A stretch of 64,000 bases of DNA from positions 868,001 to 932,000 of the forward strand of contig NZ_JALKBF010000001.1 in the NCBI RefSeq assembly GCF_023016085.1, in the 5' to 3' direction. The notes beneath the pieces were generated by a model. That model made no database searches and was not told the origin of the DNA. It worked only from the letters and a program-made list of their open reading frames with translations. Positions 1-64,000 of the stretch are shown piece after piece. The position numbers and the translations under genes are program-made. How positions within the stretch are numbered: the stretch's first letter is position 1; each line of letters starts with the position of its first letter. This DNA comes from Aliiroseovarius sp. F47248L (GTDB lineage: Bacteria > Pseudomonadota > Alphaproteobacteria > Rhodobacterales > Rhodobacteraceae).

Positions 1-412
1 GTTCGGGTGCGCGCAGACGTTCGATCGCGTCGTGAAGAGCACCTTCGGGCAGCGGGTAGGGGACAAACTCTTCGGCACCCATTTTCAAAAGCTGGTGCAG
101 CGCAATCGGGCTGACCTCTTCTGCGATCACAATGACCTTGATGCCTTTTTCACCGGCGGCACGAATAACACCTGCCACCTTAGACAGATCGGCTTCGTCC
201 TGGTCGTCCATCGCAATCGCGACAAACTCCAATGCGTCGGCGTCTGGTTGAGCAAAAAATGCAAGCGCGTCTTCAAGCGACAGGTCGCCCCACGCCTCGC
301 CAAGTTCGGCTTCCATGTCTTCGATCAGAAGATCAAAGTTCTGCACGTCCCGTGCGATCGTGCAAGCTACGATCGGTTCGGGGTCAGCTTGTAGCGCAAC
401 ACTGCTACTCAT
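1..412 (-). CDS. tadZ: TadZ/CpaE-like pilus localisation protein, N-terminal part (cut by window edge)
   Basis: Open reading frame on the minus strand that begins with ATG at 412 and runs off the window start without a stop. A strong Shine-Dalgarno sequence (GGAGGG) lies about 9 bases upstream. The visible 137 residues begin MSSSVALQADPEPIVACTI and form a receiver-like alpha/beta domain ending in LLKMGADEFVPYPLPEGAL, typical of the TadZ/CpaE N-terminus. The expected MinD-like ATPase domain would lie outside the window. In Flp pilus systems this protein places the secretion machine at the pole. Its position downstream of flp, cpaB, rcpA and ompA on the same strand supports the call. Confidence 0.85.
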   Translation of the reverse strand, partial: MSSSVALQADPEPIVACTIARDVQNFDLLIEDMEAELGEAWGDLSLEDALAFFAQPDADALEFVAIAMDDQDEADLSKVAGVIRAAGEKGIKVIVIAEEVSPIALHQLLKMGAEEFVPYPLPEGALHDAIERLRAPE

Positions 413-782
413 CGTAAAATCCCTCCAGTTAGAGCCCGCTCCCAGGCATTCTGCCATCGGTCCATTGCCCACCAAGGCGTGCGCGAGTCGGAATTTGCAC
501 GCGGACTGCTCCCAATAGCTCAAAGAAGTGACAGTCAATCTGGGCAACATTGCGGCTTAAACCGCCAAATTATTCGTTCATTTGGGACGATCACGGGCGA
601 AACGGCGTATCTGTTTCCCAGAGAGGAACGGCAGAATGTTTCGCCTTTAACGGGATATCACGTCCCTATCCCGCAAAGAAACTTCATGAAATGAGTGTGT
701 TCACAGCGAGAGCTTGCCTGTGGTATTTGAGTTTCTCTGCCTGGAATGCGGCAAAAATGTGGCAAGTCGCGCAGGATCGCAT
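413..782. other. gene-free gap between tadZ and the ompA terminator
   Basis: About 370 bases with no convincing reading frame on either strand. It presumably holds the promoter and leader of tadZ, because a strong terminator (783-809) separates it from the upstream tad genes. I could not identify -35/-10 elements with confidence. Confidence 0.5.
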
Positions 783-809
783 AAAAAAGGCGCGAGCTTG
801 TCGCGCCTT
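783..809 (-). terminator. intrinsic terminator after the ompA-type tad gene
   Basis: Perfect 9-bp inverted repeat AAGGCGCGA / TCGCGCCTT with a 5-base loop. Read on the minus strand it is followed by a run of T (positions 788-783). It lies 16 bases beyond the ompA-like stop codon, so it ends the flp-cpaB-rcpA-ompA transcript before tadZ. Confidence 0.85.
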
Positions 810-824
810 CTCTGAATGTTTAGA

Positions 825-1502
825 TTAACCGCCTTCGCCGATTGATCCGGCGGTCCCGGCCGAGATGATGGGCAGGGGCACGGCGCTGCCGACATATTCG
901 CGATAAACGACATGCGCGTATTTGCCGTCCAGAACCGTGGGCTTGCGACCACCCACAAAGCCCGTGACTTCCGTCACCGTACGGCGGTTGCGCATTTCAG
1001 GCGCGCGCGTCACGACCAGCGGGCGGGTTTCGCCGTAGCTGACAACAGCCTCAAGCCGCGAGCGGCTGATCCCGCTGGCAACAAGATAATTAACCACAGC
1101 ATGGGCGCGGCGCAGGCCAAGTCGTTGGTTGTATGCGTTCGAGCCAACCAGATCGGTGTGACCATAGACGCGGAAGCGCAGTTCGGGGAACTGGGCGATC
1201 CAATGGGCCTGCTGGCTAAGGATGGCGCGCGCTGTGTTGTCCAGCGTGGCGCTGTTGAAGGCAAAATTGACGGTGTCCTGCGATTCCTTGTTGAATCGGT
1301 TGGCCAGTGCTACGGCAGGGTTAATCTCGCCGTTTTGGACGCCTGTGTTATATGCGGTCGGTTGACCCAACCCGCCTTCATCCAGTTGGGCACCTGCTTC
1401 CACGAACCAGGATTTCGACGCTACATCCGCCCCCGAACATGCCGTCAGAATGGCAATAGCCGAGGTGGCTGCGAGCACTGGTTTGATACGTTCAATCGAC
1501 AT
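825..1502 (-). CDS. OmpA-family lipoprotein of the tad locus
   Basis: 225 residues. The N-terminus has a lipoprotein signal with lipobox LTAC (Cys22). The C-terminal half is an OmpA-type peptidoglycan-binding domain, with YGHTDLVGSNAYNQRLGLRR as the core motif. Such proteins are common between rcpA and tadZ in roseobacter tad loci and probably anchor the secretin to peptidoglycan. The start codon lies one base after the rcpA stop, so the two are probably translationally coupled. A terminator follows directly. The tail of about 55 residues after the OmpA domain is not recognisable. Confidence 0.85.
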   Translation of the reverse strand: MSIERIKPVLAATSAIAILTACSGADVASKSWFVEAGAQLDEGGLGQPTAYNTGVQNGEINPAVALANRFNKESQDTVNFAFNSATLDNTARAILSQQAHWIAQFPELRFRVYGHTDLVGSNAYNQRLGLRRAHAVVNYLVASGISRSRLEAVVSYGETRPLVVTRAPEMRNRRTVTEVTGFVGGRKPTVLDGKYAHVVYREYVGSAVPLPIISAGTAGSIGEGG

Positions 1503-1503
1503 C

Positions 1504-2919
1504 TCAGTCCTCCATCACATAGCCATAGGACCCGGAGAAGTCCTGTTGCGCCACTTCACCTGCCGCCCCGGATTTGGGTCGGTTCTTGGCGGTAGTATTG
1601 CCGAACAGGAACAGTTCCTGCTCGGACGGTGGGCGGATCCGGTCGGTCGGAACGGCCAGCGCCTCTCCGCGTGTCGGGGTGACAAGATGCGCGGTGACGA
1701 TGATAACCAGCTCTGATTGCGACCGTTGGTATTCGGTTGACCGGAAGAGTGCGCCCAGAACCGGGATGTCACCCAGCCACGGGACCGAACCGATATTGTC
1801 CTGGAAATCATCCTCGATCAGACCAGCGATGGCAAAGCTCTCTCCGTCCCGCATCTCGACCGTGGTTGAGGTTTCGCGGCGGCGGAAAGCGTTGATGCTG
1901 AAGCCGCCATTGTTATAGCTGACAGATTCATCCAGTCCCGATACAGCCGCATTCAGTTGCAGATTGATTACATCATCCGCCAGCACCGTGGGCGTGAAGG
2001 TCAGCTCGACACCGAAGGGCTTGTAGGTCACGGCGATCTCGTTGTCGCCGTTTGAGACGGGCAGGGGGTATTCGCCGCCCGCCAGGAATGAGGCTTCCTG
2101 ACCCGAGAGGGCAGTCAGGTTCGGCTCGGCCAAAGTGCGGACAACGCCTTTTGTTTCAAGAGCTTCCAGAAGGATGCCCACCTGCAAACCACCGACTCCG
2201 ACGCCGAATTTCATCGCACCATTAGCGCCCTCAACCGTTGTGGTCTGGGTTGTGTCAAGAAGGGATGCGCCTTGGCCGATGCCACGCGCTGTCGCAGCTT
2301 GGAAGCTGTCAGGGTTAAGCCCGCCCGATAGGGCAAGCGAGCTGGACAAGGATTTTCGAACCGAGCGGCCCATCTCGGCAAAGCGCACTTTCAACATGAC
2401 TTGCTGAGTGCCGCCGACGGTCATTAGATTCGATACCCGCTCGGGTGCGTAACGCTGAGCCAGATCAAGCGCGCGATCCAGTCGCTGGATCGAGCTGACC
2501 ATGCCTGACAGCACGATGCCGTCATTTGCGGTGCGTACTTCGATTTGTTCGCCGGGCAGGATCTGGCGCAGACGTTCCTTGAACTCTGCGATATCCGGCG
2601 CGACATGAACGTCAACATTGGTGATAAGTTTGCCATCGGCCCCAAGCAGGGTCAGCGTCGTGCGCCCTGGTGTCTTGCCCAGCACATAAATCGTGCGGTC
2701 CGACAGGGTCGAGATGTCCGCGATGCCGGGGTTGGCGATGGACAACTCGGCGAAGGGGACGTCGCTTTCGACGACCACGGCCCGGTTCATGGGAACTTTC
2801 AACGCGCCGGATGGTGCGCCGCTCATGACGCGCAGCGTTTCAGCGGAAGATGCCACTGGTACGCCGACCCCCAGCGTCAGACCCAATAGGGCTGCCTTAA
2901 TAAATCGATCAACTTTCAT
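1504..2919 (-). CDS. cpaC: Flp pilus outer-membrane secretin RcpA/CpaC
   Basis: 471 residues from ATG 2919, chosen over the in-frame ATG at 2967 because AGGCAGGA precedes it and the protein then begins with a signal peptide (MKVDRFIKAALLGLTLGVG). In order: a pilus N-domain (about residues 30-105), a BON-like domain (about 110-170) and a secretin domain. The secretin domain ends with the family hallmark VPWLGDIPVLGALFRS followed by ELVIIVTAHLV. It forms the outer-membrane ring through which the Flp pilus is extruded. It lies between cpaB and ompA, as in other tad loci. The stop is followed after one base by the ompA-like start. Confidence 0.93.
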   Translation of the reverse strand: MKVDRFIKAALLGLTLGVGVPVASSAETLRVMSGAPSGALKVPMNRAVVVESDVPFAELSIANPGIADISTLSDRTIYVLGKTPGRTTLTLLGADGKLITNVDVHVAPDIAEFKERLRQILPGEQIEVRTANDGIVLSGMVSSIQRLDRALDLAQRYAPERVSNLMTVGGTQQVMLKVRFAEMGRSVRKSLSSSLALSGGLNPDSFQAATARGIGQGASLLDTTQTTTVEGANGAMKFGVGVGGLQVGILLEALETKGVVRTLAEPNLTALSGQEASFLAGGEYPLPVSNGDNEIAVTYKPFGVELTFTPTVLADDVINLQLNAAVSGLDESVSYNNGGFSINAFRRRETSTTVEMRDGESFAIAGLIEDDFQDNIGSVPWLGDIPVLGALFRSTEYQRSQSELVIIVTAHLVTPTRGEALAVPTDRIRPPSEQELFLFGNTTAKNRPKSGAAGEVAQQDFSGSYGYVMED

Positions 2920-3084
2920 GTGATCCTGCCTCTCTGACCACGTGTGGATAGCGTGGGGATTACCCACTTGACTGCTCCGGGTCTTGCGCCCGATTTAATG
3001 GGTTTTTCACCCGATTGCGTGGCAGACTGCGTCAGAAATCGAAATAATGCAAGAATCAATACCTTGCTGGGTCGGCTTCATGTG

Positions 3085-3119
3085 GACATGTCGCAACAGT
3101 TCAACTGTCGCGACATGTC
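3085..3119. repeat. 35-base near-perfect palindrome between cpaB and rcpA
   Basis: Arms GACATGTCGCAACAGTT (3085-3101) and AACTGTCGCGACATGTC (3103-3119) pair over 17 bp around one central base with a single mismatch. It lies 17 bases after the cpaB stop on the minus strand. No T-run follows, so it is not a standard terminator. It could be an operator for a dimeric regulator or an mRNA hairpin that sets the cpaB/rcpA ratio. Confidence 0.8.
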
Positions 3120-3135
3120 ATATCGGACCGCGATG

Positions 3136-3972
3136 TCACTCAGGACAGGCGATTTGGGTCTCGATGATCTCGCCGCCGCGACGGGTGCGAACGGTGCAGA
3201 TCTCTTCTTGCACACCAACGATATCGCCCCTGATTTCGCTCTGTCCGACTTCTACCGATGAGGTAACGGTTTGGTCCTGGGTCCCCACAAGTGCAAGCGA
3301 CAAGCGCCCGCTGGACTGTGCTTGCGCAAGGGCCGCGACCTGCCGCGGGGTCACTTCAACCGTGACGGTACGGGCGATCGTCGGACCGGTGCGATCGGTA
3401 TCAGCGATCTGGTCGACGGCGATAATGTGAACATTGGCAAGGATCAGTTTGGTAACGGCTTGGCCTTCGCCCAGTTCATCCACACCACGCCCCGTCCAGT
3501 AAATGTCAATCCGGTCTTCAGGCCGCAGAAAGCCGGAAACGCCTGAACTGACATCAACGTTGATGGCAAAGGCACGCATCCCTGTCGCCAGACGCGAGGA
3601 CACACCGGCATCTGCGCCGGGCTTTGTTACCTTCACCTGAAGCAGGGCTTCGTCTTTTTCCATAGCACGCAGGACGGTGCGGAATTTCTTTTCGCCGTCT
3701 GGGAAAATATCTTCGATCTTTCCAAATGTGCCTTCGGGAATCGCGTTCTCAGGCCATTTGACGGCCCGGATGTCTTCAGTTGTCATTTGTTCGCCATAGC
3801 GCAATGGGCGGTTTACGACGAACACATCAACTGTCGGAACGATCGCAGCGCGCGCCGCACGTTCCGCATCAAGCTGGGCTTGGTATCCGCCGATATAGTC
3901 CTTGGCCATATAAACAGCGAACCCTGCCAGGCCGACGCCTATGATCAGAACCAGTCCGAAGAGCAAACGCAT
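3136..3972 (-). CDS. cpaB: Flp pilus assembly protein CpaB/RcpC
   Basis: 278 residues. One N-terminal membrane anchor (MRLLFGLVLIIGVGLAGFAVY, written in part) is followed by a SAF domain (about residues 48-115, with VFVVNRPLRYGEQMTTEDIR at its start) and the RcpC/CpaB domain. The last region has cysteines in EEICTVRTRRG and QIACPE. CpaB is thought to be a periplasmic partner or stabiliser of the secretin. It is first in the tad gene order after the pilins, 238 bases downstream of flp1, and a pilin terminator lies in that gap. Confidence 0.9.
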   Translation of the reverse strand: MRLLFGLVLIIGVGLAGFAVYMAKDYIGGYQAQLDAERAARAAIVPTVDVFVVNRPLRYGEQMTTEDIRAVKWPENAIPEGTFGKIEDIFPDGEKKFRTVLRAMEKDEALLQVKVTKPGADAGVSSRLATGMRAFAINVDVSSGVSGFLRPEDRIDIYWTGRGVDELGEGQAVTKLILANVHIIAVDQIADTDRTGPTIARTVTVEVTPRQVAALAQAQSSGRLSLALVGTQDQTVTSSVEVGQSEIRGDIVGVQEEICTVRTRRGGEIIETQIACPE

Positions 3973-4153
3973 TTAAGTTCCTTTCCCACTACAAGACGCC
4001 AGAGGCATCACACACCAACTCCCTCATCTACATGTCAACACGAATTGAGGCAATTTGAAGTATAAAGCGTGAATTTTGGGTGAACTTCACAGGAAACGTA
4101 AACAATTTCCAGTAACATTCATAAACTATTTAAATTTGCGCAGGATGCGCGAG

Positions 4154-4182
4154 AAAAAACCGCGCCGTGATGGCGCGGTTTT
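4154..4182 (-). terminator. intrinsic terminator after the flp pilin genes
   Basis: AAAACCGCGCC and GGCGCGGTTTT pair over 11 bp around loop GTGAT. On the minus strand the stem is followed by a T-rich stretch (4159-4154). It lies 28 bases past the flp1 stop. It would let the pilins be transcribed in excess over the downstream assembly genes. Confidence 0.85.
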
Positions 4183-4210
4183 GCTAACAGTCGGACAATC
4201 TGACGATTGC

Positions 4211-4402
4211 TTAGTAGCTCATGATCGACATGGCATCCAGCGAGGACGAAATCTTGTCTGCCAGCGACGTGGTGCCGCCCGATACCGAGGTCAGAACTGC
4301 GATGCCGAGGCCAACGATAGCTGCGGTCAGAACGACCCAGTCTACGGTTACAGCGCCGTCTTCGTCGGCTTGGAAAGTCTTGATCAGGTTATACAGTTTC
4401 AT
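4211..4402 (-). CDS. flp: Flp-type pilin (copy 1)
   Basis: 63 residues beginning MKLYNLIKTFQADEDGAVTV. The ATG at 4402 is preferred to the ATG two codons upstream (4408) because GGAG then sits 8 bases ahead, as in the second copy. The DEDG/AVTVDW region fits a prepilin cleavage site after Gly, with Asp at the +5 position where Glu is usual. The hydrophobic segment VVLTAAIVGLGIAVLTSV follows. The protein is identical to copy 2 except for the last residue (Tyr here, His there). It is the structural subunit of the tad pilus. Confidence 0.9.
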   Translation of the reverse strand: MKLYNLIKTFQADEDGAVTVDWVVLTAAIVGLGIAVLTSVSGGTTSLADKISSSLDAMSIMSY

Positions 4403-4429
4403 ATTCATTACTCCAGTTACTTGGTTAAA

Positions 4430-4621
4430 TTAGTGGCTCATGATCGACATGGCGTCCAGCGAGGACGAGATCTTGTCTGCCAGCGACGTGGTGCCGCCAG
4501 ATACCGAGGTCAGAACCGCGATGCCGAGGCCAACGATGGCTGCGGTCAGGACGACCCAGTCTACAGTTACAGCGCCGTCTTCGTCGGCTTGGAAAGTCTT
4601 GATCAGGTTATACAGTTTCAT
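4430..4621 (-). CDS. flp: Flp-type pilin (copy 2)
   Basis: 63 residues from ATG 4621; GGAG lies 8 bases upstream. The longer reading frame to 4702 has no ribosome-binding site and adds an unrelated basic stretch. The sequence equals copy 1 except for the final His. It carries the same Gly/Ala cleavage site and hydrophobic stalk. It is the promoter-proximal pilin; copy 1 follows 27 bases after its stop, so both are probably on one short transcript ended at 4154-4182. Confidence 0.9.
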   Translation of the reverse strand: MKLYNLIKTFQADEDGAVTVDWVVLTAAIVGLGIAVLTSVSGGTTSLADKISSSLDAMSIMSH

Positions 4622-4957
4622 TTGTTTCACTCCGAAAGGTGTTGTTTCGTTTCGTTCACCTTGGCGCCTGAACTTTTTGCCGTCCGCAGCGCTGCTTGGC
4701 ATGAAACCTAATTAGCCCTTTGATTGGGGCGAGAGTTGGGCAGGTTTCGTACCTTTTCTGGCTTAACGATTTTTTAATGGTTTGCGAAGTTAAGTTGTTG
4801 AAAATAATCAGTTTAAAAATGAATAAAAATCTTGTCTCTGTGATAATTCTGCGCGGATGCCCGCAAAACTCGTGGACAATATCAGGTAAATCTGGCCCTG
4901 ACAGGTGAAATCTGCAACAAACAATAAAACAATTCGAGGCAGAGCAGTGAACCGCAA
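4622..4957. other. divergent intergenic region between flp and the transglycosylase gene
   Basis: 336 bases, clearly AT-rich in 4740-4850 compared with the flanks. It must contain the flp promoter (minus) and probably the promoter of the transglycosylase gene (plus). No convincing gene is seen, and I could not pick promoter boxes with confidence. Confidence 0.5.
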
Positions 4958-5785
4958 ATGCGGCGCTTCGTGAACATAAGCATAGTCCTGACCCTTGCGA
5001 TGGGGGTTCAGGCGCAGGCGGACACCACGCCAGCGCCCTTTCCAGACTTTACCTTCAAGCGTGTTTCGGTCCCTCAAGCCGGAGTCAAACGCATCACCAT
5101 CCAGATTGATCCTGCCGCCCAAGCCGCGGCGCTTGCGCCCAAGACTCCGGCCCCTGATGTGGTCGAGGAGGTCGCGGCCGCTGTTCCGACGCCCCAGCCG
5201 ACCGAATGGGATTGGTTCTGGACGACCGTGTCGCCACGGTTGGACAAGGCGGGGCCTGCGAATGTGCGCACAGCCCTTGATCTGCTTGAAACGCAAGAGG
5301 GGATGACGCAACCGCGTCTGCAACATTTGCAATCCATTGCAAAGGCACACGGTGCTGACATCCTGAAGGCAACGATTGGCACCCCAGTGTCTCCTGCGCT
5401 TGTTCTGGCCCTGATATCTGTGGAAAGCGGCGGGCGCGTGGATGTAGAAAGCCACGCAGGCGCGCAGGGTCTGATGCAATTGATCCCGGATACTGCCGCC
5501 CGGTTTGGAGTTGAGGACAGCAACAACCCCTCTCAAAACATCAAGGGTGGCGTCGCCTACCTGAATTGGTTGATCAACCATTTCCATGGCGATCCAATAT
5601 TGGCCCTGGCCGGTTACAACGCGGGCGAGAATGCGGTGAAGGACAATGGGGGCGTGCCCCCCTATGCTGAAACCCGCGCTTATGTGCCTAAAGTTCTGGC
5701 TGCATGGAAAGTGGCGCGGGGGCTGTGCCTGACCCCGCCCGAACTGTTGTCTGACGGATGTGTATTTGCAGTGAATGGATTGTGA
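4958..5785 (+). CDS. secreted lytic transglycosylase (SLT family)
   Basis: 275 residues. A signal peptide (ISIVLTLAMGVQAQA) is followed by a Pro/Ala-rich linker to about residue 80 and an SLT goose-lysozyme-like domain from about residue 135. Catalytic Glu156 lies in ISVESGG. The other family motifs, GLMQLIPDTAARFGV, LALAGYNAGE and PPYAETRAYV, are present. It should cleave the MurNAc-GlcNAc bond in the periplasm, giving 1,6-anhydro ends. The gene lies between the pilus locus and the lipid-sugar genes, so a role in opening the wall for either is possible. Its stop overlaps the next reading frame. Confidence 0.9.
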   Translation: MRRFVNISIVLTLAMGVQAQADTTPAPFPDFTFKRVSVPQAGVKRITIQIDPAAQAAALAPKTPAPDVVEEVAAAVPTPQPTEWDWFWTTVSPRLDKAGPANVRTALDLLETQEGMTQPRLQHLQSIAKAHGADILKATIGTPVSPALVLALISVESGGRVDVESHAGAQGLMQLIPDTAARFGVEDSNNPSQNIKGGVAYLNWLINHFHGDPILALAGYNAGENAVKDNGGVPPYAETRAYVPKVLAAWKVARGLCLTPPELLSDGCVFAVNGL

Positions 5786-7235
5786 TGTGATGGCTGAAGA
5801 GTTGATCAAGAAACCGTTCGTGTTGGACGTGGACGGAACGTTTCTGCGTACGGATTTACTGTTCGAATGTTTCTGGGCAGGTCTTGGCCGTGATCCGATT
5901 CACACGTTGAAAACCAGCTTGGCCCATTTTCGTGATCCCGCACGCCTGAAAGCAGAACTGGCCCGAATTGCTGAGCTGCGCACCGATTTGCTGCCAGTTG
6001 AACCTGATGTGCTTGAGGTTGCCCGCGCCGCGCAGGCAGAAGGGCGCGAAGTCGTGCTGGCCTCGGCCTCGGATTACAGCGTGGTGGCGCAACTGGCGGC
6101 GGACCATGGCCTGTCAGACCAAATCTTTGCTTCGGATGGGCAAACCAATCTGAAAGGCGCATGCAAAGCCGAGGCGTTGGTGGCAGCGTATGGCGAAGGT
6201 GGGTTCCACTATGCGGGCAACGCCCCGGTGGACCGCGCGGTGTGGGATCATGCCGATGCCGCCCTTGTCGTGGGCGATCCTCGTTCCGCCAAGGCGTTGG
6301 AGGCGCAGGGCAAGCCCGTCACCCAGATCGAAGGTGGCTGGCGCATGAAAGATGTGCTGAAAAGCTTCCGCCCCCATCAATGGGTCAAGAACGTGCTGCT
6401 GTTCGTGCCGATGATTGCGGGCCATGCGTTTGACCTGAACACGCTTCTTCTGGCGATCCTCGGGGTGATCAGCTTTTCGGCGGCGGCGTCCTCGATCTAT
6501 CTGGTGAATGATCTTCTGGATCTTGAGGCTGACCGGCTCCACGTGAAAAAATGTGCCCGTCCCTTTGCCTCGGGCGCGGTGCCGATACAAGTGGGGATGA
6601 CGTGTTTCTTCGTGCTGGCCGCCATCGCGCTGGGCGTCGCGGCATATCTGGGCTTGGCCTTTTTTGGTGTGGTCAGCCTGTATATGGGGCTTTCGCTGGC
6701 CTATTCGCTGAAGCTGAAGCGGATGCGCTGGGTGGATATCGCGGTGTTGGCGTCGCTCTATACACTTCGGGTTGTGGCGGGCGCTGCGGCGACCGACATC
6801 CATGTGTCAGGATACCTTCTGGTGTTCATCTTCCCGGTCTTCCTGGCCCTTGGCTGTGTGAAGCGGCTGACCGAGCTGACCCTTGCAACATCGGACGAGC
6901 GGTTGCCGGGGCGCGGCTATGGTCGCCCGGACCGGCCCGACCTTTTGAATGTCGCGTCACTAGGCGTGGTTGCGTCCTTGGTCGCGTTCTTCCTCTATTC
7001 CTTCACCGAACAAGCCCTGTCGCTTTACAAAACGCAGTGGCTAATGTGGGTGGCAGGTTTGCCGCTGGCATGGTGGATGATCCGCATGGTGCGGCTGGGC
7101 TGGTATGGCAAGCAGGATTACGACCCCATCGTATTCGCAATGAAAGACAAACGGGGCATCGGGCTGATGCTGATGACCATCTCGATTATGTTCTATGCCG
7201 CCGGACTATGGCAGGAATGGTTTGGCGTCGGATGA
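5775..7235 (+). CDS. HAD phosphatase-UbiA prenyltransferase fusion, decaprenyl-phosphate phosphoribosyltransferase-like
   Basis: 486 residues. The N-terminal HAD domain (about 15-185) shows motif I DVDGT (Asp18, Asp20), motif II LASASD, a Lys in LKGACKAEA and motif IV GNAPVDRAV. The C-terminal UbiA domain (about 195-486) has several membrane helices, the Mg-binding motif NDLLDLEAD (245-253) and the YSLKLKRMRWVDI and LYTLRVVAG blocks typical of the Rv3806c/NoeC branch. That branch transfers 5-phosphoribose from PRPP to polyprenyl phosphate; the HAD domain could then remove the 5-phosphate. The gene converges on the DprE2/DprE1-like genes with 9 bases between stops. The alternative start at 5790 avoids overlap with the transglycosylase gene. 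Confidence 0.82.
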   Translation: MDCDVMAEELIKKPFVLDVDGTFLRTDLLFECFWAGLGRDPIHTLKTSLAHFRDPARLKAELARIAELRTDLLPVEPDVLEVARAAQAEGREVVLASASDYSVVAQLAADHGLSDQIFASDGQTNLKGACKAEALVAAYGEGGFHYAGNAPVDRAVWDHADAALVVGDPRSAKALEAQGKPVTQIEGGWRMKDVLKSFRPHQWVKNVLLFVPMIAGHAFDLNTLLLAILGVISFSAAASSIYLVNDLLDLEADRLHVKKCARPFASGAVPIQVGMTCFFVLAAIALGVAAYLGLAFFGVVSLYMGLSLAYSLKLKRMRWVDIAVLASLYTLRVVAGAAATDIHVSGYLLVFIFPVFLALGCVKRLTELTLATSDERLPGRGYGRPDRPDLLNVASLGVVASLVAFFLYSFTEQALSLYKTQWLMWVAGLPLAWWMIRMVRLGWYGKQDYDPIVFAMKDKRGIGLMLMTISIMFYAAGLWQEWFGVG

Positions 7236-7244
7236 CGCAGTTCG

Positions 7245-7994
7245 TCAGATCGACATCTTCTTGAAAATGAATTCAGGAATGCTGCGGATAATCAGCATGA
7301 TATAGCGCCAGAAGAATGGCGTGTAGATCACGTTGCGCTGCTTTTCGATCGCCTTCAGGATATCGGCGGCGACCTTCTGGGGGGAGGCGACAAGAAACAT
7401 CCCCTCGATCCCCCAGGTCATCGCGGTGTCCACGAAACCGGGCTTCACGGTCACCACATGGCCACCTGCACGGGTCAGGCGGTTGCGCAAGCCCGACAGA
7501 TAGGTCGCAAAACCTGCCTTGGCCGAGCCATAGACATAGTTGCCAATCCGTCCCCGATCGCCTGCAACCGAACAGACGCCGACTACTGTGCCCGCGCCTC
7601 GATCTTCGATGATTGGCGCCAGCATGGTCAGGAATGCCGCCGGGCCAGTATGGCTATCTTTCACAACGCCTTCGATGAGGGCAGGGTCTGCATCGATATC
7701 TTCTTGTGCGGGCATTGAACCCACGAACACCGCGGCGTTGATTACGCCATCTTCGGCTGCGGCACGATCAATGATGGGCTGAAATGTCGAGATATCGCGG
7801 GCGTCGAAATTCACCGCCTCAGCGGTCACACCGCGTGCAGACAGGTCTGTAGCGGATCGCTTCAGATCTTCCATATCGCGTCCTGCCAGAAGGACGCTGG
7901 CGCCCTGGTCAGCCACGGCCTGCGCAAAGGCGCGCGCCATGGACGAAGTTGCGCCAAGGATAATCCAACACTGGTTCTGTTTGGTCTTTGTCAT
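7245..7994 (-). CDS. SDR-family reductase, DprE2-like
   Basis: 249 residues. A Rossmann short-chain dehydrogenase with nucleotide motif GATSSMA near residue 14, an NAAV motif, Ser in VGVCSVAGDRG, the catalytic YGSAK and a hydrophobic C-terminus (FFWRYIMLIIRSIPEFIF). In the DPA pathway DprE2 reduces the 2-keto intermediate made by DprE1 to give polyprenyl-phosphoryl arabinose. The call rests mainly on the gene lying 4 bases downstream of the DprE1-like gene, the same pairing as in mycobacteria and in the Azorhizobium noe genes. The sequence alone would give only a generic SDR. Confidence 0.75.
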   Translation of the reverse strand: MTKTKQNQCWIILGATSSMARAFAQAVADQGASVLLAGRDMEDLKRSATDLSARGVTAEAVNFDARDISTFQPIIDRAAAEDGVINAAVFVGSMPAQEDIDADPALIEGVVKDSHTGPAAFLTMLAPIIEDRGAGTVVGVCSVAGDRGRIGNYVYGSAKAGFATYLSGLRNRLTRAGGHVVTVKPGFVDTAMTWGIEGMFLVASPQKVAADILKAIEKQRNVIYTPFFWRYIMLIIRSIPEFIFKKMSI

Positions 7995-7998
7995 GTTC

Positions 7999-9312
7999 TT
8001 ACTCCGCCTCGCGCAGGTTCAGACGGCGCACCATGTCGGTTTCCAGCGCGTGATCCGGGTCGGCCTTGTTGACCTGTTTCACCCAGTCGCCATGTTCGGG
8101 ATACATCGCCTTGATCGCCGGGCCAGTGGCCAACGCGTCCTTGGCAAGATAAAGTCGCCCGCCTGCGTCCATGGTCATATCCTCAAGCATCGCGATCAGG
8201 TCCACAGCCGCATCACGGGCGGGGAAATCGACGGCGAGAGTGTAGCCTTCCATCGGAAAGCTCATATGACCCGCGCGACCCGGCCCCATGCGTTTGAGCA
8301 CAGCGAGGGGCGAGGACAGGCCCGCGCCCGCGATCAGCTCCAGCATCTCTTTCAGCGCATCTGCCTGATCCAGCGGCACGACGTTCTGGAACTGGTAAAA
8401 ACCGCGTTTGCCGTAAAGGCGGTTCCAGTCGTGGATCTTGTCCAGCGGGAAGAAGAAGTCGTCGATGCGTTTGACGGACGAGCGCCCCGAGCTAGGCACC
8501 CGTCGATAATAAGCGTTGTTAAAGGCTCGCACGACCGGGCCCGCCAGCGCGAAATTCGGCGCATCCAACGGGATTTTCTTAGAAGGTTTCGCCTTGGGCA
8601 GAAGCCCCGCAGCCAGTTCAGCTTCTTCTATGACACCGCGCCCAAGACTGTCGCCCTTGGCTGTCGTGTCGAGCCAGCCCACACAATAGGTTGCCTGACT
8701 GCCATCCAGCAGGGCAAGGTGGTCGTCCCAATCTTCGGCCCTGCGTTCGGTGACCATCATCACATCGCCGGGGCAGGGTTTGAGTTGCAGCTTCGCCTCA
8801 GCAATCACGCCGGTCTGGCCGATGCCGCCCATGGTGGCGCGGAACAAGCCTGCGTTGCGGGTGGGGGTGGCGACGGTGCGCTTGTCGCCATTCAGTAACG
8901 TGACGGACAGAACATGCTGGCCGAAGCTGCCCTCGTTATGGTGGTTCTTGCCATGCACGTCCTGCGCGATGCAGCCGCCAACGGTGGCAAAGCCGGTGCC
9001 TGGCATGACGGCGGGTAGCCATCCACGCGGGGCGAAGACGTGGGCCAGATCACCGATGGTGATGCCAGCCTCGACCGTAACAACGCCAGTGTCCGCGTTA
9101 AAGTCGATGATGCGGTTCATCCGCGTCATGTCGATGGCGCGACCGCCGTCGTTCAGCGCCGCATCGCCATAAGAGCGGCAATTGCCTATGGCTGGGCAGG
9201 GGTGGGCTTCCACAACCGCCTTCAGGCTGCGGGCGCGTTCTGGTCGCGCCAGTTCGGCACTTGCACGCTGAACCCGGCCCCAGCCGGAATACTCATTCTT
9301 TTTCCAAACCAT
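7999..9312 (-). CDS. FAD-dependent decaprenyl-phosphoryl-ribose 2-oxidase-like protein (DprE1 family)
   Basis: 437 residues; mycobacterial DprE1 has about 460. FAD-binding blocks match DprE1: RSYGDAALN (46-54), VMPGTGFATVGGCIAQDVHG (102-121) and KNHHNEGSFGQHV. The substrate domain keeps MGPGRAGHMSFPMEGY and the C-terminal LYLAKDA, whose Lys391 corresponds to the essential Lys418 of DprE1. At the position of the benzothiazinone-reactive Cys387 there is Ala360. Reaction by family: oxidation of the ribose C2 of polyprenyl-phosphoryl ribose. The start overlaps the flippase-like gene by 20 bases, indicating coupling. Confidence 0.85.
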   Translation of the reverse strand: MVWKKNEYSGWGRVQRASAELARPERARSLKAVVEAHPCPAIGNCRSYGDAALNDGGRAIDMTRMNRIIDFNADTGVVTVEAGITIGDLAHVFAPRGWLPAVMPGTGFATVGGCIAQDVHGKNHHNEGSFGQHVLSVTLLNGDKRTVATPTRNAGLFRATMGGIGQTGVIAEAKLQLKPCPGDVMMVTERRAEDWDDHLALLDGSQATYCVGWLDTTAKGDSLGRGVIEEAELAAGLLPKAKPSKKIPLDAPNFALAGPVVRAFNNAYYRRVPSSGRSSVKRIDDFFFPLDKIHDWNRLYGKRGFYQFQNVVPLDQADALKEMLELIAGAGLSSPLAVLKRMGPGRAGHMSFPMEGYTLAVDFPARDAAVDLIAMLEDMTMDAGGRLYLAKDALATGPAIKAMYPEHGDWVKQVNKADPDHALETDMVRRLNLREAE

Positions 9313-10327
9313 GTGTATGTCTCAATGAATTGCGTTCGGCGACGGGAAAGACCAGAAGGCCGATCCCGATGGCGAACCAAAGGGTTGTAACGCGGATGAT
9401 GGCGGTGGCAGGCACGCTGACCTCAAGCGGCACGCCCTCCATCGCGAGCAGGGCAATCATGGCGGCTTCGGCCCCGCCAACTCCGCCGGGTGCACCGGTC
9501 AGTCCACCGGCGAGGGTTGAGAAGACGAAGATCGCGACTGCCTTGGCAAAGCCGATATCGGCCCCCATCCACATCAATAGAAGGTGAAAGGCATAGCCTT
9601 CGGCAATCCAGCCAATAACCCCGATCAGAGCGGCAAGCGCCATCAAAGTGGGCGATGTAAACGCCGACAGCGAGAGGGAGGCGCGGCGGATCTTGGCCCA
9701 AAGCCGCGCAAACCGCCCGGTGATCCTGTGCCCCATCGTGGCGAACCAGCCCAGCAGGCGCGGTCGGGTCGCGGCGAAGGCGGCGATCAAGGCAAGGATG
9801 GTGACGGGCAGACCGCCCGCAATCCCGGTGGCCGAAAAGGCCAGCGCCAGCCCAAGGATCAGGGCCATGGCGGACAGGTCAGATGCGCGATCGACCAACA
9901 CAAGTGGCGCTGTGCGTTCGAACGCCCACCCCGTTTCGCGTTTCAGCCAGCGCATTCGCACCAGTTCGCCCACGCGGCCCGGTGTGACCGACATGGCAAA
10001 ACCGCCAAGGAAGTGGCGCAGGTCTTGGCCAAGACCTGTGGGCAATCCCAGTTTGCGCGCAAAGATATGCCAGCGCAGACCGCGAAAGACATAGTTTACA
10101 AGGCTCAACGCGAGTAGCACGGAGAATTGCGCGGCTGTCAGTTTGGCCAGTTGTGCGCGGGTTTCTTCCCACCCTGTAGCGGCCGCAATCCCGATCAATC
10201 CAACCAGCACCAAACCAAACAATCCCAGAAGCACAAGCGTATCACGCAACCGCCGGTTGGGGCTGGCATCAGGGGTAGATTGTTTCCCTGATGTGGAAGA
10301 TATGGGGTTTACGCTGCTCATTGTCAT
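9293..10327 (-). CDS. integral membrane protein of the LPG-synthase TM / flippase-like family
   Basis: 344 residues from ATG 10327 (M-T-M-S-S-V); an alternative ATG lies at 10321, and the longer frame to 10426 adds an implausible Cys-rich start. A polar N-terminus precedes several membrane helices. Family-typical blocks are NYVFRGLRWHIFARKLG, GGFAMSVTPGRVGELVRMRWL and GGLTGAPGGVGGAEAAMIAL. Members of this family are membrane proteins associated with lipid-linked sugar or lipid translocation. It is first in a unit with the DprE1- and DprE2-like genes, so it may flip the lipid-linked pentose. That role is inferred from context. Confidence 0.75.
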   Translation of the reverse strand: MTMSSVNPISSTSGKQSTPDASPNRRLRDTLVLLGLFGLVLVGLIGIAAATGWEETRAQLAKLTAAQFSVLLALSLVNYVFRGLRWHIFARKLGLPTGLGQDLRHFLGGFAMSVTPGRVGELVRMRWLKRETGWAFERTAPLVLVDRASDLSAMALILGLALAFSATGIAGGLPVTILALIAAFAATRPRLLGWFATMGHRITGRFARLWAKIRRASLSLSAFTSPTLMALAALIGVIGWIAEGYAFHLLLMWMGADIGFAKAVAIFVFSTLAGGLTGAPGGVGGAEAAMIALLAMEGVPLEVSVPATAIIRVTTLWFAIGIGLLVFPVAERNSLRHTHGLEKE

Positions 10328-10484
10328 TGCCCGGCTTATGGCGGGGGATTGCGGCGAGAATATGAAAGCATACGTGCAAAAGCGAGAGGCAATAACGCAC
10401 GCGACGCTCATCTGGTACGGCTGCACCGACCGCTCCCGTTCGCGCTCCGACGCCTGAAAGAGCTGTGGTGATGGAAGGCCTTGT

Positions 10485-11492
10485 TTAGAGCGCGTGATCT
10501 TTGGGCGTCATCAGAGCCGGGCTCAAGGCGCGTGACAGGACTTGCCCTTCAAACCCACGCAGTTCGACATGAGCGAGCTCGCCTTGTTGTTCAGTCAGCC
10601 CCGGGAAGATCGCGTGAAGCTCTTCGATCTGCGCTTCAGTCAGCGTGGACAGGGTCACATCACCAAGATGAAGCGTCTCGGCAGGACAACCATCTGCAAA
10701 AACAATCTCGTGTTTTTCAAGGACGATATGCCAGTATTCCAGATCATCGACCTCGGCACCGCATTCAAAGATGCTGTCGCCATTCACAAGGCTTTTTGCA
10801 CTGACAAGGGCTGCATCCTGTGCCAACAACAGATCCAAGTGCGGACCTTCCATAAGCAATCGGTGCTGCGGCGAAACGCGTAGAGTCTTGTTTGGCACGC
10901 CAGGCGCGAATGTGTCTGGTGCAATTGCCACTGGATCCAGCTGTGAATTGCCACGCCGACGATCCCGGTTGACCTTTGACGCAGATATCCAGCGCAGGGG
11001 TTGCAGACCACTGTCGCGGGTCATGACCAGATCACCAACGCGCAATGTCTCGATCCGGCGTGGGCCGAGATTAGTAAGGATTTCTGTTCCGCGAGCAAAG
11101 CACACCTCGGTCTCGCCAAAGATAGTTATCGTCACTTGATGGGTGTCAACGACCGCCGTGCCGTTGACGGTTGAATTGGTGCCATCGAAAGAAGTGTCCG
11201 TAACTCGGATATTGAAGGTAACATCCAGACTTTGACCTGCGTCCAACCCATCTAAAGCAGGATCGTCGCTGTCCACAACGAAAGACCAAGTATAGCCACC
11301 TTCGCCATTTGCGGTGTTCTGGGTGATAGTCAGCGTCCCGAACGAGGGGGCGGACAGGATATCGTATCCGCCAGCAAGCCAACTGTAGGTGCCAGGCTCG
11401 GTGTTCACCACGGTGCCGCTGGCACTGACATTACCCGTTCCGGGCAAGCCTTCGGTGATCGAGGCAGTGGTCGGTCCTGATAGACTCACCAT
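10485..11492 (-). CDS. VCBS-type and Hint domain protein
   Basis: 335 residues from ATG 11492, chosen because AAGGAGA lies about 8 bases upstream; the frame could extend to a TTG at 11552 without such a site. Residues 1 to about 130 resemble a VCBS/cadherin-like beta domain (YSWLAGGYDILSAPSFGTLT, then an IRVTDT block). A Hint (hedgehog/intein) domain follows, opening with CFARGTEILTNLGPRRIETL and VGDLVMTRDSGLQPLRWI, and with SPQHRLLM further on. Hint domains of this kind are thought to self-process at the Cys. No signal peptide is visible, so export would need another route such as type I secretion. The substrate is unknown. Confidence 0.8.
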   Translation of the reverse strand: MVSLSGPTTASITEGLPGTGNVSASGTVVNTEPGTYSWLAGGYDILSAPSFGTLTITQNTANGEGGYTWSFVVDSDDPALDGLDAGQSLDVTFNIRVTDTSFDGTNSTVNGTAVVDTHQVTITIFGETEVCFARGTEILTNLGPRRIETLRVGDLVMTRDSGLQPLRWISASKVNRDRRRGNSQLDPVAIAPDTFAPGVPNKTLRVSPQHRLLMEGPHLDLLLAQDAALVSAKSLVNGDSIFECGAEVDDLEYWHIVLEKHEIVFADGCPAETLHLGDVTLSTLTEAQIEELHAIFPGLTEQQGELAHVELRGFEGQVLSRALSPALMTPKDHAL

Positions 11493-11656
11493 GTTTGGGT
11501 CTCCTTCACTCGGCACAAAATAAATGGGGGCATCTACGGTTCCATTTCCCAAGCGACCTATTTTTACAGCACCCTTGATTTCATAACTACGTTAATCGGA
11601 GCATTCTGGCAATTTGTTGAAGCAGAAAAGGGTATTTTGCGTCAGCTTGCGACACG

Positions 11657-12157
11657 CTATGCGACCATGGTCGAGCGGATCTTCCATTTCGAACTGCCGG
11701 GGCTGCGATGCCATTCAAGCACTTTTTTCTGACCTTCGTGGATTCGTAAGGTCTTCACGCTGTCTTCTTGAACAGTTGCCTTGATATTCTCAATGATCTC
11801 AGCGCCATGTCCCCACGGTGCCATGATGTCCATGATCCAAAGCTGTTCGCCCGACCGCCATTCATCAAATTCATCCAATCCGTTGCCAGACAGATGCTTT
11901 TTCTCGGCGGCGGCATCCAACTTGGCCCAGGTCACAAGGCCGCGTGGGACATCGCGTGCCTGGTAAATATTGAACTGTTTGAGATATATCGGAGGCTCAA
12001 ACGCCTTCGCAATCGCGCGGGCCGACCAATCACCATAGACGTTGGAATAGAACGCCAGGAATGCCAATTCACCAAACACCCGCAGAACATCTTCGTTGGG
12101 ATAGAGGGGCGACACTTCGATCAGTCCGCCAGTGTCTTTGTTTTCTGTTATGCCCAT
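11657..12157 (-). CDS. RTX toxin-activating lysine acyltransferase-like protein (HlyC family)
   Basis: 166 residues from ATG 12157, close to HlyC (170). The longer frame to 12319 adds a stretch with no family match. Aligned with HlyC from memory, it keeps the acyltransferase blocks FNIYQARDVPRGLVTWAKL (compare TRDDYPVAYCSWANL) and EWRSGEQLWIMDIMAPWG (compare DWTSGDRKWFIDWIAPFG), including catalytic Asp110. The catalytic His of HlyC (His23, in LGHVSWLW) is replaced by Glu30 (FGELAFLA). HlyC proteins move acyl chains from acyl-ACP to Lys of RTX protoxins. No RTX gene is adjacent; the nearest candidate partner is the VCBS/Hint protein. Confidence 0.78.
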   Translation of the reverse strand: MGITENKDTGGLIEVSPLYPNEDVLRVFGELAFLAFYSNVYGDWSARAIAKAFEPPIYLKQFNIYQARDVPRGLVTWAKLDAAAEKKHLSGNGLDEFDEWRSGEQLWIMDIMAPWGHGAEIIENIKATVQEDSVKTLRIHEGQKKVLEWHRSPGSSKWKIRSTMVA

Positions 12158-12237
12158 ACCTAAGACCTGAACCTTAACTCTATTTTCCCCTCGACGGCAC
12201 CTTTTTCGGATAACAGTATTGGGCTGCCAACCGGAAA

Positions 12238-13368
12238 GTGGAGCAACAAGTGACGGACCCCGCCGAAGATGACAATACCAAAGTAGATTTGGAATTTCCA
12301 AAACCGCCTGCGCTGACAACGGGTCGAGTACGCCTACAACCCAGCAACGGGTTTCGCGGCTGGCTGACCAAAAACAAGATTTCTCTGGCGTTCAACACCT
12401 ATCACATTGGTAAGCTGTTCATGATTGGCGTGAACGAGGCCGGACAGTTCGTGCTGTCGGATGCCAACTTTCCCCGTTCCATGGGGTTGAGCCTTCATAA
12501 GGGCACGTTGTGGATGGCCAGCCAAAAGCAAATCTGGCGTTTCGAGAATTTTCTGGATAAAGGCCAGATGTCGCAGGGAAACGATGCGGTTTTTGCACCA
12601 ATTGGCGCGACCACGACGGGCTATATCAACCTGCATGACCTGCGTGTTAGTGATCATGGCGTGTATTTCGTCGCCTGTCAGTTCAACTGTATCGGGCGGC
12701 TGCATGAAAAGTGGAGTTTTGAGCCGATTTGGAAGCCGCCGTTCATCAGCGAGTTTGCTTATGGGGATCGGTGCCATCTGAATTGTCTTGCCTTGGAAGA
12801 AGGTGTGCCCAAATACGTCACGTGTTTCGCCGAAACCGATGTTCCCGAGGGGTGGCGCGCACTACCGAAAGATCAAAGCGCCGGGCTTGTGGTGGATGTT
12901 AAGACCAACAACATTCTGTGTGACAGTCTACACATGCCACATTCTCCGCAGCTTCATAACGGGCGGCTGTACGTCGCCAATAGCGGACAGGGTGAGTTTG
13001 GTGAAGTTGACCGGTCAACGGGCGAGTACAAGCCTATTTGTTTCATTCCGGGGTTCACCCGTGGCGTTGCATTCTGGAAAAATTACGCATTGGTTGGGGC
13101 ATCTCGACCTAGGCAGAGCGGCGTGTTTGAGGGCAACGACGGCACGCCTCTTAATCAGAGACTTCAAGATATGGGGGTCGATCCGGAATGTTCGATCTCG
13201 GTGATCAATCTGGACACAGGTGACATTGAACATCAAATCGTGCTGGATGGCGTCGCATCCGAAATCTATGATCTTTGTATTCTGCCTGCGATCCGTAAAC
13301 CACGTGTTCTGGACGTCGAAAGCGATGCGATGAACACGATGTTCCGGCCTTCAAAACTGCATATCTGA
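12238..13368 (+). CDS. TIGR03032-family protein
   Basis: 376 residues with a GTG start at 12238. The family blocks are recognisable: GFRGWLTKNKISLAFNTY, YHIGKLFMIG, NLHDLRVSDHGVYFV, SPQLHNGRLYVANSGQGE, ALVGASRPRQSGVF and the C-terminal VINLDTGDIEHQIVLDGVAS. It is probably a beta-propeller-like cytoplasmic protein. Family function is unknown to me. It is divergent from the HlyC-like gene with only 80 bases between the starts, so they may share a control region. A bidirectional terminator follows. Confidence 0.8.
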   Translation: MEQQVTDPAEDDNTKVDLEFPKPPALTTGRVRLQPSNGFRGWLTKNKISLAFNTYHIGKLFMIGVNEAGQFVLSDANFPRSMGLSLHKGTLWMASQKQIWRFENFLDKGQMSQGNDAVFAPIGATTTGYINLHDLRVSDHGVYFVACQFNCIGRLHEKWSFEPIWKPPFISEFAYGDRCHLNCLALEEGVPKYVTCFAETDVPEGWRALPKDQSAGLVVDVKTNNILCDSLHMPHSPQLHNGRLYVANSGQGEFGEVDRSTGEYKPICFIPGFTRGVAFWKNYALVGASRPRQSGVFEGNDGTPLNQRLQDMGVDPECSISVINLDTGDIEHQIVLDGVASEIYDLCILPAIRKPRVLDVESDAMNTMFRPSKLHI

Positions 13369-13384
13369 ATACAACCAGAAACGA

Positions 13385-13409
13385 AAAAGGCTCCGCGAAC
13401 GGAGCCTTT
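13385..13409. terminator. bidirectional intrinsic terminator
   Basis: AAAGGCTCCG and CGGAGCCTTT pair perfectly over 10 bp around loop CGAA. An A-run precedes and a T-rich stretch follows, so it can serve both the TIGR03032 gene (plus) and scoB (minus). Confidence 0.85.
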
Positions 13410-13430
13410 GTTGTGTTTCGTCACTTTGGC

Positions 13431-14060
13431 TTAGTTGACGATCTTTGCCTCGGTCGCGGCGCGCAACTCGTCTTCGGTCACGCCATCGGCGGTCTCGACG
13501 ATTTTCAAGCCACCTTCGACCACATCCAGAACCCCAAGGTTGGTGATGATACGGTCGACCACGGCCTTGCCGGTCAGCGGCAGGCTGCATTCCTTCAGCA
13601 CTTTGCTGTCGCCGTGCTTGTTGGTGTGGTCCATCACGACCACCACGCGGCCAACACCGGCCACAAGGTCCATCGCGCCGCCCATACCTTTGACCAGCTT
13701 GCCGGGAATCATCCAGTTGGCCAAATCGCCGTTTTCGGCCACTTCCATCGCGCCAAGGATCGCCATGGCGATCTTGCCGCCCCGGATCATCCCAAAGCTC
13801 ATCGAGCTGTCGAAATACGAGGTCTGGGGCAGTTCGGTGATGGTCTGCTTACCAGCATTGATCAGGTCGGCGTCGATCTCGGCCTCGGTCGGGAAGGGGC
13901 CCATGCCCAGCATGCCGTTTTCCGATTGCAGTGTGACCTCGACCCCATCAGGGATGAAGTTGGACACCAGCGTCGGGATGCCGATGCCAAGGTTCACATA
14001 CCAGCCGTCTTGCAGTTCCTGTGCCGCGCGGGCGGCCATTTGATTGCGGTCCCATGCCAT
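13431..14060 (-). CDS. scoB: 3-oxoacid CoA-transferase subunit B
   Basis: 209 residues from ATG 14060 (M-A-W-D-R-N-Q-M); the longer frame to 14216 lies inside scoA. The motif [20 protein letters not shown] marks the subunit start, and the catalytic Glu is in [12 protein letters not shown]. Together with subunit A it moves CoA from succinyl-CoA to acetoacetate, letting the cell use ketone bodies. That links with HMG-CoA lyase (58991-59845), which releases acetoacetate from leucine. It begins 4 bases after scoA ends. Confidence 0.92.
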
Positions 14061-14064
14061 GATC

Positions 14065-14760
14065 TTAGCCCTCCCGAATGGTGCGTTGTTCGATACGCTT
14101 TTCGTGCTCGCCTTGGATGATGCGATGCACATAGATGCCCGGCAGATGGATCGCATCGGGGTCAAGCGACCCGGTCGGCACGATCTCTTCGACTTCGGCC
14201 ACGCACACCTTGCCACACATGGCGGCGGGCGGGTTGAAGTTGCGGGCAGTCTTGCGGAAAATCAGGTTGCCGGTTTCATCCGCTTTCCACGCTTTCACGA
14301 TCGAAAGGTCAGCAAAGATGCCTTCTTCAAGGATATATTCCTCGCCATTGAAGACCTTCACTTCTTTGCCTTCCGCGATCACGGTGCCTACGCCGGTTTT
14401 GGTATAAAAACCGGGGATGCCGTGACCGGCAGCACGCATGCGTTCGGCCAGCGTGCCTTGGGGGTTGAATTCCAGTTCCAACTCGCCCGACAGGTATTGG
14501 CGCATGAATTCGGCGTTTTCGCCGACATAAGACGACATCATCTTCTTGATCTGTTTCGTGTCCAGCAATTTGCCAAGCCCGAAGCCGTCAACGCCGCAGT
14601 TGTTCGATGCGATGGTGGTGTCTTTGACGCCGCTTTCCACAAGCGCGTCGATCAGCAATTCTGGAATGCCACACAGGCCAAAGCCCCCAGCGGCAATCAG
14701 CATGCCGTCGCTGAGCAGCCCATCAAGAGCCTCGCCGGCGCTGCCATATACCTTTTTCAT
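14065..14760 (-). CDS. scoA: 3-oxoacid CoA-transferase subunit A
   Basis: 231 residues. Start ATG 14760 has GAGAGGTAAC upstream. The family pattern is clear: [49 protein letters not shown], then [11 protein letters not shown] and [12 protein letters not shown]. It is the partner of ScoB in succinyl-CoA:3-ketoacid CoA-transferase and first gene of a two-gene unit. Confidence 0.93.
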
Positions 14761-14974
14761 GAAAGTTACCTCTCGTCAGTTTCGCACCTGTTCTGGCGTG
14801 AGGACGGTGCAAAGTCAACGAAACGCACGCGCGGAAGGGCGGTCTGCGTATTTCTACCTGCTTGGGCGTCTATAACTTTGGTTGGTTGTCGGGCGGATCA
14901 TCCAAAGTGCAGTATCGCGGCAACAGGACGTGACGATAGATCGGGACATCGACTGACTAGATACGGAGACCACC

Positions 14975-15439
<465 letters not shown>

Positions 15440-15473
15440 TCAAACTTGATCTGACAAACAGCCAGAGGCCGAC

Positions 15474-15983
15474 ATGAAACCAATCACGATTACCAGACTT
15501 GGCGTTGCGATTTACGTGCTGTCGGCCTTGGCCTTTACCGAGGAGCTGGTGGGTGAAATCACTGGCTTCTATTTGCTCAACTACGGTTGGATCGTGCACG
15601 AAATCGTCGAGCTCATTACGCTTGGCGGCTTTGTCATCGGCGGTCTGTTGTTGTGGTATAGTCACCGCGTTCTTCATGCCAGAAACGCCGAGGTCGAAAG
15701 ACTTCTGCATGCTGCACAGGGCGAGTTTACAGCAATGCTACACGCCCTGTTTGCGCACTGGTCGCTCACCGAGGCCGAAGAAGACATCGCGCTGTTGACC
15801 GTCAAGGGCTTGACCGTCGCCGAGATCGCCGAGGCCCGCAACACCAGCCCAGGTACGGTTAAATCGCAAAACAACGCGATTTACCGCAAGGCTGGGGTAA
15901 AGAACCGCACCCAGTTGGTGGGCGCGGTGGTTGAGGAGTTGCTAGAAGGGCCCGACGATCAACAAAAGGGCAATGCGGCGTAA
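15474..15983 (+). CDS. membrane-anchored LuxR-type HTH regulator
   Basis: 169 residues. Two predicted membrane helices (about residues 8-26 and 48-64) precede a short linker (HARNAEVERLLHAAQGEF) and a C-terminal LuxR/GerE helix-turn-helix (about 98-155, LTVAEIAEARNTSPGTVKSQ). No receiver or autoinducer domain is present. This suggests a membrane-bound transcription factor that senses the envelope directly. It lies 34 bases after the Asp-rich secreted protein, probably in one operon, and may control or read it. Confidence 0.82.
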   Translation: MKPITITRLGVAIYVLSALAFTEELVGEITGFYLLNYGWIVHEIVELITLGGFVIGGLLLWYSHRVLHARNAEVERLLHAAQGEFTAMLHALFAHWSLTEAEEDIALLTVKGLTVAEIAEARNTSPGTVKSQNNAIYRKAGVKNRTQLVGAVVEELLEGPDDQQKGNAA

Positions 15984-16007
15984 GTAGAATGCCGGTCTTA
16001 GTGCCTT

Positions 16008-16565
16008 CTAGATCACGCGCACTTGCGCACCGATCGGCGTGATGGCGAACAGCTCGGCGATGGCACTGTTGTAAAGACCGATGCACCCGTCCGAGCTGCG
16101 TCGTCCGATCTTGCGCGTGTCATGGGTGCCATGGATCAGATAGGCTGGCCAATCCAGATACATCGCATGGGTGCCCAGCGGATTGTCAGGGCCGGGCGGC
16201 GTGTATTTCAGCTCGGGATTGCGTTCCAGCATGCTTGGAGTCGGGGTCCAGTCAGGGGCCTCGCGTTTGCGAACGATCTTCGTGTATCCGGTTTTGGTTA
16301 GCTCATCCGTCATCGGAACCGAGGAGGGATAGATGCGATAATCGCTGCCATCGGCGCTCCAATAATGCAAGGCGCGCGAAATGGTGTCACAGACGATGGT
16401 CACCCGGTCCAGCTTGTCGAAATGGTCGCGCCAGTCTTGGTTGGCAAAGCTTGATGCATTGCGCTTGGCAGTTTCGATGATGGGAGTGGCAAGGCCAGTG
16501 CTAGGCAGCGAAAGGGATGCTGCCGCGCCTGCGATGACCGCGCGGCGCGAAAGAATACGTGACAT
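16008..16565 (-). CDS. L,D-transpeptidase (YkuD family)
   Basis: 185 residues from ATG 16565; an in-frame GTG lies four codons upstream. The N-terminus (ILSRRAVIAGAAASLSLP) resembles a twin-arginine signal. The YkuD active site is complete: HGTHDTRKIG, then RRSSDGCIGLYN with the nucleophilic Cys. It would make 3-3 crosslinks or attach proteins to peptidoglycan in the periplasm. It is convergent with the LuxR-type gene and on the same strand as topA, but separated from it by a hairpin region. Confidence 0.9.
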   Translation of the reverse strand: MSRILSRRAVIAGAAASLSLPSTGLATPIIETAKRNASSFANQDWRDHFDKLDRVTIVCDTISRALHYWSADGSDYRIYPSSVPMTDELTKTGYTKIVRKREAPDWTPTPSMLERNPELKYTPPGPDNPLGTHAMYLDWPAYLIHGTHDTRKIGRRSSDGCIGLYNSAIAELFAITPIGAQVRVI

Positions 16566-16684
16566 GGTGAGGCTCACTTTTCGATTGCGTTTGGCCGCAC
16601 TGAAGCCGGTCTAAAGGTGGGTTTCAAATCACGAATTCGAGAGTTGGAATGTAATCTGGACAGTGTCGCATTTTGGCCCGGATC

Positions 16685-16718
16685 GGGGTGCCGCACGCAA
16701 TGAATGGCGTGGCACCCC
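16685..16718 (-). terminator. hairpin downstream of topA, possible terminator
   Basis: GGGGTGC and CACGC pair with GCGTG and GCACCCC over 12 bp, with a two-base bulge and an 8-base loop. It lies just beyond the topA stop. No clear T-run follows on the minus strand, so it may be an mRNA 3-prime stabilising hairpin instead. Confidence 0.4.
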
Positions 16719-16734
16719 AGTCCCAATGACACAG

Positions 16735-19314
16735 TCAGCCTTTGCTGGCTGTTGGTTTTTTCTTGGCGGCCTGCTTTTTCTTCGCCGCAGGTTTCTTTTT
16801 CGGTGCGGCTTTCTTTTTCGCAGGCTTTTTCTTGGCCGCTTTTTCCGCGATCCACTCGACGGCCATTTCCATGGTCACGTCAGTTGCCTCGACGTCTTTG
16901 GGAATGGTCGCGTTGACCTTTTCCCATTTCACATAGGGCCCATAACGCCCGTCCATAACATTCACGGGGCCGCCGTCCTCAGGATGTTCGCCCAGTTCTT
17001 TCAACGGCTTGGCTGCTGCCCGCCCGCGCCCACCGGGGTTGGCGCGTTTTTCTGCCAGCATCTCGACCGCGCGGTTCATGCCGATCTCAAAGACATCGTT
17101 GGGGTCTTTCAGATTGGCATAGGTCGGTTTGGCGTCGTCGGGCAGTTTGTGCATGACATAAGGGCCAAAGCGCCCGAAATTCGCGCTGATCATGCCACCT
17201 TCGGGATGTTCGCCAATTTCGCGGGGCAAGGACAGCAGCACCAGTGCCTGTTCCAGATCCATCTCGTCCTTGTCCCAGCCTTTGGGCAGGGACGCGCGCG
17301 GCGGCTTCTTGTTTTCCGGTGTGGGTTCGCCGCGCTGCACGTAAGGCCCGAAGCGCCCGGATTTCAGCCAGATTTCGTCGCCGGCATCTTCGCCCAACAT
17401 CCGCTCGTCACCCTCAGCGCCTTCGCCTGCGATGGGGCGCGTATAGGTGCATTCGGGATAGTTGCCACAACCGACAAACCCACCAGTGCGCGAGGTTTTC
17501 AGGTGCAGCTGACCTTTGCCGCATTTCGGGCAGATGCGCGGGTCTGATCCATCTTCGCGCGGCGGATACAGTTGCGGCGCAAGGGCGGCGTCCAACTTGT
17601 CGAGCACTTCCGAGATGCGCAACTCGGACGTCTCGGCAATTGCCGCCGAGAAATCGCGCCAGAAGCGCGCGAGCACCTCTTTATAATCCATGTCGCCAGC
17701 CGAGATTTCGTCCAGCTCTTCTTCCAAATGTGCGGTAAATTCGTATCCCACATATTTACGGAAGAAATTCATCAGGAAGATGGTGACGATCCGCCCCTTG
17801 TCCTCGGGAAACAGACGGTTCTTGTCTTTGCGGACATACTCGCGGTCCTGAATGGTCGTGATCACCGACGCATAGGTCGAGGGGCGACCGATGCCCAGTT
17901 CTTCCATGCGCTTGACCAGCGTGGCCTCGGTGTAACGGGGCGGGGGTTGGGTGAAATGCTGTTCGGGCGTGACGCCTTTTTTCTCGGCCTTTTCGCCTTC
18001 CATGATCTGGGGTAGGCGCTTGTCGTCATCATCCACCACCTGATCGTCGCGACCTTCTTCATAGACCTTCAGAAAGCCTTCGAACACGACAACCTGTCCG
18101 GTGGCGCGCAGCACGACCTGACCGTCGGATGAGCCGACATCAACCGTCGTGCGTTCAAACTTCGCGCTTTCCATCTGGCTGGCCAGCGTGCGTTTCCAGA
18201 TCAGGTCGTAAAGCTTGCGCTGATCGGGTTCCAACCGCGCCAGATCACTCGCGGATACGGTCATATCCGTCGGGCGGATACATTCGTGCGCTTCTTGCGC
18301 GTTCTTGGCCTTGTTCTTGTAAATCCGGGGCTTGGCCGGGATGAACTCCTTACCATAACGATCCGAAATCGCATCACGCGCGGCGGCCACGGCTTCCGGC
18401 GCCATGTCGATCCCGTCGGTCCGCATATAGGTGATATAGCCCGCTTCATAGAGGCGCTGGGCTGTCGACATGGTCTGACGCGCGCCAAAGCCGAACTTGC
18501 GGCTCGCGTCCTGTTGCAGGGTCGACGTCATGAAGGGCGGCGAGGGGTTGCGGGTCGCGGGTTTTGCTTCGACCGACTGAACGGTCAGATCGCGCGAGGA
18601 AATCGCCTGCACGGCCATTTCGGCAGCGGTCTCGTTCTCAAGGTCATAGCGGTCCAGCTTTTGGCCGCCCAGAACTGTCAGACGTGCCTCGAATTCCTGC
18701 CCGCGTGGGGTGGAGAGCAGCGCTTTCACCGACCAGTATTCACGGGCCTTGAACGCCTCGATCTCTTCCTCACGCTCAACGATCAGGCGCAGGCAGACCG
18801 ACTGCACACGACCCGCAGAGCGCGCGCCGGGCAGTTTGCGCCACAGAACGGGTGACAGGTTGAAGCCCACCAGATAATCCAGCGCGCGACGGGCCAGATA
18901 GGCCTCGACCAGATCGGTGTCGACGTCGCGGGGCTGTTGCATCGCCTCGGTCACTGCGGATTTTGTGATCGCGTTGAACACCACACGGCTGACCGGCGTG
19001 TCCTTCTTGATCGCCCGCCGTTTGCGCAGGGCTTCCTCAAGGTGCCACGAAATCGCTTCCCCTTCGCGATCGGGGTCGGTTGCGAGGATCAGGTTGTTGT
19101 CGTCTTTCAATGCGTCCGCAATGGCGCGCACATGCTTGGCGCTGTCGCGTCCAACCTCCCATTTCATAGCGAAATCGGCGTCCGTATCGACGGACCCGTC
19201 CTTGGGTGGCAAGTCGCGCACGTGGCCGTAAGAGGCAAGAACCGTATAGTCCGACCCAAGATACTTGTTGATGGTCTTGGCTTTGGCCGGGCTTTCAACG
19301 ACGACAACTGGCAT
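16735..19314 (-). CDS. topA: DNA topoisomerase I
   Basis: 859 residues. The Toprim domain starts MPVVVVESPAKAKTINKYLG. The active-site Tyr is in GYITYMRTDG. A four-Cys zinc ribbon (CPKCGKG then CGNYPEC) is followed by three GRFGPYV-type C-terminal repeats. A Lys/Ala-rich tail (KKKPAKKKAAPKKK and onward) ends the protein, as in many alphaproteobacteria. It relaxes negative supercoils by single-strand passage. It is divergent from uvrD. The length is normal. Confidence 0.97.
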   Translation of the reverse strand: MPVVVVESPAKAKTINKYLGSDYTVLASYGHVRDLPPKDGSVDTDADFAMKWEVGRDSAKHVRAIADALKDDNNLILATDPDREGEAISWHLEEALRKRRAIKKDTPVSRVVFNAITKSAVTEAMQQPRDVDTDLVEAYLARRALDYLVGFNLSPVLWRKLPGARSAGRVQSVCLRLIVEREEEIEAFKAREYWSVKALLSTPRGQEFEARLTVLGGQKLDRYDLENETAAEMAVQAISSRDLTVQSVEAKPATRNPSPPFMTSTLQQDASRKFGFGARQTMSTAQRLYEAGYITYMRTDGIDMAPEAVAAARDAISDRYGKEFIPAKPRIYKNKAKNAQEAHECIRPTDMTVSASDLARLEPDQRKLYDLIWKRTLASQMESAKFERTTVDVGSSDGQVVLRATGQVVVFEGFLKVYEEGRDDQVVDDDDKRLPQIMEGEKAEKKGVTPEQHFTQPPPRYTEATLVKRMEELGIGRPSTYASVITTIQDREYVRKDKNRLFPEDKGRIVTIFLMNFFRKYVGYEFTAHLEEELDEISAGDMDYKEVLARFWRDFSAAIAETSELRISEVLDKLDAALAPQLYPPREDGSDPRICPKCGKGQLHLKTSRTGGFVGCGNYPECTYTRPIAGEGAEGDERMLGEDAGDEIWLKSGRFGPYVQRGEPTPENKKPPRASLPKGWDKDEMDLEQALVLLSLPREIGEHPEGGMISANFGRFGPYVMHKLPDDAKPTYANLKDPNDVFEIGMNRAVEMLAEKRANPGGRGRAAAKPLKELGEHPEDGGPVNVMDGRYGPYVKWEKVNATIPKDVEATDVTMEMAVEWIAEKAAKKKPAKKKAAPKKKPAAKKKQAAKKKPTASKG

Positions 19315-19392
19315 GAACTTCCTCTCGACTCAGGCGACCATGAAAAAATGGCGGTCTTACTGGAGGCGTTAGATGTGTTGCGAAGGGGCAGC

Positions 19393-19420
19393 TTGTCAAT
19401 GGGCAGGCTTTATATATAGG
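19393..19420 (+). promoter_or_regulatory. possible promoter of uvrD
   Basis: TTGTCA (19393-19398) and TATAGG (19415-19420) with a 16-base spacer, in a run of TATATATA. It lies about 130 bases ahead of the uvrD start. Picked by eye only. Confidence 0.3.
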
Positions 19421-19434
19421 CGGTCCTTTCGCCG

Positions 19435-19452
19435 CGCCCCCTTTAGGGGGCG
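19435..19452. repeat. GC-rich hairpin in the uvrD leader
   Basis: CGCCCCC and GGGGGCG pair perfectly around TTTA between the divergent topA and uvrD genes, about 95 bases ahead of uvrD. It would form a tight stem in the 5-prime leader. Confidence 0.5.
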
Positions 19453-19547
19453 GGAAAATGCAGGGTGAGGCCGACAATCGGTTTGCGCATGTGGAACATT
19501 CGTGGAACACTCTTCCCACCCTGCTTCCCCGTTGATAAAGAGCGCAT

Positions 19548-21917
19548 ATGAGTGATTTCAACGAAGACGACGCTTTTGAGGCCGCTGCGCTCCCCAGCCT
19601 GTCACAACAGGCAATGGCCGCGCGCCCGATGCCGTATTTGGAAGGGCTGAACCCCGCCCAACGCGAGGCGGTCGAGGCACTGGATGGCCCCGTCCTGATG
19701 CTGGCGGGCGCGGGCACCGGTAAGACCAAGGCTCTGACGACGCGGATTGCGCATCTTTTGAACACCGGGCAGGCGCGGACGAACGAGATCCTTGCCGTAA
19801 CCTTCACCAACAAGGCCGCGCGCGAGATGAAGGAACGTGTCGCAGGCCTGCTGGGGCAAACGGTTGAGGGCATGCCCTGGATGGGCACGTTCCACTCGAT
19901 CTGCGTGAAGCTTCTGCGCCGTCATGCCGAGCTTGTGGGGCTGAAAACAAACTTCACCATTCTGGACACGGACGACCAGATCAGGCTGATGAAGCAGCTG
20001 ATTGGCGCCAACAATATCGACGAAAAGCGCTGGCCCGCGCGGTTGTTGGCGGGGGTGATCGACAACTGGAAGAACCGCGCTTGGACGCCCGAAGTGTTGC
20101 CTGCGAGTGAGGCCAACGCGTTCAATGGACGCGGCCCGGAACTGTATGCGCAGTATCAGGCGCGGTTACAGACCCTAAACGCCTGCGACTTCGGCGACCT
20201 GCTTCTGCATATGGTCACAATTTTTCAGAAACACGACGACATCCTGAAGCAATACCAAGGCTGGTTTCGCTACATCCTCGTCGACGAATACCAAGATACC
20301 AACGTGGCCCAATACCTGTGGCTGCGCCTGCTGGCGGCGGGTCACAAGAATATCTGCTGTGTGGGCGATGACGACCAGTCGATCTATGGCTGGCGCGGGG
20401 CCGAAGTCGGCAATATCTTGCGGTTTGAAAAGGATTTTCCCGGCGCGAAGGTGGTGCGGCTGGAACAAAACTATCGCTCGACCGCGCATATTCTGGCCGC
20501 GGCGTCCGGCGTGATCGCGGGCAACGAAGACCGGCTGGGCAAAGAGTTGTGGACGGATGCCGAGGGCGGCGAGAAGGTCCGCCTGATCGGCCATTGGGAT
20601 GGTGACGAAGAAGCCCGCTGGGTCGGGGAAGAGATCGAGGCGATGCAATCGGGCACCCGTGGCCGCGCGCCGATGTCTTTGGACGATATGGCTATCCTCG
20701 TGCGCGCCTCCCACCAGATGCGCGCGTTTGAGGATCGTTTCCTGACCATCGGTCTGCCCTATCGCGTGATCGGCGGTCCACGTTTTTACGAGCGTTTGGA
20801 AATCCGCGATGCGATGGCCTATTTCCGGCTGGCAGTGAGCCAAGACGACGACCTGGCGTTTGAACGCATCGTCAACACGCCACGCCGGGGGCTGGGGGAT
20901 AAAGCGGTGCAGACCATTCAGGGGCTTGCGCGCCAAAACGGCGTGTCGCTGGTTGAAGGCGCGCGGATTGCGGTCGAAAGCGGTGCGATCAAGGGCAAGG
21001 GCGGCAAGGGTTTGGCCGAACTGGTCGCGGGCCTTGACCGCTGGTTCAACCAATTGCGTGCGGAGGAAGACACCCATGTCGAAATGGCCGAGGTGATCTT
21101 GGAGGAATCCGGCTACACTGAGATGTGGCTGAACGACAAAACGCCCGAAGCTCCGGGGCGGCTGGAAAACCTCAAGGAACTGGTCAAGGCTTTGGAAAGT
21201 TTCGAAAACCTGCAAGGGTTTTTGGAGCATATCAGCCTGATCATGGACAATGACACGGACGACGCCGAGGAAAAAGTCACCATCATGACCCTGCACGCGG
21301 CCAAGGGGTTGGAATACCCCGCCGTGTTCCTGCCGGGGTGGGAGGATGGTCTGTTCCCCTCGCAACGCTCGATGGATGAAAGCGGGCTGAAAGGGCTAGA
21401 GGAAGAACGCCGCCTGGCCTATGTCGGCATCACCCGGGCGGAAGAGGTTTGCACGATCTCATTCGCCGCCAACCGGCGCGTTTATGGGCAATGGCAAAGC
21501 CAGTTGCCATCGCGCTTTGTCGACGAGTTGCCCACAGATCACGTCGAAGTGCTGACCGCGCCTGGCCTTTACGGCGGCGGCTATGGCGGTACAGCAGGCG
21601 ATTTCGGCGCCTCGCCACTTGACGACAAGGCCAGCCGGGCCGATGCCTATAACTCGCCGGGATGGAGGCGGATGCAGGCGCAGGGCAACCTGCGCACCAA
21701 GCCCAGCCCGAACGAAGCGCGCGGGCTGGTGATTGATGCGACCGCCGTGTCGTCCTTCACCCAAGGCGATCGGGTGTTTCACACCAAGTTCGGCTATGGC
21801 ACCGTGATGGGCATCGAAGGCGACAAGCTGGATATCGAATTCGACAAGGCGGGTGCGAAGAAAGTCGTTTCCAAGTTCATAGTGCCAGCCGCGCAGGCGG
21901 GCGACGTGCCGTTCTAA
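19548..21917 (+). CDS. uvrD: UvrD/PcrA-type ATP-dependent DNA helicase
   Basis: 789 residues. The Q-motif region LNPAQREAVEALDGPVL is followed by Walker A AGAGTGKTKAL, TFTNKAAREMKER, motif II VDEYQDTN, DDDQSIYGWRG, motif IV EQNYRS, TLHAAKGLEYPAVFLPGWE and AYVGITRAEE. The C-terminus (GDRVFHTKFGYGTVMGIEGD) matches the Tudor-like module of PcrA/UvrD. It is an SF1A 3-5 helicase for excision repair and for displacement of RNA polymerase or recombinase. It is transcribed divergently from topA. Confidence 0.95.
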   Translation: MSDFNEDDAFEAAALPSLSQQAMAARPMPYLEGLNPAQREAVEALDGPVLMLAGAGTGKTKALTTRIAHLLNTGQARTNEILAVTFTNKAAREMKERVAGLLGQTVEGMPWMGTFHSICVKLLRRHAELVGLKTNFTILDTDDQIRLMKQLIGANNIDEKRWPARLLAGVIDNWKNRAWTPEVLPASEANAFNGRGPELYAQYQARLQTLNACDFGDLLLHMVTIFQKHDDILKQYQGWFRYILVDEYQDTNVAQYLWLRLLAAGHKNICCVGDDDQSIYGWRGAEVGNILRFEKDFPGAKVVRLEQNYRSTAHILAAASGVIAGNEDRLGKELWTDAEGGEKVRLIGHWDGDEEARWVGEEIEAMQSGTRGRAPMSLDDMAILVRASHQMRAFEDRFLTIGLPYRVIGGPRFYERLEIRDAMAYFRLAVSQDDDLAFERIVNTPRRGLGDKAVQTIQGLARQNGVSLVEGARIAVESGAIKGKGGKGLAELVAGLDRWFNQLRAEEDTHVEMAEVILEESGYTEMWLNDKTPEAPGRLENLKELVKALESFENLQGFLEHISLIMDNDTDDAEEKVTIMTLHAAKGLEYPAVFLPGWEDGLFPSQRSMDESGLKGLEEERRLAYVGITRAEEVCTISFAANRRVYGQWQSQLPSRFVDELPTDHVEVLTAPGLYGGGYGGTAGDFGASPLDDKASRADAYNSPGWRRMQAQGNLRTKPSPNEARGLVIDATAVSSFTQGDRVFHTKFGYGTVMGIEGDKLDIEFDKAGAKKVVSKFIVPAAQAGDVPF

Positions 21918-21926
21918 GGCGGCGCA

Positions 21927-23192
21927 TCAACGGTCCGGTGGGGTCCAGTCCTTCTCGGGCTCGGCGCCTTGGCGGCGCAGGCGCAGCGCCAACCCGACCG
22001 AGACACCGACGCCGATTGCAATGGTCAAGCCCGCAAACACCGTCAACACCAGCGTCAGCAACAGCAACACACGGTCCGACATGCGCCCCTGCATATAGCC
22101 GCGCCATTTCTGCGGCTCGCTCATGTTCCACGCGGTCAGGATCAACAGCCCCGCCAGAGCAGGCATTGCAAGATACCCGGCCAGCGGGGCGGCCAGCAGC
22201 ATGACCAGCAGGATGGTCAGTGCGTGTATGATTCCCGCAACTGGTGTCTTGCCGCCCGCGCGCACATTGGTTGCTGTGCGCGCAATTGCCCCGGTGGCGG
22301 GTAGGCCGACAAATAGGGCAGATCCAATATTCGCAAAGCCTTGTGCCAGGATTTCAGCGTTGGCGCGATGTTTTCCGCCGATCATGCGATCCGCTACCAT
22401 TGCCGACAGAAGCGATTCAATGCTTGCCAAAAAGGCGATGACGATAGCCGAAGGCAGCAGCTCAGTGATCCGCGCAAGGCTGATTTGGGGCAGGGATGGG
22501 TGTGGTAATGTGCTTGGCAATGGGCCAAACCGCGAATAAATCGTCTCGACAGGCAACGCGGCAATTGCCACCGCGGCCGATGTTAATCCCACCGCAACTA
22601 TCAGACCCGGAAATCTGGGGGCCAATCGCCGCAGAAAGACGATCAATGCCATCGTTACCAGTCCGATCGTGAGTGTTTGGAGGCCTATGGTGTCGCGTGC
22701 GGCCCAAAGTGTGCTCATCTTCGCAATGAACTCAGCTGGCACTTCGGCGATAGACAGGCCGAACAGGTCCTTGATTTGACTGGTGGCGATGATGATACCG
22801 ATGCCAATCGTGAAGCCGTTGATGACGGGTCCGGGCACATAGGCCGCCAGATTGCCCGCTCGCAAATAGCCTGCGGCTATCATGATGGCTCCGGCCATCA
22901 ATGTCGCCAGAACCAGCCCGTCATATCCGTGATCGGCGATGATGCTATAGACAACGACGATGAACGCACCGGTTGGGCCACCAATCTGAACCCGACTACC
23001 CCCAAGAAGTGAAATCAGAAACCCCGCAACAATTGCGGTGACAAGCCCTTTCTCCGGTCCTGCGCCCGAAGCGATCGCAATGGCAAGGCTTAACGGCAGG
23101 GCAACCATGGCAACGGTAACACCTGCGATCAGGTCGCTTGCGAATTGCTCGCGATCATAGTCGCGCAGCGTCGTTAGGATTTTGGGTTTCAT
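21927..23192 (-). CDS. SulP-family anion transporter without a STAS domain
   Basis: 421 residues with about 10-12 membrane helices. The SulP signature is present: DLIAGVTVAMVALPLSLAIA, IGGPTGAFIVVVYSI and VPGPVINGFTIGIG, and the later block ESLLSAMVADRMIGGKHRAN. Most SulP proteins end in a cytoplasmic STAS domain; here the protein stops about 10 residues after the last helix. Substrate may be sulfate or bicarbonate and cannot be told from sequence. Its stop converges on uvrD with 9 bases between. Confidence 0.88.
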   Translation of the reverse strand: MKPKILTTLRDYDREQFASDLIAGVTVAMVALPLSLAIAIASGAGPEKGLVTAIVAGFLISLLGGSRVQIGGPTGAFIVVVYSIIADHGYDGLVLATLMAGAIMIAAGYLRAGNLAAYVPGPVINGFTIGIGIIIATSQIKDLFGLSIAEVPAEFIAKMSTLWAARDTIGLQTLTIGLVTMALIVFLRRLAPRFPGLIVAVGLTSAAVAIAALPVETIYSRFGPLPSTLPHPSLPQISLARITELLPSAIVIAFLASIESLLSAMVADRMIGGKHRANAEILAQGFANIGSALFVGLPATGAIARTATNVRAGGKTPVAGIIHALTILLVMLLAAPLAGYLAMPALAGLLILTAWNMSEPQKWRGYMQGRMSDRVLLLLTLVLTVFAGLTIAIGVGVSVGLALRLRRQGAEPEKDWTPPDR

Positions 23193-23293
23193 GAAGCGAG
23201 CTATGCCGTCTTGCGTCTAAAAATCAATCGACAAAATTGCACGCCTGATATGCCGGGCAGACGTCTGCGGATCGTGCGAAGTGCGGTGTGGCG

Positions 23294-23335
23294 AAAAAAA
23301 CGGTGACGCCCGGGAGGAGGTGGGCGTCACCGTTT
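23294..23335 (-). terminator. intrinsic terminator of the DUF1127-sRNA transcript
   Basis: The 14-bp perfect stem of the last array hairpin runs into seven T on the minus strand (positions 23300-23294). The terminator loop itself contains the CCTCCTCCC motif, so sRNA element and terminator are one structure. It fixes the transcription direction of the array. Confidence 0.88.
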
Positions 23336-23373
23336 CTATGTGAGGCGGGGCTCTGGGAGGAGGTAGAGACCCG
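23298..23373 (-). ncRNA. CcsR/cuckoo-like sRNA, unit 4 (two hairpins, last is the terminator)
   Basis: First hairpin 23346-23373: CGGGGCTCT pairs with AGAGACCCG with one mismatch. Second hairpin 23298-23335: AAACGGTGACGCCC pairs perfectly over 14 bp with GGGCGTCACCGTTT. Both loops carry ACCTCCTCCC. The second hairpin is by far the strongest in the array and is followed by T-rich sequence on the minus strand. Confidence 0.7.
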
Positions 23374-23388
23374 ACGTCATGTGGTTCA

Positions 23389-23454
23389 GGGTCTGGGAGG
23401 AGATAGACCCGTCACCGTATCGGTTCTGCCCCGGGAGGAGGTGGAGAAGAACCG
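23389..23454 (-). ncRNA. CcsR/cuckoo-like sRNA, unit 3 (two hairpins)
   Basis: First hairpin 23421-23454: CGGTTCT pairs with AGAACCG around a larger internal loop holding CCTCCTCCC. Second hairpin 23389-23410: GGGTCT pairs with AGACCC; its motif is the only variant in the array (GGGAGGAGAT on plus). Motif interval 38 bases. Confidence 0.65.
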
Positions 23455-23467
23455 TATCTTTGGGGGT

Positions 23468-23537
23468 GCGGCGACACCCGGGAGGAGGTAGGTGCCGCCG
23501 CGACCCACGAACCTTCAGGGAGGAGGACGAAGGTTCG
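23468..23537 (-). ncRNA. CcsR/cuckoo-like sRNA, unit 2 (two hairpins)
   Basis: First hairpin 23508-23537: CGAACCTTC pairs perfectly with GAAGGTTCG; the loop carries CCTCCTCCC. Second hairpin 23468-23501: GCGGCG and CACC pair with GGTG and CGCCGC with one mismatch. Motif interval 38 bases; the gap from unit 1 is 47, longer than within a unit. Confidence 0.7.
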
Positions 23538-23552
23538 AAACTTGTTGATTGT

Positions 23553-23624
23553 GCGACGGAACCGGGGAGGAGGTCGGTCCCGCCGCCAATCAAAGCCAAC
23601 ACCCGGGAGGAGGTAGGTGCTGGC
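23553..23624 (-). ncRNA. CcsR/cuckoo-like sRNA, unit 1 (two hairpins)
   Basis: First hairpin 23595-23624: GCCAACACC pairs with GGTGCTGGC (one mismatch). Second hairpin 23553-23586: ACCG/CGGT plus outer pairs with two mismatches. Both loops expose ACCTCCTCCC on the minus strand. It begins just past the DUF1127 stop, so it is probably cut from the 3-prime end of that mRNA. The two-hairpin unit is inferred from the motif spacing. Confidence 0.7.
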
Positions 23625-23632
23625 AAGGAAAC

Positions 23633-23848
23633 TTAGTTGCCGTAAACAGCCATACGAGCGACGAACCGGATCGACGAGCGGCCAAGCCCAAGATCGTTCA
23701 GTTCACGATCGCTCAGATCGTTCAGTTCGCGCACGGTTGCGCGGTACTGGGCGCGCTGCTCCATCTGCTCTTTCCAAACGGCGATACGGGCGGCCATGCG
23801 GTCTGCAATGCTGACGGGGGCCGAAAGAATTTCTGTTGCGTATGTCAT
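23633..23848 (-). CDS. DUF1127 protein, probably CcaF1-like RNA-binding protein
   Basis: 71 residues from ATG 23848; a GTG four codons upstream (23860) is possible. The C-terminal DUF1127 signature is clear: YRATVRELNDLSDRELNDLG, then LGRSSIRFVARMAVYG. In Rhodobacter sphaeroides a DUF1127 protein (CcaF1) encoded upstream of the CcsR sRNAs binds RNA and is involved in sRNA maturation. The same arrangement here, with the hairpin array 9 bases after the stop, supports that role. No clear promoter was picked in the C-rich leader. Confidence 0.85.
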   Translation of the reverse strand: MTYATEILSAPVSIADRMAARIAVWKEQMEQRAQYRATVRELNDLSDRELNDLGLGRSSIRFVARMAVYGN

Positions 23849-24214
23849 ATCTTTACTCACTTACATCTCATCCGCAGAACCCTGCGGGGCGGGGCGGCGG
23901 GGCCGCTTTTGTTAACTCTGTTGGCGCTCAATTTGTCGCCTTGACCCCAAGATGGGCATAATGCTGCAGATGCACAATACCCTGCATTCGCAAACCCGAT
24001 ATGCGGCGAGTGCATACTTAAAAATGACACAATATTAATCAGTTGCTGACATATTCTGCGCTGACGTTAGGTAAATTGCTGCATTGCAGAAGGTGTGGTG
24101 TTGGCGTTAACTTTAGGTCAATTCTCGTGGTGCTTGATTTTTGCCCGATGTGTTCAGATCTGAGGCGCGATCCGCGGGCCAGACCTGAAGAAGGATTTAG
24201 GACAGGGGTGCGAT
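23849..24214. other. intergenic region upstream of DUF1127 and the small ORF
   Basis: About 366 bases. On the plus strand 23886-23902 is very G-rich (GGGG-C-GGGG-C-GG-C-GGGG), so the DUF1127 leader is C-rich there. The stretch 24020-24060 is AT-rich and could hold a promoter. A 68-codon reading frame at 24043 shows no family pattern and is not called. Confidence 0.45.
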
Positions 24215-24304
24215 ATGGAGCGACTCACCGCAGGTTTGCGGCTGTTTGACCGCCGGCTTTTTGGTTCCTATCCCCTTGCACCTGCCGACAAAGCTGCCAA
24301 GTAA
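24215..24304 (+). CDS. small hypothetical peptide upstream of mrp
   Basis: 29 residues beginning MERLTAGLRLFDRRLFGSYP, ending with Lys and TAA. A good ribosome-binding site (AGGGG) sits 6 bases ahead of the ATG. It ends 24 bases before the mrp start and would be cotranscribed. The sequence is basic and moderately amphipathic. No family is recognised; it may be a leader peptide or a small protein. Confidence 0.4.
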   Translation: MERLTAGLRLFDRRLFGSYPLAPADKAAK

Positions 24305-24328
24305 TGGGCGACACAGAAGGAGACATAG

Positions 24329-25405
24329 ATGTCGGATATGCGCGAAAAGATCATGGGCACCTTATCCACCGTTGCCCTTCCGGATGGTGGGGATCTTGCG
24401 TCGCGCGATATGGTGCGTGCATTGAACGTTGATGGCGGGGCCGTCAGTTTCGTTATCGAAGCGCCGACGCCTGAGCAGGCAGCAGGAATGGAGGCTCAAC
24501 GACGTGCAGCTGAAGCCGCCGTTGCTGCTTTGGACGGGGTCGAGCGTGTCTCGGTAATCCTGACGGCGCATGGCCCAGCAAAAACTGCGCCGCAGCCACC
24601 CAATCTGAAGATCGGCGGGCATCCCAAGCCACAAGCTGGGCCATTGCCTGTGCCAGGTGTGGCAAACGTGATCGCCATTGCGTCCGGCAAGGGTGGGGTG
24701 GGGAAATCCACACTCAGCTCCAACCTCGCCGTGGCGTTGGCGCGCCAAGGGCGCAAGGTTGGGTTGCTGGACGCGGATATTCTGGGGCCGTCCCAACCGC
24801 GCATGATGGGAACAAGCCAGCGTCCATCCTCGCCTGATGGAGAGCAACTGATCCCGGTCGAGGTGCATGGCGTCAAAATGATGTCTATTGGTCTGATGCT
24901 GAAATCTGATCGCGAGGCCGTGGTCTGGCGTGGTCCCATGCTGATGGGCGCGCTGCAGCAATTGATGTTTCAGGTTGATTGGGCGCCGCTGGACGTGCTG
25001 ATCATTGACCTGCCGCCGGGCACGGGCGATGTGCAGCTGACCTTGGCGCAAAAATCGCAGATCACCGGCGCGATTATCGTATCGACCCCGCAGGATGTGG
25101 CGCTTTTGGATGCACGCAAGGCGATCGACATGTTTGACAAGGTAAAGGTTCCGATCCTTGGGCTGGTCGAAAACATGTCGACCTATGTCTGTCCAAATTG
25201 TGGGCACGAGGCGCACCTGTTCGGACATGGCGGCGTGCGCGACGAAGCCGCCGAACTGGGGACACCCTTCCTTGGCGAAATCCCACTGTCGCTGGACGTG
25301 CGCCTTGCAGGTGATCACGGCACGCCTATCGCCGCTGGGTCCGGGCCGGTGGCTGATGCCTATGCTACGCTGGCTCGTGATCTGGTGGCGCGCGGCATCG
25401 CCTAA
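24329..25405 (+). CDS. apbC: Mrp/ApbC-family iron-sulfur carrier ATPase
   Basis: 358 residues; ATG 24329 has AAGGAG upstream. An N-terminal MIP18/DUF59-like domain (about 1-85) is joined by a Pro-rich linker to a P-loop ATPase (about 110-350). The deviant Walker A is [32 protein letters not shown] and the [15 protein letters not shown] block follow. The cluster-binding CxxC is in [15 protein letters not shown]. The protein carries Fe-S clusters to apoproteins. Its likely clients in this window include NuoB and MoaA. Confidence 0.93.
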
Positions 25406-25432
25406 GCGAACTGACATTATCTGAACGGCCTG

Positions 25433-25446
25433 TGGGAAACCATGGG
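25433..25446 (+). promoter_or_regulatory. MraZ-box-like repeat 1
   Basis: TGGGAAACCATGGG: two TGGG units 10 bases apart, the spacing of MraZ operator repeats. It lies 28 bases after the mrp stop. Confidence 0.5.
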
Positions 25447-25477
25447 TCGTTTTGAATCTGGCAGCTAGATTGGCGTA

Positions 25478-25491
25478 TGGGAAACCGTGGG
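25478..25491 (+). promoter_or_regulatory. MraZ-box-like repeat 2
   Basis: TGGGAAACCGTGGG, differing from repeat 1 at a single base and centred 45 bases from it. Two near-identical 14-mers in a non-coding region argue for a shared binding protein. Confidence 0.5.
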
Positions 25492-25601
25492 CGGGCGGCT
25501 AATAGCCACCGAATCAATGTGATTTAACAACGGATTCTCCGTATAAACACTGGTCTGCTGCGATGGATTTGCCGCGAATAGCGCCCTTGATGACTATTTT
25601 T

Positions 25602-25616
25602 CGGGAAATTGTGGGA
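25602..25616 (+). promoter_or_regulatory. MraZ-box-like repeat 3
   Basis: CGGGAAATTGTGGGA, again GGG units 10 bases apart with GGGAAA shared with repeats 1 and 2. Confidence 0.45.
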
Positions 25617-25623
25617 TAATTTT

Positions 25624-25641
25624 GTGCTGCAGGTGCAGCAC
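25624..25641. repeat. inverted repeat in the mraZ control region
   Basis: GTGCTGCA and TGCAGCAC are perfect 8-bp arms around GG. It lies 7 bases after MraZ-like repeat 3. It may be an operator for a dimeric regulator. Confidence 0.6.
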
Positions 25642-25710
25642 TATATTTAGTGTGTAGAGGCAATATATATCACTAGGTTTCGCGTCAATCTGTCCCAGAA
25701 GTACACTATA

Positions 25711-25740
25711 TGTTGTTTTTGATGGGGCTAAAAAACAACA
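25711..25740. repeat. AT-rich 10-bp inverted repeat in the mraZ control region
   Basis: TGTTGTTTTT and AAAAACAACA are perfect arms around a 10-base centre (GATGGGGCTA). It lies about 28 bases upstream of the candidate mraZ -35 box. It could be a regulator site or a weak bidirectional terminator. Confidence 0.6.
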
Positions 25741-25768
25741 TCTGGTCCAACTTTCCCGTAAAAACCTG

Positions 25769-25797
25769 TTGCGTCCCATGAATTCCCAAGCTATCCC
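25769..25797 (+). promoter_or_regulatory. mraZ: candidate mraZ promoter with overlapping MraZ boxes
   Basis: TTGCGT (25769-25774) and TATCCC (25792-25797) are separated by exactly 17 bases. Within the spacer and -10 box, CCCA, CCCA and CCCT begin at 25775, 25785 and 25795. These are three GGG units at 10-base period on the minus strand, as in MraZ operators. Binding there would block the promoter, which fits the autorepression known for MraZ. Confidence 0.5.
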
Positions 25798-25964
25798 TTA
25801 ATGCAAGATGAGGACGGGACATAAGAGGCAACAAGACCTCGAGACACTCCCAAGTCAGGTTTCATACAGGCACCCGCTTCATCCTAAGAAAGAGATCCGG
25901 CGCGAACGCGAGCAGACATCCCCCCAGGTGGCGCGCGCAGCTGGACACCCGGAAACGGGACAGG

Positions 25965-26000
25965 CGGCGGATTGGGCAGTGGCAGCAGCTCAATCCGCCG
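25965..26000 (+). terminator. hairpin in the mraZ leader, possible attenuator
   Basis: CGGCGGATTG and CAATCCGCCG pair perfectly over 10 bp around a 16-base loop and are followed by TTTCT. It lies about 65 bases ahead of the mraZ start. It may be a terminator or attenuator for reads coming from the upstream promoter. Confidence 0.4.
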
Positions 26001-26065
26001 TTTCTATTCCAGCCCCTTGAATTTGGGGCATGGCAGTGAAGTGGGACAGTGAAGGAGCCGCGAAA

Positions 26066-26581
26066 GTGGCACGCAGGTTCAGAGGTGAAAGCCACCACAA
26101 GGTGGACGCAAAGGGCAGGGTTTCGATCCCAGCCCTGTTTCGCCGTGTTCTGGAAGCTGGCGACCCTGACTGGACTGAAGGTTTGAACCCCAATCTTGTC
26201 ATTGTCTATGGCGACAAGCGCCGCAACTACCTTGAATGCTATACGATCGAAGCGATTGATGATGTTGATCAGCAGATCGCCGATTTGCCACGCGGCTCGG
26301 TCGAGCGTCGCGCACTTGAGCGTATGTTTAACGGTCAATCCCTGCCGACAACGGTTGATGAGACAGGGCGTCTGGTGTTGCCCGCAAAACTGCGCGCGAA
26401 GATCGGGCTTGAGAACGAAGCGTTCTTTATTGCCACTGGCGACACGTTCCAGATCTGGAAGCCCGAGACATATGAAAACGTAGAAATGGCCAAGGCCGAG
26501 GCGTGGCTGGACAGCCAGCCCGAGGATTTCGACCCGCTTACCTTGCTGGGCGGCGGGTCCGCGTCTGGCAGGGATGGATGA
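26066..26581 (+). CDS. mraZ: MraZ, transcriptional regulator of the dcw cluster
   Basis: 171 residues from GTG 26066, giving the usual [20 protein letters not shown] start. GGAG lies 8 bases upstream; the longer frame from 26030 has no such site. Two SpoVT/AbrB-like halves are visible, [15 protein letters not shown] and [18 protein letters not shown]. MraZ binds TGGG repeats and represses its own operon. Repeats of that type lie upstream (25433 to 25798). The stop overlaps the start region of rsmH. Confidence 0.93.
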
Positions 26582-26582
26582 T

Positions 26583-27581
26583 ATGACCAACCCGGCTGCC
26601 ACCGATAAACGTCCCCACATTCCAGTATTGCTACGGCCGCTTTTAGAAGCGGTCGCGCCTGTTTCTGGCGACTGGGCGGATGGCACGTTCGGGGCGGGGG
26701 GTTATACGCGTGGATTGTTGGAAGCCGGGGCAGACTGGGTCTGCGGTATCGACCGTGATCCGATGGTGTTCGACATGGCCGCCGACTGGGTCGCCGAGTA
26801 TGGCGACCGGCTGGCCTTGCGTGAAGGCACATTCTCGGACTTGGACGAGTTGGCTGGTCGCCCGTTAGATGGTGTGGTGTTGGACCTTGGCGTCAGCTCG
26901 ATGCAGCTGGATCTGGCGGATCGCGGCTTTTCCTTCATGCGCGACGGGCCGCTGGACATGCGAATGAGCCAGTCCGGCCCGACCGCGGCCCACATCGTCA
27001 ATCATGCCGACGAGGAAACACTGGCCGATATTCTGTATCACTATGGCGAAGAACGCGCCTCGCGCCGGATTGCGCGGGCCATTGTCAGGGCGCGTGCCGA
27101 GGCGCCGTTTGAAACGACGCTGCAATTGGCCAGCGTCGTGGAAAAATGCCTGCCCCGCTCAAAACCCGGTCAGAGCCACCCGGCCACACGGTCGTTTCAG
27201 GCGATCCGCATCGCGGTGAACGACGAATTCGGCCAGCTGATCGACGGGCTGGAGGCCGCCGAGCGCGCCCTGAAACCCGGTGGCAAGCTGGCCGTCGTGA
27301 CATTCCATTCGATGGAGGATCGCGTGGTGAAACGGTTCTTCCAAGCCCGTGCGTCCGAAGGGGGCGGCGGATCACGTTATGCACCGCAAGAGGCCGCAGA
27401 AACGCCGCGCTTTAAGCTGACCCCGCGCAAAGCCATCGCGCCGGATGCAGATGAGCTTGCCGCAAACCCCCGCTCGCGGTCATCCCGCCTGCGCGTGGCC
27501 ACCCGAACAGATGCACCTGCCGGGCCATCCGACCGGCGCAAACTTGGCCTTCCACCCCTTGTTTTCAAGGATAAATCATAA
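26583..27581 (+). CDS. rsmH: 16S rRNA (cytosine1402-N4)-methyltransferase
   Basis: 332 residues from ATG 26583 (M-T-N-P-A-A), which has AGGGA 8 bases ahead; an in-frame ATG lies at 26574. Family blocks are [62 protein letters not shown] and [16 protein letters not shown]. It methylates C1402 of 16S rRNA with S-adenosylmethionine. It overlaps ftsL by one base (TAATG). Confidence 0.96.
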
Positions 27582-27922
27582 TGCGCAGCTTGCTCTACAT
27601 CACATCCGCTTTGGTCGTCATGGCACTGGCCTATTGGGCCTACTCGGAAAACTACAAGACACAAGCCTCGCTTGATCGCGTGGAAGAGTTGCAGCGCGAT
27701 ATCGGGCAGATGCAGGAACAGCTGGCAGTGCTGCGTGCGGAATGGGCCTATCTTAATCGCCCCGACCGGCTGCGCGATCTGGCCGAGTTGAATTATGACC
27801 GTTTGGGCCTGTTACCTTTGGCACCCGAGCAGTTTGGGCGGGTCGACCAGGTGGTCTTTCCAGACGAAGATTTGCCGGAAATCACCGAAACCTTTGATGT
27901 TTTTGGGGAGATTGACCAATGA
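27581..27922 (+). CDS. ftsL: cell division protein FtsL
   Basis: 113 residues. A short cytoplasmic end, one membrane helix (LLYITSALVVMALAYWAY) and a periplasmic coiled coil (RVEELQRDIGQMQEQLAVLR) ending in LNRPDRLRDLAEL fit FtsL. It links FtsB/FtsQ with the FtsWI synthase at the septum. AAGGA precedes the start. It overlaps ftsI through ATGA. Confidence 0.9.
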   Translation: MRSLLYITSALVVMALAYWAYSENYKTQASLDRVEELQRDIGQMQEQLAVLRAEWAYLNRPDRLRDLAELNYDRLGLLPLAPEQFGRVDQVVFPDEDLPEITETFDVFGEIDQ

Positions 27923-29715
27923 CCCGTGTCCCGCTCCGCCCGCTGGCGCGCATTCTTGACGCCCGCGCCAAAGGTGAAAATCCGGATGCAATTGAACGCG
28001 AAAACCTGCGTCACCGGCATGAAGACATACGCGACCGGTCGCGTTTGCGTTCGGAAGGTCGCCTTTTGGTGATGGCGGGGCTATTCCTGTGTGCTTTTCT
28101 GGTGGTTGGCGGTCGGATGGCGATGCTGTCCTCGACCGAACCGCAAGAGCCGCGTGCGCAAGCGCCTGGGTCTGCGATTGCCACTGCGCGGGCGGACATA
28201 GTTGACCGGCAGGGGCGCATACTGGCGACCAACCTTGTCACTCATGCGCTATACGCCCAGCCGCCCCTGATGGTGGATCCGCTGCGCGCGGCGGACGAGT
28301 TGGTGAAGATCTTTCCCGACCTCAAGCGCGAGCGGTTGATCAAGGATTTCACCGGTGCGCGTAAGTTCTTGTGGATCAAGAAGAAACTTAGCCCAGAGCA
28401 GAAGCAAGCCGTGTTCGATATCGGCGAACCGGGTCTGTTGTTCGGCCCGCGTGAAATGCGCCTTTATCCAAATGGCAAGCTGGCAGCTCATGTACTGGGC
28501 GGGGCAAGTTTCGGGCGCGAAGGCGTCAGTGCCGCTGAGGTGATCGGCGTTGCTGGTGTCGAAAAACAGTTTGACGACTATCTGCGTGACCCCACCAATG
28601 GCGACAAGCCGCTCGCGCTTTCGATCGACCTGACCGTTCAAAGTGCGGTGGAGCGCGTGCTCTATGGCGGCATGAAGCTGATGAACGCCAAAGGCGCTGC
28701 CGCGATATTGATGGATGTGCATACCGGCGAGGTGGTGTCTGTCGTCTCATTGCCCGATTTCGATCCGAACAAGCGACCGCGCGTTCTGACCAAGGGCGAC
28801 CAGTCTGACAGCCCTTTGTTCAACCGCGCGGTGCAAGGCGTCTATGAGCTTGGGTCGACTTTCAAGATTTTCACGGCGATTCAGGCGATGGATCTGGGCT
28901 TGGTGAATGCCAACACGATCATCGACACCGGCATTCCGATGAAGATCGCAGGCTACCGGATTGGCGAGTTCAAGAATAAGAACTATGGCAAGCTGAGCGT
29001 GTCTGACATTATCGTCAAATCATCTAACCGGGGCACCGGACGAATGGCGCTTGAGATCGGATCAGAGCGTCAGCAGACTTTCCTGCGCGCGCTTGGCATG
29101 TTTGACCGCACTCCGTTCGAGATTGTCGAGGCGCGCGGATCACAGCCGCTTCTACCCAAGAATTGGGGTAAGCTCAGCTCGGTGACGATCTCTTACGGGC
29201 ATGGGCTATCGTCAACGCCGATGCATCTGGCGTCTGGCTATGCGGCGATTGCCAATGGTGGATTTGCCGTGAAGCCGACCGTGCTGAAGCAAGATCGCAT
29301 CGCGCGCGGGCCGCGTGTGATGTCGGCAGCGTCCGCTGCATCGGCACGTGAGATGTTGCGCAAGGTTGTGACCGAAGGCACCGCCTCGTTCGGCGAGGTG
29401 AAGGGTTACAAGGTGGCAGGCAAGACCGGCACTGCCGACAAGCCGCGCCCGCAAGGTGGCTATTACGATGACAAGGTGATCAACACGTTTGCCAGCATGT
29501 TTCCGGCGGACAAACCGAAATATGTTCTGGTGGTGACGCTGGATGAACCGGTTGAGACCTCGGGTCCGAAACCGCGTCGCACCGCGGGTTGGACCGCCGT
29601 TCCGGTGGCGTCCGAGATCGTGCGCCGCGTCGCCCCGCTTCTGGGTTTGAAACCCGAGCCGGAACCCATCGTTGAATCCCTTGCCGCAACTGGGGTAACA
29701 CTCACCTCGAACTGA
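27919..29715 (+). CDS. ftsI: peptidoglycan transpeptidase FtsI (PBP3)
   Basis: 598 residues. A cytoplasmic tail with a basic region precedes a membrane helix (about 48-68), the PBP dimerisation domain and a transpeptidase domain. The three active-site motifs are STFK (in YELGSTFKIF), SSN (in IVKSSNRGTG) and KTGT (in VAGKTGTADK). It crosslinks septal peptidoglycan in the divisome. The N-terminal tail is long for the family, as in other alphaproteobacteria. Confidence 0.96.
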   Translation: MTRVPLRPLARILDARAKGENPDAIERENLRHRHEDIRDRSRLRSEGRLLVMAGLFLCAFLVVGGRMAMLSSTEPQEPRAQAPGSAIATARADIVDRQGRILATNLVTHALYAQPPLMVDPLRAADELVKIFPDLKRERLIKDFTGARKFLWIKKKLSPEQKQAVFDIGEPGLLFGPREMRLYPNGKLAAHVLGGASFGREGVSAAEVIGVAGVEKQFDDYLRDPTNGDKPLALSIDLTVQSAVERVLYGGMKLMNAKGAAAILMDVHTGEVVSVVSLPDFDPNKRPRVLTKGDQSDSPLFNRAVQGVYELGSTFKIFTAIQAMDLGLVNANTIIDTGIPMKIAGYRIGEFKNKNYGKLSVSDIIVKSSNRGTGRMALEIGSERQQTFLRALGMFDRTPFEIVEARGSQPLLPKNWGKLSSVTISYGHGLSSTPMHLASGYAAIANGGFAVKPTVLKQDRIARGPRVMSAASAASAREMLRKVVTEGTASFGEVKGYKVAGKTGTADKPRPQGGYYDDKVINTFASMFPADKPKYVLVVTLDEPVETSGPKPRRTAGWTAVPVASEIVRRVAPLLGLKPEPEPIVESLAATGVTLTSN

Positions 29716-29735
29716 TCTGGATGGGCAGAACACAT

Positions 29736-31226
29736 ATGGGCGCTGAGACGACCACAAAATCCCTGGCTGAGTTGGGGCTAAGCGCCCGAGGTGGCAAAGA
29801 GGCCGAGATCACAGGCCTGTCTGTGGACAGCCGCAATGTGAAGCCCGGACATCTGTTCGCAGCCCTGCCGGGAACAAAGGTTCATGGCGGTGAGTTCATT
29901 CAATATGCTTTGCGCATGAGGGCAGGGGCAATCCTGACCGACCCGGAAGGAGCGACGATCGCTAAGGCCGAGCTTGACGCCTCGGACGCCGTTCTGGTCG
30001 TCACAGAAGATCCCCGCATGGCATTGGCTTATGCCGCCGCCCTGTGGTTTGGCGCACAACCCGAACACATGGTTGCCGTCACCGGCACCAACGGGAAGAC
30101 ATCGGTTGCCCATTTCACCCGCCAGATCTGGACCCTGCTGGGAATCAAGGCTTCCAATCTGGGAACCACGGGCGTCGAAGGGGCATTCACGGCACCGCTG
30201 GCCCATACCACGCCCGAGCCGATCACCCTGCACAAGCTTCTTGCCGAGATGGCGGGCGCCGGTGTGACCCATGCGGCGATGGAGGCATCAAGCCACGGGC
30301 TGGCGCAACGTCGTCTGGACGGAGTGCGCCTTTCTGCAGCGGCGTTCACCAACTTCACGCAGGATCATCTGGATTACCACGCGAGTTTTGACGAGTATTT
30401 CGCGGCCAAGGCAGGGCTGTTTGCCCGCGTCCTGCCCGAAGATGGCACTGCCGTGGTCAACATGGACGATCCCAAAGGGGCCGAGATTGCCACTATTGTA
30501 GAGGCGCGCGGCCAAAACTTGATCCGCGTTGGGCAACACGACGATTGCGAGTTTCGCCTGAAAGCGCGCCGTTTCGACGCCACGGGGCAAGAGTTGATGT
30601 TCACATGGAACGGCGTGGCGCACACAGCGCGGTTGGAGCTGATCGGCGGTTTTCAAGCAGAAAACGTGCTGGCGGCGGCAGGTTTGGCCATCGGTTGTGG
30701 GGCAGAACCCGCCCATGTGTTCGACACGTTCAAGGACCTTGTAACCGTGCGCGGGCGGATGCAACTGGCAGCCACCCGCGAAAACGGCGCGGCGGTGTTT
30801 GTTGACTATGCCCACACGCCTGATGCCTTGAAAACCGCGCTACGCGCCATGCGCCCACATGTGTTGGGACGGCTCGTGGTGGTGTTCGGGGCAGGCGGTG
30901 ACCGTGACACGTCGAAACGCTTACTGATGGGGCAGGCGGCGGCGGAAAACGCTGATGTGGTGTTCGTGACCGATGACAACCCGCGTTCGGAAGACCCCGC
31001 TGCGATCCGCGCCATGGTGATGGCAGGCTGCCCCGAGGCGATGAATGTCGGTGACCGGGCCGAGGCGATCTTGCGTGGCGTCGATGCGCTTGGTCCTGGT
31101 GACGCGTTGTTGATCGCAGGCAAAGGGCACGAAACCGGGCAGACTGTTGGAGATGATGTGCTGCCCTTTGATGATGCCGAACAAGCCTCGGTCGCGGTGG
31201 CGGCGCTTGAAGGACGGCTGGCATGA
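29736..31226 (+). CDS. murE: UDP-MurNAc-tripeptide synthetase MurE
   Basis: 496 residues from ATG 29736 (M-G-A-E-T-T); an in-frame ATG at 29721 is nearer the ftsI stop. ATP motif GTNGKTSVAHF, central EASSHGLAQRRLDGV, and C-terminal DDNPRSEDPAAIR. The DNPR motif indicates addition of meso-diaminopimelate to UDP-MurNAc-L-Ala-D-Glu in the cytoplasm. It overlaps murF by ATGA. Confidence 0.96.
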   Translation: MGAETTTKSLAELGLSARGGKEAEITGLSVDSRNVKPGHLFAALPGTKVHGGEFIQYALRMRAGAILTDPEGATIAKAELDASDAVLVVTEDPRMALAYAAALWFGAQPEHMVAVTGTNGKTSVAHFTRQIWTLLGIKASNLGTTGVEGAFTAPLAHTTPEPITLHKLLAEMAGAGVTHAAMEASSHGLAQRRLDGVRLSAAAFTNFTQDHLDYHASFDEYFAAKAGLFARVLPEDGTAVVNMDDPKGAEIATIVEARGQNLIRVGQHDDCEFRLKARRFDATGQELMFTWNGVAHTARLELIGGFQAENVLAAAGLAIGCGAEPAHVFDTFKDLVTVRGRMQLAATRENGAAVFVDYAHTPDALKTALRAMRPHVLGRLVVVFGAGGDRDTSKRLLMGQAAAENADVVFVTDDNPRSEDPAAIRAMVMAGCPEAMNVGDRAEAILRGVDALGPGDALLIAGKGHETGQTVGDDVLPFDDAEQASVAVAALEGRLA

Positions 31227-32638
31227 CGCTCTGGAGCGCGCAGGACGCCGCGACCGCCACAGGTGGTCAGGTGCAGGGAAACTGGTCGGTCGATGGTGTG
31301 TCGATTGACACACGCACCATTCAGCCCGGTGATCTGTTTGTTGCCCTGAAAGATGTGCGCGATGGGCATGACTTTGTTGCGCAGGCCTTGGAAAAGGGCG
31401 CCGGAGCGGCCATGGTCAGCCGCATTCCCAACGGCATTGCCCCCGATGCTCCGCTGTTAATTGTTGATGACGTGTTGGCCGCGTTGGAGGCACTTGGGCG
31501 CGCCGGTCGCGCTCGTTCGCACGCGCGCGTTGTTGCCGTGACAGGGTCGGTCGGCAAGACTTCGACAAAAGAGATGTTGCGCACGGTTCTGTCGGCACAA
31601 GGTCGCACCCATGCGGCCGAGGCCAGCTATAACAACCATTGGGGGGTGCCGCTGACCTTGGCGCGACTGCCCGAGGACACGGATTTTGCGGTGATCGAGA
31701 TCGGGATGAACCATCCCGGGGAAATCGGACCCTTGGCGCACATGGCGCGGCCTCACGTGGCCATGATCACGACCGTTGCCGCCGCGCACCTAGAGGCCTT
31801 TGACGACCTAGCCGGGATCGCCCGCGAAAAAGCCGCAATTTTCGAAGGGTTTGAGCCGGATGGGATCGCTGTGATCAATGGCGATCTGGACACCTCGCCC
31901 GTGCTGGCATTGGCTGCAGAAGGTTTTGATCTGCAATGTTTCGGTGAGGGGGCTGCGAATGACCACCGCTTGGCCTATGTCACACTGACCCCAGATGCCA
32001 CAATCTGCAAGGCGATGATCGCGGGCGAGGAACAGGTGTTCAAAATCGCTTCGCCCGGACGGCATTTTGCGATGAATGCACTGGGTGCGCTCGTGGCGGC
32101 CCGCGCATTGGGCGCGGACACAACGCTGGCGGCGCGGGCGATGGTCCAGTGGCAGCCCCCTACAGGACGCGGCACCCGAGAAGAGATTACGCTGGATGCC
32201 CCTGAGGGGTTGACGGTGACGTTAATTGACGATGCTTTCAACGCCAATCCGACCTCAATGGCGGCGGCATTGGAGGTGCTCGGCGCGATGCAGCCTGTGG
32301 ACGGCGTCGGACGCATTCAGAAGGGCCGCCGCATCGCGATTCTGGGCGACATGCTGGAGCTTGGCCCGGACGAGGCCGCCTTGCACGCCGACCTTGCCGA
32401 TCTGCCATTTATTCGGGCCATTGATCAGGTGCATTGTGTGGGGCCTCGGATGCAGGCGCTCTGGGAAAGGCTGGACGGGGATCAGCAAGGATTGTGGGTC
32501 GACACCGCCGCCGACATGACAGCGCAAGTGCACAAGATCATTGATGCGGGCGATGTGGTGCTGGTGAAGGGCTCGAAAGGCTCTTTGGTGTCTCAAACAG
32601 TTGACGCGATCCGCAAAATGGGTCAATCGCTTCGTTAA
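31223..32638 (+). CDS. murF: UDP-MurNAc-pentapeptide synthetase MurF
   Basis: 471 residues. N-terminal substrate domain with VDGVSIDTRTIQPGDLFVAL, ATP motif VTGSVGKTSTKEML, the ASYNNHWGVPLTLARLP block, and DDAFNANPTSMAAALEVL in the C-terminal half. It adds D-Ala-D-Ala to the tripeptide. The start overlaps the murE stop. Confidence 0.96.
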   Translation: MTLWSAQDAATATGGQVQGNWSVDGVSIDTRTIQPGDLFVALKDVRDGHDFVAQALEKGAGAAMVSRIPNGIAPDAPLLIVDDVLAALEALGRAGRARSHARVVAVTGSVGKTSTKEMLRTVLSAQGRTHAAEASYNNHWGVPLTLARLPEDTDFAVIEIGMNHPGEIGPLAHMARPHVAMITTVAAAHLEAFDDLAGIAREKAAIFEGFEPDGIAVINGDLDTSPVLALAAEGFDLQCFGEGAANDHRLAYVTLTPDATICKAMIAGEEQVFKIASPGRHFAMNALGALVAARALGADTTLAARAMVQWQPPTGRGTREEITLDAPEGLTVTLIDDAFNANPTSMAAALEVLGAMQPVDGVGRIQKGRRIAILGDMLELGPDEAALHADLADLPFIRAIDQVHCVGPRMQALWERLDGDQQGLWVDTAADMTAQVHKIIDAGDVVLVKGSKGSLVSQTVDAIRKMGQSLR

Positions 32639-32659
32639 TTCCAGAAAAGGGCCCTTTAT

Positions 32660-33742
32660 ATGTTGTATTGGTTGACCGAGTTTTCGGACGGTGGCGATGT
32701 ATTCAATCTGTTTCGCTATATCACCTTCCGATCGGGCGGGGCTTTTTTCACCGCCCTTGTTTTCGGGTTCATATTTGGTCAGCCGCTGATCAATATCTTG
32801 CGTCGCAGGCAGGGCAAAGGGCAACCGATCCGCGATGATGGTCCGGAAAGCCACAAGGAAAAGCAGGGAACACCCACGATGGGTGGTTTGCTTATCCTGT
32901 CGGCGCTCTTGGTCTCGACCTTGTTATGGGCGCGGCTGGATAACCCTTATATATGGATCACCCTTTTCGTCACCTATGGCTTTGGTTTGATTGGATTTGC
33001 TGATGATTACGCCAAAGTTTCCAAAGCGACGACAGACGGGGTATCGGGCAAAGTTCGAATGGCGCTGGGGCTGTTGATCGCAGCAATCGCGGGGTATCTG
33101 GCGTCGATCTGTCACCCTGAAGGGCTGCAGTTCCAACTGGCGCTTCCGTTCTTCAAGGATACGCTGTTGAACATGGGGATTTTCTTCATCCCGTTTGTGA
33201 TGATTGTCATCGTCGGGGCCGCCAATGCGGTGAACCTGACCGATGGTCTGGACGGGTTGGCGATCATGCCGGTGATGATCGCAGCGGGCACATTGGGCGT
33301 GATCGCCTATGCAGTTGGCCGCGTCGACTTCACCGAATACCTGGATGTGCATTATGTGCCCGGCACGGGCGAGCTGTTCATCTTTACCTCGGCCCTTATC
33401 GGTGGGGGCTTGGGTTTTCTGTGGTACAACGCCCCACCCGCAGCGGTCTTCATGGGTGACACAGGGTCACTGGCGCTGGGTGGCGCGCTTGGCGCCATTG
33501 CCGTCGCCACCAAGCACGAGATCGTGCTGGCCATCGTCGGCGGTCTTTTCGTGGTCGAGGCGCTGTCGGTCATCATTCAGGTACTTTACTATAAACGCAC
33601 AGGGCGTCGCGTGTTCCTGATGGCCCCGATCCATCACCATTTCGAACACAAGGGATGGCAAGAGCCGCAGATCGTCATCCGCTTCTGGATCATCTCGCTG
33701 ATCCTTGCACTGATCGGGCTGGCGACGCTGAAAGTCCGATAA
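32660..33742 (+). CDS. mraY: phospho-MurNAc-pentapeptide transferase MraY
   Basis: 360 residues with about 10 membrane helices. Signature blocks are [63 protein letters not shown] and [19 protein letters not shown]. It makes lipid I from UDP-MurNAc-pentapeptide and undecaprenyl phosphate in the inner membrane. A terminator follows. Confidence 0.97.
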
Positions 33743-33763
33743 GCCGGTGCCAACATCATGACC

Positions 33764-33797
33764 AAAGCCCTGCCATTCGGTGGGGCTTTTGTTTTTT
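33764..33797 (+). terminator. intrinsic terminator between mraY and murD
   Basis: AAAGCCC and GGGCTTT pair, extended inward by TGCC/GGTG around loop ATTC, and the stem is followed by TGTTTTTT. It splits mraY and murD into separate transcripts or gives partial readthrough inside the dcw cluster. Confidence 0.8.
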
Positions 33798-33841
33798 GAT
33801 CAACTCCGGTAGCGATGGGGCAACGAAGGCAGGAGGCGTGG

Positions 33842-35251
33842 ATGATCCCGGTCAAAGGTTACGAAGGGCAGAAGGTTGCGGTTCTTGGGCTGGGGCGGTC
33901 CGGACTTGCCACGGCTCATGCTTTGGAAGAGGGCGGGGCCGAGGCGCTTTGTTGGGATGACAGCCTTGAGGCCCGCGATTGCGCTGAAGGGCAGGCTTTG
34001 ATCCTGCACGACCTGACCCGCACAGATGTCTGGCGAAACGTTGCCGCCCTGATCGTCAGCCCCGGCATTCCTCATCTATACCCCGAACCCAACAAGATCA
34101 TCGCTGCCGCGATGGAGGCGGGCGTGCCGGTCGACAATGACATCGGCCTGTTCTTTCGCAGCTTCGCCGATCACGATTGGGACAGTTTCGACATCATGCC
34201 CAAGGTGGTTGCGATCACCGGGTCGAACGGAAAGTCCACCACATCCGCGCTGGTCCATCACATCTTGCAAGAGGCAGGACGCCCCACGCAGTTGGCGGGC
34301 AATATCGGGCGCGGTGTGCTGGACATTGACCCCGCCCATGACGGCGAGGTCGTGGTGTTGGAACTGTCGAGCTATCAGACTGACCTTGCACGCGCTCTGA
34401 CCCCGGATGTGGCCGTGTTCACCAACCTGTCGCCCGACCATCTGGACCGCCACGGCGGCATGGGCGGTTATTTTGCGGCCAAACGCCGGCTGTTCGCTGA
34501 AGGTGGCCCGGATCGCGCCGTGATCGGCGTGGACGAACCGGAAGGCGTCTTTCTGGCGGGGCAATTGTCTGAAGGGCCGTCGGATGATCGCGTCATCCGC
34601 ATCTCGGTCGATCGCAAATTGGCCGGGCCGGGCTGGCAGGTGTTTGCGCGCAAGGGGTTCTTGTCGGAATATCGCAAGGGGCGGCAGGTCGGCGCGATTG
34701 ATCTGCGCAAGATCAAGGGTTTGCCCGGCACCCATAACCACCAGAACGCCTGCGCGGCTTATGCGGTATGTCGCACGCTAGGGTTGGCTCCCAAACAGAT
34801 CGAGGCTGCGTTTCATGCCTTCAAGGGCTTGCCGCATCGCTCGCAATTGGTGGGCGAACGGGACGGCGTGGCCTTCGTGAATGACAGCAAGGCCACGAAT
34901 GTCGACAGCGCCCGCGCTGCGCTGTCAGCGTTCAAAAACATCCGCTGGATTGCCGGTGGTCTGGGTAAGGATGGCGGCATCGAAAGCCTGTCCGCGGATG
35001 ATCTGTCGGGCGTCACCAAGGCTTACTTGATCGGCCATTCCGCGCGGGACTTTGCGCTTCAGCTTGGCGATGTCCCGCACGAGATTTGCGAGACCATGGC
35101 GCGGGCTGTTGCGCAGGCCGCCGCCGATGCTCAGTCAGGTGATACCGTGCTTCTTGCCCCGGCGGCCGCCAGTTTTGACCAATATCCGGATTTCGAGAAA
35201 CGCGGTGAAGATTTCACGCATCAGGTGGAAAGCCTGCTGTCCGGCGATTAG
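33842..35251 (+). CDS. murD: UDP-MurNAc-L-Ala-D-Glu synthetase MurD
   Basis: 469 residues from ATG 33842 ([18 protein letters not shown]), preceded by AGGAGG; the longer frame to 33815 has no such site. ATP motif [15 protein letters not shown], the ELSSYQTD block, [24 protein letters not shown] and [13 protein letters not shown]. It adds D-Glu to UDP-MurNAc-L-Ala. The next dcw genes (ftsW, murG, murC) are not present; DUF3422 follows instead. Confidence 0.96.
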
Positions 35252-35359
35252 GCAAGTCGGTATTCCGCAGCATACGAACATCTTTGAAAACCTCATGTTT
35301 CAAAGGGTTTGCAAGGCGTCATCGCTCTGCTACCTGTGAGCCAAGAGGAGCAAGCCGAC

Positions 35360-36646
35360 ATGTTTTCATTGGACGATTACCCGCAGCGGTACGAACTGGC
35401 AAACGAGCTTCATGCGCGCCCGTCACCTGCATTAAACGCTCCGGCCACGGCGGCGTTTCTGGCGGTGAAACCAATCAAGAATGCTTCCGGGCGCGATCGT
35501 GATGCGGACCGGGCGCATTTGATTGATCTTCTGGATCGCTTCGGCGCCCCTCATCCCAGCCCGGATGCGAACCATTATTTTGGTACCATCGGGCGTTATC
35601 AGTTGAAATGGGAACAGCACACGGAAGTCGTGACCTATACGGTTTTCGCTGATGGGGTCGGATCGCGTGCCTTTGATCCGGCGGCTTTTGATGTGTTCCC
35701 CGAAGACTGGCTGCAAAACGCTCCGGGCAAGCGTCTGACTTCGGCTCATATCCGGATCGATACTATGCCCGAAACCGAGGCCGAGATGAACGAGGCGATC
35801 AACAATTGGTTTGTCGCTGAAAGTCTGGCTGCAACCTGGGTGCTGGACCGTGACGCTGTCGTGGCCGGGGATTTTCGCATCGATCCGGCGGGACATATGC
35901 GCTTTGCTGCTTTCATAGGCAAAGATGCGGGGCCCCGGCGCATTGGGCGGATCGTGCAGCGGTTGTGCGAGATCGAGACCTACAAATCCATGTCCATGCT
36001 GGGTTTGCCGCAGGCGCGTCACTTGCAGGCCAAGCTGGGACATCTGGACGGGGAATTGACCAAGCTGGTCGGTGCCATGTCGCGCGATGACGAAGCGGCT
36101 GAGGCAACGCTGGACGAGTTGCTGCAAATCTCGTCCGAGCTTGAGGATCTGACCGCCGCGACCTCGTTCCGGTTAAGTGCGACTAAGGCCTATGAAGCGC
36201 TGGTGAACCAACGCATTCAGGCGCTGCGTGAAGAACGGTTCATGGGGCGGCAGACAATGAGCGAGTTCATGATGCGCCGCTATGATCCAGCCATGCGCAC
36301 GATCAAAAGTGCTGAACGGCAGTTGGGGTCCATGGCCGAGCGCGCGATGCGGGCAGGTGATTTGCTGCGAACCCGCGTTGATGTGCAGCGGTCCGAGCAG
36401 AATCAGGCGCTGCTGGCGAGTATGGACCGACGCGCCGATTTGCAGCTTCGCCTGCAGGAAACGGTTGAAGGGCTGTCGGTTGTGGCAATCAGCTATTACG
36501 CCGTGTCGCTGGCGGGCTATCTGGCCTATCCGCTGACCGAGATGCTGGGCATCTCGAAAGGGATGTTGACCTCTGCGCTTACGCTGCCTGTGGTTGGGCT
36601 TGTGTGGCTGGCTGTGCGGCGGATCCGGCATTCGATCGGGAAGTAA
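35360..36646 (+). CDS. DUF3422 family protein
   Basis: 428 residues from ATG 35360 (MFSLDDYPQRYELANELHAR), with GAGGAG about 9 bases ahead. It has an N-terminal domain with HARPSPAL, then an extended helical region (LDGELTKLVGAMSRDDEAAE and further coiled-coil) and a C-terminal pair of membrane helices (VVAISYYAVSLAGYLAY; MLTSALTLPVVGLVWLAV). The family is widespread in alphaproteobacteria and has no assigned function that I know of. Its 3-prime end overlaps the opposing YeeE gene by 68 bases. Confidence 0.85.
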   Translation: MFSLDDYPQRYELANELHARPSPALNAPATAAFLAVKPIKNASGRDRDADRAHLIDLLDRFGAPHPSPDANHYFGTIGRYQLKWEQHTEVVTYTVFADGVGSRAFDPAAFDVFPEDWLQNAPGKRLTSAHIRIDTMPETEAEMNEAINNWFVAESLAATWVLDRDAVVAGDFRIDPAGHMRFAAFIGKDAGPRRIGRIVQRLCEIETYKSMSMLGLPQARHLQAKLGHLDGELTKLVGAMSRDDEAAEATLDELLQISSELEDLTAATSFRLSATKAYEALVNQRIQALREERFMGRQTMSEFMMRRYDPAMRTIKSAERQLGSMAERAMRAGDLLRTRVDVQRSEQNQALLASMDRRADLQLRLQETVEGLSVVAISYYAVSLAGYLAYPLTEMLGISKGMLTSALTLPVVGLVWLAVRRIRHSIGK

Positions 36647-37643
36647 GGCGCGCATCCACGCGCCCTGCGATCCACGCCCCTGCCGCAATCGTTGCCAGTG
36701 CCAAAGCAGCAGCCACCGACAGCGTCGCCACGCCCGAGATGCCTGCGCCCACGGTGCAGCCCCCGGCCAGAACGCCGCCGAAACCCATCAAAGCGCCACC
36801 AGTCATATAGCGGCCCATCTGGCCCGGCCCTTCAAAGCCTTGCCACTGAAAGCGGCCGGCGAACAGGGCTGATGCCAGCGCACCCAGCACCACGCCGCCA
36901 ATCAACCCGGTGCCGAAATTGGCCCCAATAGCCGAAGAGGCGCCGGTCCAAAACAGCGTATCCGCCAGCGGTGCGGTGAAGGACAAGCTTTCGAAGGTGA
37001 TAGGGTCAAATTCGTCTTGCAGCACCAGACCGGTGCCCACCCAACCCAAGGGGATCAGCGCACCGAGCAGGGCGGCGAGAACCAGCGCGATCGTGCTTGG
37101 ACGTGACCGGATGATCAGGAAGGCGGCCAGTGCCACCGGCAGGATTGCAGTCCAAAGCGGCAAGGTCGGGGCCGGGATCACGACGGCTTCAAGTGCAACG
37201 CGTGCCGGGGCCAGCAGGCCTTTCAGCGTCGCCAAGGCAGCCAGGGCGGCCACGAACAGCACGACCAAAGCGCGCAGATTGCCCGACGCGCCCAAAACCG
37301 CCAGTCGTGACAGGCAGCCGCGCGTCATGACCATGCCGGCACCAAAAAGCAGACCGCCGACGATGATTGATAGATAAGGAAGGTCAGCGGCATGGAAGCG
37401 ATGGGCCGAGAACTCAATCCATCCTGTCTGGACCACCGCTTGGGTGCCCAGCACGGCGACCGCCAAAGCCGTCACCCAAATCGCGAGGGCCGACTGGTTG
37501 TCTTGACCGCCCCCATCCAGGCCGCGCCGGAGGCAGAAACGCGTGATTTCCGCCAGCACACCAAAGGCCGCGCCCAGTCCCAATCCGAACAGGATCGAGG
37601 CAGTGCGTGGGGTCAGGGTCTCAAAGCCAAGGGTCTCAAACAT
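36579..37643 (-). CDS. YeeE/YedE-family membrane transporter (thiosulfate/sulfur compound uptake-like)
   Basis: 354 residues from ATG 37643, with GGAG 8 bases upstream; the frame to 37676 adds 11 residues. It has about nine to ten membrane helices. The conserved Cys positions of the family are seen in EITRFCLRRG, VMTRGCLSRLAVLG and LAGGCTVGAGISG. Relatives (TsuA) take up thiosulfate through these Cys residues, but the substrate here is not certain. The last 22 codons lie antisense to the DUF3422 C-terminus. Confidence 0.85.
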   Translation of the reverse strand: MFETLGFETLTPRTASILFGLGLGAAFGVLAEITRFCLRRGLDGGGQDNQSALAIWVTALAVAVLGTQAVVQTGWIEFSAHRFHAADLPYLSIIVGGLLFGAGMVMTRGCLSRLAVLGASGNLRALVVLFVAALAALATLKGLLAPARVALEAVVIPAPTLPLWTAILPVALAAFLIIRSRPSTIALVLAALLGALIPLGWVGTGLVLQDEFDPITFESLSFTAPLADTLFWTGASSAIGANFGTGLIGGVVLGALASALFAGRFQWQGFEGPGQMGRYMTGGALMGFGGVLAGGCTVGAGISGVATLSVAAALALATIAAGAWIAGRVDARLTSRSNAGSAAQPATQAQPQAA

Positions 37644-37845
37644 CTTCGCGTCTCCGCATTTGGGAATATTTTCCATCTGGCAAGTGATTGTGGCTCTGGC
37701 AAGGGTGTTAGGGTCGCAGAATAAGGCTTTGACAGGAACAGTGTTCCAATTCTATGCGCAGATTGCGAAAACCATGTGGGGGCACGGCCCGTCAACCGAA
37801 CCGACGTTGCTTCAGGGGTTAACAATCACCATGCGGCGTTCTTTT

Positions 37846-38757
37846 TCAAAGCATAGCCCCGCGCCCCCGACGCGGGTCCAGCACGTCGCGCAACCCGTCA
37901 CCCAGATAGTTGACGCTGAGCACGGTCAGCGTGATTGCCAGCCCCGGCCAAATCACCCGCGCGGGTGTTAGGCTCATGTAATTGGTGCCGTCAAACAACA
38001 TCCGCCCCCAACTTGGCACATCGGACGGAAACCCCAACCCCAGAAAGCTGAGTGCGCTTTCAGTCAAGATCGCATGGCCCACTCCCAACGTCGCTGACAC
38101 AAGGATAGGGCCAAGAATGTTGGGCAGTATGTGGCGGCGGATCATGGCAAGCGGGCGCGTGCCAAGGGCGGTGGCCGCAATGATAAACTCTCGTTCGCGC
38201 AGCACCAAAACTTCGCCCCGAACAATCCGGGCGGTCTGCATCCAACTGGTCAGCCCGATGGCGCAAACAATCAAAAGAAAGATCCCGGTCTCGGGGCCGA
38301 ACTGCGTGCGCAGGCTGTCGCGCCACAACATGATCGCCACCAGAAGTAGCGGCAAGAGCGGCAAGGACAGGAACAGGTCCGTCAGACGCATCAAGGGCGC
38401 GTCCCAACGGCGCAACAAACCAGCCAAGACACCAACCAATGTGCCCAGCCCCACAGCCAGCCCCATCGCCACCAACCCGACCAGCAGCGATACACGACCA
38501 CCTGCCAGCAAACCTGCCAGTAGGTCGCGCCCCAACTGATCGGTGCCAAGGGGATGGTCAAGGTTGGGCGATTGGTTTTTTGCGGCAATGTCAATTTGTG
38601 CCGGGTCCACAAACCAAACCCAAGGTCCAAGGAGCACTGTTGCTGCGATACACCCGAACACGACCATCCCAACCACTGCACCTCGATGGGTTCGAAAGCG
38701 GTGCCAGAATGTCGCTCGGCGCGGCATAAGAGAATATGATGCAATGCGATCAGTCAT
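37846..38757 (-). CDS. ABC peptide-type importer permease (DppC/OppC family)
   Basis: 303 residues from ATG 38757. N-terminal OppC region (RATFWHRFRTHRGAVVGMVV), six predicted helices, and the EAA-type loop (EFIIAATALGTRPLAMIRRH, ILPNILGPILVSATL). The C-terminus has LGDGLRDVLDPR, typical of DppC. It overlaps the upstream permease gene by 8 bases, so translation is coupled. No ATPase gene follows before the next reading frame. Confidence 0.9.
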   Translation of the reverse strand: MTDRIASYSLMPRRATFWHRFRTHRGAVVGMVVFGCIAATVLLGPWVWFVDPAQIDIAAKNQSPNLDHPLGTDQLGRDLLAGLLAGGRVSLLVGLVAMGLAVGLGTLVGVLAGLLRRWDAPLMRLTDLFLSLPLLPLLLVAIMLWRDSLRTQFGPETGIFLLIVCAIGLTSWMQTARIVRGEVLVLREREFIIAATALGTRPLAMIRRHILPNILGPILVSATLGVGHAILTESALSFLGLGFPSDVPSWGRMLFDGTNYMSLTPARVIWPGLAITLTVLSVNYLGDGLRDVLDPRRGRGAML

Positions 38758-39751
38758 AGCGGATCCGGGGATCAAGAACCCCATAGGCAATGTCGGCCAG
38801 CAGGTTGAACACGACGATCAGGACCGCAAAGAGAAAGGTCAGCGTCTGCACCAATGGCACATCGCCGTTTTGTATGCCCGAGATCAGAAGATGCCCAAGC
38901 CCGTTCACGCGGAACACTTGTTCGGTGACGATGGCGCCCGCAAAGACCTGAGGAATGACAAGTGAGATAATCGTCACAACCGGCCCTATCGCATTGCGCA
39001 GCGCGTGGCCAAGCAAAACACGCGCTTCGGTCATGCCCTTGGCGCGGGCGGTGCGGATGAAGTCCTGATGCAATGCCTCAAGCATCGAGGCACGAAGATA
39101 GCGACTGAACTGGGCTGCATTGAACAGGGCAAGCACCGTCACCGGCATGACCATCTGGCGAAGTTGACTACCAAAACTGTGCCAATCCGTAACACGATGG
39201 GTGGTATCATAGATCGACGGGAACCAACCCAGCTTGACCGAGAAGACGATGATCATCAGGACGCCCAGAAAGAAAGACGGCACCGAAAAGCCGAGCATTG
39301 CAACGAAGGTTCCAAGTTGATCCACCCAACGATATTGATTGCGAGCTGACAGGATGCCCAAAGGCAGGGCGATTACGATGCCGATCACCAGCGAAAGGCC
39401 AACGACCCAAAGTGTCTGTGGTAAACGATCGGCAATCAGGTCCACGACGGGCGTATGAGTCGACCAGCTTTGCAACCGCAAACGGTCGCCTTCATTGCCC
39501 GTCATCCAATCCAAAAAGTTCAGCGGCTCGTGGATGAAGAACTGCTTGCACCACAAAAGATATCGGACATGGATCGGCGCATCCAAGCCCAGGCCGGTGC
39601 GAAGCTGCTCGCGTATCTCAGGAGGGATGGTTAGGGGCAGGTTGGCCGTCGGATCGTTCGGGGCGAGGTCGATAAGCAGGAAGATCACAAGGCTGATTGC
39701 CAACAGGACGGGAATGGAAAAGGCAAGCCGCCGCAGCGTATAGGTAAACAT
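38750..39751 (-). CDS. ABC peptide-type importer permease (DppB/OppB family)
   Basis: 333 residues from ATG 39751 (MFTYTLRRLAFSIPVLLAIS), the usual family start; the frame can extend to 39856 but enters the binding-protein gene. Six helices and the loop QDFIRTARAKGMTEARVLLG followed by HALRNAIGPVVTIISL. It pairs with the DppC-like permease for uptake of peptides or similar solutes. Confidence 0.9.
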   Translation of the reverse strand: MFTYTLRRLAFSIPVLLAISLVIFLLIDLAPNDPTANLPLTIPPEIREQLRTGLGLDAPIHVRYLLWCKQFFIHEPLNFLDWMTGNEGDRLRLQSWSTHTPVVDLIADRLPQTLWVVGLSLVIGIVIALPLGILSARNQYRWVDQLGTFVAMLGFSVPSFFLGVLMIIVFSVKLGWFPSIYDTTHRVTDWHSFGSQLRQMVMPVTVLALFNAAQFSRYLRASMLEALHQDFIRTARAKGMTEARVLLGHALRNAIGPVVTIISLVIPQVFAGAIVTEQVFRVNGLGHLLISGIQNGDVPLVQTLTFLFAVLIVVFNLLADIAYGVLDPRIRYD

Positions 39752-39815
39752 GGGCGACTTGGGGTCCTTGTGACGGCCCACGGCTTTGGTGGGCATTGGG
39801 TTTAATCTAGCGAAC

Positions 39816-41531
39816 TTACTCGGCGCGGGTCCAGTCCGCGATGTTCCAAAGCTCACTGTCCCATGAGTTCATCCGGACACCCATGAGCGTGTTGGAGATC
39901 GCCGAGACATCACCTCGATGAACCAGCGGGATCAGGGCTCCTGCCTGCATCAGCATGTCATTCATGCGCCGCGCGATCACAGCCCGATCTTCAAGTGCCG
40001 GGGTTCGCGCCAGCTTTGCCGCCAGTGCGTCATACTCCGCGTCGCAGTAGCGCGGGATATTGAAACCCAGCCAATTGTTGGCGGGGTCGGGGATGTTTTT
40101 GCAGGCCCAGTTGTTCAGATAAGCCTCGGGGTCTGTGCCGGGAAAGAAATTGGTGAACATCTGAATGTCGGCATAGAATTTTTGGAACGTGTCCGGGCTG
40201 GCCGGGTCGCCGCCAAAAAAGACTGAAGGGTCAATCTGGCGCAGCTCGGTTTCGATTCCGATTTCAGCCCACCAAGATTTCAAGAGCGCCTGCGTGTCCT
40301 GCCGCACCGGGTTGGTCGAGGTCTGAAACAACACCGACAAACGAATGCCGTCTTTCTCGCGCACCCCGTCACCATCACTGTCCACCCATCCCGCGTCGTT
40401 CAGCAGTTGACGCGCACTCTCTATATCTTGCGTAAGGCAGGCGTCGTTGGCAGACGAAGCATAGATCGCAGGGGCAGGTAGTATATCGCAGGTCGGCTTG
40501 CCCGCCGCGCCATAGCCCAATTCGGAAACAATTTTGCGGTCAATGGCCATGGACAGCGCGTTCAGAACAGCGAGATCGGTCAGGAACGGGTGCGCGCCGC
40601 CTGCGCGGGTTGATCGCAACTTGCCCAGCGTTGGAGACGGGTCCGTGCGGTTGATCATTAACCGTTCAACCGGTGTGCCAAAGGAGCGGATGATCTGTCC
40701 TTTGCCCCCTTCCGTCATCGCGTTCAAAATGTCGGGATCCACTTGAAGGTTCCACGCATAGTCCATTTCCCCTGTGTCCAGCACGGCGCGGGCTGCGCTG
40801 ATCGCATCCCCGCCACCCTTGATGGTCACTGTAGCAAACCCCGGTTTGTTCGGGTCGCGATAATAGGGGTTTGCTTCGAAGGTGACCACATCGCCGGCAC
40901 GAAACTCTGCGACCCGAAAAGGGCCGGTGCCGATAGGGGCGGTGTTATTGGTGGTGCAACTTTGTGCGCCAGCTCCAATGCAATCGGAAAATTGGGCTTT
41001 TTGTAGGATCGGTGTCTCGACCCCGACCAGCGGTCCATAGGGAAAGGGTTTGGGGGCGGCAAATGTCAGGCGAACGGTCAGCTCATCCAGAACTTTGATT
41101 TCAGTGACATCAGAGAATTTTCCCGCCTGCTGACAGCCACCTTCCGGAGTCATGCAGTAATTCGCTGTAAAAACAACGTCATGTGCAGTGACATTGGTGC
41201 CGTCTGACCATGTCACGTCAGGGCGCAAAGTCCATGTGATCGTGGTCAGATCGTCCGAAACGCCGCCATTGGCCAAGGTCGGTATATCCGTAGCCAACCA
41301 TGGAACCATGCTACCGGTTTCGTCATAACGGGCCAACGGTTCCAGCACCAACGACGCAGGTTCGATATCTTTCGGACCGCTGGAAAGATAGGGGTTCAGG
41401 ATCGTTGGGGCCTGCCAATAAAGGATGTTCAGGTGCCCAGATGCTCCGCGTTCGGCAAGGGTTGTGGTGGGTAACATGGACAAGACAATCCCTGTCGCCA
41501 AACCCCAGCCGGACTTTTTTTTGCCCATCAT
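39816..41531 (-). CDS. ABC importer substrate-binding protein (SBP_bac_5 family)
   Basis: 571 residues. A Sec signal (GWGLATGIVLSMLPTTTLAE) is followed by the family 5 solute-binding fold: LNPYLSSGPKDIEPASLVLE, WTLRPDVTWSDGTNVTAHDV, and the late MNDMLMQAGALIPLVHRGD. It is a periplasmic receptor for oligopeptides or related ligands, first gene of the importer unit. An alternative ATG is the second codon. Confidence 0.9.
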   Translation of the reverse strand: MMGKKKSGWGLATGIVLSMLPTTTLAERGASGHLNILYWQAPTILNPYLSSGPKDIEPASLVLEPLARYDETGSMVPWLATDIPTLANGGVSDDLTTITWTLRPDVTWSDGTNVTAHDVVFTANYCMTPEGGCQQAGKFSDVTEIKVLDELTVRLTFAAPKPFPYGPLVGVETPILQKAQFSDCIGAGAQSCTTNNTAPIGTGPFRVAEFRAGDVVTFEANPYYRDPNKPGFATVTIKGGGDAISAARAVLDTGEMDYAWNLQVDPDILNAMTEGGKGQIIRSFGTPVERLMINRTDPSPTLGKLRSTRAGGAHPFLTDLAVLNALSMAIDRKIVSELGYGAAGKPTCDILPAPAIYASSANDACLTQDIESARQLLNDAGWVDSDGDGVREKDGIRLSVLFQTSTNPVRQDTQALLKSWWAEIGIETELRQIDPSVFFGGDPASPDTFQKFYADIQMFTNFFPGTDPEAYLNNWACKNIPDPANNWLGFNIPRYCDAEYDALAAKLARTPALEDRAVIARRMNDMLMQAGALIPLVHRGDVSAISNTLMGVRMNSWDSELWNIADWTRAE

Positions 41532-41797
41532 TCATGCATCCCCTTCATGGTCGGTGTGGCCCCAATATTCTTCAAACCATCAACTCATGACGCGGGTGCC
41601 AGACATCGGCACACTCAAGGCTTAGCGTCGCTGTTTGCCAAAGTCACGCCATTGAGGTCGGAATCGCGCCAAATTTGTCCGACGCATCCGCACAACAGTT
41701 GAACCAGACCGCCAACCCGCGCATTGTCACACTCGCGGCAGGATTCTTTGTGGGTTTGCCGTTGTCCTCGCAGCATCATGAGCGGAAAGGTCAGGAC

Positions 41798-42961
41798 GTG
41801 CCGATCAGGAACAGATTTCATGAGTTGAAAGACGACATCACTGCTTGGCGGCGTGATTTTCATGCCCATCCAGAGCTGATGTTCGACACCCATCGCACTG
41901 CTGGCATTGTGGCCGAGAAGTTGCGCGGCTTTGGTTGTGATGAGGTTGTGGAGGGTATTGGGCGCACCGGCGTTGTTGGCGTCATCAAGGGGCGGTCTGA
42001 TATGGCAGGTCGGGTTGTCGGATTACGCGCCGATATGGACGCGCTACCGATCGAAGAGGCGACAGGGCTGGATTATGCCTCGACGCAGCCGGGCAAGATG
42101 CACGCTTGCGGCCATGATGGGCACACCGCGATGCTTCTTGGTGCGGCGCAGTATCTGGCTGAAACCCGGAATTTCGACGGCACTTGCGTCGTGATTTTCC
42201 AACCCGCCGAAGAAGGTGGCGGCGGGGCGCGCGTCATGTGCGAAGACGGGTTGATGGAGCGGTTTGGTATTCAGGAAGTGTACGGTATGCACAACTGGCC
42301 GGGCCATGATCAGGGGACATTTGCGATCCGTCCTGGCCCGTTCTTTGCGGCCACTGATCTGTTGGATATCCGTTTTGAAGGGCGCGGCGGGCATGCTGCC
42401 AAGCCGCATGACACGATCGATCCGGTGGTGATGGCCTCGCAAGCGGTGCAGGCCTTGCAGACCATCGCGTCGCGCAACGCCGATCCGACCGAGCAAGTGG
42501 TTGTGTCGATCACGTCATTTGAGACAAGCTCGAATACTTTCAACGTGATACCGCAAGGTGTTCATCTGCTGGGCACAGTGCGAACGCTTTCAAACGACGT
42601 TCGGGATTTGGCCGAAGAACGGGTGCATGCGATCTGCAATGGGATTGCCGCCGCCTTTGGTGGGTCAGTCACGGTGCGCTATGACCGAAATTATCCAGTC
42701 ATGGTCAACCACGCGGACGAAACCGGGTTTGCCGCACGGGCCGCACAGGAGGTGGCGGGGACGTGTAAGGAAGCCCCTTTGATCATGGGGGGCGAGGATT
42801 TCGCCTATATGCTGGAAGAACGTCCCGGCGCCTATATTCTTGTGGGCAACGGTGACACCGCGATGGTCCACCACCCCGAATACAATTTCAACGACGAGAT
42901 TATCCCGCAGGGCTGTTCCTGGTGGGTCGAGGTCGTCGAGCAACGGATGCCTGCATCTTAA
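41798..42961 (+). CDS. M20 family amidohydrolase (hippurate hydrolase-like)
   Basis: 387 residues from GTG 41798 (reads MPIRNRFHELKDDITAWRRD), the typical family start; the frame can extend to 41675 without support. Metal-binding motifs are RADMDALPI, HACGHDGHTAML, QPAEEGGGGARVM and MHNWPG, and the dimerisation domain has GRGGHAAKPHDTIDP. It hydrolyses N-acyl amino acids or related amides. It is divergent from the ABC binding-protein gene, which suggests the importer supplies its substrate. Confidence 0.88.
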   Translation: MPIRNRFHELKDDITAWRRDFHAHPELMFDTHRTAGIVAEKLRGFGCDEVVEGIGRTGVVGVIKGRSDMAGRVVGLRADMDALPIEEATGLDYASTQPGKMHACGHDGHTAMLLGAAQYLAETRNFDGTCVVIFQPAEEGGGGARVMCEDGLMERFGIQEVYGMHNWPGHDQGTFAIRPGPFFAATDLLDIRFEGRGGHAAKPHDTIDPVVMASQAVQALQTIASRNADPTEQVVVSITSFETSSNTFNVIPQGVHLLGTVRTLSNDVRDLAEERVHAICNGIAAAFGGSVTVRYDRNYPVMVNHADETGFAARAAQEVAGTCKEAPLIMGGEDFAYMLEERPGAYILVGNGDTAMVHHPEYNFNDEIIPQGCSWWVEVVEQRMPAS

Positions 42962-42976
42962 ACGGAAACGATCTTC

Positions 42977-43984
42977 TTAGCCGCCCGTATGGTTCATATG
43001 GCGGATCGTCTGGCCTTGCACGATTTGCCGGGAATAGTCAAAATCGTGCCCTTTCGGTTTGCGTCCGATGGCTGCGTGAATCGCGTCGATCAGCACCGCA
43101 TCGCTTTCCGACGCACGCAAGGGCGCACGCAGGTCTGACATGCCGTCATGACCCAGACAGGTATAAAGCTGGCCGGTGCAGCTCATCCGCACCCTATTGC
43201 AGCTTTCGCAAAAATTATGGGTCAAGGGTGTAATCAGGCCGATCTTTTGTCCGGTTTCTTCGACCCGCATGTATCGGGCCGGGCCACCAGTGGACATGTC
43301 CAGATCGGTAAGTGTCAGGCGTTCGGCCAGTTGCGCGCGCAGGTCCGATAGGGGCCAATATTGATCCAGTCGATCTTCTTCCCCCATATCGCCCATCGGC
43401 ATGACTTCGATAAAGGTCAGGTCCAGACTTTTTTCGGCACACCAATCAACAAGTTCAAACAGCTCGGTGTCGTTGAAGCCTTTCAGCGCAACCGCGTTGA
43501 TCTTGACCTTCAGACCGGCATCCAACGCCGCGTCAATGCCGCGCATAACCTGTGGCAGACGACCCCAGCGGGTAATCCGGGCAAACTTATCCTCGTCCAG
43601 CGTATCAAGCGAGATGTTCACCCGCCGCACCCCCGCGGCATAGAGATCCTTGGCAAAGCGATGCAGTTGCGAGCCGTTGGAGGTCAACGTCAACTCGTCC
43701 AAAGCGCCGCTTTCCAAATGGCGGCCCATGCCTTCGAAAAAGCCGATGATACCCTTGCGCACCAGCGGCTCGCCACCGGTAATGCGCAGCTTGCGCACAC
43801 CAAGACCGATGAAGGCAGAGCAGATGCGATCCAACTCCTCAAGCGTCAACAAGTCTTTCTTGGGTAGAAAGGTCATGTTCTCGGACATGCAATATGTGCA
43901 ACGGAAATCGCACCGGTCCGTGACGGACAGGCGCAGATAGGTGACCGTTCTCATAAACGGATCGACAAGCCGAGGTGTATTCAT
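42977..43984 (-). CDS. moaA: GTP 3',8-cyclase MoaA
   Basis: 335 residues. Radical SAM motif with Cys in CDFRCTYC near residue 25, [11 protein letters not shown], and the second cluster Cys in [20 protein letters not shown]. The C-terminus RHMNHTGG keeps the essential Gly-Gly. It makes (8S)-3',8-cyclo-7,8-dihydroguanosine triphosphate in molybdenum cofactor biosynthesis. Its stop converges with the M20 gene. Confidence 0.95.
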
Positions 43985-44078
43985 GGCCTGAACCTAAGCA
44001 CGGGCGGTCAGGCGCGCAAGTCAACGATCGGTGAATTCTGCCGTTGAAACAGGCGACGAATTGCGCCACGCTACGAAT

Positions 44079-44546
44079 ATGAAACATGTCATTCTTATAC
44101 CTGCGATTTGTCTGACCTTGGCCGGGTGTTCCGGTCTGGATATGAACAATCTCATGCCCCGCCCGCCGCATTTGCAAAACCAGCCGACCTATAACAATGA
44201 CCTTCCGCCCGCGCCGCCCGAAGATGCGATCACGGTGGATGAGTTGGATACCGCCACGGAAGAAGATCGGATGGCCGCGGCCACGACCGCACCCAACGTG
44301 GCGGCCGGGTCGTTGGGCGTGACAGTGGCCAGCCTTGGCGACCCCACTGCGCCCGGTTTCTGGGTCGAAACCTCGCTTGTGTCCTCCGAAACGCAGGGCC
44401 GCGTGCAGTCCAAAACGACCGGACGCACCGTGAAAGTTACCCTGCGCCCCGCATCGGGTGGAGGAAGCCGCGTGTCGCTATCGACGCTTCAGTTGCTGGA
44501 CCTCGACATCTCGGGGTTGCATGAGCTGGTTGTCTTTGGATCGTGA
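44079..44546 (+). CDS. small lipoprotein of unknown function
   Basis: 155 residues from ATG 44079 (MKHVILIPAICLTLAGCSGL), where LAGC is the lipobox; the frame to 44031 has no signal. After a Pro-rich stretch (PPAPPEDAITVDELDTA) a compact beta-rich domain follows (GFWVETSLVSSETQGRV, VSLSTLQLLDLDIS). It overlaps the acyl-CoA synthetase gene through GTGA. Function not recognised. Confidence 0.75.
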   Translation: MKHVILIPAICLTLAGCSGLDMNNLMPRPPHLQNQPTYNNDLPPAPPEDAITVDELDTATEEDRMAAATTAPNVAAGSLGVTVASLGDPTAPGFWVETSLVSSETQGRVQSKTTGRTVKVTLRPASGGGSRVSLSTLQLLDLDISGLHELVVFGS

Positions 44547-46207
44547 CCTCGCGTCTGTCTGACGCGGATTGGCTGGCCGATGGCCGAGCGCGCAAGCTTA
44601 TAGCGCGTTGGGATCAGTGGCAGGTGATGCGCGATGCTTTCGCGTGGAACGTTCCCGAACATTTCAACATCGCCGAACGGTGTTGTGACAGCTGGGCAGC
44701 ACGTGATGCAGGGCGCGTGGCGCTGACCCATATCGCTCAGGACGGTGACGCCACAGACTGGACCTTTGGCGCGTTGAAGGCCGCATCTGATCGGTTAGCC
44801 ACGGTCTTACGCAGGCGAGGGCTGGGTAAAGGTGACCGGATAGCGGTGTTGCTGGGGCAGGGGCCGGAGGTGCTGATCACCCACTTTGCCGCTTATAAAC
44901 TGGGCGCTGTGATTTTGCCTTTGTTTACATTGTTTGGTGCCGATGCGCTGGCCTACCGCCTGTCTGACAGCGGCGCGCGGATCGTGGTGACGGACGCACA
45001 AGGCCTTGCAAAAATTGACGAAATTCGTGCAGACCTGCCGGAATTGACCGAGGTGTTATCGGTCACCTCAACCTTGAGCACATTGGATTTTTGGGCCGAG
45101 CTCAATGCGGCGCCACCCCTGACCACTGCCGTGGTTACTCATGCCGAAGATCCGGCGGTGATGATCTATACCTCGGGCACAACCGGACCACCCAAGGGGG
45201 TGCTGCACGCGCACCGATTCCTTCTGGGTCATTTGCCATGCGTGGAAACCTATAACGAGGATTTCCCGCAAGCTGGCGACAAAGGTTGGACACCTGCGGA
45301 TTGGGCTTGGATCGGCGGATTGATGGATCTGGCCCTGCCGTTTCTTTATTTTGGCGTGCCGATTGTCAGTCACCGGATGCGGAAGTTCGAGGCCGAAGCA
45401 GCCTACGCCCTGATAGCAGATCAGAACATTCGCAATCTGTTCATGCCTCCGACCGCCCTGAAGCTGTTGCGGCAGTCTGATGCGCCGCCGGATGGTGTCC
45501 ATATCCGGTCGATTGGGTCAGGCGGAGAAAGCCTTGGGTCGGGATTGCTAGGCTGGGCACAAGAGACATTGGGCGTCAATGTGAACGAATTTTACGGCCA
45601 GACCGAATGTAATTTGGTTTTATCTTCTGTGGCCGGAGCGATGCAGGTCAAACCGGGCAGTATGGGGCAGCCGATACCCGGTCATGCTGTTGCGGTGATC
45701 GACGCACGGGGGAAACCGTGTCCGCCCGGCGAAATGGGTGAAATCGCGGTGCGTGCAGGCGATCCGGTGATGTTTCTGCGTTACTGGAACCTGCCAGAAA
45801 AGACAGCGGCGAAGTTTGATGGCGACTGGATGCGCACGGGCGACTTGGCCGTCCAGGATGCGGATGGGTATTTCACCTTTGCCAGCCGCGACGATGACGT
45901 CATCACATCGGCAGGCTATCGCATCGGTCCGTCCGAGATTGAGAACTGCTTGCAAACCCACCCTGATGTCGCAATGGCTGCAGTGGTGGGCGTCCCTGAC
46001 GCCCTTCGGACCGAGGCTGTCAAAGCCTTCGTCGTTTTGCGCGAGGGTGTGCGCGAAGCGGGGATGGCTGACCGACTGATTCAACTCGTCCGCGACCGGA
46101 TCAGCCCACATGTTGCCCCGCGATTGGTCGAGTTCGTCGATAAGCTGCCAATGACTGCCACGGGCAAGATCATGCGCAGAGAATTGCGAGAACCAGATGC
46201 GCCCTAA
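44543..46207 (+). CDS. AMP-dependent acyl-CoA synthetase
   Basis: 554 residues with a GTG start overlapping the lipoprotein stop. Adenylation motifs: YTSGTTGPPKGVLHAH, FYGQTECNLVL, DWMRTGDLA, and the catalytic Lys in LPMTATGKIMRREL. The N-terminal DRLATVLRRRGLGKGDRIAV region is normal for the family. It activates a carboxylic acid to its CoA thioester; the length and motifs fit a short- or medium-chain enzyme but the substrate is open. Confidence 0.88.
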   Translation: MTSRLSDADWLADGRARKLIARWDQWQVMRDAFAWNVPEHFNIAERCCDSWAARDAGRVALTHIAQDGDATDWTFGALKAASDRLATVLRRRGLGKGDRIAVLLGQGPEVLITHFAAYKLGAVILPLFTLFGADALAYRLSDSGARIVVTDAQGLAKIDEIRADLPELTEVLSVTSTLSTLDFWAELNAAPPLTTAVVTHAEDPAVMIYTSGTTGPPKGVLHAHRFLLGHLPCVETYNEDFPQAGDKGWTPADWAWIGGLMDLALPFLYFGVPIVSHRMRKFEAEAAYALIADQNIRNLFMPPTALKLLRQSDAPPDGVHIRSIGSGGESLGSGLLGWAQETLGVNVNEFYGQTECNLVLSSVAGAMQVKPGSMGQPIPGHAVAVIDARGKPCPPGEMGEIAVRAGDPVMFLRYWNLPEKTAAKFDGDWMRTGDLAVQDADGYFTFASRDDDVITSAGYRIGPSEIENCLQTHPDVAMAAVVGVPDALRTEAVKAFVVLREGVREAGMADRLIQLVRDRISPHVAPRLVEFVDKLPMTATGKIMRRELREPDAP

Positions 46208-46240
46208 CGCAGGAATGACCTCTCGCAATAGGAATCTAAC

Positions 46241-46441
46241 ATGAAGAAGCTTTTGCGCACGCTTGGTCTGGTGTCGCTTGTGTTTGCCGCCACATCATGG
46301 CTCGCCGAGCGCATATTTTACGGAGGGCTGGATGAAAACGGTGTGTTGCAAGAAAGTATGAACCTACCGCTTTCGGTTTTTCTGGGCGTGGTTGGCGGGG
46401 TTTGCCTTCTGTTGTCCCTCGTGGTGAGGTCGAACCGTTAG
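46241..46441 (+). CDS. small two-helix membrane protein, DUF3955-like
   Basis: 66 residues. Two hydrophobic segments (LGLVSLVFAATSWLAE and SVFLGVVGGVCLLLSLVV) flank GGLDENGVLQESMNLPL, as in DUF3955 proteins. It overlaps the opposing AlkD-like gene by 4 bases. Function unknown. Confidence 0.65.
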   Translation: MKKLLRTLGLVSLVFAATSWLAERIFYGGLDENGVLQESMNLPLSVFLGVVGGVCLLLSLVVRSNR

Positions 46442-47115
46442 GCTAGATACTTCCCGGCCTCCTTCCGCGCAAAGGCTTTCATCCTGCCGCCCTGTGCCTC
46501 CAGAAAGTCGCGAGTTCGGTCTGGGTCATGTTTTGAGAGATCACGCAGCCACCATGCGATGGCCTTCTGGATGAACCACTCTGGGTCATCGACATAGGTC
46601 GATGCCCAGCCAAGCACACGGTCGCGGATTGCCAAATCCTCTGGCTTGGGGTTGTTCTGCTTTGTCCAGGGTAGGGTGATGACCAGTGCCGCGCGCCGGG
46701 TCCACATGTGGTCGGACTTGGTCCAGCCTTCGACCGTGTTGATGCGTGACGTATCGGCCACCAACCGTTTCTGCCCAGCCATGCAGGCGTGGTCAGCAAT
46801 CGCCCAACTGTCGAAATCGGCCACCCAGCTTTGGATCAGCGTCCATGCAGACTCGTCCGGGCGCAGCCGAGCTTGGGTCAGCAGTTTTGCCGCTGCTATG
46901 CGGGCTTCAAAGATGTCGGTTTGCCACAGATTATCGGCCAGCGTCACGCGGTCATCAACCGACAAGGACTGCCGCCAGCTTTTCGTCAGGTCATTCAGCG
47001 CGGGGTTTGGGATGCCCAATACTTTGCGCGTTTGCTTGTGGTAGGCGGCCATGCCTTCGGCACGACCTTCTTCAATTTGGGCGCGCAGGGCGGTCAGCGC
47101 CTCGTCCAGCGTCAT
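46438..47115 (-). CDS. DNA alkylation repair protein, AlkD-like
   Basis: 225 residues, all-helical HEAT-like. Features of the family include VLGIPNPALNDLTKSW, DNLWQTDIFEARIAAAKLL, FDSWAIADHACM, SDHMWTRRAALVITLPW and WFIQKAIAWWLRDLSKHDP. It would excise alkylated bases. It starts with ATGA overlapping the glmS stop, so it is probably cotranscribed with glmS and glmU. Confidence 0.82.
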   Translation of the reverse strand: MTLDEALTALRAQIEEGRAEGMAAYHKQTRKVLGIPNPALNDLTKSWRQSLSVDDRVTLADNLWQTDIFEARIAAAKLLTQARLRPDESAWTLIQSWVADFDSWAIADHACMAGQKRLVADTSRINTVEGWTKSDHMWTRRAALVITLPWTKQNNPKPEDLAIRDRVLGWASTYVDDPEWFIQKAIAWWLRDLSKHDPDRTRDFLEAQGGRMKAFARKEAGKYLA

Positions 47116-48932
47116 TCGACCGTAACCGATTTGGCCAGATTACGTGGCTGGTCCACGTCGGTGCCTTTGGCAATCGCGGTGTGATAGGCAAGCAACTGCG
47201 CGGGAATCGCGTAAAGGATCGGCTGAATCAGTTCAGGCGCTTCAGGCAGAGCAAGGGATTGCCACACGCCGTCGCCGGCTTCTTTGGCGGCACGCGCATC
47301 CGACACCAACAAGACGCGCCCACCACGCGCCATGACTTCCTGCATGTTGGACACGGTCTTGTCGAACAGTCCGTCATGGGGGGCCATCACCACCGTTGGC
47401 GTGGCTTTATCGACCAACGCGATTGGGCCGTGTTTCAGCTCTCCTGACGCATAACCTTCGGCGTGTATATAGCTGATTTCTTTCAGTTTCAGCGCGCCTT
47501 CCAGCGCCAGAGGGAACATCTGCCCTCGGCCAAGGAACAAGACGTCCCGCGCTTCGGCCAGCTTCACGGCGATCTCTTTCGTGGCGGTGTCGATGGTCAA
47601 CGCGTGGCTCATCAGGCCCGGCAATTGGCGCAGATCGGCCAAATGTGCTGTAAGGCCTGCATCGTCCAGATGCCCCCGATCATGGGCCGCTTTCAATGCC
47701 ATGATGGCAAAGCAGGTCAACTGGCAGGTGAACGCCTTGGTGGAGGCCACGGACACTTCTGGCCCCGCATGAATTTCCACCGCCACATCGCTTTCGCGCG
47801 CGATGGAGCTTTCGGGGACGTTGATCAGGCTGACGATCTTGTCGACCTTGCCCGCCGAATATCTAAGGGCCGCCAGCGTATCGGCCGTTTCGCCAGATTG
47901 ACTGACAAAGACGCCCAGCGTCTTAGGCGCAAACGGGGCTTCGCGATAGCGAAATTCACTTGCCACGTCGATATCGACGGGCAGACGGGCGTAATGCTCG
48001 AACCAGTATTTCGCGACCAGCCCGGCGTAATAGGCGGTGCCGCAGGCGACGATGGACAGGCGATCAATATCGGCGAAGTTAATACCGCCAAGGTCCATAG
48101 CGATCCGGTCACCCTTCACATAGGCGTTCAGAACTTCACCCACCACCGTGGGCTGCTGGGCGATCTCTTTTGCCATAAAGTGTTTGTAGCCACCTTTTTC
48201 GATCCGGGCGGCATCAAGGCGCACTTGTTTCACGGGGCGGTTCACAAGGCGATCCTTGTCGTCATAAATCTCTGCCCCGTTGCGGGTGATGACCGCCCAA
48301 TCGCCTTCTTCCAGATAGGTGATGCGGTCGGTCATCGGGGCCAGCGCGATAGCGTCAGAGCCAACGAACATCTCGCCTTCGCCGTGACCGATGGCCAAGG
48401 GGCTGCCCTTACGTGCGGCGATCATCAGGTCGTGTTCGCCGTCAAACAGAAAACACAGGGCGAAAGCGCCTTCCAGTTCGGCCAGCGTGGCAGCGACCGC
48501 CTCTTGCGGGGATTTGCCGCGCGCGATGTGGCTTTGCGCCAGCAGGGCAACGGTTTCCGTGTCGGTCTCGGTCGAAAAGGTCAAACCTTCGGCGGCGAGC
48601 TTTTCGCGCAGCTCGCGGAAGTTTTCGATGATGCCGTTATGCACCACCGCAACCGGTCCCGCCTTGTGCGGGTGTGCGTTGTCTGTGGTGGGCGCACCAT
48701 GGGTGGCCCAGCGTGTGTGTCCGATGCCTGATTTTCCGGCCAACGGGTCATGGACAAGCATATCCGACAAATTCACCAGTTTGCCCACAGCACGACGACG
48801 GTTCAGTTCGCCAGCCTCGTTGATGGTTGCAATCCCGGAACTGTCATAGCCGCGATATTCAAGCCGCTTCAGCGCCTCAACCAAGATGGGTGCGGCTTCG
48901 TGATTGCCCAGAACTCCTACAATACCACACAT
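47112..48932 (-). CDS. glmS: glutamine-fructose-6-phosphate aminotransferase GlmS
   Basis: 606 residues. It starts MCGIVGVLGN, with Cys2 as the glutaminase nucleophile, followed by RLEYRGYDSSG and GHTRWATHGAPTTDNAHPH. Two SIS domains follow (VACGTAYYAGLVAKYWFE; VFVSQSGETADTLAALR), and the protein ends PRNLAKSVTVE. It makes glucosamine-6-phosphate for peptidoglycan and LPS. It lies 2 bases after glmU. Confidence 0.97.
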   Translation of the reverse strand: MCGIVGVLGNHEAAPILVEALKRLEYRGYDSSGIATINEAGELNRRRAVGKLVNLSDMLVHDPLAGKSGIGHTRWATHGAPTTDNAHPHKAGPVAVVHNGIIENFRELREKLAAEGLTFSTETDTETVALLAQSHIARGKSPQEAVAATLAELEGAFALCFLFDGEHDLMIAARKGSPLAIGHGEGEMFVGSDAIALAPMTDRITYLEEGDWAVITRNGAEIYDDKDRLVNRPVKQVRLDAARIEKGGYKHFMAKEIAQQPTVVGEVLNAYVKGDRIAMDLGGINFADIDRLSIVACGTAYYAGLVAKYWFEHYARLPVDIDVASEFRYREAPFAPKTLGVFVSQSGETADTLAALRYSAGKVDKIVSLINVPESSIARESDVAVEIHAGPEVSVASTKAFTCQLTCFAIMALKAAHDRGHLDDAGLTAHLADLRQLPGLMSHALTIDTATKEIAVKLAEARDVLFLGRGQMFPLALEGALKLKEISYIHAEGYASGELKHGPIALVDKATPTVVMAPHDGLFDKTVSNMQEVMARGGRVLLVSDARAAKEAGDGVWQSLALPEAPELIQPILYAIPAQLLAYHTAIAKGTDVDQPRNLAKSVTVE

Positions 48933-48934
48933 AA

Positions 48935-50290
48935 TCAGGAACCTTTCTGACGTCGGGCTTTTGCGGCCTTCAGTTTTTCAAATAATTTGATGGCAAGGCC
49001 CGGTTTGACCTCCATCTTCGCGCGCCCCACGGCCATCGCACCGGCTGGCACATTTTTCGTCACCACAGTGCCGGTCGCCGTCATGGCTTCATCGCCGACC
49101 GAAACGGGGGCCACAAGGCAGGTGTTTGACCCGATGAACGTCCGCGCGCCGATGTCCGTGTGGTGTTTGGAGACACCGTCATAGTTGCAGGTGATGGTGC
49201 CTGCGCCGATATTGGCGTGCTCGCCGACGCGCGCGTCGCCCACATAGGACAGGTGGTTGACCTTCGCACCTTCTTCAATCTGGGCGTTTTTGATTTCGAC
49301 GAAATTGCCCACCTTGGCGTCATTGGCCAGTTCGGCACCGGGGCGCAGGCGGGCATAGGGGCCGACCACCGCGCCGCGTGAGACGTGGCAGCCTTCCAGA
49401 TGTGAAAATGCCCGGATCAACGCACCGCTTTCCACGGTGACGCCGGGGCCAAAGACCACGTTTGGTTCGATGACAGTGTCGCGCCCGATGACGGTGTCAT
49501 GGGCGAAATAGACGGTGTCGCGGGCGATCAGGGTCACGCCAATTTCGAGCGCGGCGTCGCGGGCGCGGGTCTGGAAAACGTCTTCGGCAGCGGCCAGTTC
49601 GGCGCGGGAATTGATGCCGAGGGTTTCTGCTTCGTCGCAGGTCACCACCGAGGCGGTCAGACCGCGCGCACGGGCGACAGACACGATGTCCGGCAGGTAG
49701 TATTCGCCTGCTGCATTGTCGTTTCCAACCCCATCCAACAGGTCGAACAGAAGCTTAGCGTCTGCGGCAACAACGCCGCTGTTACAAAGTGTTACCGCGC
49801 GTTCTTCATCCGATGCATCCTTGAATTCTACGATGCGATCCAACGCGCCATCCTTGACGATCAAGCGCCCATAACGGCCAGGGTCTGCGGTCTCAAAGCC
49901 CAGCACAACCACGTCTGCGCCTCTTGCTCGCGCCGCTGCCATCGCTTCAAGCGTCTCAGTTCGGATGAAGGGCGTGTCGCCGTAAAGCACGATGGCATCG
50001 CCGTCGAACCCGTCCAACGCGGCCCGTGCCTGTTGAACCGCGTGACCGGTGCCCAACTGTTCTTCCTGCACGGCGATGGAAATCTCGGGGTCGATGTCTT
50101 TAGCCGCAGCCTCGACCATCTCGGCGCCGTGACCCACTACCAGCACCGCGCGGTCCGGCGACAAAGCAGCCCCGGATGCCAGCGCATGGGCAAACAGTGG
50201 TACACCTGCAATTTCATGCATGACTTTCGGCAGGTCTGAATTCATCCGTGTTCCCATGCCAGCGGCAAGGACAATCAGGGCGGTCGCCAT
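48935..50290 (-). CDS. glmU: bifunctional GlmU (GlcN-1-P acetyltransferase / GlcNAc-1-P uridyltransferase)
   Basis: 451 residues from ATG 50290 (MATALIVLAAGMGTRMNSDL); six extra codons to 50308 are less likely. The uridyltransferase domain has LAAGMGTRM, EEQLGTGHAVQQA and LYGDTP. The left-handed beta-helix acetyltransferase domain has RPGAELANDAKVGNFVEIKN and NYDGVSKHHTDIG. It makes UDP-GlcNAc. It forms a unit with glmS and the AlkD-like gene. Confidence 0.97.
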   Translation of the reverse strand: MATALIVLAAGMGTRMNSDLPKVMHEIAGVPLFAHALASGAALSPDRAVLVVGHGAEMVEAAAKDIDPEISIAVQEEQLGTGHAVQQARAALDGFDGDAIVLYGDTPFIRTETLEAMAAARARGADVVVLGFETADPGRYGRLIVKDGALDRIVEFKDASDEERAVTLCNSGVVAADAKLLFDLLDGVGNDNAAGEYYLPDIVSVARARGLTASVVTCDEAETLGINSRAELAAAEDVFQTRARDAALEIGVTLIARDTVYFAHDTVIGRDTVIEPNVVFGPGVTVESGALIRAFSHLEGCHVSRGAVVGPYARLRPGAELANDAKVGNFVEIKNAQIEEGAKVNHLSYVGDARVGEHANIGAGTITCNYDGVSKHHTDIGARTFIGSNTCLVAPVSVGDEAMTATGTVVTKNVPAGAMAVGRAKMEVKPGLAIKLFEKLKAAKARRQKGS

Positions 50291-50420
50291 ATCTATCTGC
50301 TCTTTCAATTTCTTTTCGCCCGTTTTACCCCTTGGGGCGCGGCTCGCAAGCGAAAGCTGTTCAATTAACCTTACGCGAGGTTACAGGCTTTGCGTGGAAA
50401 ATCCAAAGGCTGAAGGCAAA

Positions 50421-51113
50421 ATGACGAACAACGCGACGCCGGGACGGCGTACAGTGATTTTTGATCTGGATGGTACATTGGCGGATACGTCAGGCGACCT
50501 GATCGCGGCGGCAAATGCCTGCTTCTCGGCGCTGGGACATGGTGAAGTCCTGGATCCAAGCGCCGACCAGCTGACCGCTTTTCACGGTGGCCGCGCAATG
50601 CTGCGGCTTGGCTTTTCGCGGGTGAATGGCGGGGTGGTGGATGACGCTGTTATCGAGCGCGAGTTTCCCAATCTGTTGATCGCCTATGAAGATGACATCG
50701 ACCGCCACACACGTCTGTATCCGGGTGCGATGGACGCGGTCGCGCGACTGCACGCGGGCGATTATGCGGTGGGGATTTGCACCAACAAGCCCGAGGGGCT
50801 GGCGCGGCTGTTGCTGACTCGTTTGGGGATTTTGAACCACTTCACGTCTTTGATCGGCGCGGACACATTACCGACCCGCAAGCCCGACCCAGCCCCATTC
50901 GTCGCCGCAGCCCACGGGGCAGGCGGCGATCCGACGCGGGCACTTTTGGTCGGGGATACCGAAACCGACCGCAAGACCGCGCAGGCCGCGGGCGTGCCCT
51001 GCATCCTTGTCGGTTTCGGTCCCGAGGGGCCGGGGGTTGCGCGGTTGGCACCCGAGGCGATGCTGGATCACTTCGATGATTTGGATCGCGTGGTCGCAGA
51101 CCTGATCGGCTGA
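50421..51113 (+). CDS. gph: HAD phosphatase, phosphoglycolate phosphatase-like
   Basis: 230 residues from ATG 50421 with GAAGGC ahead; the longer frame overlaps glmU. HAD motifs: VIFDLDGTLADT, ICTNKPEGLARLL, KPDPAPF and LVGDTETDRKTAQAAG. By family it dephosphorylates 2-phosphoglycolate or related small phosphates. It is divergent from glmU. Confidence 0.87.
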   Translation: MTNNATPGRRTVIFDLDGTLADTSGDLIAAANACFSALGHGEVLDPSADQLTAFHGGRAMLRLGFSRVNGGVVDDAVIEREFPNLLIAYEDDIDRHTRLYPGAMDAVARLHAGDYAVGICTNKPEGLARLLLTRLGILNHFTSLIGADTLPTRKPDPAPFVAAAHGAGGDPTRALLVGDTETDRKTAQAAGVPCILVGFGPEGPGVARLAPEAMLDHFDDLDRVVADLIG

Positions 51114-51152
51114 TCCATTGACGCGGTGCCTGATCCTGCGCAGGCTCGGAAC

Positions 51153-52358
51153 ATGACAGAGCGATTCACCGGTAATTTTACTCAACAAGAGCCGATCCCG
51201 GACGAAGGGATCGCCGCAGCAATGGAGGTGCTGCGCCACGGGCGTTTGCACCGCTATAACGTGGCCGAGGGCGAGACGTCCCACACAGCCATGTTGGAGC
51301 AGGAATTCGCCGCCCTCATGGGGTCAAAATACGCGCTGGCGGTGGCGTCGGGCGGTTATGCCATTGCGACCGCGTTGCGCGCCGTTGGTGTTGGGCCGGG
51401 CGACCGCGTTCTGACCAACGCCTTCACGCTGGCCCCTGTGCCCGGTGCCATTGCCTCCGTCGGCGGCGTGCCCGTCTTTGTCGAGGTGACCGAGGCGCTG
51501 ACCATTGATCTGGACGATCTGGCGGCCAAGGTCGCGAAACCGGACGCGCCAATGGTCCTGCTGCTCAGCCATATGCGTGGCCATATCTGCGACATGGACC
51601 GACTGATGGAGATCACGGACGCGGCGGGCGTGACGGTAATCGAGGATTGCGCGCATACGATGGGCGCAACGTGGAATGGGGTGCTGTCTGGGCGTCACGG
51701 TGCGATGGCGGCGTATTCAACCCAGACCTATAAACACGCGAACTCGGGCGAAGGCGGGCTTCTGATCTCGGACGATCCCGACCTGATGGCGCGGGCGATC
51801 GTGCTGTCAGGCAGCTATATGCTATATGAGCGGCATTTGGCAGGGCCGCCGCCGGAAGCATTCGAGCGGGTGAAGTATGTGACCCCCAATATTTCGGGCC
51901 GGATGGACAATTTGCGCGCGGCGATCTTGCGGCCACAGCTTCCGGGGTTGGTGGAGCGGTGTGCCGCGTGGAACGCCCGCTATCGTGTGGTCGAAGACGG
52001 GCTGCGCGACACGCCCGGTCTGACCGTGATCGAACGGCCCGCGAAAGAAGGATACGTCATGTCGTCGTTCCAGTTTCTGTTGCTGGATTGGGCCGAGGGC
52101 GATGTACAGGATGTGGTGCGCTTCTGTGCGGAGCGCGGGGTAGAGTTGAAGTGGTTCGGCGGGGCCGAGCCTGCGGGGTTCACCAGCCGCTATGACAGTT
52201 GGCGTTATGCCGATGCGCCAAGGATGCCAAAGACGGATCGGGTCTTGCGTGGTATTCTGGACCTGCGCCTGCCGCTGACCTTCAGTCGGGAGGATTGCGC
52301 GCAGATTGCGCGGATCATTCGTGATGTGGTTTTGCGGGTGTATCAGCGGGCGGCGTAG
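51153..52358 (+). CDS. DegT/DnrJ/EryC1-family PLP aminotransferase
   Basis: 401 residues from ATG 51153; a GTG at 51126 could add nine residues. The fold-type I markers are SKYALAVASGGYAIATALRA, ALTIDLDDLAAKV, IEDCAHTMGATWNG and the PLP Lys in STQTYKHANSGEGGLL. Most family members aminate keto sugars; no sugar-nucleotide genes are adjacent. Its 3-prime flank holds a candidate repeat element. Confidence 0.82.
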   Translation: MTERFTGNFTQQEPIPDEGIAAAMEVLRHGRLHRYNVAEGETSHTAMLEQEFAALMGSKYALAVASGGYAIATALRAVGVGPGDRVLTNAFTLAPVPGAIASVGGVPVFVEVTEALTIDLDDLAAKVAKPDAPMVLLLSHMRGHICDMDRLMEITDAAGVTVIEDCAHTMGATWNGVLSGRHGAMAAYSTQTYKHANSGEGGLLISDDPDLMARAIVLSGSYMLYERHLAGPPPEAFERVKYVTPNISGRMDNLRAAILRPQLPGLVERCAAWNARYRVVEDGLRDTPGLTVIERPAKEGYVMSSFQFLLLDWAEGDVQDVVRFCAERGVELKWFGGAEPAGFTSRYDSWRYADAPRMPKTDRVLRGILDLRLPLTFSREDCAQIARIIRDVVLRVYQRAA

Positions 52359-52420
52359 GGGCTTTGCCCCTCTGCGCTGCGCGCATTCACCCCAGGATAT
52401 TTTGGGGCCAGAAGAAACGG
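52359..52420 (+). repeat. possible Rhodobacteraceae intergenic repeat element
   Basis: GGGGCTTTGCCCC (a 5-bp stem with TTT loop) is followed by a TGCGC-rich stretch, CACCCCAGGATATTTTGG and CCAGAAGAA. I recall this layout from intergenic regions of many Rhodobacteraceae. Only one copy is in the window, so repetition cannot be shown here. Confidence 0.4.
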
Positions 52421-52545
52421 GCGGACAGGTTTGTGACGCTGCGTGAGTTTGCAGGCGTGTTGACGCGAATCGAGCATTGCGCGATTAACTGAACAAGTGT
52501 TCAATAACGGCGGGCGGTTGGGCCGGCCAAACGGAGGATCACCGG

Positions 52546-53706
52546 ATGTTCAACCACAGCATGAATTTTGACCTTGGCGAGGACGTCAACGCCCTTCGCG
52601 AGATGGTGCATCGGTTTTCGCAGGACCGCATCAAGCCGATCGCTGCCGAAGTGGACCAGAAGAACGAGTTTCCCAACGAGTTGTGGCGTGAGTTTGGCGA
52701 ACTTGGCCTGCTGGGTGTCACGACGCCCGAGGAATATGGCGGGGCTGGCATGTCTTACCTTGCGCATGTGGTAATCGTGGAAGAGATCGCGCGGGCCTCA
52801 GCCTCGGTCTCGCTGTCCTACGGGGCGCATTCGAACTTGTGTGTGAACCAGATCCGCCGCAATGCGACCGAAGAACAGAAACAGAAATACCTGCCCAGGC
52901 TGATTTCGGGCGAGCACGTGGGCGCCTTGGCCATGTCCGAGGCGGGTGCGGGGTCGGACGTCGTGTCGATGAAACTGCGCGCCGAGAAGCGCAATGGCTA
53001 TTACGTGCTGAACGGCACCAAGTTCTGGATCACCAATGGCCCGGACGCTGATACGCTGGTCGTCTATGCCAAGACTGACCCGGACGCTGGCCCCAAGGGC
53101 ATCACCACTTTCATTGTCGAAAAGAATATGAAGGGTTTCAGCACAAGCCCGCATTTCGACAAGCTGGGGATGCGCGGATCGAACACTGCCGAATTGATCT
53201 TTGAAGATGTCGAAGTGCCGTTTGAAAACGTGCTGGGCGAGGAAGGCAAGGGCGTGAACGTGCTGATGTCGGGGCTCGACTATGAGCGCGTTGTTCTGTC
53301 CGGCATCGGCACCGGCATCATGGCCGCCTGCATGGATGAAATCATGCCTTACATGAAAGAGCGCAAACAGTTTGGCCGTCCCATCGGGGACTTCCAACTT
53401 ATGCAGGCCAAGATCGCGGATATGTACACCGCGATGAACTCGGCCCGCGCTTATGTGTATGAGGTCGCGAAGGCGTGCGACCGGGGCGAGGTGACCCGTC
53501 AGGACGCCGCCGCATGTGTGCTTTATGCGTCCGAGGAGGCGATGAAGCAGGCCCACCAAGCGGTGCAGGCGATGGGTGGCTCGGGCTATATGAACGAAAC
53601 CCCCGTCAGCCGCATGTTCCGCGACGCCAAGTTGATGGAGATCGGCGCCGGTACCTCGGAAATCCGCCGGATGCTGATCGGGCGCGAACTGATGGGAAAG
53701 ATGTGA
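52546..53706 (+). CDS. ivd: isovaleryl-CoA dehydrogenase
   Basis: 386 residues. Acyl-CoA dehydrogenase blocks: [79 protein letters not shown] and [20 protein letters not shown]. The Glu in [10 protein letters not shown] corresponds to the isovaleryl-CoA dehydrogenase catalytic base. It is the FAD enzyme for isovaleryl-CoA in leucine degradation. First gene of an operon with mccB, mccA, hmgL and an enoyl-CoA hydratase. Confidence 0.93.
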
Positions 53707-54242
53707 TGAGCATCCGGGGGTTTATCGTTGCTTCGCTTATGGCTTTGGCCTCTCCGGCCACAGCCCAGGACATGACCTATAGCTTCCACCCCACAACGGA
53801 CTGCCTGTCCGCCATGGGGGACGATGGCGACCCGATGCGCTGCGTTGGATCGGCGGCCAATTATTGCATGGAAGCAACCGAAGGCGGGTCAAGCACGGTT
53901 GGCATGTCGTCCTGTCTTGGGCTGGAATACGAGGACTGGGATCGCCGCCTGAACCGCGCCTATGGGCTTTTGATGACCCGGCTGAAGGCCGAAGATGAAG
54001 AAATGGCAACGCTTGGGTCAGCGGCCCCCAAACAAGCCCCCGCGCTTCTGGACATGCAACGCGCGTGGATCACCTTCCGCGATGCGTCGTGCGACTATGA
54101 ACGGTCGAAATGGGGTGGTGGCACAGGCGGAGGCCCTGCGTCTGTCGCCTGCATGCTGCATCAGACCGCCCGCCAGTCGCTTGCGCTGGAGGCCGATTTG
54201 AACGGCTACGGCGATACAATCTGCAACCACGAAGGATGCTGA
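53706..54242 (+). CDS. secreted DUF1311 (LprI-like) protein
   Basis: 178 residues from ATG 53706, sharing one base with the ivd stop (TGATG). The signal peptide ends SPATAQD. Seven or more Cys residues ([53 protein letters not shown]) suggest disulfides. DUF1311 members are periplasmic and some inhibit lysozyme. Its place inside a metabolic operon is unexplained. Confidence 0.78.
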
Positions 54243-54243
54243 G

Positions 54244-55848
54244 ATGAAACTGAATTCCCAAGCCACGCCCGGTTCTGAGGCGTATAAAGCCAACCGCGAG
54301 GGCCATCTTGAGGCGCTGCAAGTTGTGGCTGACGCTGCCGAGGCCGCCGTGATGGGTGGCGGGCAGAAATCGCGCGAACGGCACCTGAGCCGCGGCAAGA
54401 TGCTGCCGCGCGACCGGGTGTCGAACCTGCTCGATCCCGGATCGCCGTTCCTGGAGGTCGGGGCGACGGCGGCGCATGGCATGTATGACGGGGCTGCGCC
54501 CTGTGCCGGTGTCATCGCGGGCATTGGTCAGGTGCACGGGCAAGAGGTGATGGTGGTCTGCAACGACGCCACCGTCAAAGGCGGTACCTATTATCCGATG
54601 ACCGTGAAGAAGCACCTGCGCGCGCAAGAGATTGCCGAGGAATGCAATCTGCCGTGCATCTATCTTGTCGATAGTGGCGGTGCGAACCTGCCCAATCAGG
54701 ACGAGGTGTTCCCCGACCGCGATCACTTTGGCCGGATTTTCTACAACCAAGCGCGGATGTCCTCCAAGGGCATCCCGCAAATCGCTGTGGTGATGGGGTC
54801 GTGCACCGCCGGGGGTGCTTATGTGCCTGCCATGTCGGACGTGACGATCATCGTGAAAGAGCAGGGGACAATCTTCCTTGCTGGGCCCCCTTTGGTGAAG
54901 GCCGCAACGGGTGAGGTCGTCACAGCCGAAGATCTGGGCGGCGGCGATGTTCATACCCGCTTGTCTGGTGTCGCCGATTATCTGGCCGAGGATGACGCCC
55001 ATGCGCTGGCCTTGGCGCGGCGCGCGGTGGAAAGCCTGAACCGCCAGAAACCAATGACGGTGAAATGGCAGGAGCCGGAAGAACCGGCCTATGATCCGGA
55101 GGAGTTGCTGGGCGTTGTGCCTGCCGACCTCAAGACGCCTTACGACATTCGCGAAGTGATCATCCGCATCGTCGATGGCTCGCGCTTCGATGAATTCAAA
55201 CCGCGCTTTGGCGACACTCTGGTCACAGGGTTTGCACATCTGAAGGGCTGCCCCATCGGGATCATCGCCAACAATGGTGTGATCTTCTCGGAAGCCGCCC
55301 AGAAGGGTGCGCATTTTGTCGAACTGTGCAGTCAGCGCAATATCCCCTTGGTTTTCCTGCAAAACATCACGGGCTTCATGGTGGGCCGTAAGTATGAGAA
55401 TGAAGGTATCGCGCGCCACGGTGCCAAGATGGTGACGGCTGTGGCAACGACGAACGTGCCGAAGGTGACCATGGTTGTGGGCGGCTCTTACGGGGCTGGC
55501 AACTACGGCATGGCCGGGCGCGCATACCAGCCGCGTTTCATGTGGTCCTGGCCCAATTCGCGGATTTCCGTGATGGGGGGCGAACAGGCGGCGGGCGTGT
55601 TGGCTACGGTGAAGCGCGACGCGATTGAACGTCAGGGCGGCGAATGGTCGGCGGAAGAAGAAGCAGCATTCAAGCAACCCACCATTGATATGTTCGAGGA
55701 GCAGTCCCATCCCCTCTATGCTTCGGCGCGGATGTGGGATGATGGTGTGATCGACCCGCGCAAATCGCGCGAGGTGCTGTATCTGTCGCTGTTGGCGGCG
55801 CTGAATGCCCCGATCGAGCCGACGAAATTCGGCGTGTTCCGGATGTAA
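54244..55848 (+). CDS. mccB: methylcrotonoyl-CoA carboxylase carboxyltransferase subunit
   Basis: 534 residues. Carboxyltransferase blocks: [90 protein letters not shown] and [20 protein letters not shown]. It transfers CO2 from carboxybiotin to 3-methylcrotonyl-CoA. The partner subunit is mccA. Confidence 0.96.
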
Positions 55849-55851
55849 ACG

Positions 55852-56292
55852 GTGGACACGAACCTCGTCATATATTGCGGGCTGACGCTGTTGATCCTTT
55901 ATTCGCTGGCCGAGCAGATTGCGCCCGTGCCGCGCAAAAGTGGGATTGCGGGCTGTGTGGTCGGCTTTGTCTATGACGGGGATACGGTCGAGCTGAAATG
56001 CCCCGACCGCACGCGCACTGCTCGGCTGGTGGGGTTTGACACGCCCGAGACAAAGGACGCCGGATGCGCTGCTGAGAAGGCACTGGGCGACAAGGCCACG
56101 CGCCGTTTGCGTGCGATTGTTGAAAGTGCAGACCTTACGCTGCGCCACGAAGGCCACGACAAATATGGGCGCGAGTTGGTGAGGTTGTCAGCGGACGGGC
56201 AGGACGTTGGAAAGACGCTGATCCGCGAAGGATTGGCAGTTGCCTATACTGCCGGCGCGCGGATCAATTGGTGTGACCGCTTGGGCGGCTGA
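55852..56292 (+). CDS. membrane-anchored staphylococcal nuclease-like protein
   Basis: 146 residues, GTG start 3 bases after mccB. An N-terminal hydrophobic segment (LVIYCGLTLLILYSLAE) precedes an SNase domain with VYDGDTVELKC, ARLVGFDTPET, HDKYGRELVRL and GKTLIREGLAVAY. Catalytic Arg/Glu positions appear retained. It would act on nucleic acid outside the cytoplasm or at the membrane. Its location between mccB and mccA is odd. Confidence 0.82.
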   Translation: MDTNLVIYCGLTLLILYSLAEQIAPVPRKSGIAGCVVGFVYDGDTVELKCPDRTRTARLVGFDTPETKDAGCAAEKALGDKATRRLRAIVESADLTLRHEGHDKYGRELVRLSADGQDVGKTLIREGLAVAYTAGARINWCDRLGG

Positions 56293-56370
56293 CTTTTTTT
56301 GACGCCTCGGATCGCGGGGCGAGTTGAAATTCCGGGGTGCATTGCGACCCCACCCGAAGGAGGAACCTTG

Positions 56371-58308
56371 ATGTTCACGAAAATCCTGATTGCCAACCGG
56401 GGCGAAATTGCCTGCCGCGTGATCGACACCGCCCGCAAGCTGGGTGTGGCCACGGTGGCTGTCTATTCCGACGCCGACGCCGCCGCGCGCCATGTGAAAA
56501 TGGCGGACGAAGCCGTGCATATCGGCCCGTCGCAACCTGCGCAGTCCTATCTGAAGGGTGATGTCATCATTCAGGCAGCACTTGATACCGGCGCGCAGGC
56601 GATCCATCCGGGTTATGGGTTCCTGTCGGAAAACCCCGATTTCGTGGATGCGGTTGAAAAGGCCGGGTTGGTCTTTATTGGTCCGTCCTCGGATGCGATC
56701 CGCAAGATGGGATTGAAGGATGCCGCCAAGAAGCTGATGGTCGAGGCTGGTGTGCCCGTCGTGCCCGGCTATCACGGCGCAGACCAAGACCCAGCGCTGC
56801 TGGCGTCAGAGGCTGACAAGATGGGCTATCCCGTGTTGATCAAGGCCGTGGCAGGCGGTGGTGGCAAGGGGATGCGCCGGGTTGATGATCCCAAGGACTT
56901 TGCGGATGCTTTGGCCAGCGCGCAGGGCGAGGCGAAGACCGCCTTTGGCAACGCGGATGTGTTGGTCGAGAAATATATTCTCTCCCCGCGCCATATCGAG
57001 GTTCAGGTGTTTGGCGACGGCACCCAAGCGGTGCACCTGTTCGAACGCGACTGCTCGCTGCAACGTCGCCACCAGAAGGTGATCGAAGAAGCGCCAGCGC
57101 CGGGCATGACCGAAGAGGTCCGCGAGGCGATGGGGCAGGCGGGCGTGCGCGCGGCTGAGGCCATCGGCTATAAGGGCGCAGGCACGGTCGAGTTTATCGT
57201 GGATGGCGCAAACGGCCTGCGCACCGATGGGTTCTGGTTCATGGAAATGAACACACGCCTGCAAGTGGAACATCCCGTGACGGAAGCCATCACCGGCGTT
57301 GATCTGGTCGAATGGCAATTGCGTGTCGCCTCGGGCGAGGGGCTGCCCAAGCAGCAGGACGAACTGTCCATCAACGGCCATTCCTTTGAAGCGCGGCTCT
57401 ATGCCGAAGACGTGCCGAAGGGCTTCCTGCCCGCCACCGGCACGCTGACCCATCTGAAGTTCCCCGAAGGCGCGCGGGCGGATACTGGCGTGCGGGCAGG
57501 CGACACGATCAGCCCGTTCTATGACCCGATGATCGCCAAGATCACCGTGCACGCAGGCTCGCGTGCCGCCGCGCTGCGCCAGCTGTCCTCGGCGCTGACC
57601 CATACTGAAGTCGCGGGATCGGTGACGAACCTCGCCTTCTTGGGCGCGCTGACCCGTCACGAAGGGTTCGCAGCGGGCGATGTGGACACCGGCCTGATCG
57701 AACGTGATCTTGAGGCCCTGACCGCGGATCCCGGTCCCAGCATGGCAGATGTGGGCGCCGCCGCCCTATGCGCGCTGGGGCTTTTGAAACGCGAAGGCTC
57801 GGGCTTTACGCTCTGGGGTGGGCTCAACCACTTTGTGACGCTGACGCATGGCGATGATGTCTATGACGTGGTGGTGACCTCCTACGGGGCAGATCGTCAT
57901 GTCATCACTGTTGGCGATGACAGCATCGAGGCCACCTGCCTGAACGGGCAATGGAAGATGGGCGGCGACCGTGGGCCGCGCGTGGCCAAGGCGGGCAACG
58001 TCGTGACGGTCTTTGCGCAATCCGGGCTGGAATTCCATGTCGTTGATCCGCTGGATCAGGACGCAGGTGCAGGGGCGGGGGCAGGTGTGGTCGAAGCCCC
58101 GATGCCGGGTCTTGTGAAGGCTGTGTTTGCAACGGCAGGGCAGACGGTGAAGCAAGGCGACCGGTTGGCCGTGTTGGAGGCCATGAAAATGGAACATAGC
58201 CTGACCGCCGCCCGTGATGGTGTGGTGGCCGAGGTTCTGTGCGCCGATGGCGATCAGGTCGAAGCGGGCGCGCCCCTTGTGCGACTTGAGGAAGAAGAGG
58301 AAAGCTGA
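56371..58308 (+). CDS. mccA: methylcrotonoyl-CoA carboxylase biotin-containing subunit
   Basis: 645 residues from ATG 56371 (MFTKILIANRGEIACRVIDT), with GAAGGAGG ahead; the frame to 56299 is not coding-like. Biotin carboxylase domain: AIHPGYGFLSENPDF, KAVAGGGGKGMRRVDD, RDCSLQRRHQKVIEEAP and MEMNTRLQVEHPVTE. The C-terminal biotinyl domain carries the biotin Lys in VLEAMKMEHSL. Overlaps the GST gene by TGATG. Confidence 0.96.
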   Translation: MFTKILIANRGEIACRVIDTARKLGVATVAVYSDADAAARHVKMADEAVHIGPSQPAQSYLKGDVIIQAALDTGAQAIHPGYGFLSENPDFVDAVEKAGLVFIGPSSDAIRKMGLKDAAKKLMVEAGVPVVPGYHGADQDPALLASEADKMGYPVLIKAVAGGGGKGMRRVDDPKDFADALASAQGEAKTAFGNADVLVEKYILSPRHIEVQVFGDGTQAVHLFERDCSLQRRHQKVIEEAPAPGMTEEVREAMGQAGVRAAEAIGYKGAGTVEFIVDGANGLRTDGFWFMEMNTRLQVEHPVTEAITGVDLVEWQLRVASGEGLPKQQDELSINGHSFEARLYAEDVPKGFLPATGTLTHLKFPEGARADTGVRAGDTISPFYDPMIAKITVHAGSRAAALRQLSSALTHTEVAGSVTNLAFLGALTRHEGFAAGDVDTGLIERDLEALTADPGPSMADVGAAALCALGLLKREGSGFTLWGGLNHFVTLTHGDDVYDVVVTSYGADRHVITVGDDSIEATCLNGQWKMGGDRGPRVAKAGNVVTVFAQSGLEFHVVDPLDQDAGAGAGAGVVEAPMPGLVKAVFATAGQTVKQGDRLAVLEAMKMEHSLTAARDGVVAEVLCADGDQVEAGAPLVRLEEEEES

Positions 58309-58985
58309 TGACCTTCCGTCTGCATCACGTCCAATATGCCCGCTCGATCCGGGTGCTGTGGCTGATCGAAGAAATCGGGCTGGAGGATAAGCTGGGCCGC
58401 ACGCTTGAGGTGGTGGAGTATCAGATCGGTTCGAAACAGATGTATGAGGGCGAATTGCCCAAAGTCTCGACCGCGTCGCGGGTGCCAGCCCTGGAGATCG
58501 GCAACAAGCGGATCAGCGAAAGCGGCGCCATCGTTCAGTATTTGATCGAGGAGTTTGCCCCTGAACTGGGTGTCGATCCCGGCGGGGCAGAACGGACGGA
58601 TTACCTGCAATGGATTCACTACTCGGAAACCATGGCCAGCCTTGTCGAGCAGTTGAACCTGCAAATGGTATTCCTGCGCCCGCCTGCCAAACCCAGCCCC
58701 ATCGTGATCAAGCTGAACGTGGCGCGGTTGCGCCATACACTCGTGGGGCTTGAGGCGCGGTTGGAGGGGCGCGACTGGCTGCTGGACAAGGGGTTCTCGG
58801 GCGCTGACATCATGTTGGCCTTCAACCTGTTCGCCGTGCCTTACTACGTGAAACTGGACGAGTTCCCGAACATTCTGGCCTACAAGGCGCGGGTCGAGGC
58901 GATGCCGTCCTATCAGCGGGTGATCGAGCGCGAAGGCGAGCAGCGGTTCTATCACCAGGATTTCTATCCGGTTCCAGAGGAGTAA
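58308..58985 (+). CDS. glutathione S-transferase family protein
   Basis: 225 residues. N-terminal thioredoxin-like domain without catalytic Cys (RLHHVQYARSIRVLWLIEEI), VPALEIGNKRISESGAIVQY as the GSH-binding SE motif, and a helical C-terminal domain (GADIMLAFNLFAVPYYVKL). It lies between mccA and hmgL. A detoxifying role for reactive enoyl-CoA intermediates is possible; that is inference from context. Confidence 0.83.
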   Translation: MTFRLHHVQYARSIRVLWLIEEIGLEDKLGRTLEVVEYQIGSKQMYEGELPKVSTASRVPALEIGNKRISESGAIVQYLIEEFAPELGVDPGGAERTDYLQWIHYSETMASLVEQLNLQMVFLRPPAKPSPIVIKLNVARLRHTLVGLEARLEGRDWLLDKGFSGADIMLAFNLFAVPYYVKLDEFPNILAYKARVEAMPSYQRVIEREGEQRFYHQDFYPVPEE

Positions 58986-58990
58986 CCCCG

Positions 58991-59845
58991 ATGGATTATG
59001 TCGAGATATTCGAGGTCGGCCCGCGTGATGGGTTGCAGAACGAAAAACGCCAGATCCCGACCGAGGACAAGATCGCGCTGGTTGATCTTCTGTCCACCGC
59101 CGGGTTCAAACGGATCGAGGTGGCGAGCTTCGTCAGCCCCAAATGGGTGCCGCAGATGGCGGATTCAGCGGATGTGCTGGCAGGGATCACGCGGGCGAAG
59201 AACGTATCATACGCGGCGCTGACGCCGAACCTGCGCGGGTTCGAAGGCGCGCTGGCGGCCAAGGCGGACGAGATCGCGATATTCGGCTCGGCATCCGAGG
59301 GGTTTTCCAAGGCCAACATCAACTGCACCATCGCCGAAAGCCTTGAACGCTTTCAGCCCGTGGCGGATGCGGCGGCTGAGGCAGGGATCATGATGCGCGG
59401 CTATATCTCTTGCGTGACGGATTGCCCGTTCGATGGGCCGACACCGCCAGACAAGGTCGCTTGGGTGGCCGAGCAGCTGATCGCGATGGGGTGCTATGAA
59501 ATATCCTTGGGCGACACGATTGGACAGGCCACACCCGAGACAATCGACGCGATGCTGGATGCGGTGCTGGGCGTCGCTGGGCCAGACATGTTCGCGGGCC
59601 ATTACCATGACACGGCTGGCCGGGCGTGCGACAATATCGAGGCATCGTTGAAAAAGGGGCTGCGCGTGTTTGACGCCGCCGTGGGTGGTCTGGGCGGTTG
59701 CCCCTATGCGCCCGGCGCGCAAGGCAATGTGGCGACTGAGGCCGTGCATGACCGCGTGACGACGCTGGGCTATTCGACCGGGTTGGACCGGGACATTCTG
59801 GACAAGGCCGCGCAGATGGCGCGAAAAATGCGGGCAGGGGAATGA
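58991..59845 (+). CDS. hmgL: hydroxymethylglutaryl-CoA lyase
   Basis: 284 residues. EVGPRDGLQNEKRQIP, EVASFVSPKWVPQMAD, ISLGDTIGQATPETID and the catalytic Cys loop GLGGCPYAPGAQGNVATE. It cleaves HMG-CoA to acetoacetate and acetyl-CoA, last step of leucine degradation. Acetoacetate can then be used through ScoAB (13431-14760). Confidence 0.95.
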   Translation: MDYVEIFEVGPRDGLQNEKRQIPTEDKIALVDLLSTAGFKRIEVASFVSPKWVPQMADSADVLAGITRAKNVSYAALTPNLRGFEGALAAKADEIAIFGSASEGFSKANINCTIAESLERFQPVADAAAEAGIMMRGYISCVTDCPFDGPTPPDKVAWVAEQLIAMGCYEISLGDTIGQATPETIDAMLDAVLGVAGPDMFAGHYHDTAGRACDNIEASLKKGLRVFDAAVGGLGGCPYAPGAQGNVATEAVHDRVTTLGYSTGLDRDILDKAAQMARKMRAGE

Positions 59846-59848
59846 ACC

Positions 59849-60631
59849 ATGACCTATGAGACAATCTCGATTTCGACCGACGATCGCGGCGTCGCGACGC
59901 TGCTTCTGGATCGTGCGGACAAACATAACGCCATGTCAGCGCAGATGATTGAGGAACTGACCGACGCCGCCCACGCGCTGGGCGCAGATGAAGCGGTGCG
60001 TGTGGTGGTCCTGACCGGCGCGGGCAAAAGCTTCTGCGCGGGGGGCGATCTGCGCTGGATGCAGGACCAGATGGCGGCGGATCCGGTGACGCGCGGGATC
60101 GAGGCCAAGAAGCTTGCTATGATGCTGAATGCGCTCAATGAAATGCCGAAACCTCTGATCGCCAAGGTGCAAGGGCAAGCCTTCGGCGGTGGGGTCGGGA
60201 TGGCGTCGGTGTCCGATGTGTCCATCGGCGTCACGGGGGCCAAGTTTGGCCTGACCGAGACCCGCTTGGGCCTGATCCCCGCCACCATCGGCCCCTATGT
60301 ACTGGCCCGTCTGGGCGAGGCGATGGCGCGCCGCGTGTTCATGTCGGCGCGTATTTTTAATGCCGAGGAAGCGGTCACGCTGGGCCTTTTGGCGAAAGCC
60401 GTCGCGCCCGAGGATCTGGATGCGGCGGTTGAGGCCGAGGTGAAACCCTACCTTTCGGTCGCTCCCGGTGCTGTGGCCGAGGCCAAAGGGCTGGCCCGCC
60501 GTCTTGGTCCGCCAATCACCGAGGCGATCGTCGACGAAACCATCGCCGGGCTGGTCGCGCGATGGGAAAGCCCCGAAGCACAGGAAGGTATTGCCGCATT
60601 CTTTGACAAGCGCAAACCAAGCTGGGCATGA
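59849..60631 (+). CDS. liuC: enoyl-CoA hydratase, probably methylglutaconyl-CoA hydratase
   Basis: 260 residues, ATG 3 bases after hmgL. Crotonase blocks: LDRADKHNAMSAQMIEEL, LTGAGKSFCAGGDLRWMQ (oxyanion hole) and KVQGQAFGGGVGMASVSDVS, with ETRLGLIPATIGPYVL carrying a Glu. The operon (ivd, mccAB, hmgL) points to hydration of 3-methylglutaconyl-CoA. Confidence 0.87.
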   Translation: MTYETISISTDDRGVATLLLDRADKHNAMSAQMIEELTDAAHALGADEAVRVVVLTGAGKSFCAGGDLRWMQDQMAADPVTRGIEAKKLAMMLNALNEMPKPLIAKVQGQAFGGGVGMASVSDVSIGVTGAKFGLTETRLGLIPATIGPYVLARLGEAMARRVFMSARIFNAEEAVTLGLLAKAVAPEDLDAAVEAEVKPYLSVAPGAVAEAKGLARRLGPPITEAIVDETIAGLVARWESPEAQEGIAAFFDKRKPSWA

Positions 60632-60653
60632 TCCTTAACCTGACGAGGAACGA

Positions 60654-61019
60654 TTGATCTGGGCCGGGTATATCTATGTGACACTAATCGGCATCCTCAT
60701 GCTGTTTCAGGCCTGCATGGCGGCAGGCGCACCATGGGGACATCTGGCGAATGGTGGCAGATGGCCGGGACAGTTGCCAGTGCCGATGCGGTTCGCGGCG
60801 GTGGGGCAGGGAGCAATACTTGGCTTGATGGGCTGGGCGATGGCAGCACGCGCAGGAATTGTCGGCACACTTCCTGTTTGGACCTTCTGGGCGGCGCTGG
60901 GGGTGACTGTCATGACAGGTGTCGCAAACCTTGCCACCCCGTCGCGACCCGAGCGGCGGATCTGGGGGCCGGTGACCGTTCTTCTGGTCCTGTGCGGGCT
61001 GCGACTTGCCTGGGGTTAG
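60654..61019 (+). CDS. small integral membrane protein at the operon end
   Basis: 121 residues with a TTG start at 60654 (GAGGAACGA upstream). About four membrane helices (IYVTLIGILMLFQACMAAGA, FAAVGQGAILGLMGWAM, VWTFWAALGVTVMTGVAN, GPVTVLLVLCGLRLAWG). The ATPSRPERRIWGP block is conserved-looking. It is 22 bases after liuC and may be part of that operon. Function unknown. Confidence 0.7.
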   Translation: MIWAGYIYVTLIGILMLFQACMAAGAPWGHLANGGRWPGQLPVPMRFAAVGQGAILGLMGWAMAARAGIVGTLPVWTFWAALGVTVMTGVANLATPSRPERRIWGPVTVLLVLCGLRLAWG

Positions 61020-61319
61020 CCCTGCGGGATTTCAAGCAGGTGAGTCTCTTTTCCCAAGCCGGTTTTGCCGGCCATTTGCTGCGCGACGGCAAAACATGAT
61101 GGTTTTTTGGTTAACAGGTGACGAATTTCTGCATACGCAAAATGTTTAACCTGTGGCTAAAACCCTTGCAAACAACGGTATACTGAGAGGTCAGCCCTTG
61201 ATTTTGCGCTCGCATTCACAAACTCGAATGCGATATGCACTCGGTTGACCCTGCGAACCCGCAAAGGTAAACCGCTGATAGCTAGCGACAGGCGGGTAAA
61301 CCGTTCAAAGGAGCCACAC
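61020..61319. other. intergenic region before nuoA
   Basis: 300 bases, presumably holding the nuo promoter and the end of the preceding operon. The stretch 61100-61200 is AT-richer than its flanks. A short repeat GCCGG-TTTTG-CCGGC lies near 61060. No gene or definite promoter box is seen. Confidence 0.45.
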
Positions 61320-61685
61320 GTGGAAGACCTTCTCAGAGAATATCTCCCCATTATCATTTTCCTTGGATTAGCCATTGTTATCGGACTTGTTCTGATCCTT
61401 GCAGCCGTTGTGTTGGCAGTGCGCAATCCCGACCCCGAAAAACTCAGCGCTTACGAATGCGGGTTCAACGCTTTTGATGATGCGCGGATGAAGTTCGATG
61501 TTCGGTTCTATCTGGTGTCGATCCTGTTCATTATCTTCGATCTAGAGATTGCCTTCCTGTTCCCATGGGCAGTGGCCTTCAAGGATGTCGGCATGGTCGG
61601 GTTCTGGTCGATGATGGTATTCTTGGCCGTTCTGACGATCGGCTTTGCATATGAGTGGAAAAAAGGGGCGCTCGAATGGGAGTGA
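61320..61685 (+). CDS. nuoA: NADH-quinone oxidoreductase subunit A
   Basis: 121 residues from GTG 61320, with AAGGAG 6 bases ahead; the longer frame from 61245 lacks a site. Three helices; the NuoA loop [18 protein letters not shown] and [20 protein letters not shown] are diagnostic. Membrane subunit of complex I. Overlaps nuoB. Confidence 0.95.
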
Positions 61686-62209
61686 TGACTGGAGCCAACA
61701 CGGCACAAGGCGACCGCGAGCATGGTACGCGCCTTTTGAACGATCAACTGGCCGATAAAGGCTTTTTGCTGACCACCACAGATGACATCATCAACTGGGC
61801 GCGCACCGGTTCGCTGCACTGGATGACCTTTGGTCTGGCCTGCTGTGCGGTTGAGATGATGCATGCGTCCATGCCGCGCTATGACCTTGAGCGTTACGGC
61901 GTTGCGCCGCGCGCTTCCCCACGCCAATCGGACGTAATGATTGTCGCCGGCACGCTGACCAACAAGATGGCTCCAGCGCTGCGCAAGGTGTATGACCAGA
62001 TGCCCGATCCGCGCTATGTGATCTCGATGGGGTCATGTGCCAATGGTGGCGGCTATTACCACTATTCCTATTCGGTGGTGCGCGGCTGTGACAGGATCGT
62101 GCCCGTGGACATCTATGTCCCTGGTTGCCCCCCGACCGCCGAGGCGCTTGTGTATGGCATTCTGCAACTGCAACGCAAAATCCGCCGCACCGGCACGATT
62201 GTGAGGTAA
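61676..62209 (+). CDS. nuoB: NADH-quinone oxidoreductase subunit B
   Basis: 177 residues from ATG 61676 ([13 protein letters not shown]); ATG 61685 is the alternative. Cluster N2 ligands are in [22 protein letters not shown] and [15 protein letters not shown]. It carries the terminal 4Fe-4S cluster that reduces quinone. It overlaps nuoA by 10 bases. Confidence 0.96.
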
Positions 62210-62212
62210 GCG

Positions 62213-62824
62213 ATGAGTGACGCCCTGAACGAACTTGGTGCCCTTCTGGAAATCAAACGCCCTGATTGCGTTCTGAGTTGGGACATCGCTTTCGGCGAAC
62301 TGACGGTCAATGTGCCGTTGTCCGCCATCCCGTCTTTCATCGACTTTCTGAAGACCGACAAGGCTTGCATGTTCTCGTCACTCGTGGACATTACGGCCGT
62401 GGATTACCCGTCGCGTGAAGAACGCTTTGATGTCGTCTATCATTTCCTGTCGATGTACACGAACCAGCGTATCCGCGTTAAAGTCGCTGTGCGCGAAGAC
62501 GACATGGTGCCGTCGATCACCGAGGTTCACCCTTCGGCCGGTTGGTTCGAACGCGAAGTCTTTGACATGTTCGGCATCCTGTTCTCGGGTCACCCGGACC
62601 TGCGCCGCATCCTGACCGACTACGGGTTCCGTGGTCATCCGCTGCGCAAGGATTTCCCGACCACCGGCTATACTGAAGTGCGATATGACGAGGTCGAAAA
62701 GCGCGTGGTTTATGAACCCGTGTCCCTGACCCAGGAATACCGCCAGTTCGACTTCATGTCGCCGTGGGAAGGGGCCAATTACATTCTGCCGGGCGACGAG
62801 AAATCTGACGAGGCCAAGGGCTGA
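62213..62824 (+). CDS. nuoC: NADH-quinone oxidoreductase subunit C
   Basis: 203 residues, 3 bases after nuoB. Markers: [60 protein letters not shown] and the EYRQFDF end. Peripheral-arm subunit of complex I. Normally nuoD follows; here a sulfotransferase gene intervenes. Confidence 0.96.
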
Positions 62825-62829
62825 ACCAG

Positions 62830-63669
62830 ATGAGCGGGCAAACCTTCATATTCTGCCTTGGGGCAACGAAGGCCGGCACAAGCTGGCTGTTCGACTATCT
62901 GTCGGGCCACCGGGAGTGTCACCTTCCGGCGATGAAGGAATTGCACTATTTCGACGCGTTGGAGCATGGCACGGGCGATTTCTATCGCGAGCAGGCGCTG
63001 GCCCGTCTTGACGCTGCCCGCAAAGACAAGCCGACCGCGTGGCAGAAACGGCTTGTCGCGGATTTGGAGCGCTGGCTGTCGATGTTTGACGGCGCGACCC
63101 GTGATGACGCGGCCTATCTGCGATATGTGCAGGATGGCGGCACCAAGGCGCGCGTGATTGGCGATTTCACCCCGGCCTATGGCTTGTTGAAAGAAAAATC
63201 GCTGAAAACCATGGCGGCGCTGACTGACAAGGTGCGGTTTGTCTATCTGATGCGCGATCCGGTGGATCGTATTTGGTCGAACATCCGCATGATGGCTGGT
63301 GGTGAAAGTGCCGCGCTGAATTCGAAGGTGGACGGCGTACTGAACGGCACGGCGGACAATATCCTCGACCGTTCGAACTACCGTCGCACGTTGAATCGAC
63401 TTACCCGTGCGATCCCGCGCGAGGCGCTGCATATCGAATTTTACGAACGGCTGTTCACGCCCGACGCCATCGAACGTTTTTGCGCTTTTCTGGGGATCAC
63501 ACCCCAGCCCGCATCGTTCGACCGTGTGGTGCATCAAAGCATGAAAGCCGACCTGCCGATGGGCCAGCGCGCTCAGCTTCAGGCAGCATTGAAACCGCAA
63601 TACAATTTCGTCGAGAAGTTCATGGGTGAGCTTCCGTCGGAATGGACCCAGAAGATGGTGAGCGCATGA
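62830..63669 (+). CDS. sulfotransferase-family protein inserted between nuoC and nuoD
   Basis: 279 residues. The 5'-phosphosulfate loop is [16 protein letters not shown] and the 3'-phosphate region is [17 protein letters not shown], matching PAPS-dependent sulfotransferases. The [21 protein letters not shown] and [10 protein letters not shown] blocks also fit. The acceptor is unknown. It starts 5 bases after nuoC and overlaps nuoD through ATGATG, so it should be cotranscribed with complex I genes. No frameshift or stop is seen; the gene looks intact. Confidence 0.85.
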
Positions 63670-64000
63670 TGGACGGATCCAAGGACTTCAACGACACCCT
63701 GACCGGTGAACAGAAGATCCGCAATTTCAACATCAACTTTGGCCCACAACACCCGGCCGCCCACGGCGTGCTGCGCATGGTGCTTGAGCTTGACGGCGAA
63801 ATTGTCGAACGTGCTGACCCGCATATCGGTCTTTTGCATCGTGGCACCGAAAAGCTGATGGAAAGCCGCACCTATCTGCAAAACCTGCCATATTTTGACC
63901 GTCTTGATTACGTGGCGCCGATGAACCAGGAGCATGCCTGGTGTTTGGCGATTGAAAAGCTATGTGGCGTCGAAGTACCGCGTCGTGGTTCGCTCATCCG
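63666..64000 (+). CDS. nuoD: NADH-quinone oxidoreductase subunit D, N-terminal part (cut by window edge)
   Basis: 111 residues from ATG 63666 (or 63669) to the window end, open. [50 protein letters not shown] and [14 protein letters not shown] are typical NuoD. It starts inside the sulfotransferase stop. Confidence 0.95.

Follow-up and report, generated by a model that had tools for sequence, protein, structure and literature searches.

The minus strand of the analysed window, a 64,000-nt stretch of the Aliiroseovarius sp. F47248L genome, contains an array of eight stem-loops (23296-23624), which lies 3′ of a gene for a 71-aa DUF1127 protein. This locus is probably an operon of the ccaF1-CcsR type (CIN1), in which stress would induce both the DUF1127 protein and an eight-hairpin RNA that blocks GGGAGG(A) sites, and which would be controlled by an LsrB-like regulator at a promoter of probable RpoH type. 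In the mechanism that we propose, a single stress-induced transcript would encode a small DUF1127 RNA-binding protein and carry a 3′ UTR with eight hairpins arranged as four two-hairpin units, and RNase E would be expected to cut this precursor into small RNAs. Each hairpin would offer the same CUCCUCCC seed in its 10-nt loop, while the stems would be free to vary as long as they are stable and differ among themselves. The loops would pair with purine-rich GGGAGG(A) ribosome binding sites and thereby block initiation, chiefly on the mRNAs of periplasmic solute-binding proteins, with eight seeds per transcript giving a higher dose. The promoter, probably of the RpoH type, would have two boxes with a spacing of 40 nt, through which an LsrB-like LysR regulator would activate it.

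Structure, conservation and strand of the hairpin array

A search of both strands of the window for CTCCTCCC gave eight exact matches, as compared to a mean of 1.61 and a largest value of 6 in shuffles of the window. All eight fall within 23312-23612 of the minus strand. Each copy forms the 3′ part of a 10-nt loop (NNCUCCUCCC), in agreement with the preliminary description, which had reported eight minus-strand stem-loops presenting this motif. The recounted intervals between the motifs, beginning from the DUF1127 end, were also the same as reported there (40, 47, 38, 47, 38, 40, 43). Elsewhere in the genome no further array of this exact motif was detected, and all seven two-copy matches (22-50 nt apart) belonged to this locus. 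In the minimum-energy fold the loops are closed by 9-19 pairs. The loop ACCTCCTCCC is present in hairpins 1 (23595-23624), 2 (23545-23593), 4 (23464-23506), 5 (23421-23454), 7 (23341-23379) and 8 (about 23294-23337), all on the minus strand, as are hairpin 3 (23508-23537), with the loop TCCTCCTCCC, and hairpin 6 (23383-23416), with the loop ATCTCCTCCC. The loop of hairpin 6 reads AUCUCCUCCC, with U in place of the first C of the CCUCCUCCC motif. Several stems are interrupted, which is clearest in hairpins 5 and 7. Hairpin 8 has 16 pairs followed by a T run, which is present in 20 of 21 congeners, and it is probably an array hairpin that doubles as a Rho-independent terminator; it was missed by the terminator scan, which allows loops of 3-8 only.

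The DUF1127 gene (23633-23848, minus strand) matches Pfam PF06568 with 42.8 bits (cut-off 23.3) and encodes a homologue of CcaF1. Its start was placed at a conserved ATG, the methionine of which is invariant in 11 aligned proteins, while an alternative GTG start at 23860 would add four codons. The next gene downstream of the array, also on the minus strand, encodes a SulP (Sulfate permease family) transporter (21927-23192).

To analyze the conservation of the array, 21 congeneric genomes, placed in Aliiroseovarius through their named neighbours, were compared. A short DUF1127 gene is located directly 5′ of the array on the same strand in 21/21 of them, and all 21 retain the eight hairpins, with compensatory changes in the stems. 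For the covariation test, the ten inner pairs of each of the eight hairpins were compared with 500 shuffles. Pairing was observed in 1251 of 1670 cells (shuffle mean 1069), a number not reached in any shuffle, and both sides changed at 58 of 80 stem positions (shuffle mean 43; 0/500 reached 58). The number of further pair types was a weak measure, because its value of 137 (shuffle mean 127) was reached in 15 of the 500 shuffles. When one stem arm was slid, the pairing fell to 35-46%. The arms thus differ in sequence yet stay complementary, as had been described for the window alone. The loops, on the other hand, are constant also at their CCC end: the last C, which was left free by the search word, is present in 166 of the 167 loops that could be read, while the other two bases of this end are already fixed by that word (CTCCTCC).

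By their position the hairpins constitute the 3′ UTR of the DUF1127 mRNA, and the last of them ends in a T run, which could suggest that they mainly protect or terminate this mRNA and have no action in trans. Such a role would need stems, but not the same loop eight times in every one of the 21 congeners while the stems change, and in R. sphaeroides CcsR1-4 are reported to target flhR mRNA. We regard this explanation as very improbable, and prefer an RNA that acts in trans through its loops.

The functional strand of the array is almost certainly the minus strand. Its predicted fold has an energy of −158 kcal/mol versus a shuffle mean of −107 (z −10.1), and none of 100 shuffles was as good. 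The plus strand also folds better than its shuffles (z −4.3) and has GGA in its loops (GGGAGGAGG), as could be expected if it were a CsrB-type protein sponge. This candidate was rejected on the fold z-scores and on the wobble counts, which among 1008 cells showed 115 G-U against 53 A-C combinations, that is, an excess of minus-strand over plus-strand wobbles. The minus strand is also the one that carries the T run, the DUF1127 gene and the conserved upstream region, and we give the sponge almost no credence.

Family membership and hairpin number

The data support the assignment of the array to the CcsR/cuckoo (CIN1) family known from Rhodobacter, and not to a new kind of RNA. When the window was scanned with the Rfam models at their curated cut-offs, a single family was matched, ar14 (RF02344), on the minus strand at 23296-23422 with 63 bits (gathering score 58.8). 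In the whole genome three overlapping ar14 matches were obtained, all at the array locus (63, 58.8 and 39.9 bits), two of them at or above the gathering score and the third below it. The expectation of the preliminary description that the hairpins would score against a cuckoo/CcsR model was borne out with ar14 standing in for a CcsR-specific model. With strict filters, ar14 matches were found in at least 245 of 295 genomes of the family, in at least 37 of them over the cut-off, and in none of 14 control genomes. As is characteristic of cuckoo and ar14 RNAs, CCUCCUCCC is unpaired in every loop, with the deviation in loop 6, while the stems are variable but complementary. Each of the four CcsR RNAs is said, in work ascribed to Billenkamp in 2015, to have two stem-loops with CCUCCUCCC, eight in all, which is the same number as in the array described here.

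The layout of a DUF1127 gene followed by hairpins and a terminator had previously been likened to CcsR/cuckoo loci, and it matches the ccaF1-CcsR1-4 operon of R. sphaeroides, which is reported to consist of a gene for a 71-aa DUF1127 protein and four RNAs, with an RpoHI/RpoHII promoter and a terminator (PMC10253847). The CcsR1-4 transcript is reportedly processed by RNase E, and such associations of DUF1127 genes with RNAs were named the CIN1 locus (PMC10253847). The two loci are alike in the 71-aa DUF1127 gene upstream and in the terminator, while the RpoHI/RpoHII promoter of R. sphaeroides has a putative counterpart here. On the other hand, the genus is different, and LsrB-type boxes are present in the window, while the available parts of the descriptions of CcsR1-4 make no mention of them.

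The founding member of ar14 is NfeR1 of Sinorhizobium meliloti (PMC10746234), which resembles the array in the presence of CCUCCUCCC in every loop, in its variable stems and in a TGCA-N6-GCAT box, which at NfeR1 is bound by LsrB (PMC10746234). In contrast to the eight hairpins behind a DUF1127 gene, NfeR1 is described as a 123-nt transcript with three hairpins and its own RpoD promoter (PMC10746234). NfeR1 is also reported to be Hfq-independent and CcsR to be Hfq-dependent, which suggests that the RNAs may differ in action. The cuckoo RNA family, as described with a thermodynamic matcher, likewise has a conserved loop motif and helices without sequence conservation. Its members are reported to have 2-4 hairpins (PMC4504443), a number that the eight hairpins in one stretch would fit only if cut into smaller units. 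The array extends this known family, as a clean case of eight hairpins conserved across a genus.

To compare the array with those of named relatives, the best 80 of at least 444 confirmed DUF1127 loci were used, which include several species of one genus and are therefore not independent. In 58 of these 80 loci, the DUF1127 match is closely followed by two or more motifs. The arrays contain from 2 to 15 hairpins, and eight is the commonest number (13 loci, four of them from Aliiroseovarius). By the count of CTCCTCC, arrays longer than that of the window contain 15 hairpins in four loci (L071, L117, L120 and L135), and 14 (L123) and 13 (L113) motifs in two others. Hairpin numbers of 2-15 behind the same type of gene form a natural series for the question of why bacteria multiply one antisense seed.

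The alternation of motif intervals, from which four units of two hairpins had been proposed, is weak in the window itself, where the last between-unit interval is 40 and the last within-unit interval 43. The proposal gained support from the relatives: in 46 of the 50 arrays with four or more motifs, the odd intervals are on average shorter than the even ones, and the medians over all intervals are 40 and 65, respectively. The A+T content of the spacers, considered as possible AU-rich RNase E sites, was 0.46 between units and 0.50 within them (with crude trimming of the arms), and this slightly lower value between units gives no simple RNase E signal.

Pairing of the loop and candidate targets

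The loop had been described as identical to the anti-Shine-Dalgarno sequence of 16S rRNA. This statement was too strong, because only ACCUCCU is common to the loop and to the alphaproteobacterial 16S tail, which we take to be CACCUCCUUUCU; a search for the 16S end of the source genome itself gave no match, and the comparison is made with this assumed tail. The predicted pairing of the loop with GGGAGGA has an energy of −13.2 kcal/mol, as compared to −9.8 kcal/mol for the assumed tail, while at the canonical AAGGAGGUGA site the order is reversed (−11.7 kcal/mol for the loop and −16.1 kcal/mol for the tail). The start region of the DUF1127 gene (AGTGAG) pairs poorly with the loop (−3.2 kcal/mol), which suggests that the RNA should spare its own mRNA.

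To obtain candidate targets, the genome was searched for GGGAGGA-N3-10-ATG, which gave 51 matches (50 sites), versus 4 for the reversed-pattern control. Thirty of the 51 loci were taken, and in 25 of them the ATG opened an ORF of at least 100 aa. Eleven of the 25 candidates were signal-peptide-like by a home-made rule, as compared to 72 of 442 sampled genes (Fisher p 0.0016), where the sample consisted of genes that a simple script had called in 20 stretches and the window (464 kb together), and one gene (L190, the same as L217:18628) was present in both sets. Solute-binding proteins, as identified with Pfam, accounted for 7 of the 25 candidate ORFs. In the background, the Pfam scan covered 20 of the 72 signal-peptide-like genes, chosen by length and look, together with one gene already identified among the candidates, and none of the other 370, while all 25 candidates were scanned; hence the number of at least 11 solute-binding proteins among the 442 genes is a lower bound, and the Fisher p of 1.1e-5 for the comparison is too favourable. 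In the same sample, GGGAG precedes 7 of the 11 genes of solute-binding proteins and 17 of the 431 others. Thus, judging from the genome sequence, the start codons preceded by GGGAGGA look enriched for genes of solute-binding proteins. The target candidates of NfeR1 are likewise reported to be mostly ABC transport systems (PMC10746234). On the other hand, the target reported for CcsR1-4, flhR, is not a solute-binding protein.

These data bear on the choice between two roles that the preliminary description had left side by side, sequestering of Shine-Dalgarno sequences and mimicry of the ribosome. As ribosome mimics, the loops would titrate Shine-Dalgarno sequences generally and slow translation globally under stress, and such a role could be favoured by the ACCUCCU core of the assumed 16S tail in the seed, by the pairing that the loop still has at the canonical site, and by the high dose that could be reached with arrays of up to 15 hairpins. 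However, at canonical sites the assumed tail is the better partner, so that the CCC end of the loop is of advantage only at GGGAGG sites, and these are few and seemingly enriched for one gene class. The conservation of this CCC end, including its free last C, and the specific targets reported for NfeR1 (PMC10746234) also argue against a general mimic, which we consider unlikely. The preference of the loop for GGGAGGA sites fits better with specific blocking of mRNAs.

Promoter boxes and the LsrB-like regulator

Two blocks are conserved 5′ of the DUF1127 gene in the 21 congeners, and in the window each of them contains a TGCA-N6-GCAT box on the minus strand. The upstream box TGCACTCGCCGCAT (24001-24014) is a T-N11-A LysR-type site, and the second box TGCATCTGCAGCAT (23961-23974), 40 nt from the first, is located beside a putative −35 element. 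All 21 congeners have one strict box or more, and 13 of them have two, while in others one block deviates, mostly as TGCG. TGCA-N6-GCAT is the reported LsrB site of the NfeR1 promoter, from which LsrB activates NfeR1 (PMC10746234). Among the 58 array loci of the named relatives, 53 have a box, counted in both orientations, in the 300 nt upstream of the DUF1127 match, versus 2.3 expected from shuffles, and none was found in 73 control segments. Two or more boxes are present in 27 of the 58, and 26 of 27 counted pairs have a spacing of 39 or 40 nt. The whole genome contains one other tandem box pair of this kind.

A strict box is absent from five array loci, which are L102, L111, L132 and both Paracoccus loci (L096 and L110). 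In one of these, that of Stappia albiluteola (L132), the DUF1127 gene is followed by three motifs, and the 420 nt upstream contain no TGCA-N6-GCAT box. A box within 420 nt was also found in 17 of the 22 DUF1127 loci with no detected array, four of which end less than 900 nt downstream, which suggests that the box goes with the DUF1127 promoter and not with the array. Such boxed genes include DUF1127 genes of Roseobacter and Sulfitobacter (L088, L112, L128, L140 and L141), where a second box-like pair at about −285 to −360 perhaps belongs to the neighbouring gene. Upstream of the first box, the block TTCTGCAATGCAGCAATT (24074-24091, minus strand), with similar sequences in many congeners, resembles the motif reported for VtlR, CAATGCAGCCATGCA.

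The putative RpoH-like promoter (23949-23977, minus strand) consists of TTG (23977-23975), an 18-nt spacer and CCCATCTT (23956-23949). TTG directly precedes the second box (TTGTGCA) in 21/21 congeners, and CCCAT follows 18 nt on in 17/21, while this pattern is less regular in the named relatives. The fit to the reported elements of RpoHI/HII promoters, −35 TTG and −12 TAT (PMC10673084), is only partial, as CCCATCTT does not contain TAT; the E. coli −10 consensus was also used for comparison. The promoter is probably of the RpoH (heat-shock) type, with the sigma factor inferred from these elements.

LsrB has been called unique to Rhizobiales, where it is described in an operon with trxB (PMC11975290). 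As a query we used the LysR gene of Stappia albiluteola that adjoins trxB, taken as LsrB by synteny. Of 80 genomes from the family to which the window belongs, 77 gave one match each (E at most 1e-40), including all 73 with a completeness of 90% or more and a contamination of 5% or less; the three genomes with no match are incomplete. In the source genome the best match, located at C1:788734-789594, has 277 bits and 47% identity, as compared to 127 bits and 32% for the next LysR protein, and its identity with the Stappia protein is 75% in the DNA-binding domain (59 aligned residues) and 39% in the rest. Hence, by these similarities, the LsrB-like gene is probably orthologous to LsrB. Trees of LysR proteins, of which the later one was built without L174 and had a wrong own_L182 row, did not settle the orthology and were set aside. 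In NCBIfam the protein received no specific name (best match 157.8 versus a cut-off of 470 bits). In contrast to LsrB of Rhizobiales, the gene is not located beside trxB in the source genome, where trxB is adjoined, as judged by eye, by an Lrp-type gene.

The box type and the related LysR regulator are reminiscent of the control of AbcR RNAs, NfeR1 and DUF1127 genes reported for LsrB/VtlR in Rhizobiales, and both systems have DUF1127 proteins and anti-Shine-Dalgarno RNAs among their products. In the searchable literature, which mostly does not include subscription papers, no report was found of a link between LsrB/VtlR and the DUF1127-CcsR loci of Rhodobacter relatives. The pattern of promoter, regulator and targets suggests one regulon across the two orders, and binding of the LsrB-like protein to these promoters would mean that work on Rhodobacter and on Rhizobiales describes the same regulon. 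We see an even chance for the wider proposal that a redox regulator of the LsrB/VtlR type is general in the Rhodobacter family and activates DUF1127-cuckoo operons through two-box promoters, and probably SorX as well, that this regulator, DUF1127 and anti-Shine-Dalgarno RNAs directed at solute-binding proteins form one old regulon of both orders, and that the hairpin number (2-15) is an evolvable dose. A forward-only search for TGCA-N6-GCA in the 300 nt preceding the LysR gene gave matches at 2 of 20 loci (L170 and L173), which gives no sign of general autoregulation.

SorX, which in R. sphaeroides is reported to derive from the 3′ UTR of an OmpR-type gene, contains ACCUCCC. A match to SorX (RF02784) was observed just 3′ of the LsrB-like gene in 7 of the 20 loci (L164, L167, L169, L170, L172, L173 and L177), including that of the source genome (L164:1126-1207, minus strand, near C1:788.4 kb). 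In 4 of these 7 loci a strict box, in either orientation, is located within 160 nt before SorX.
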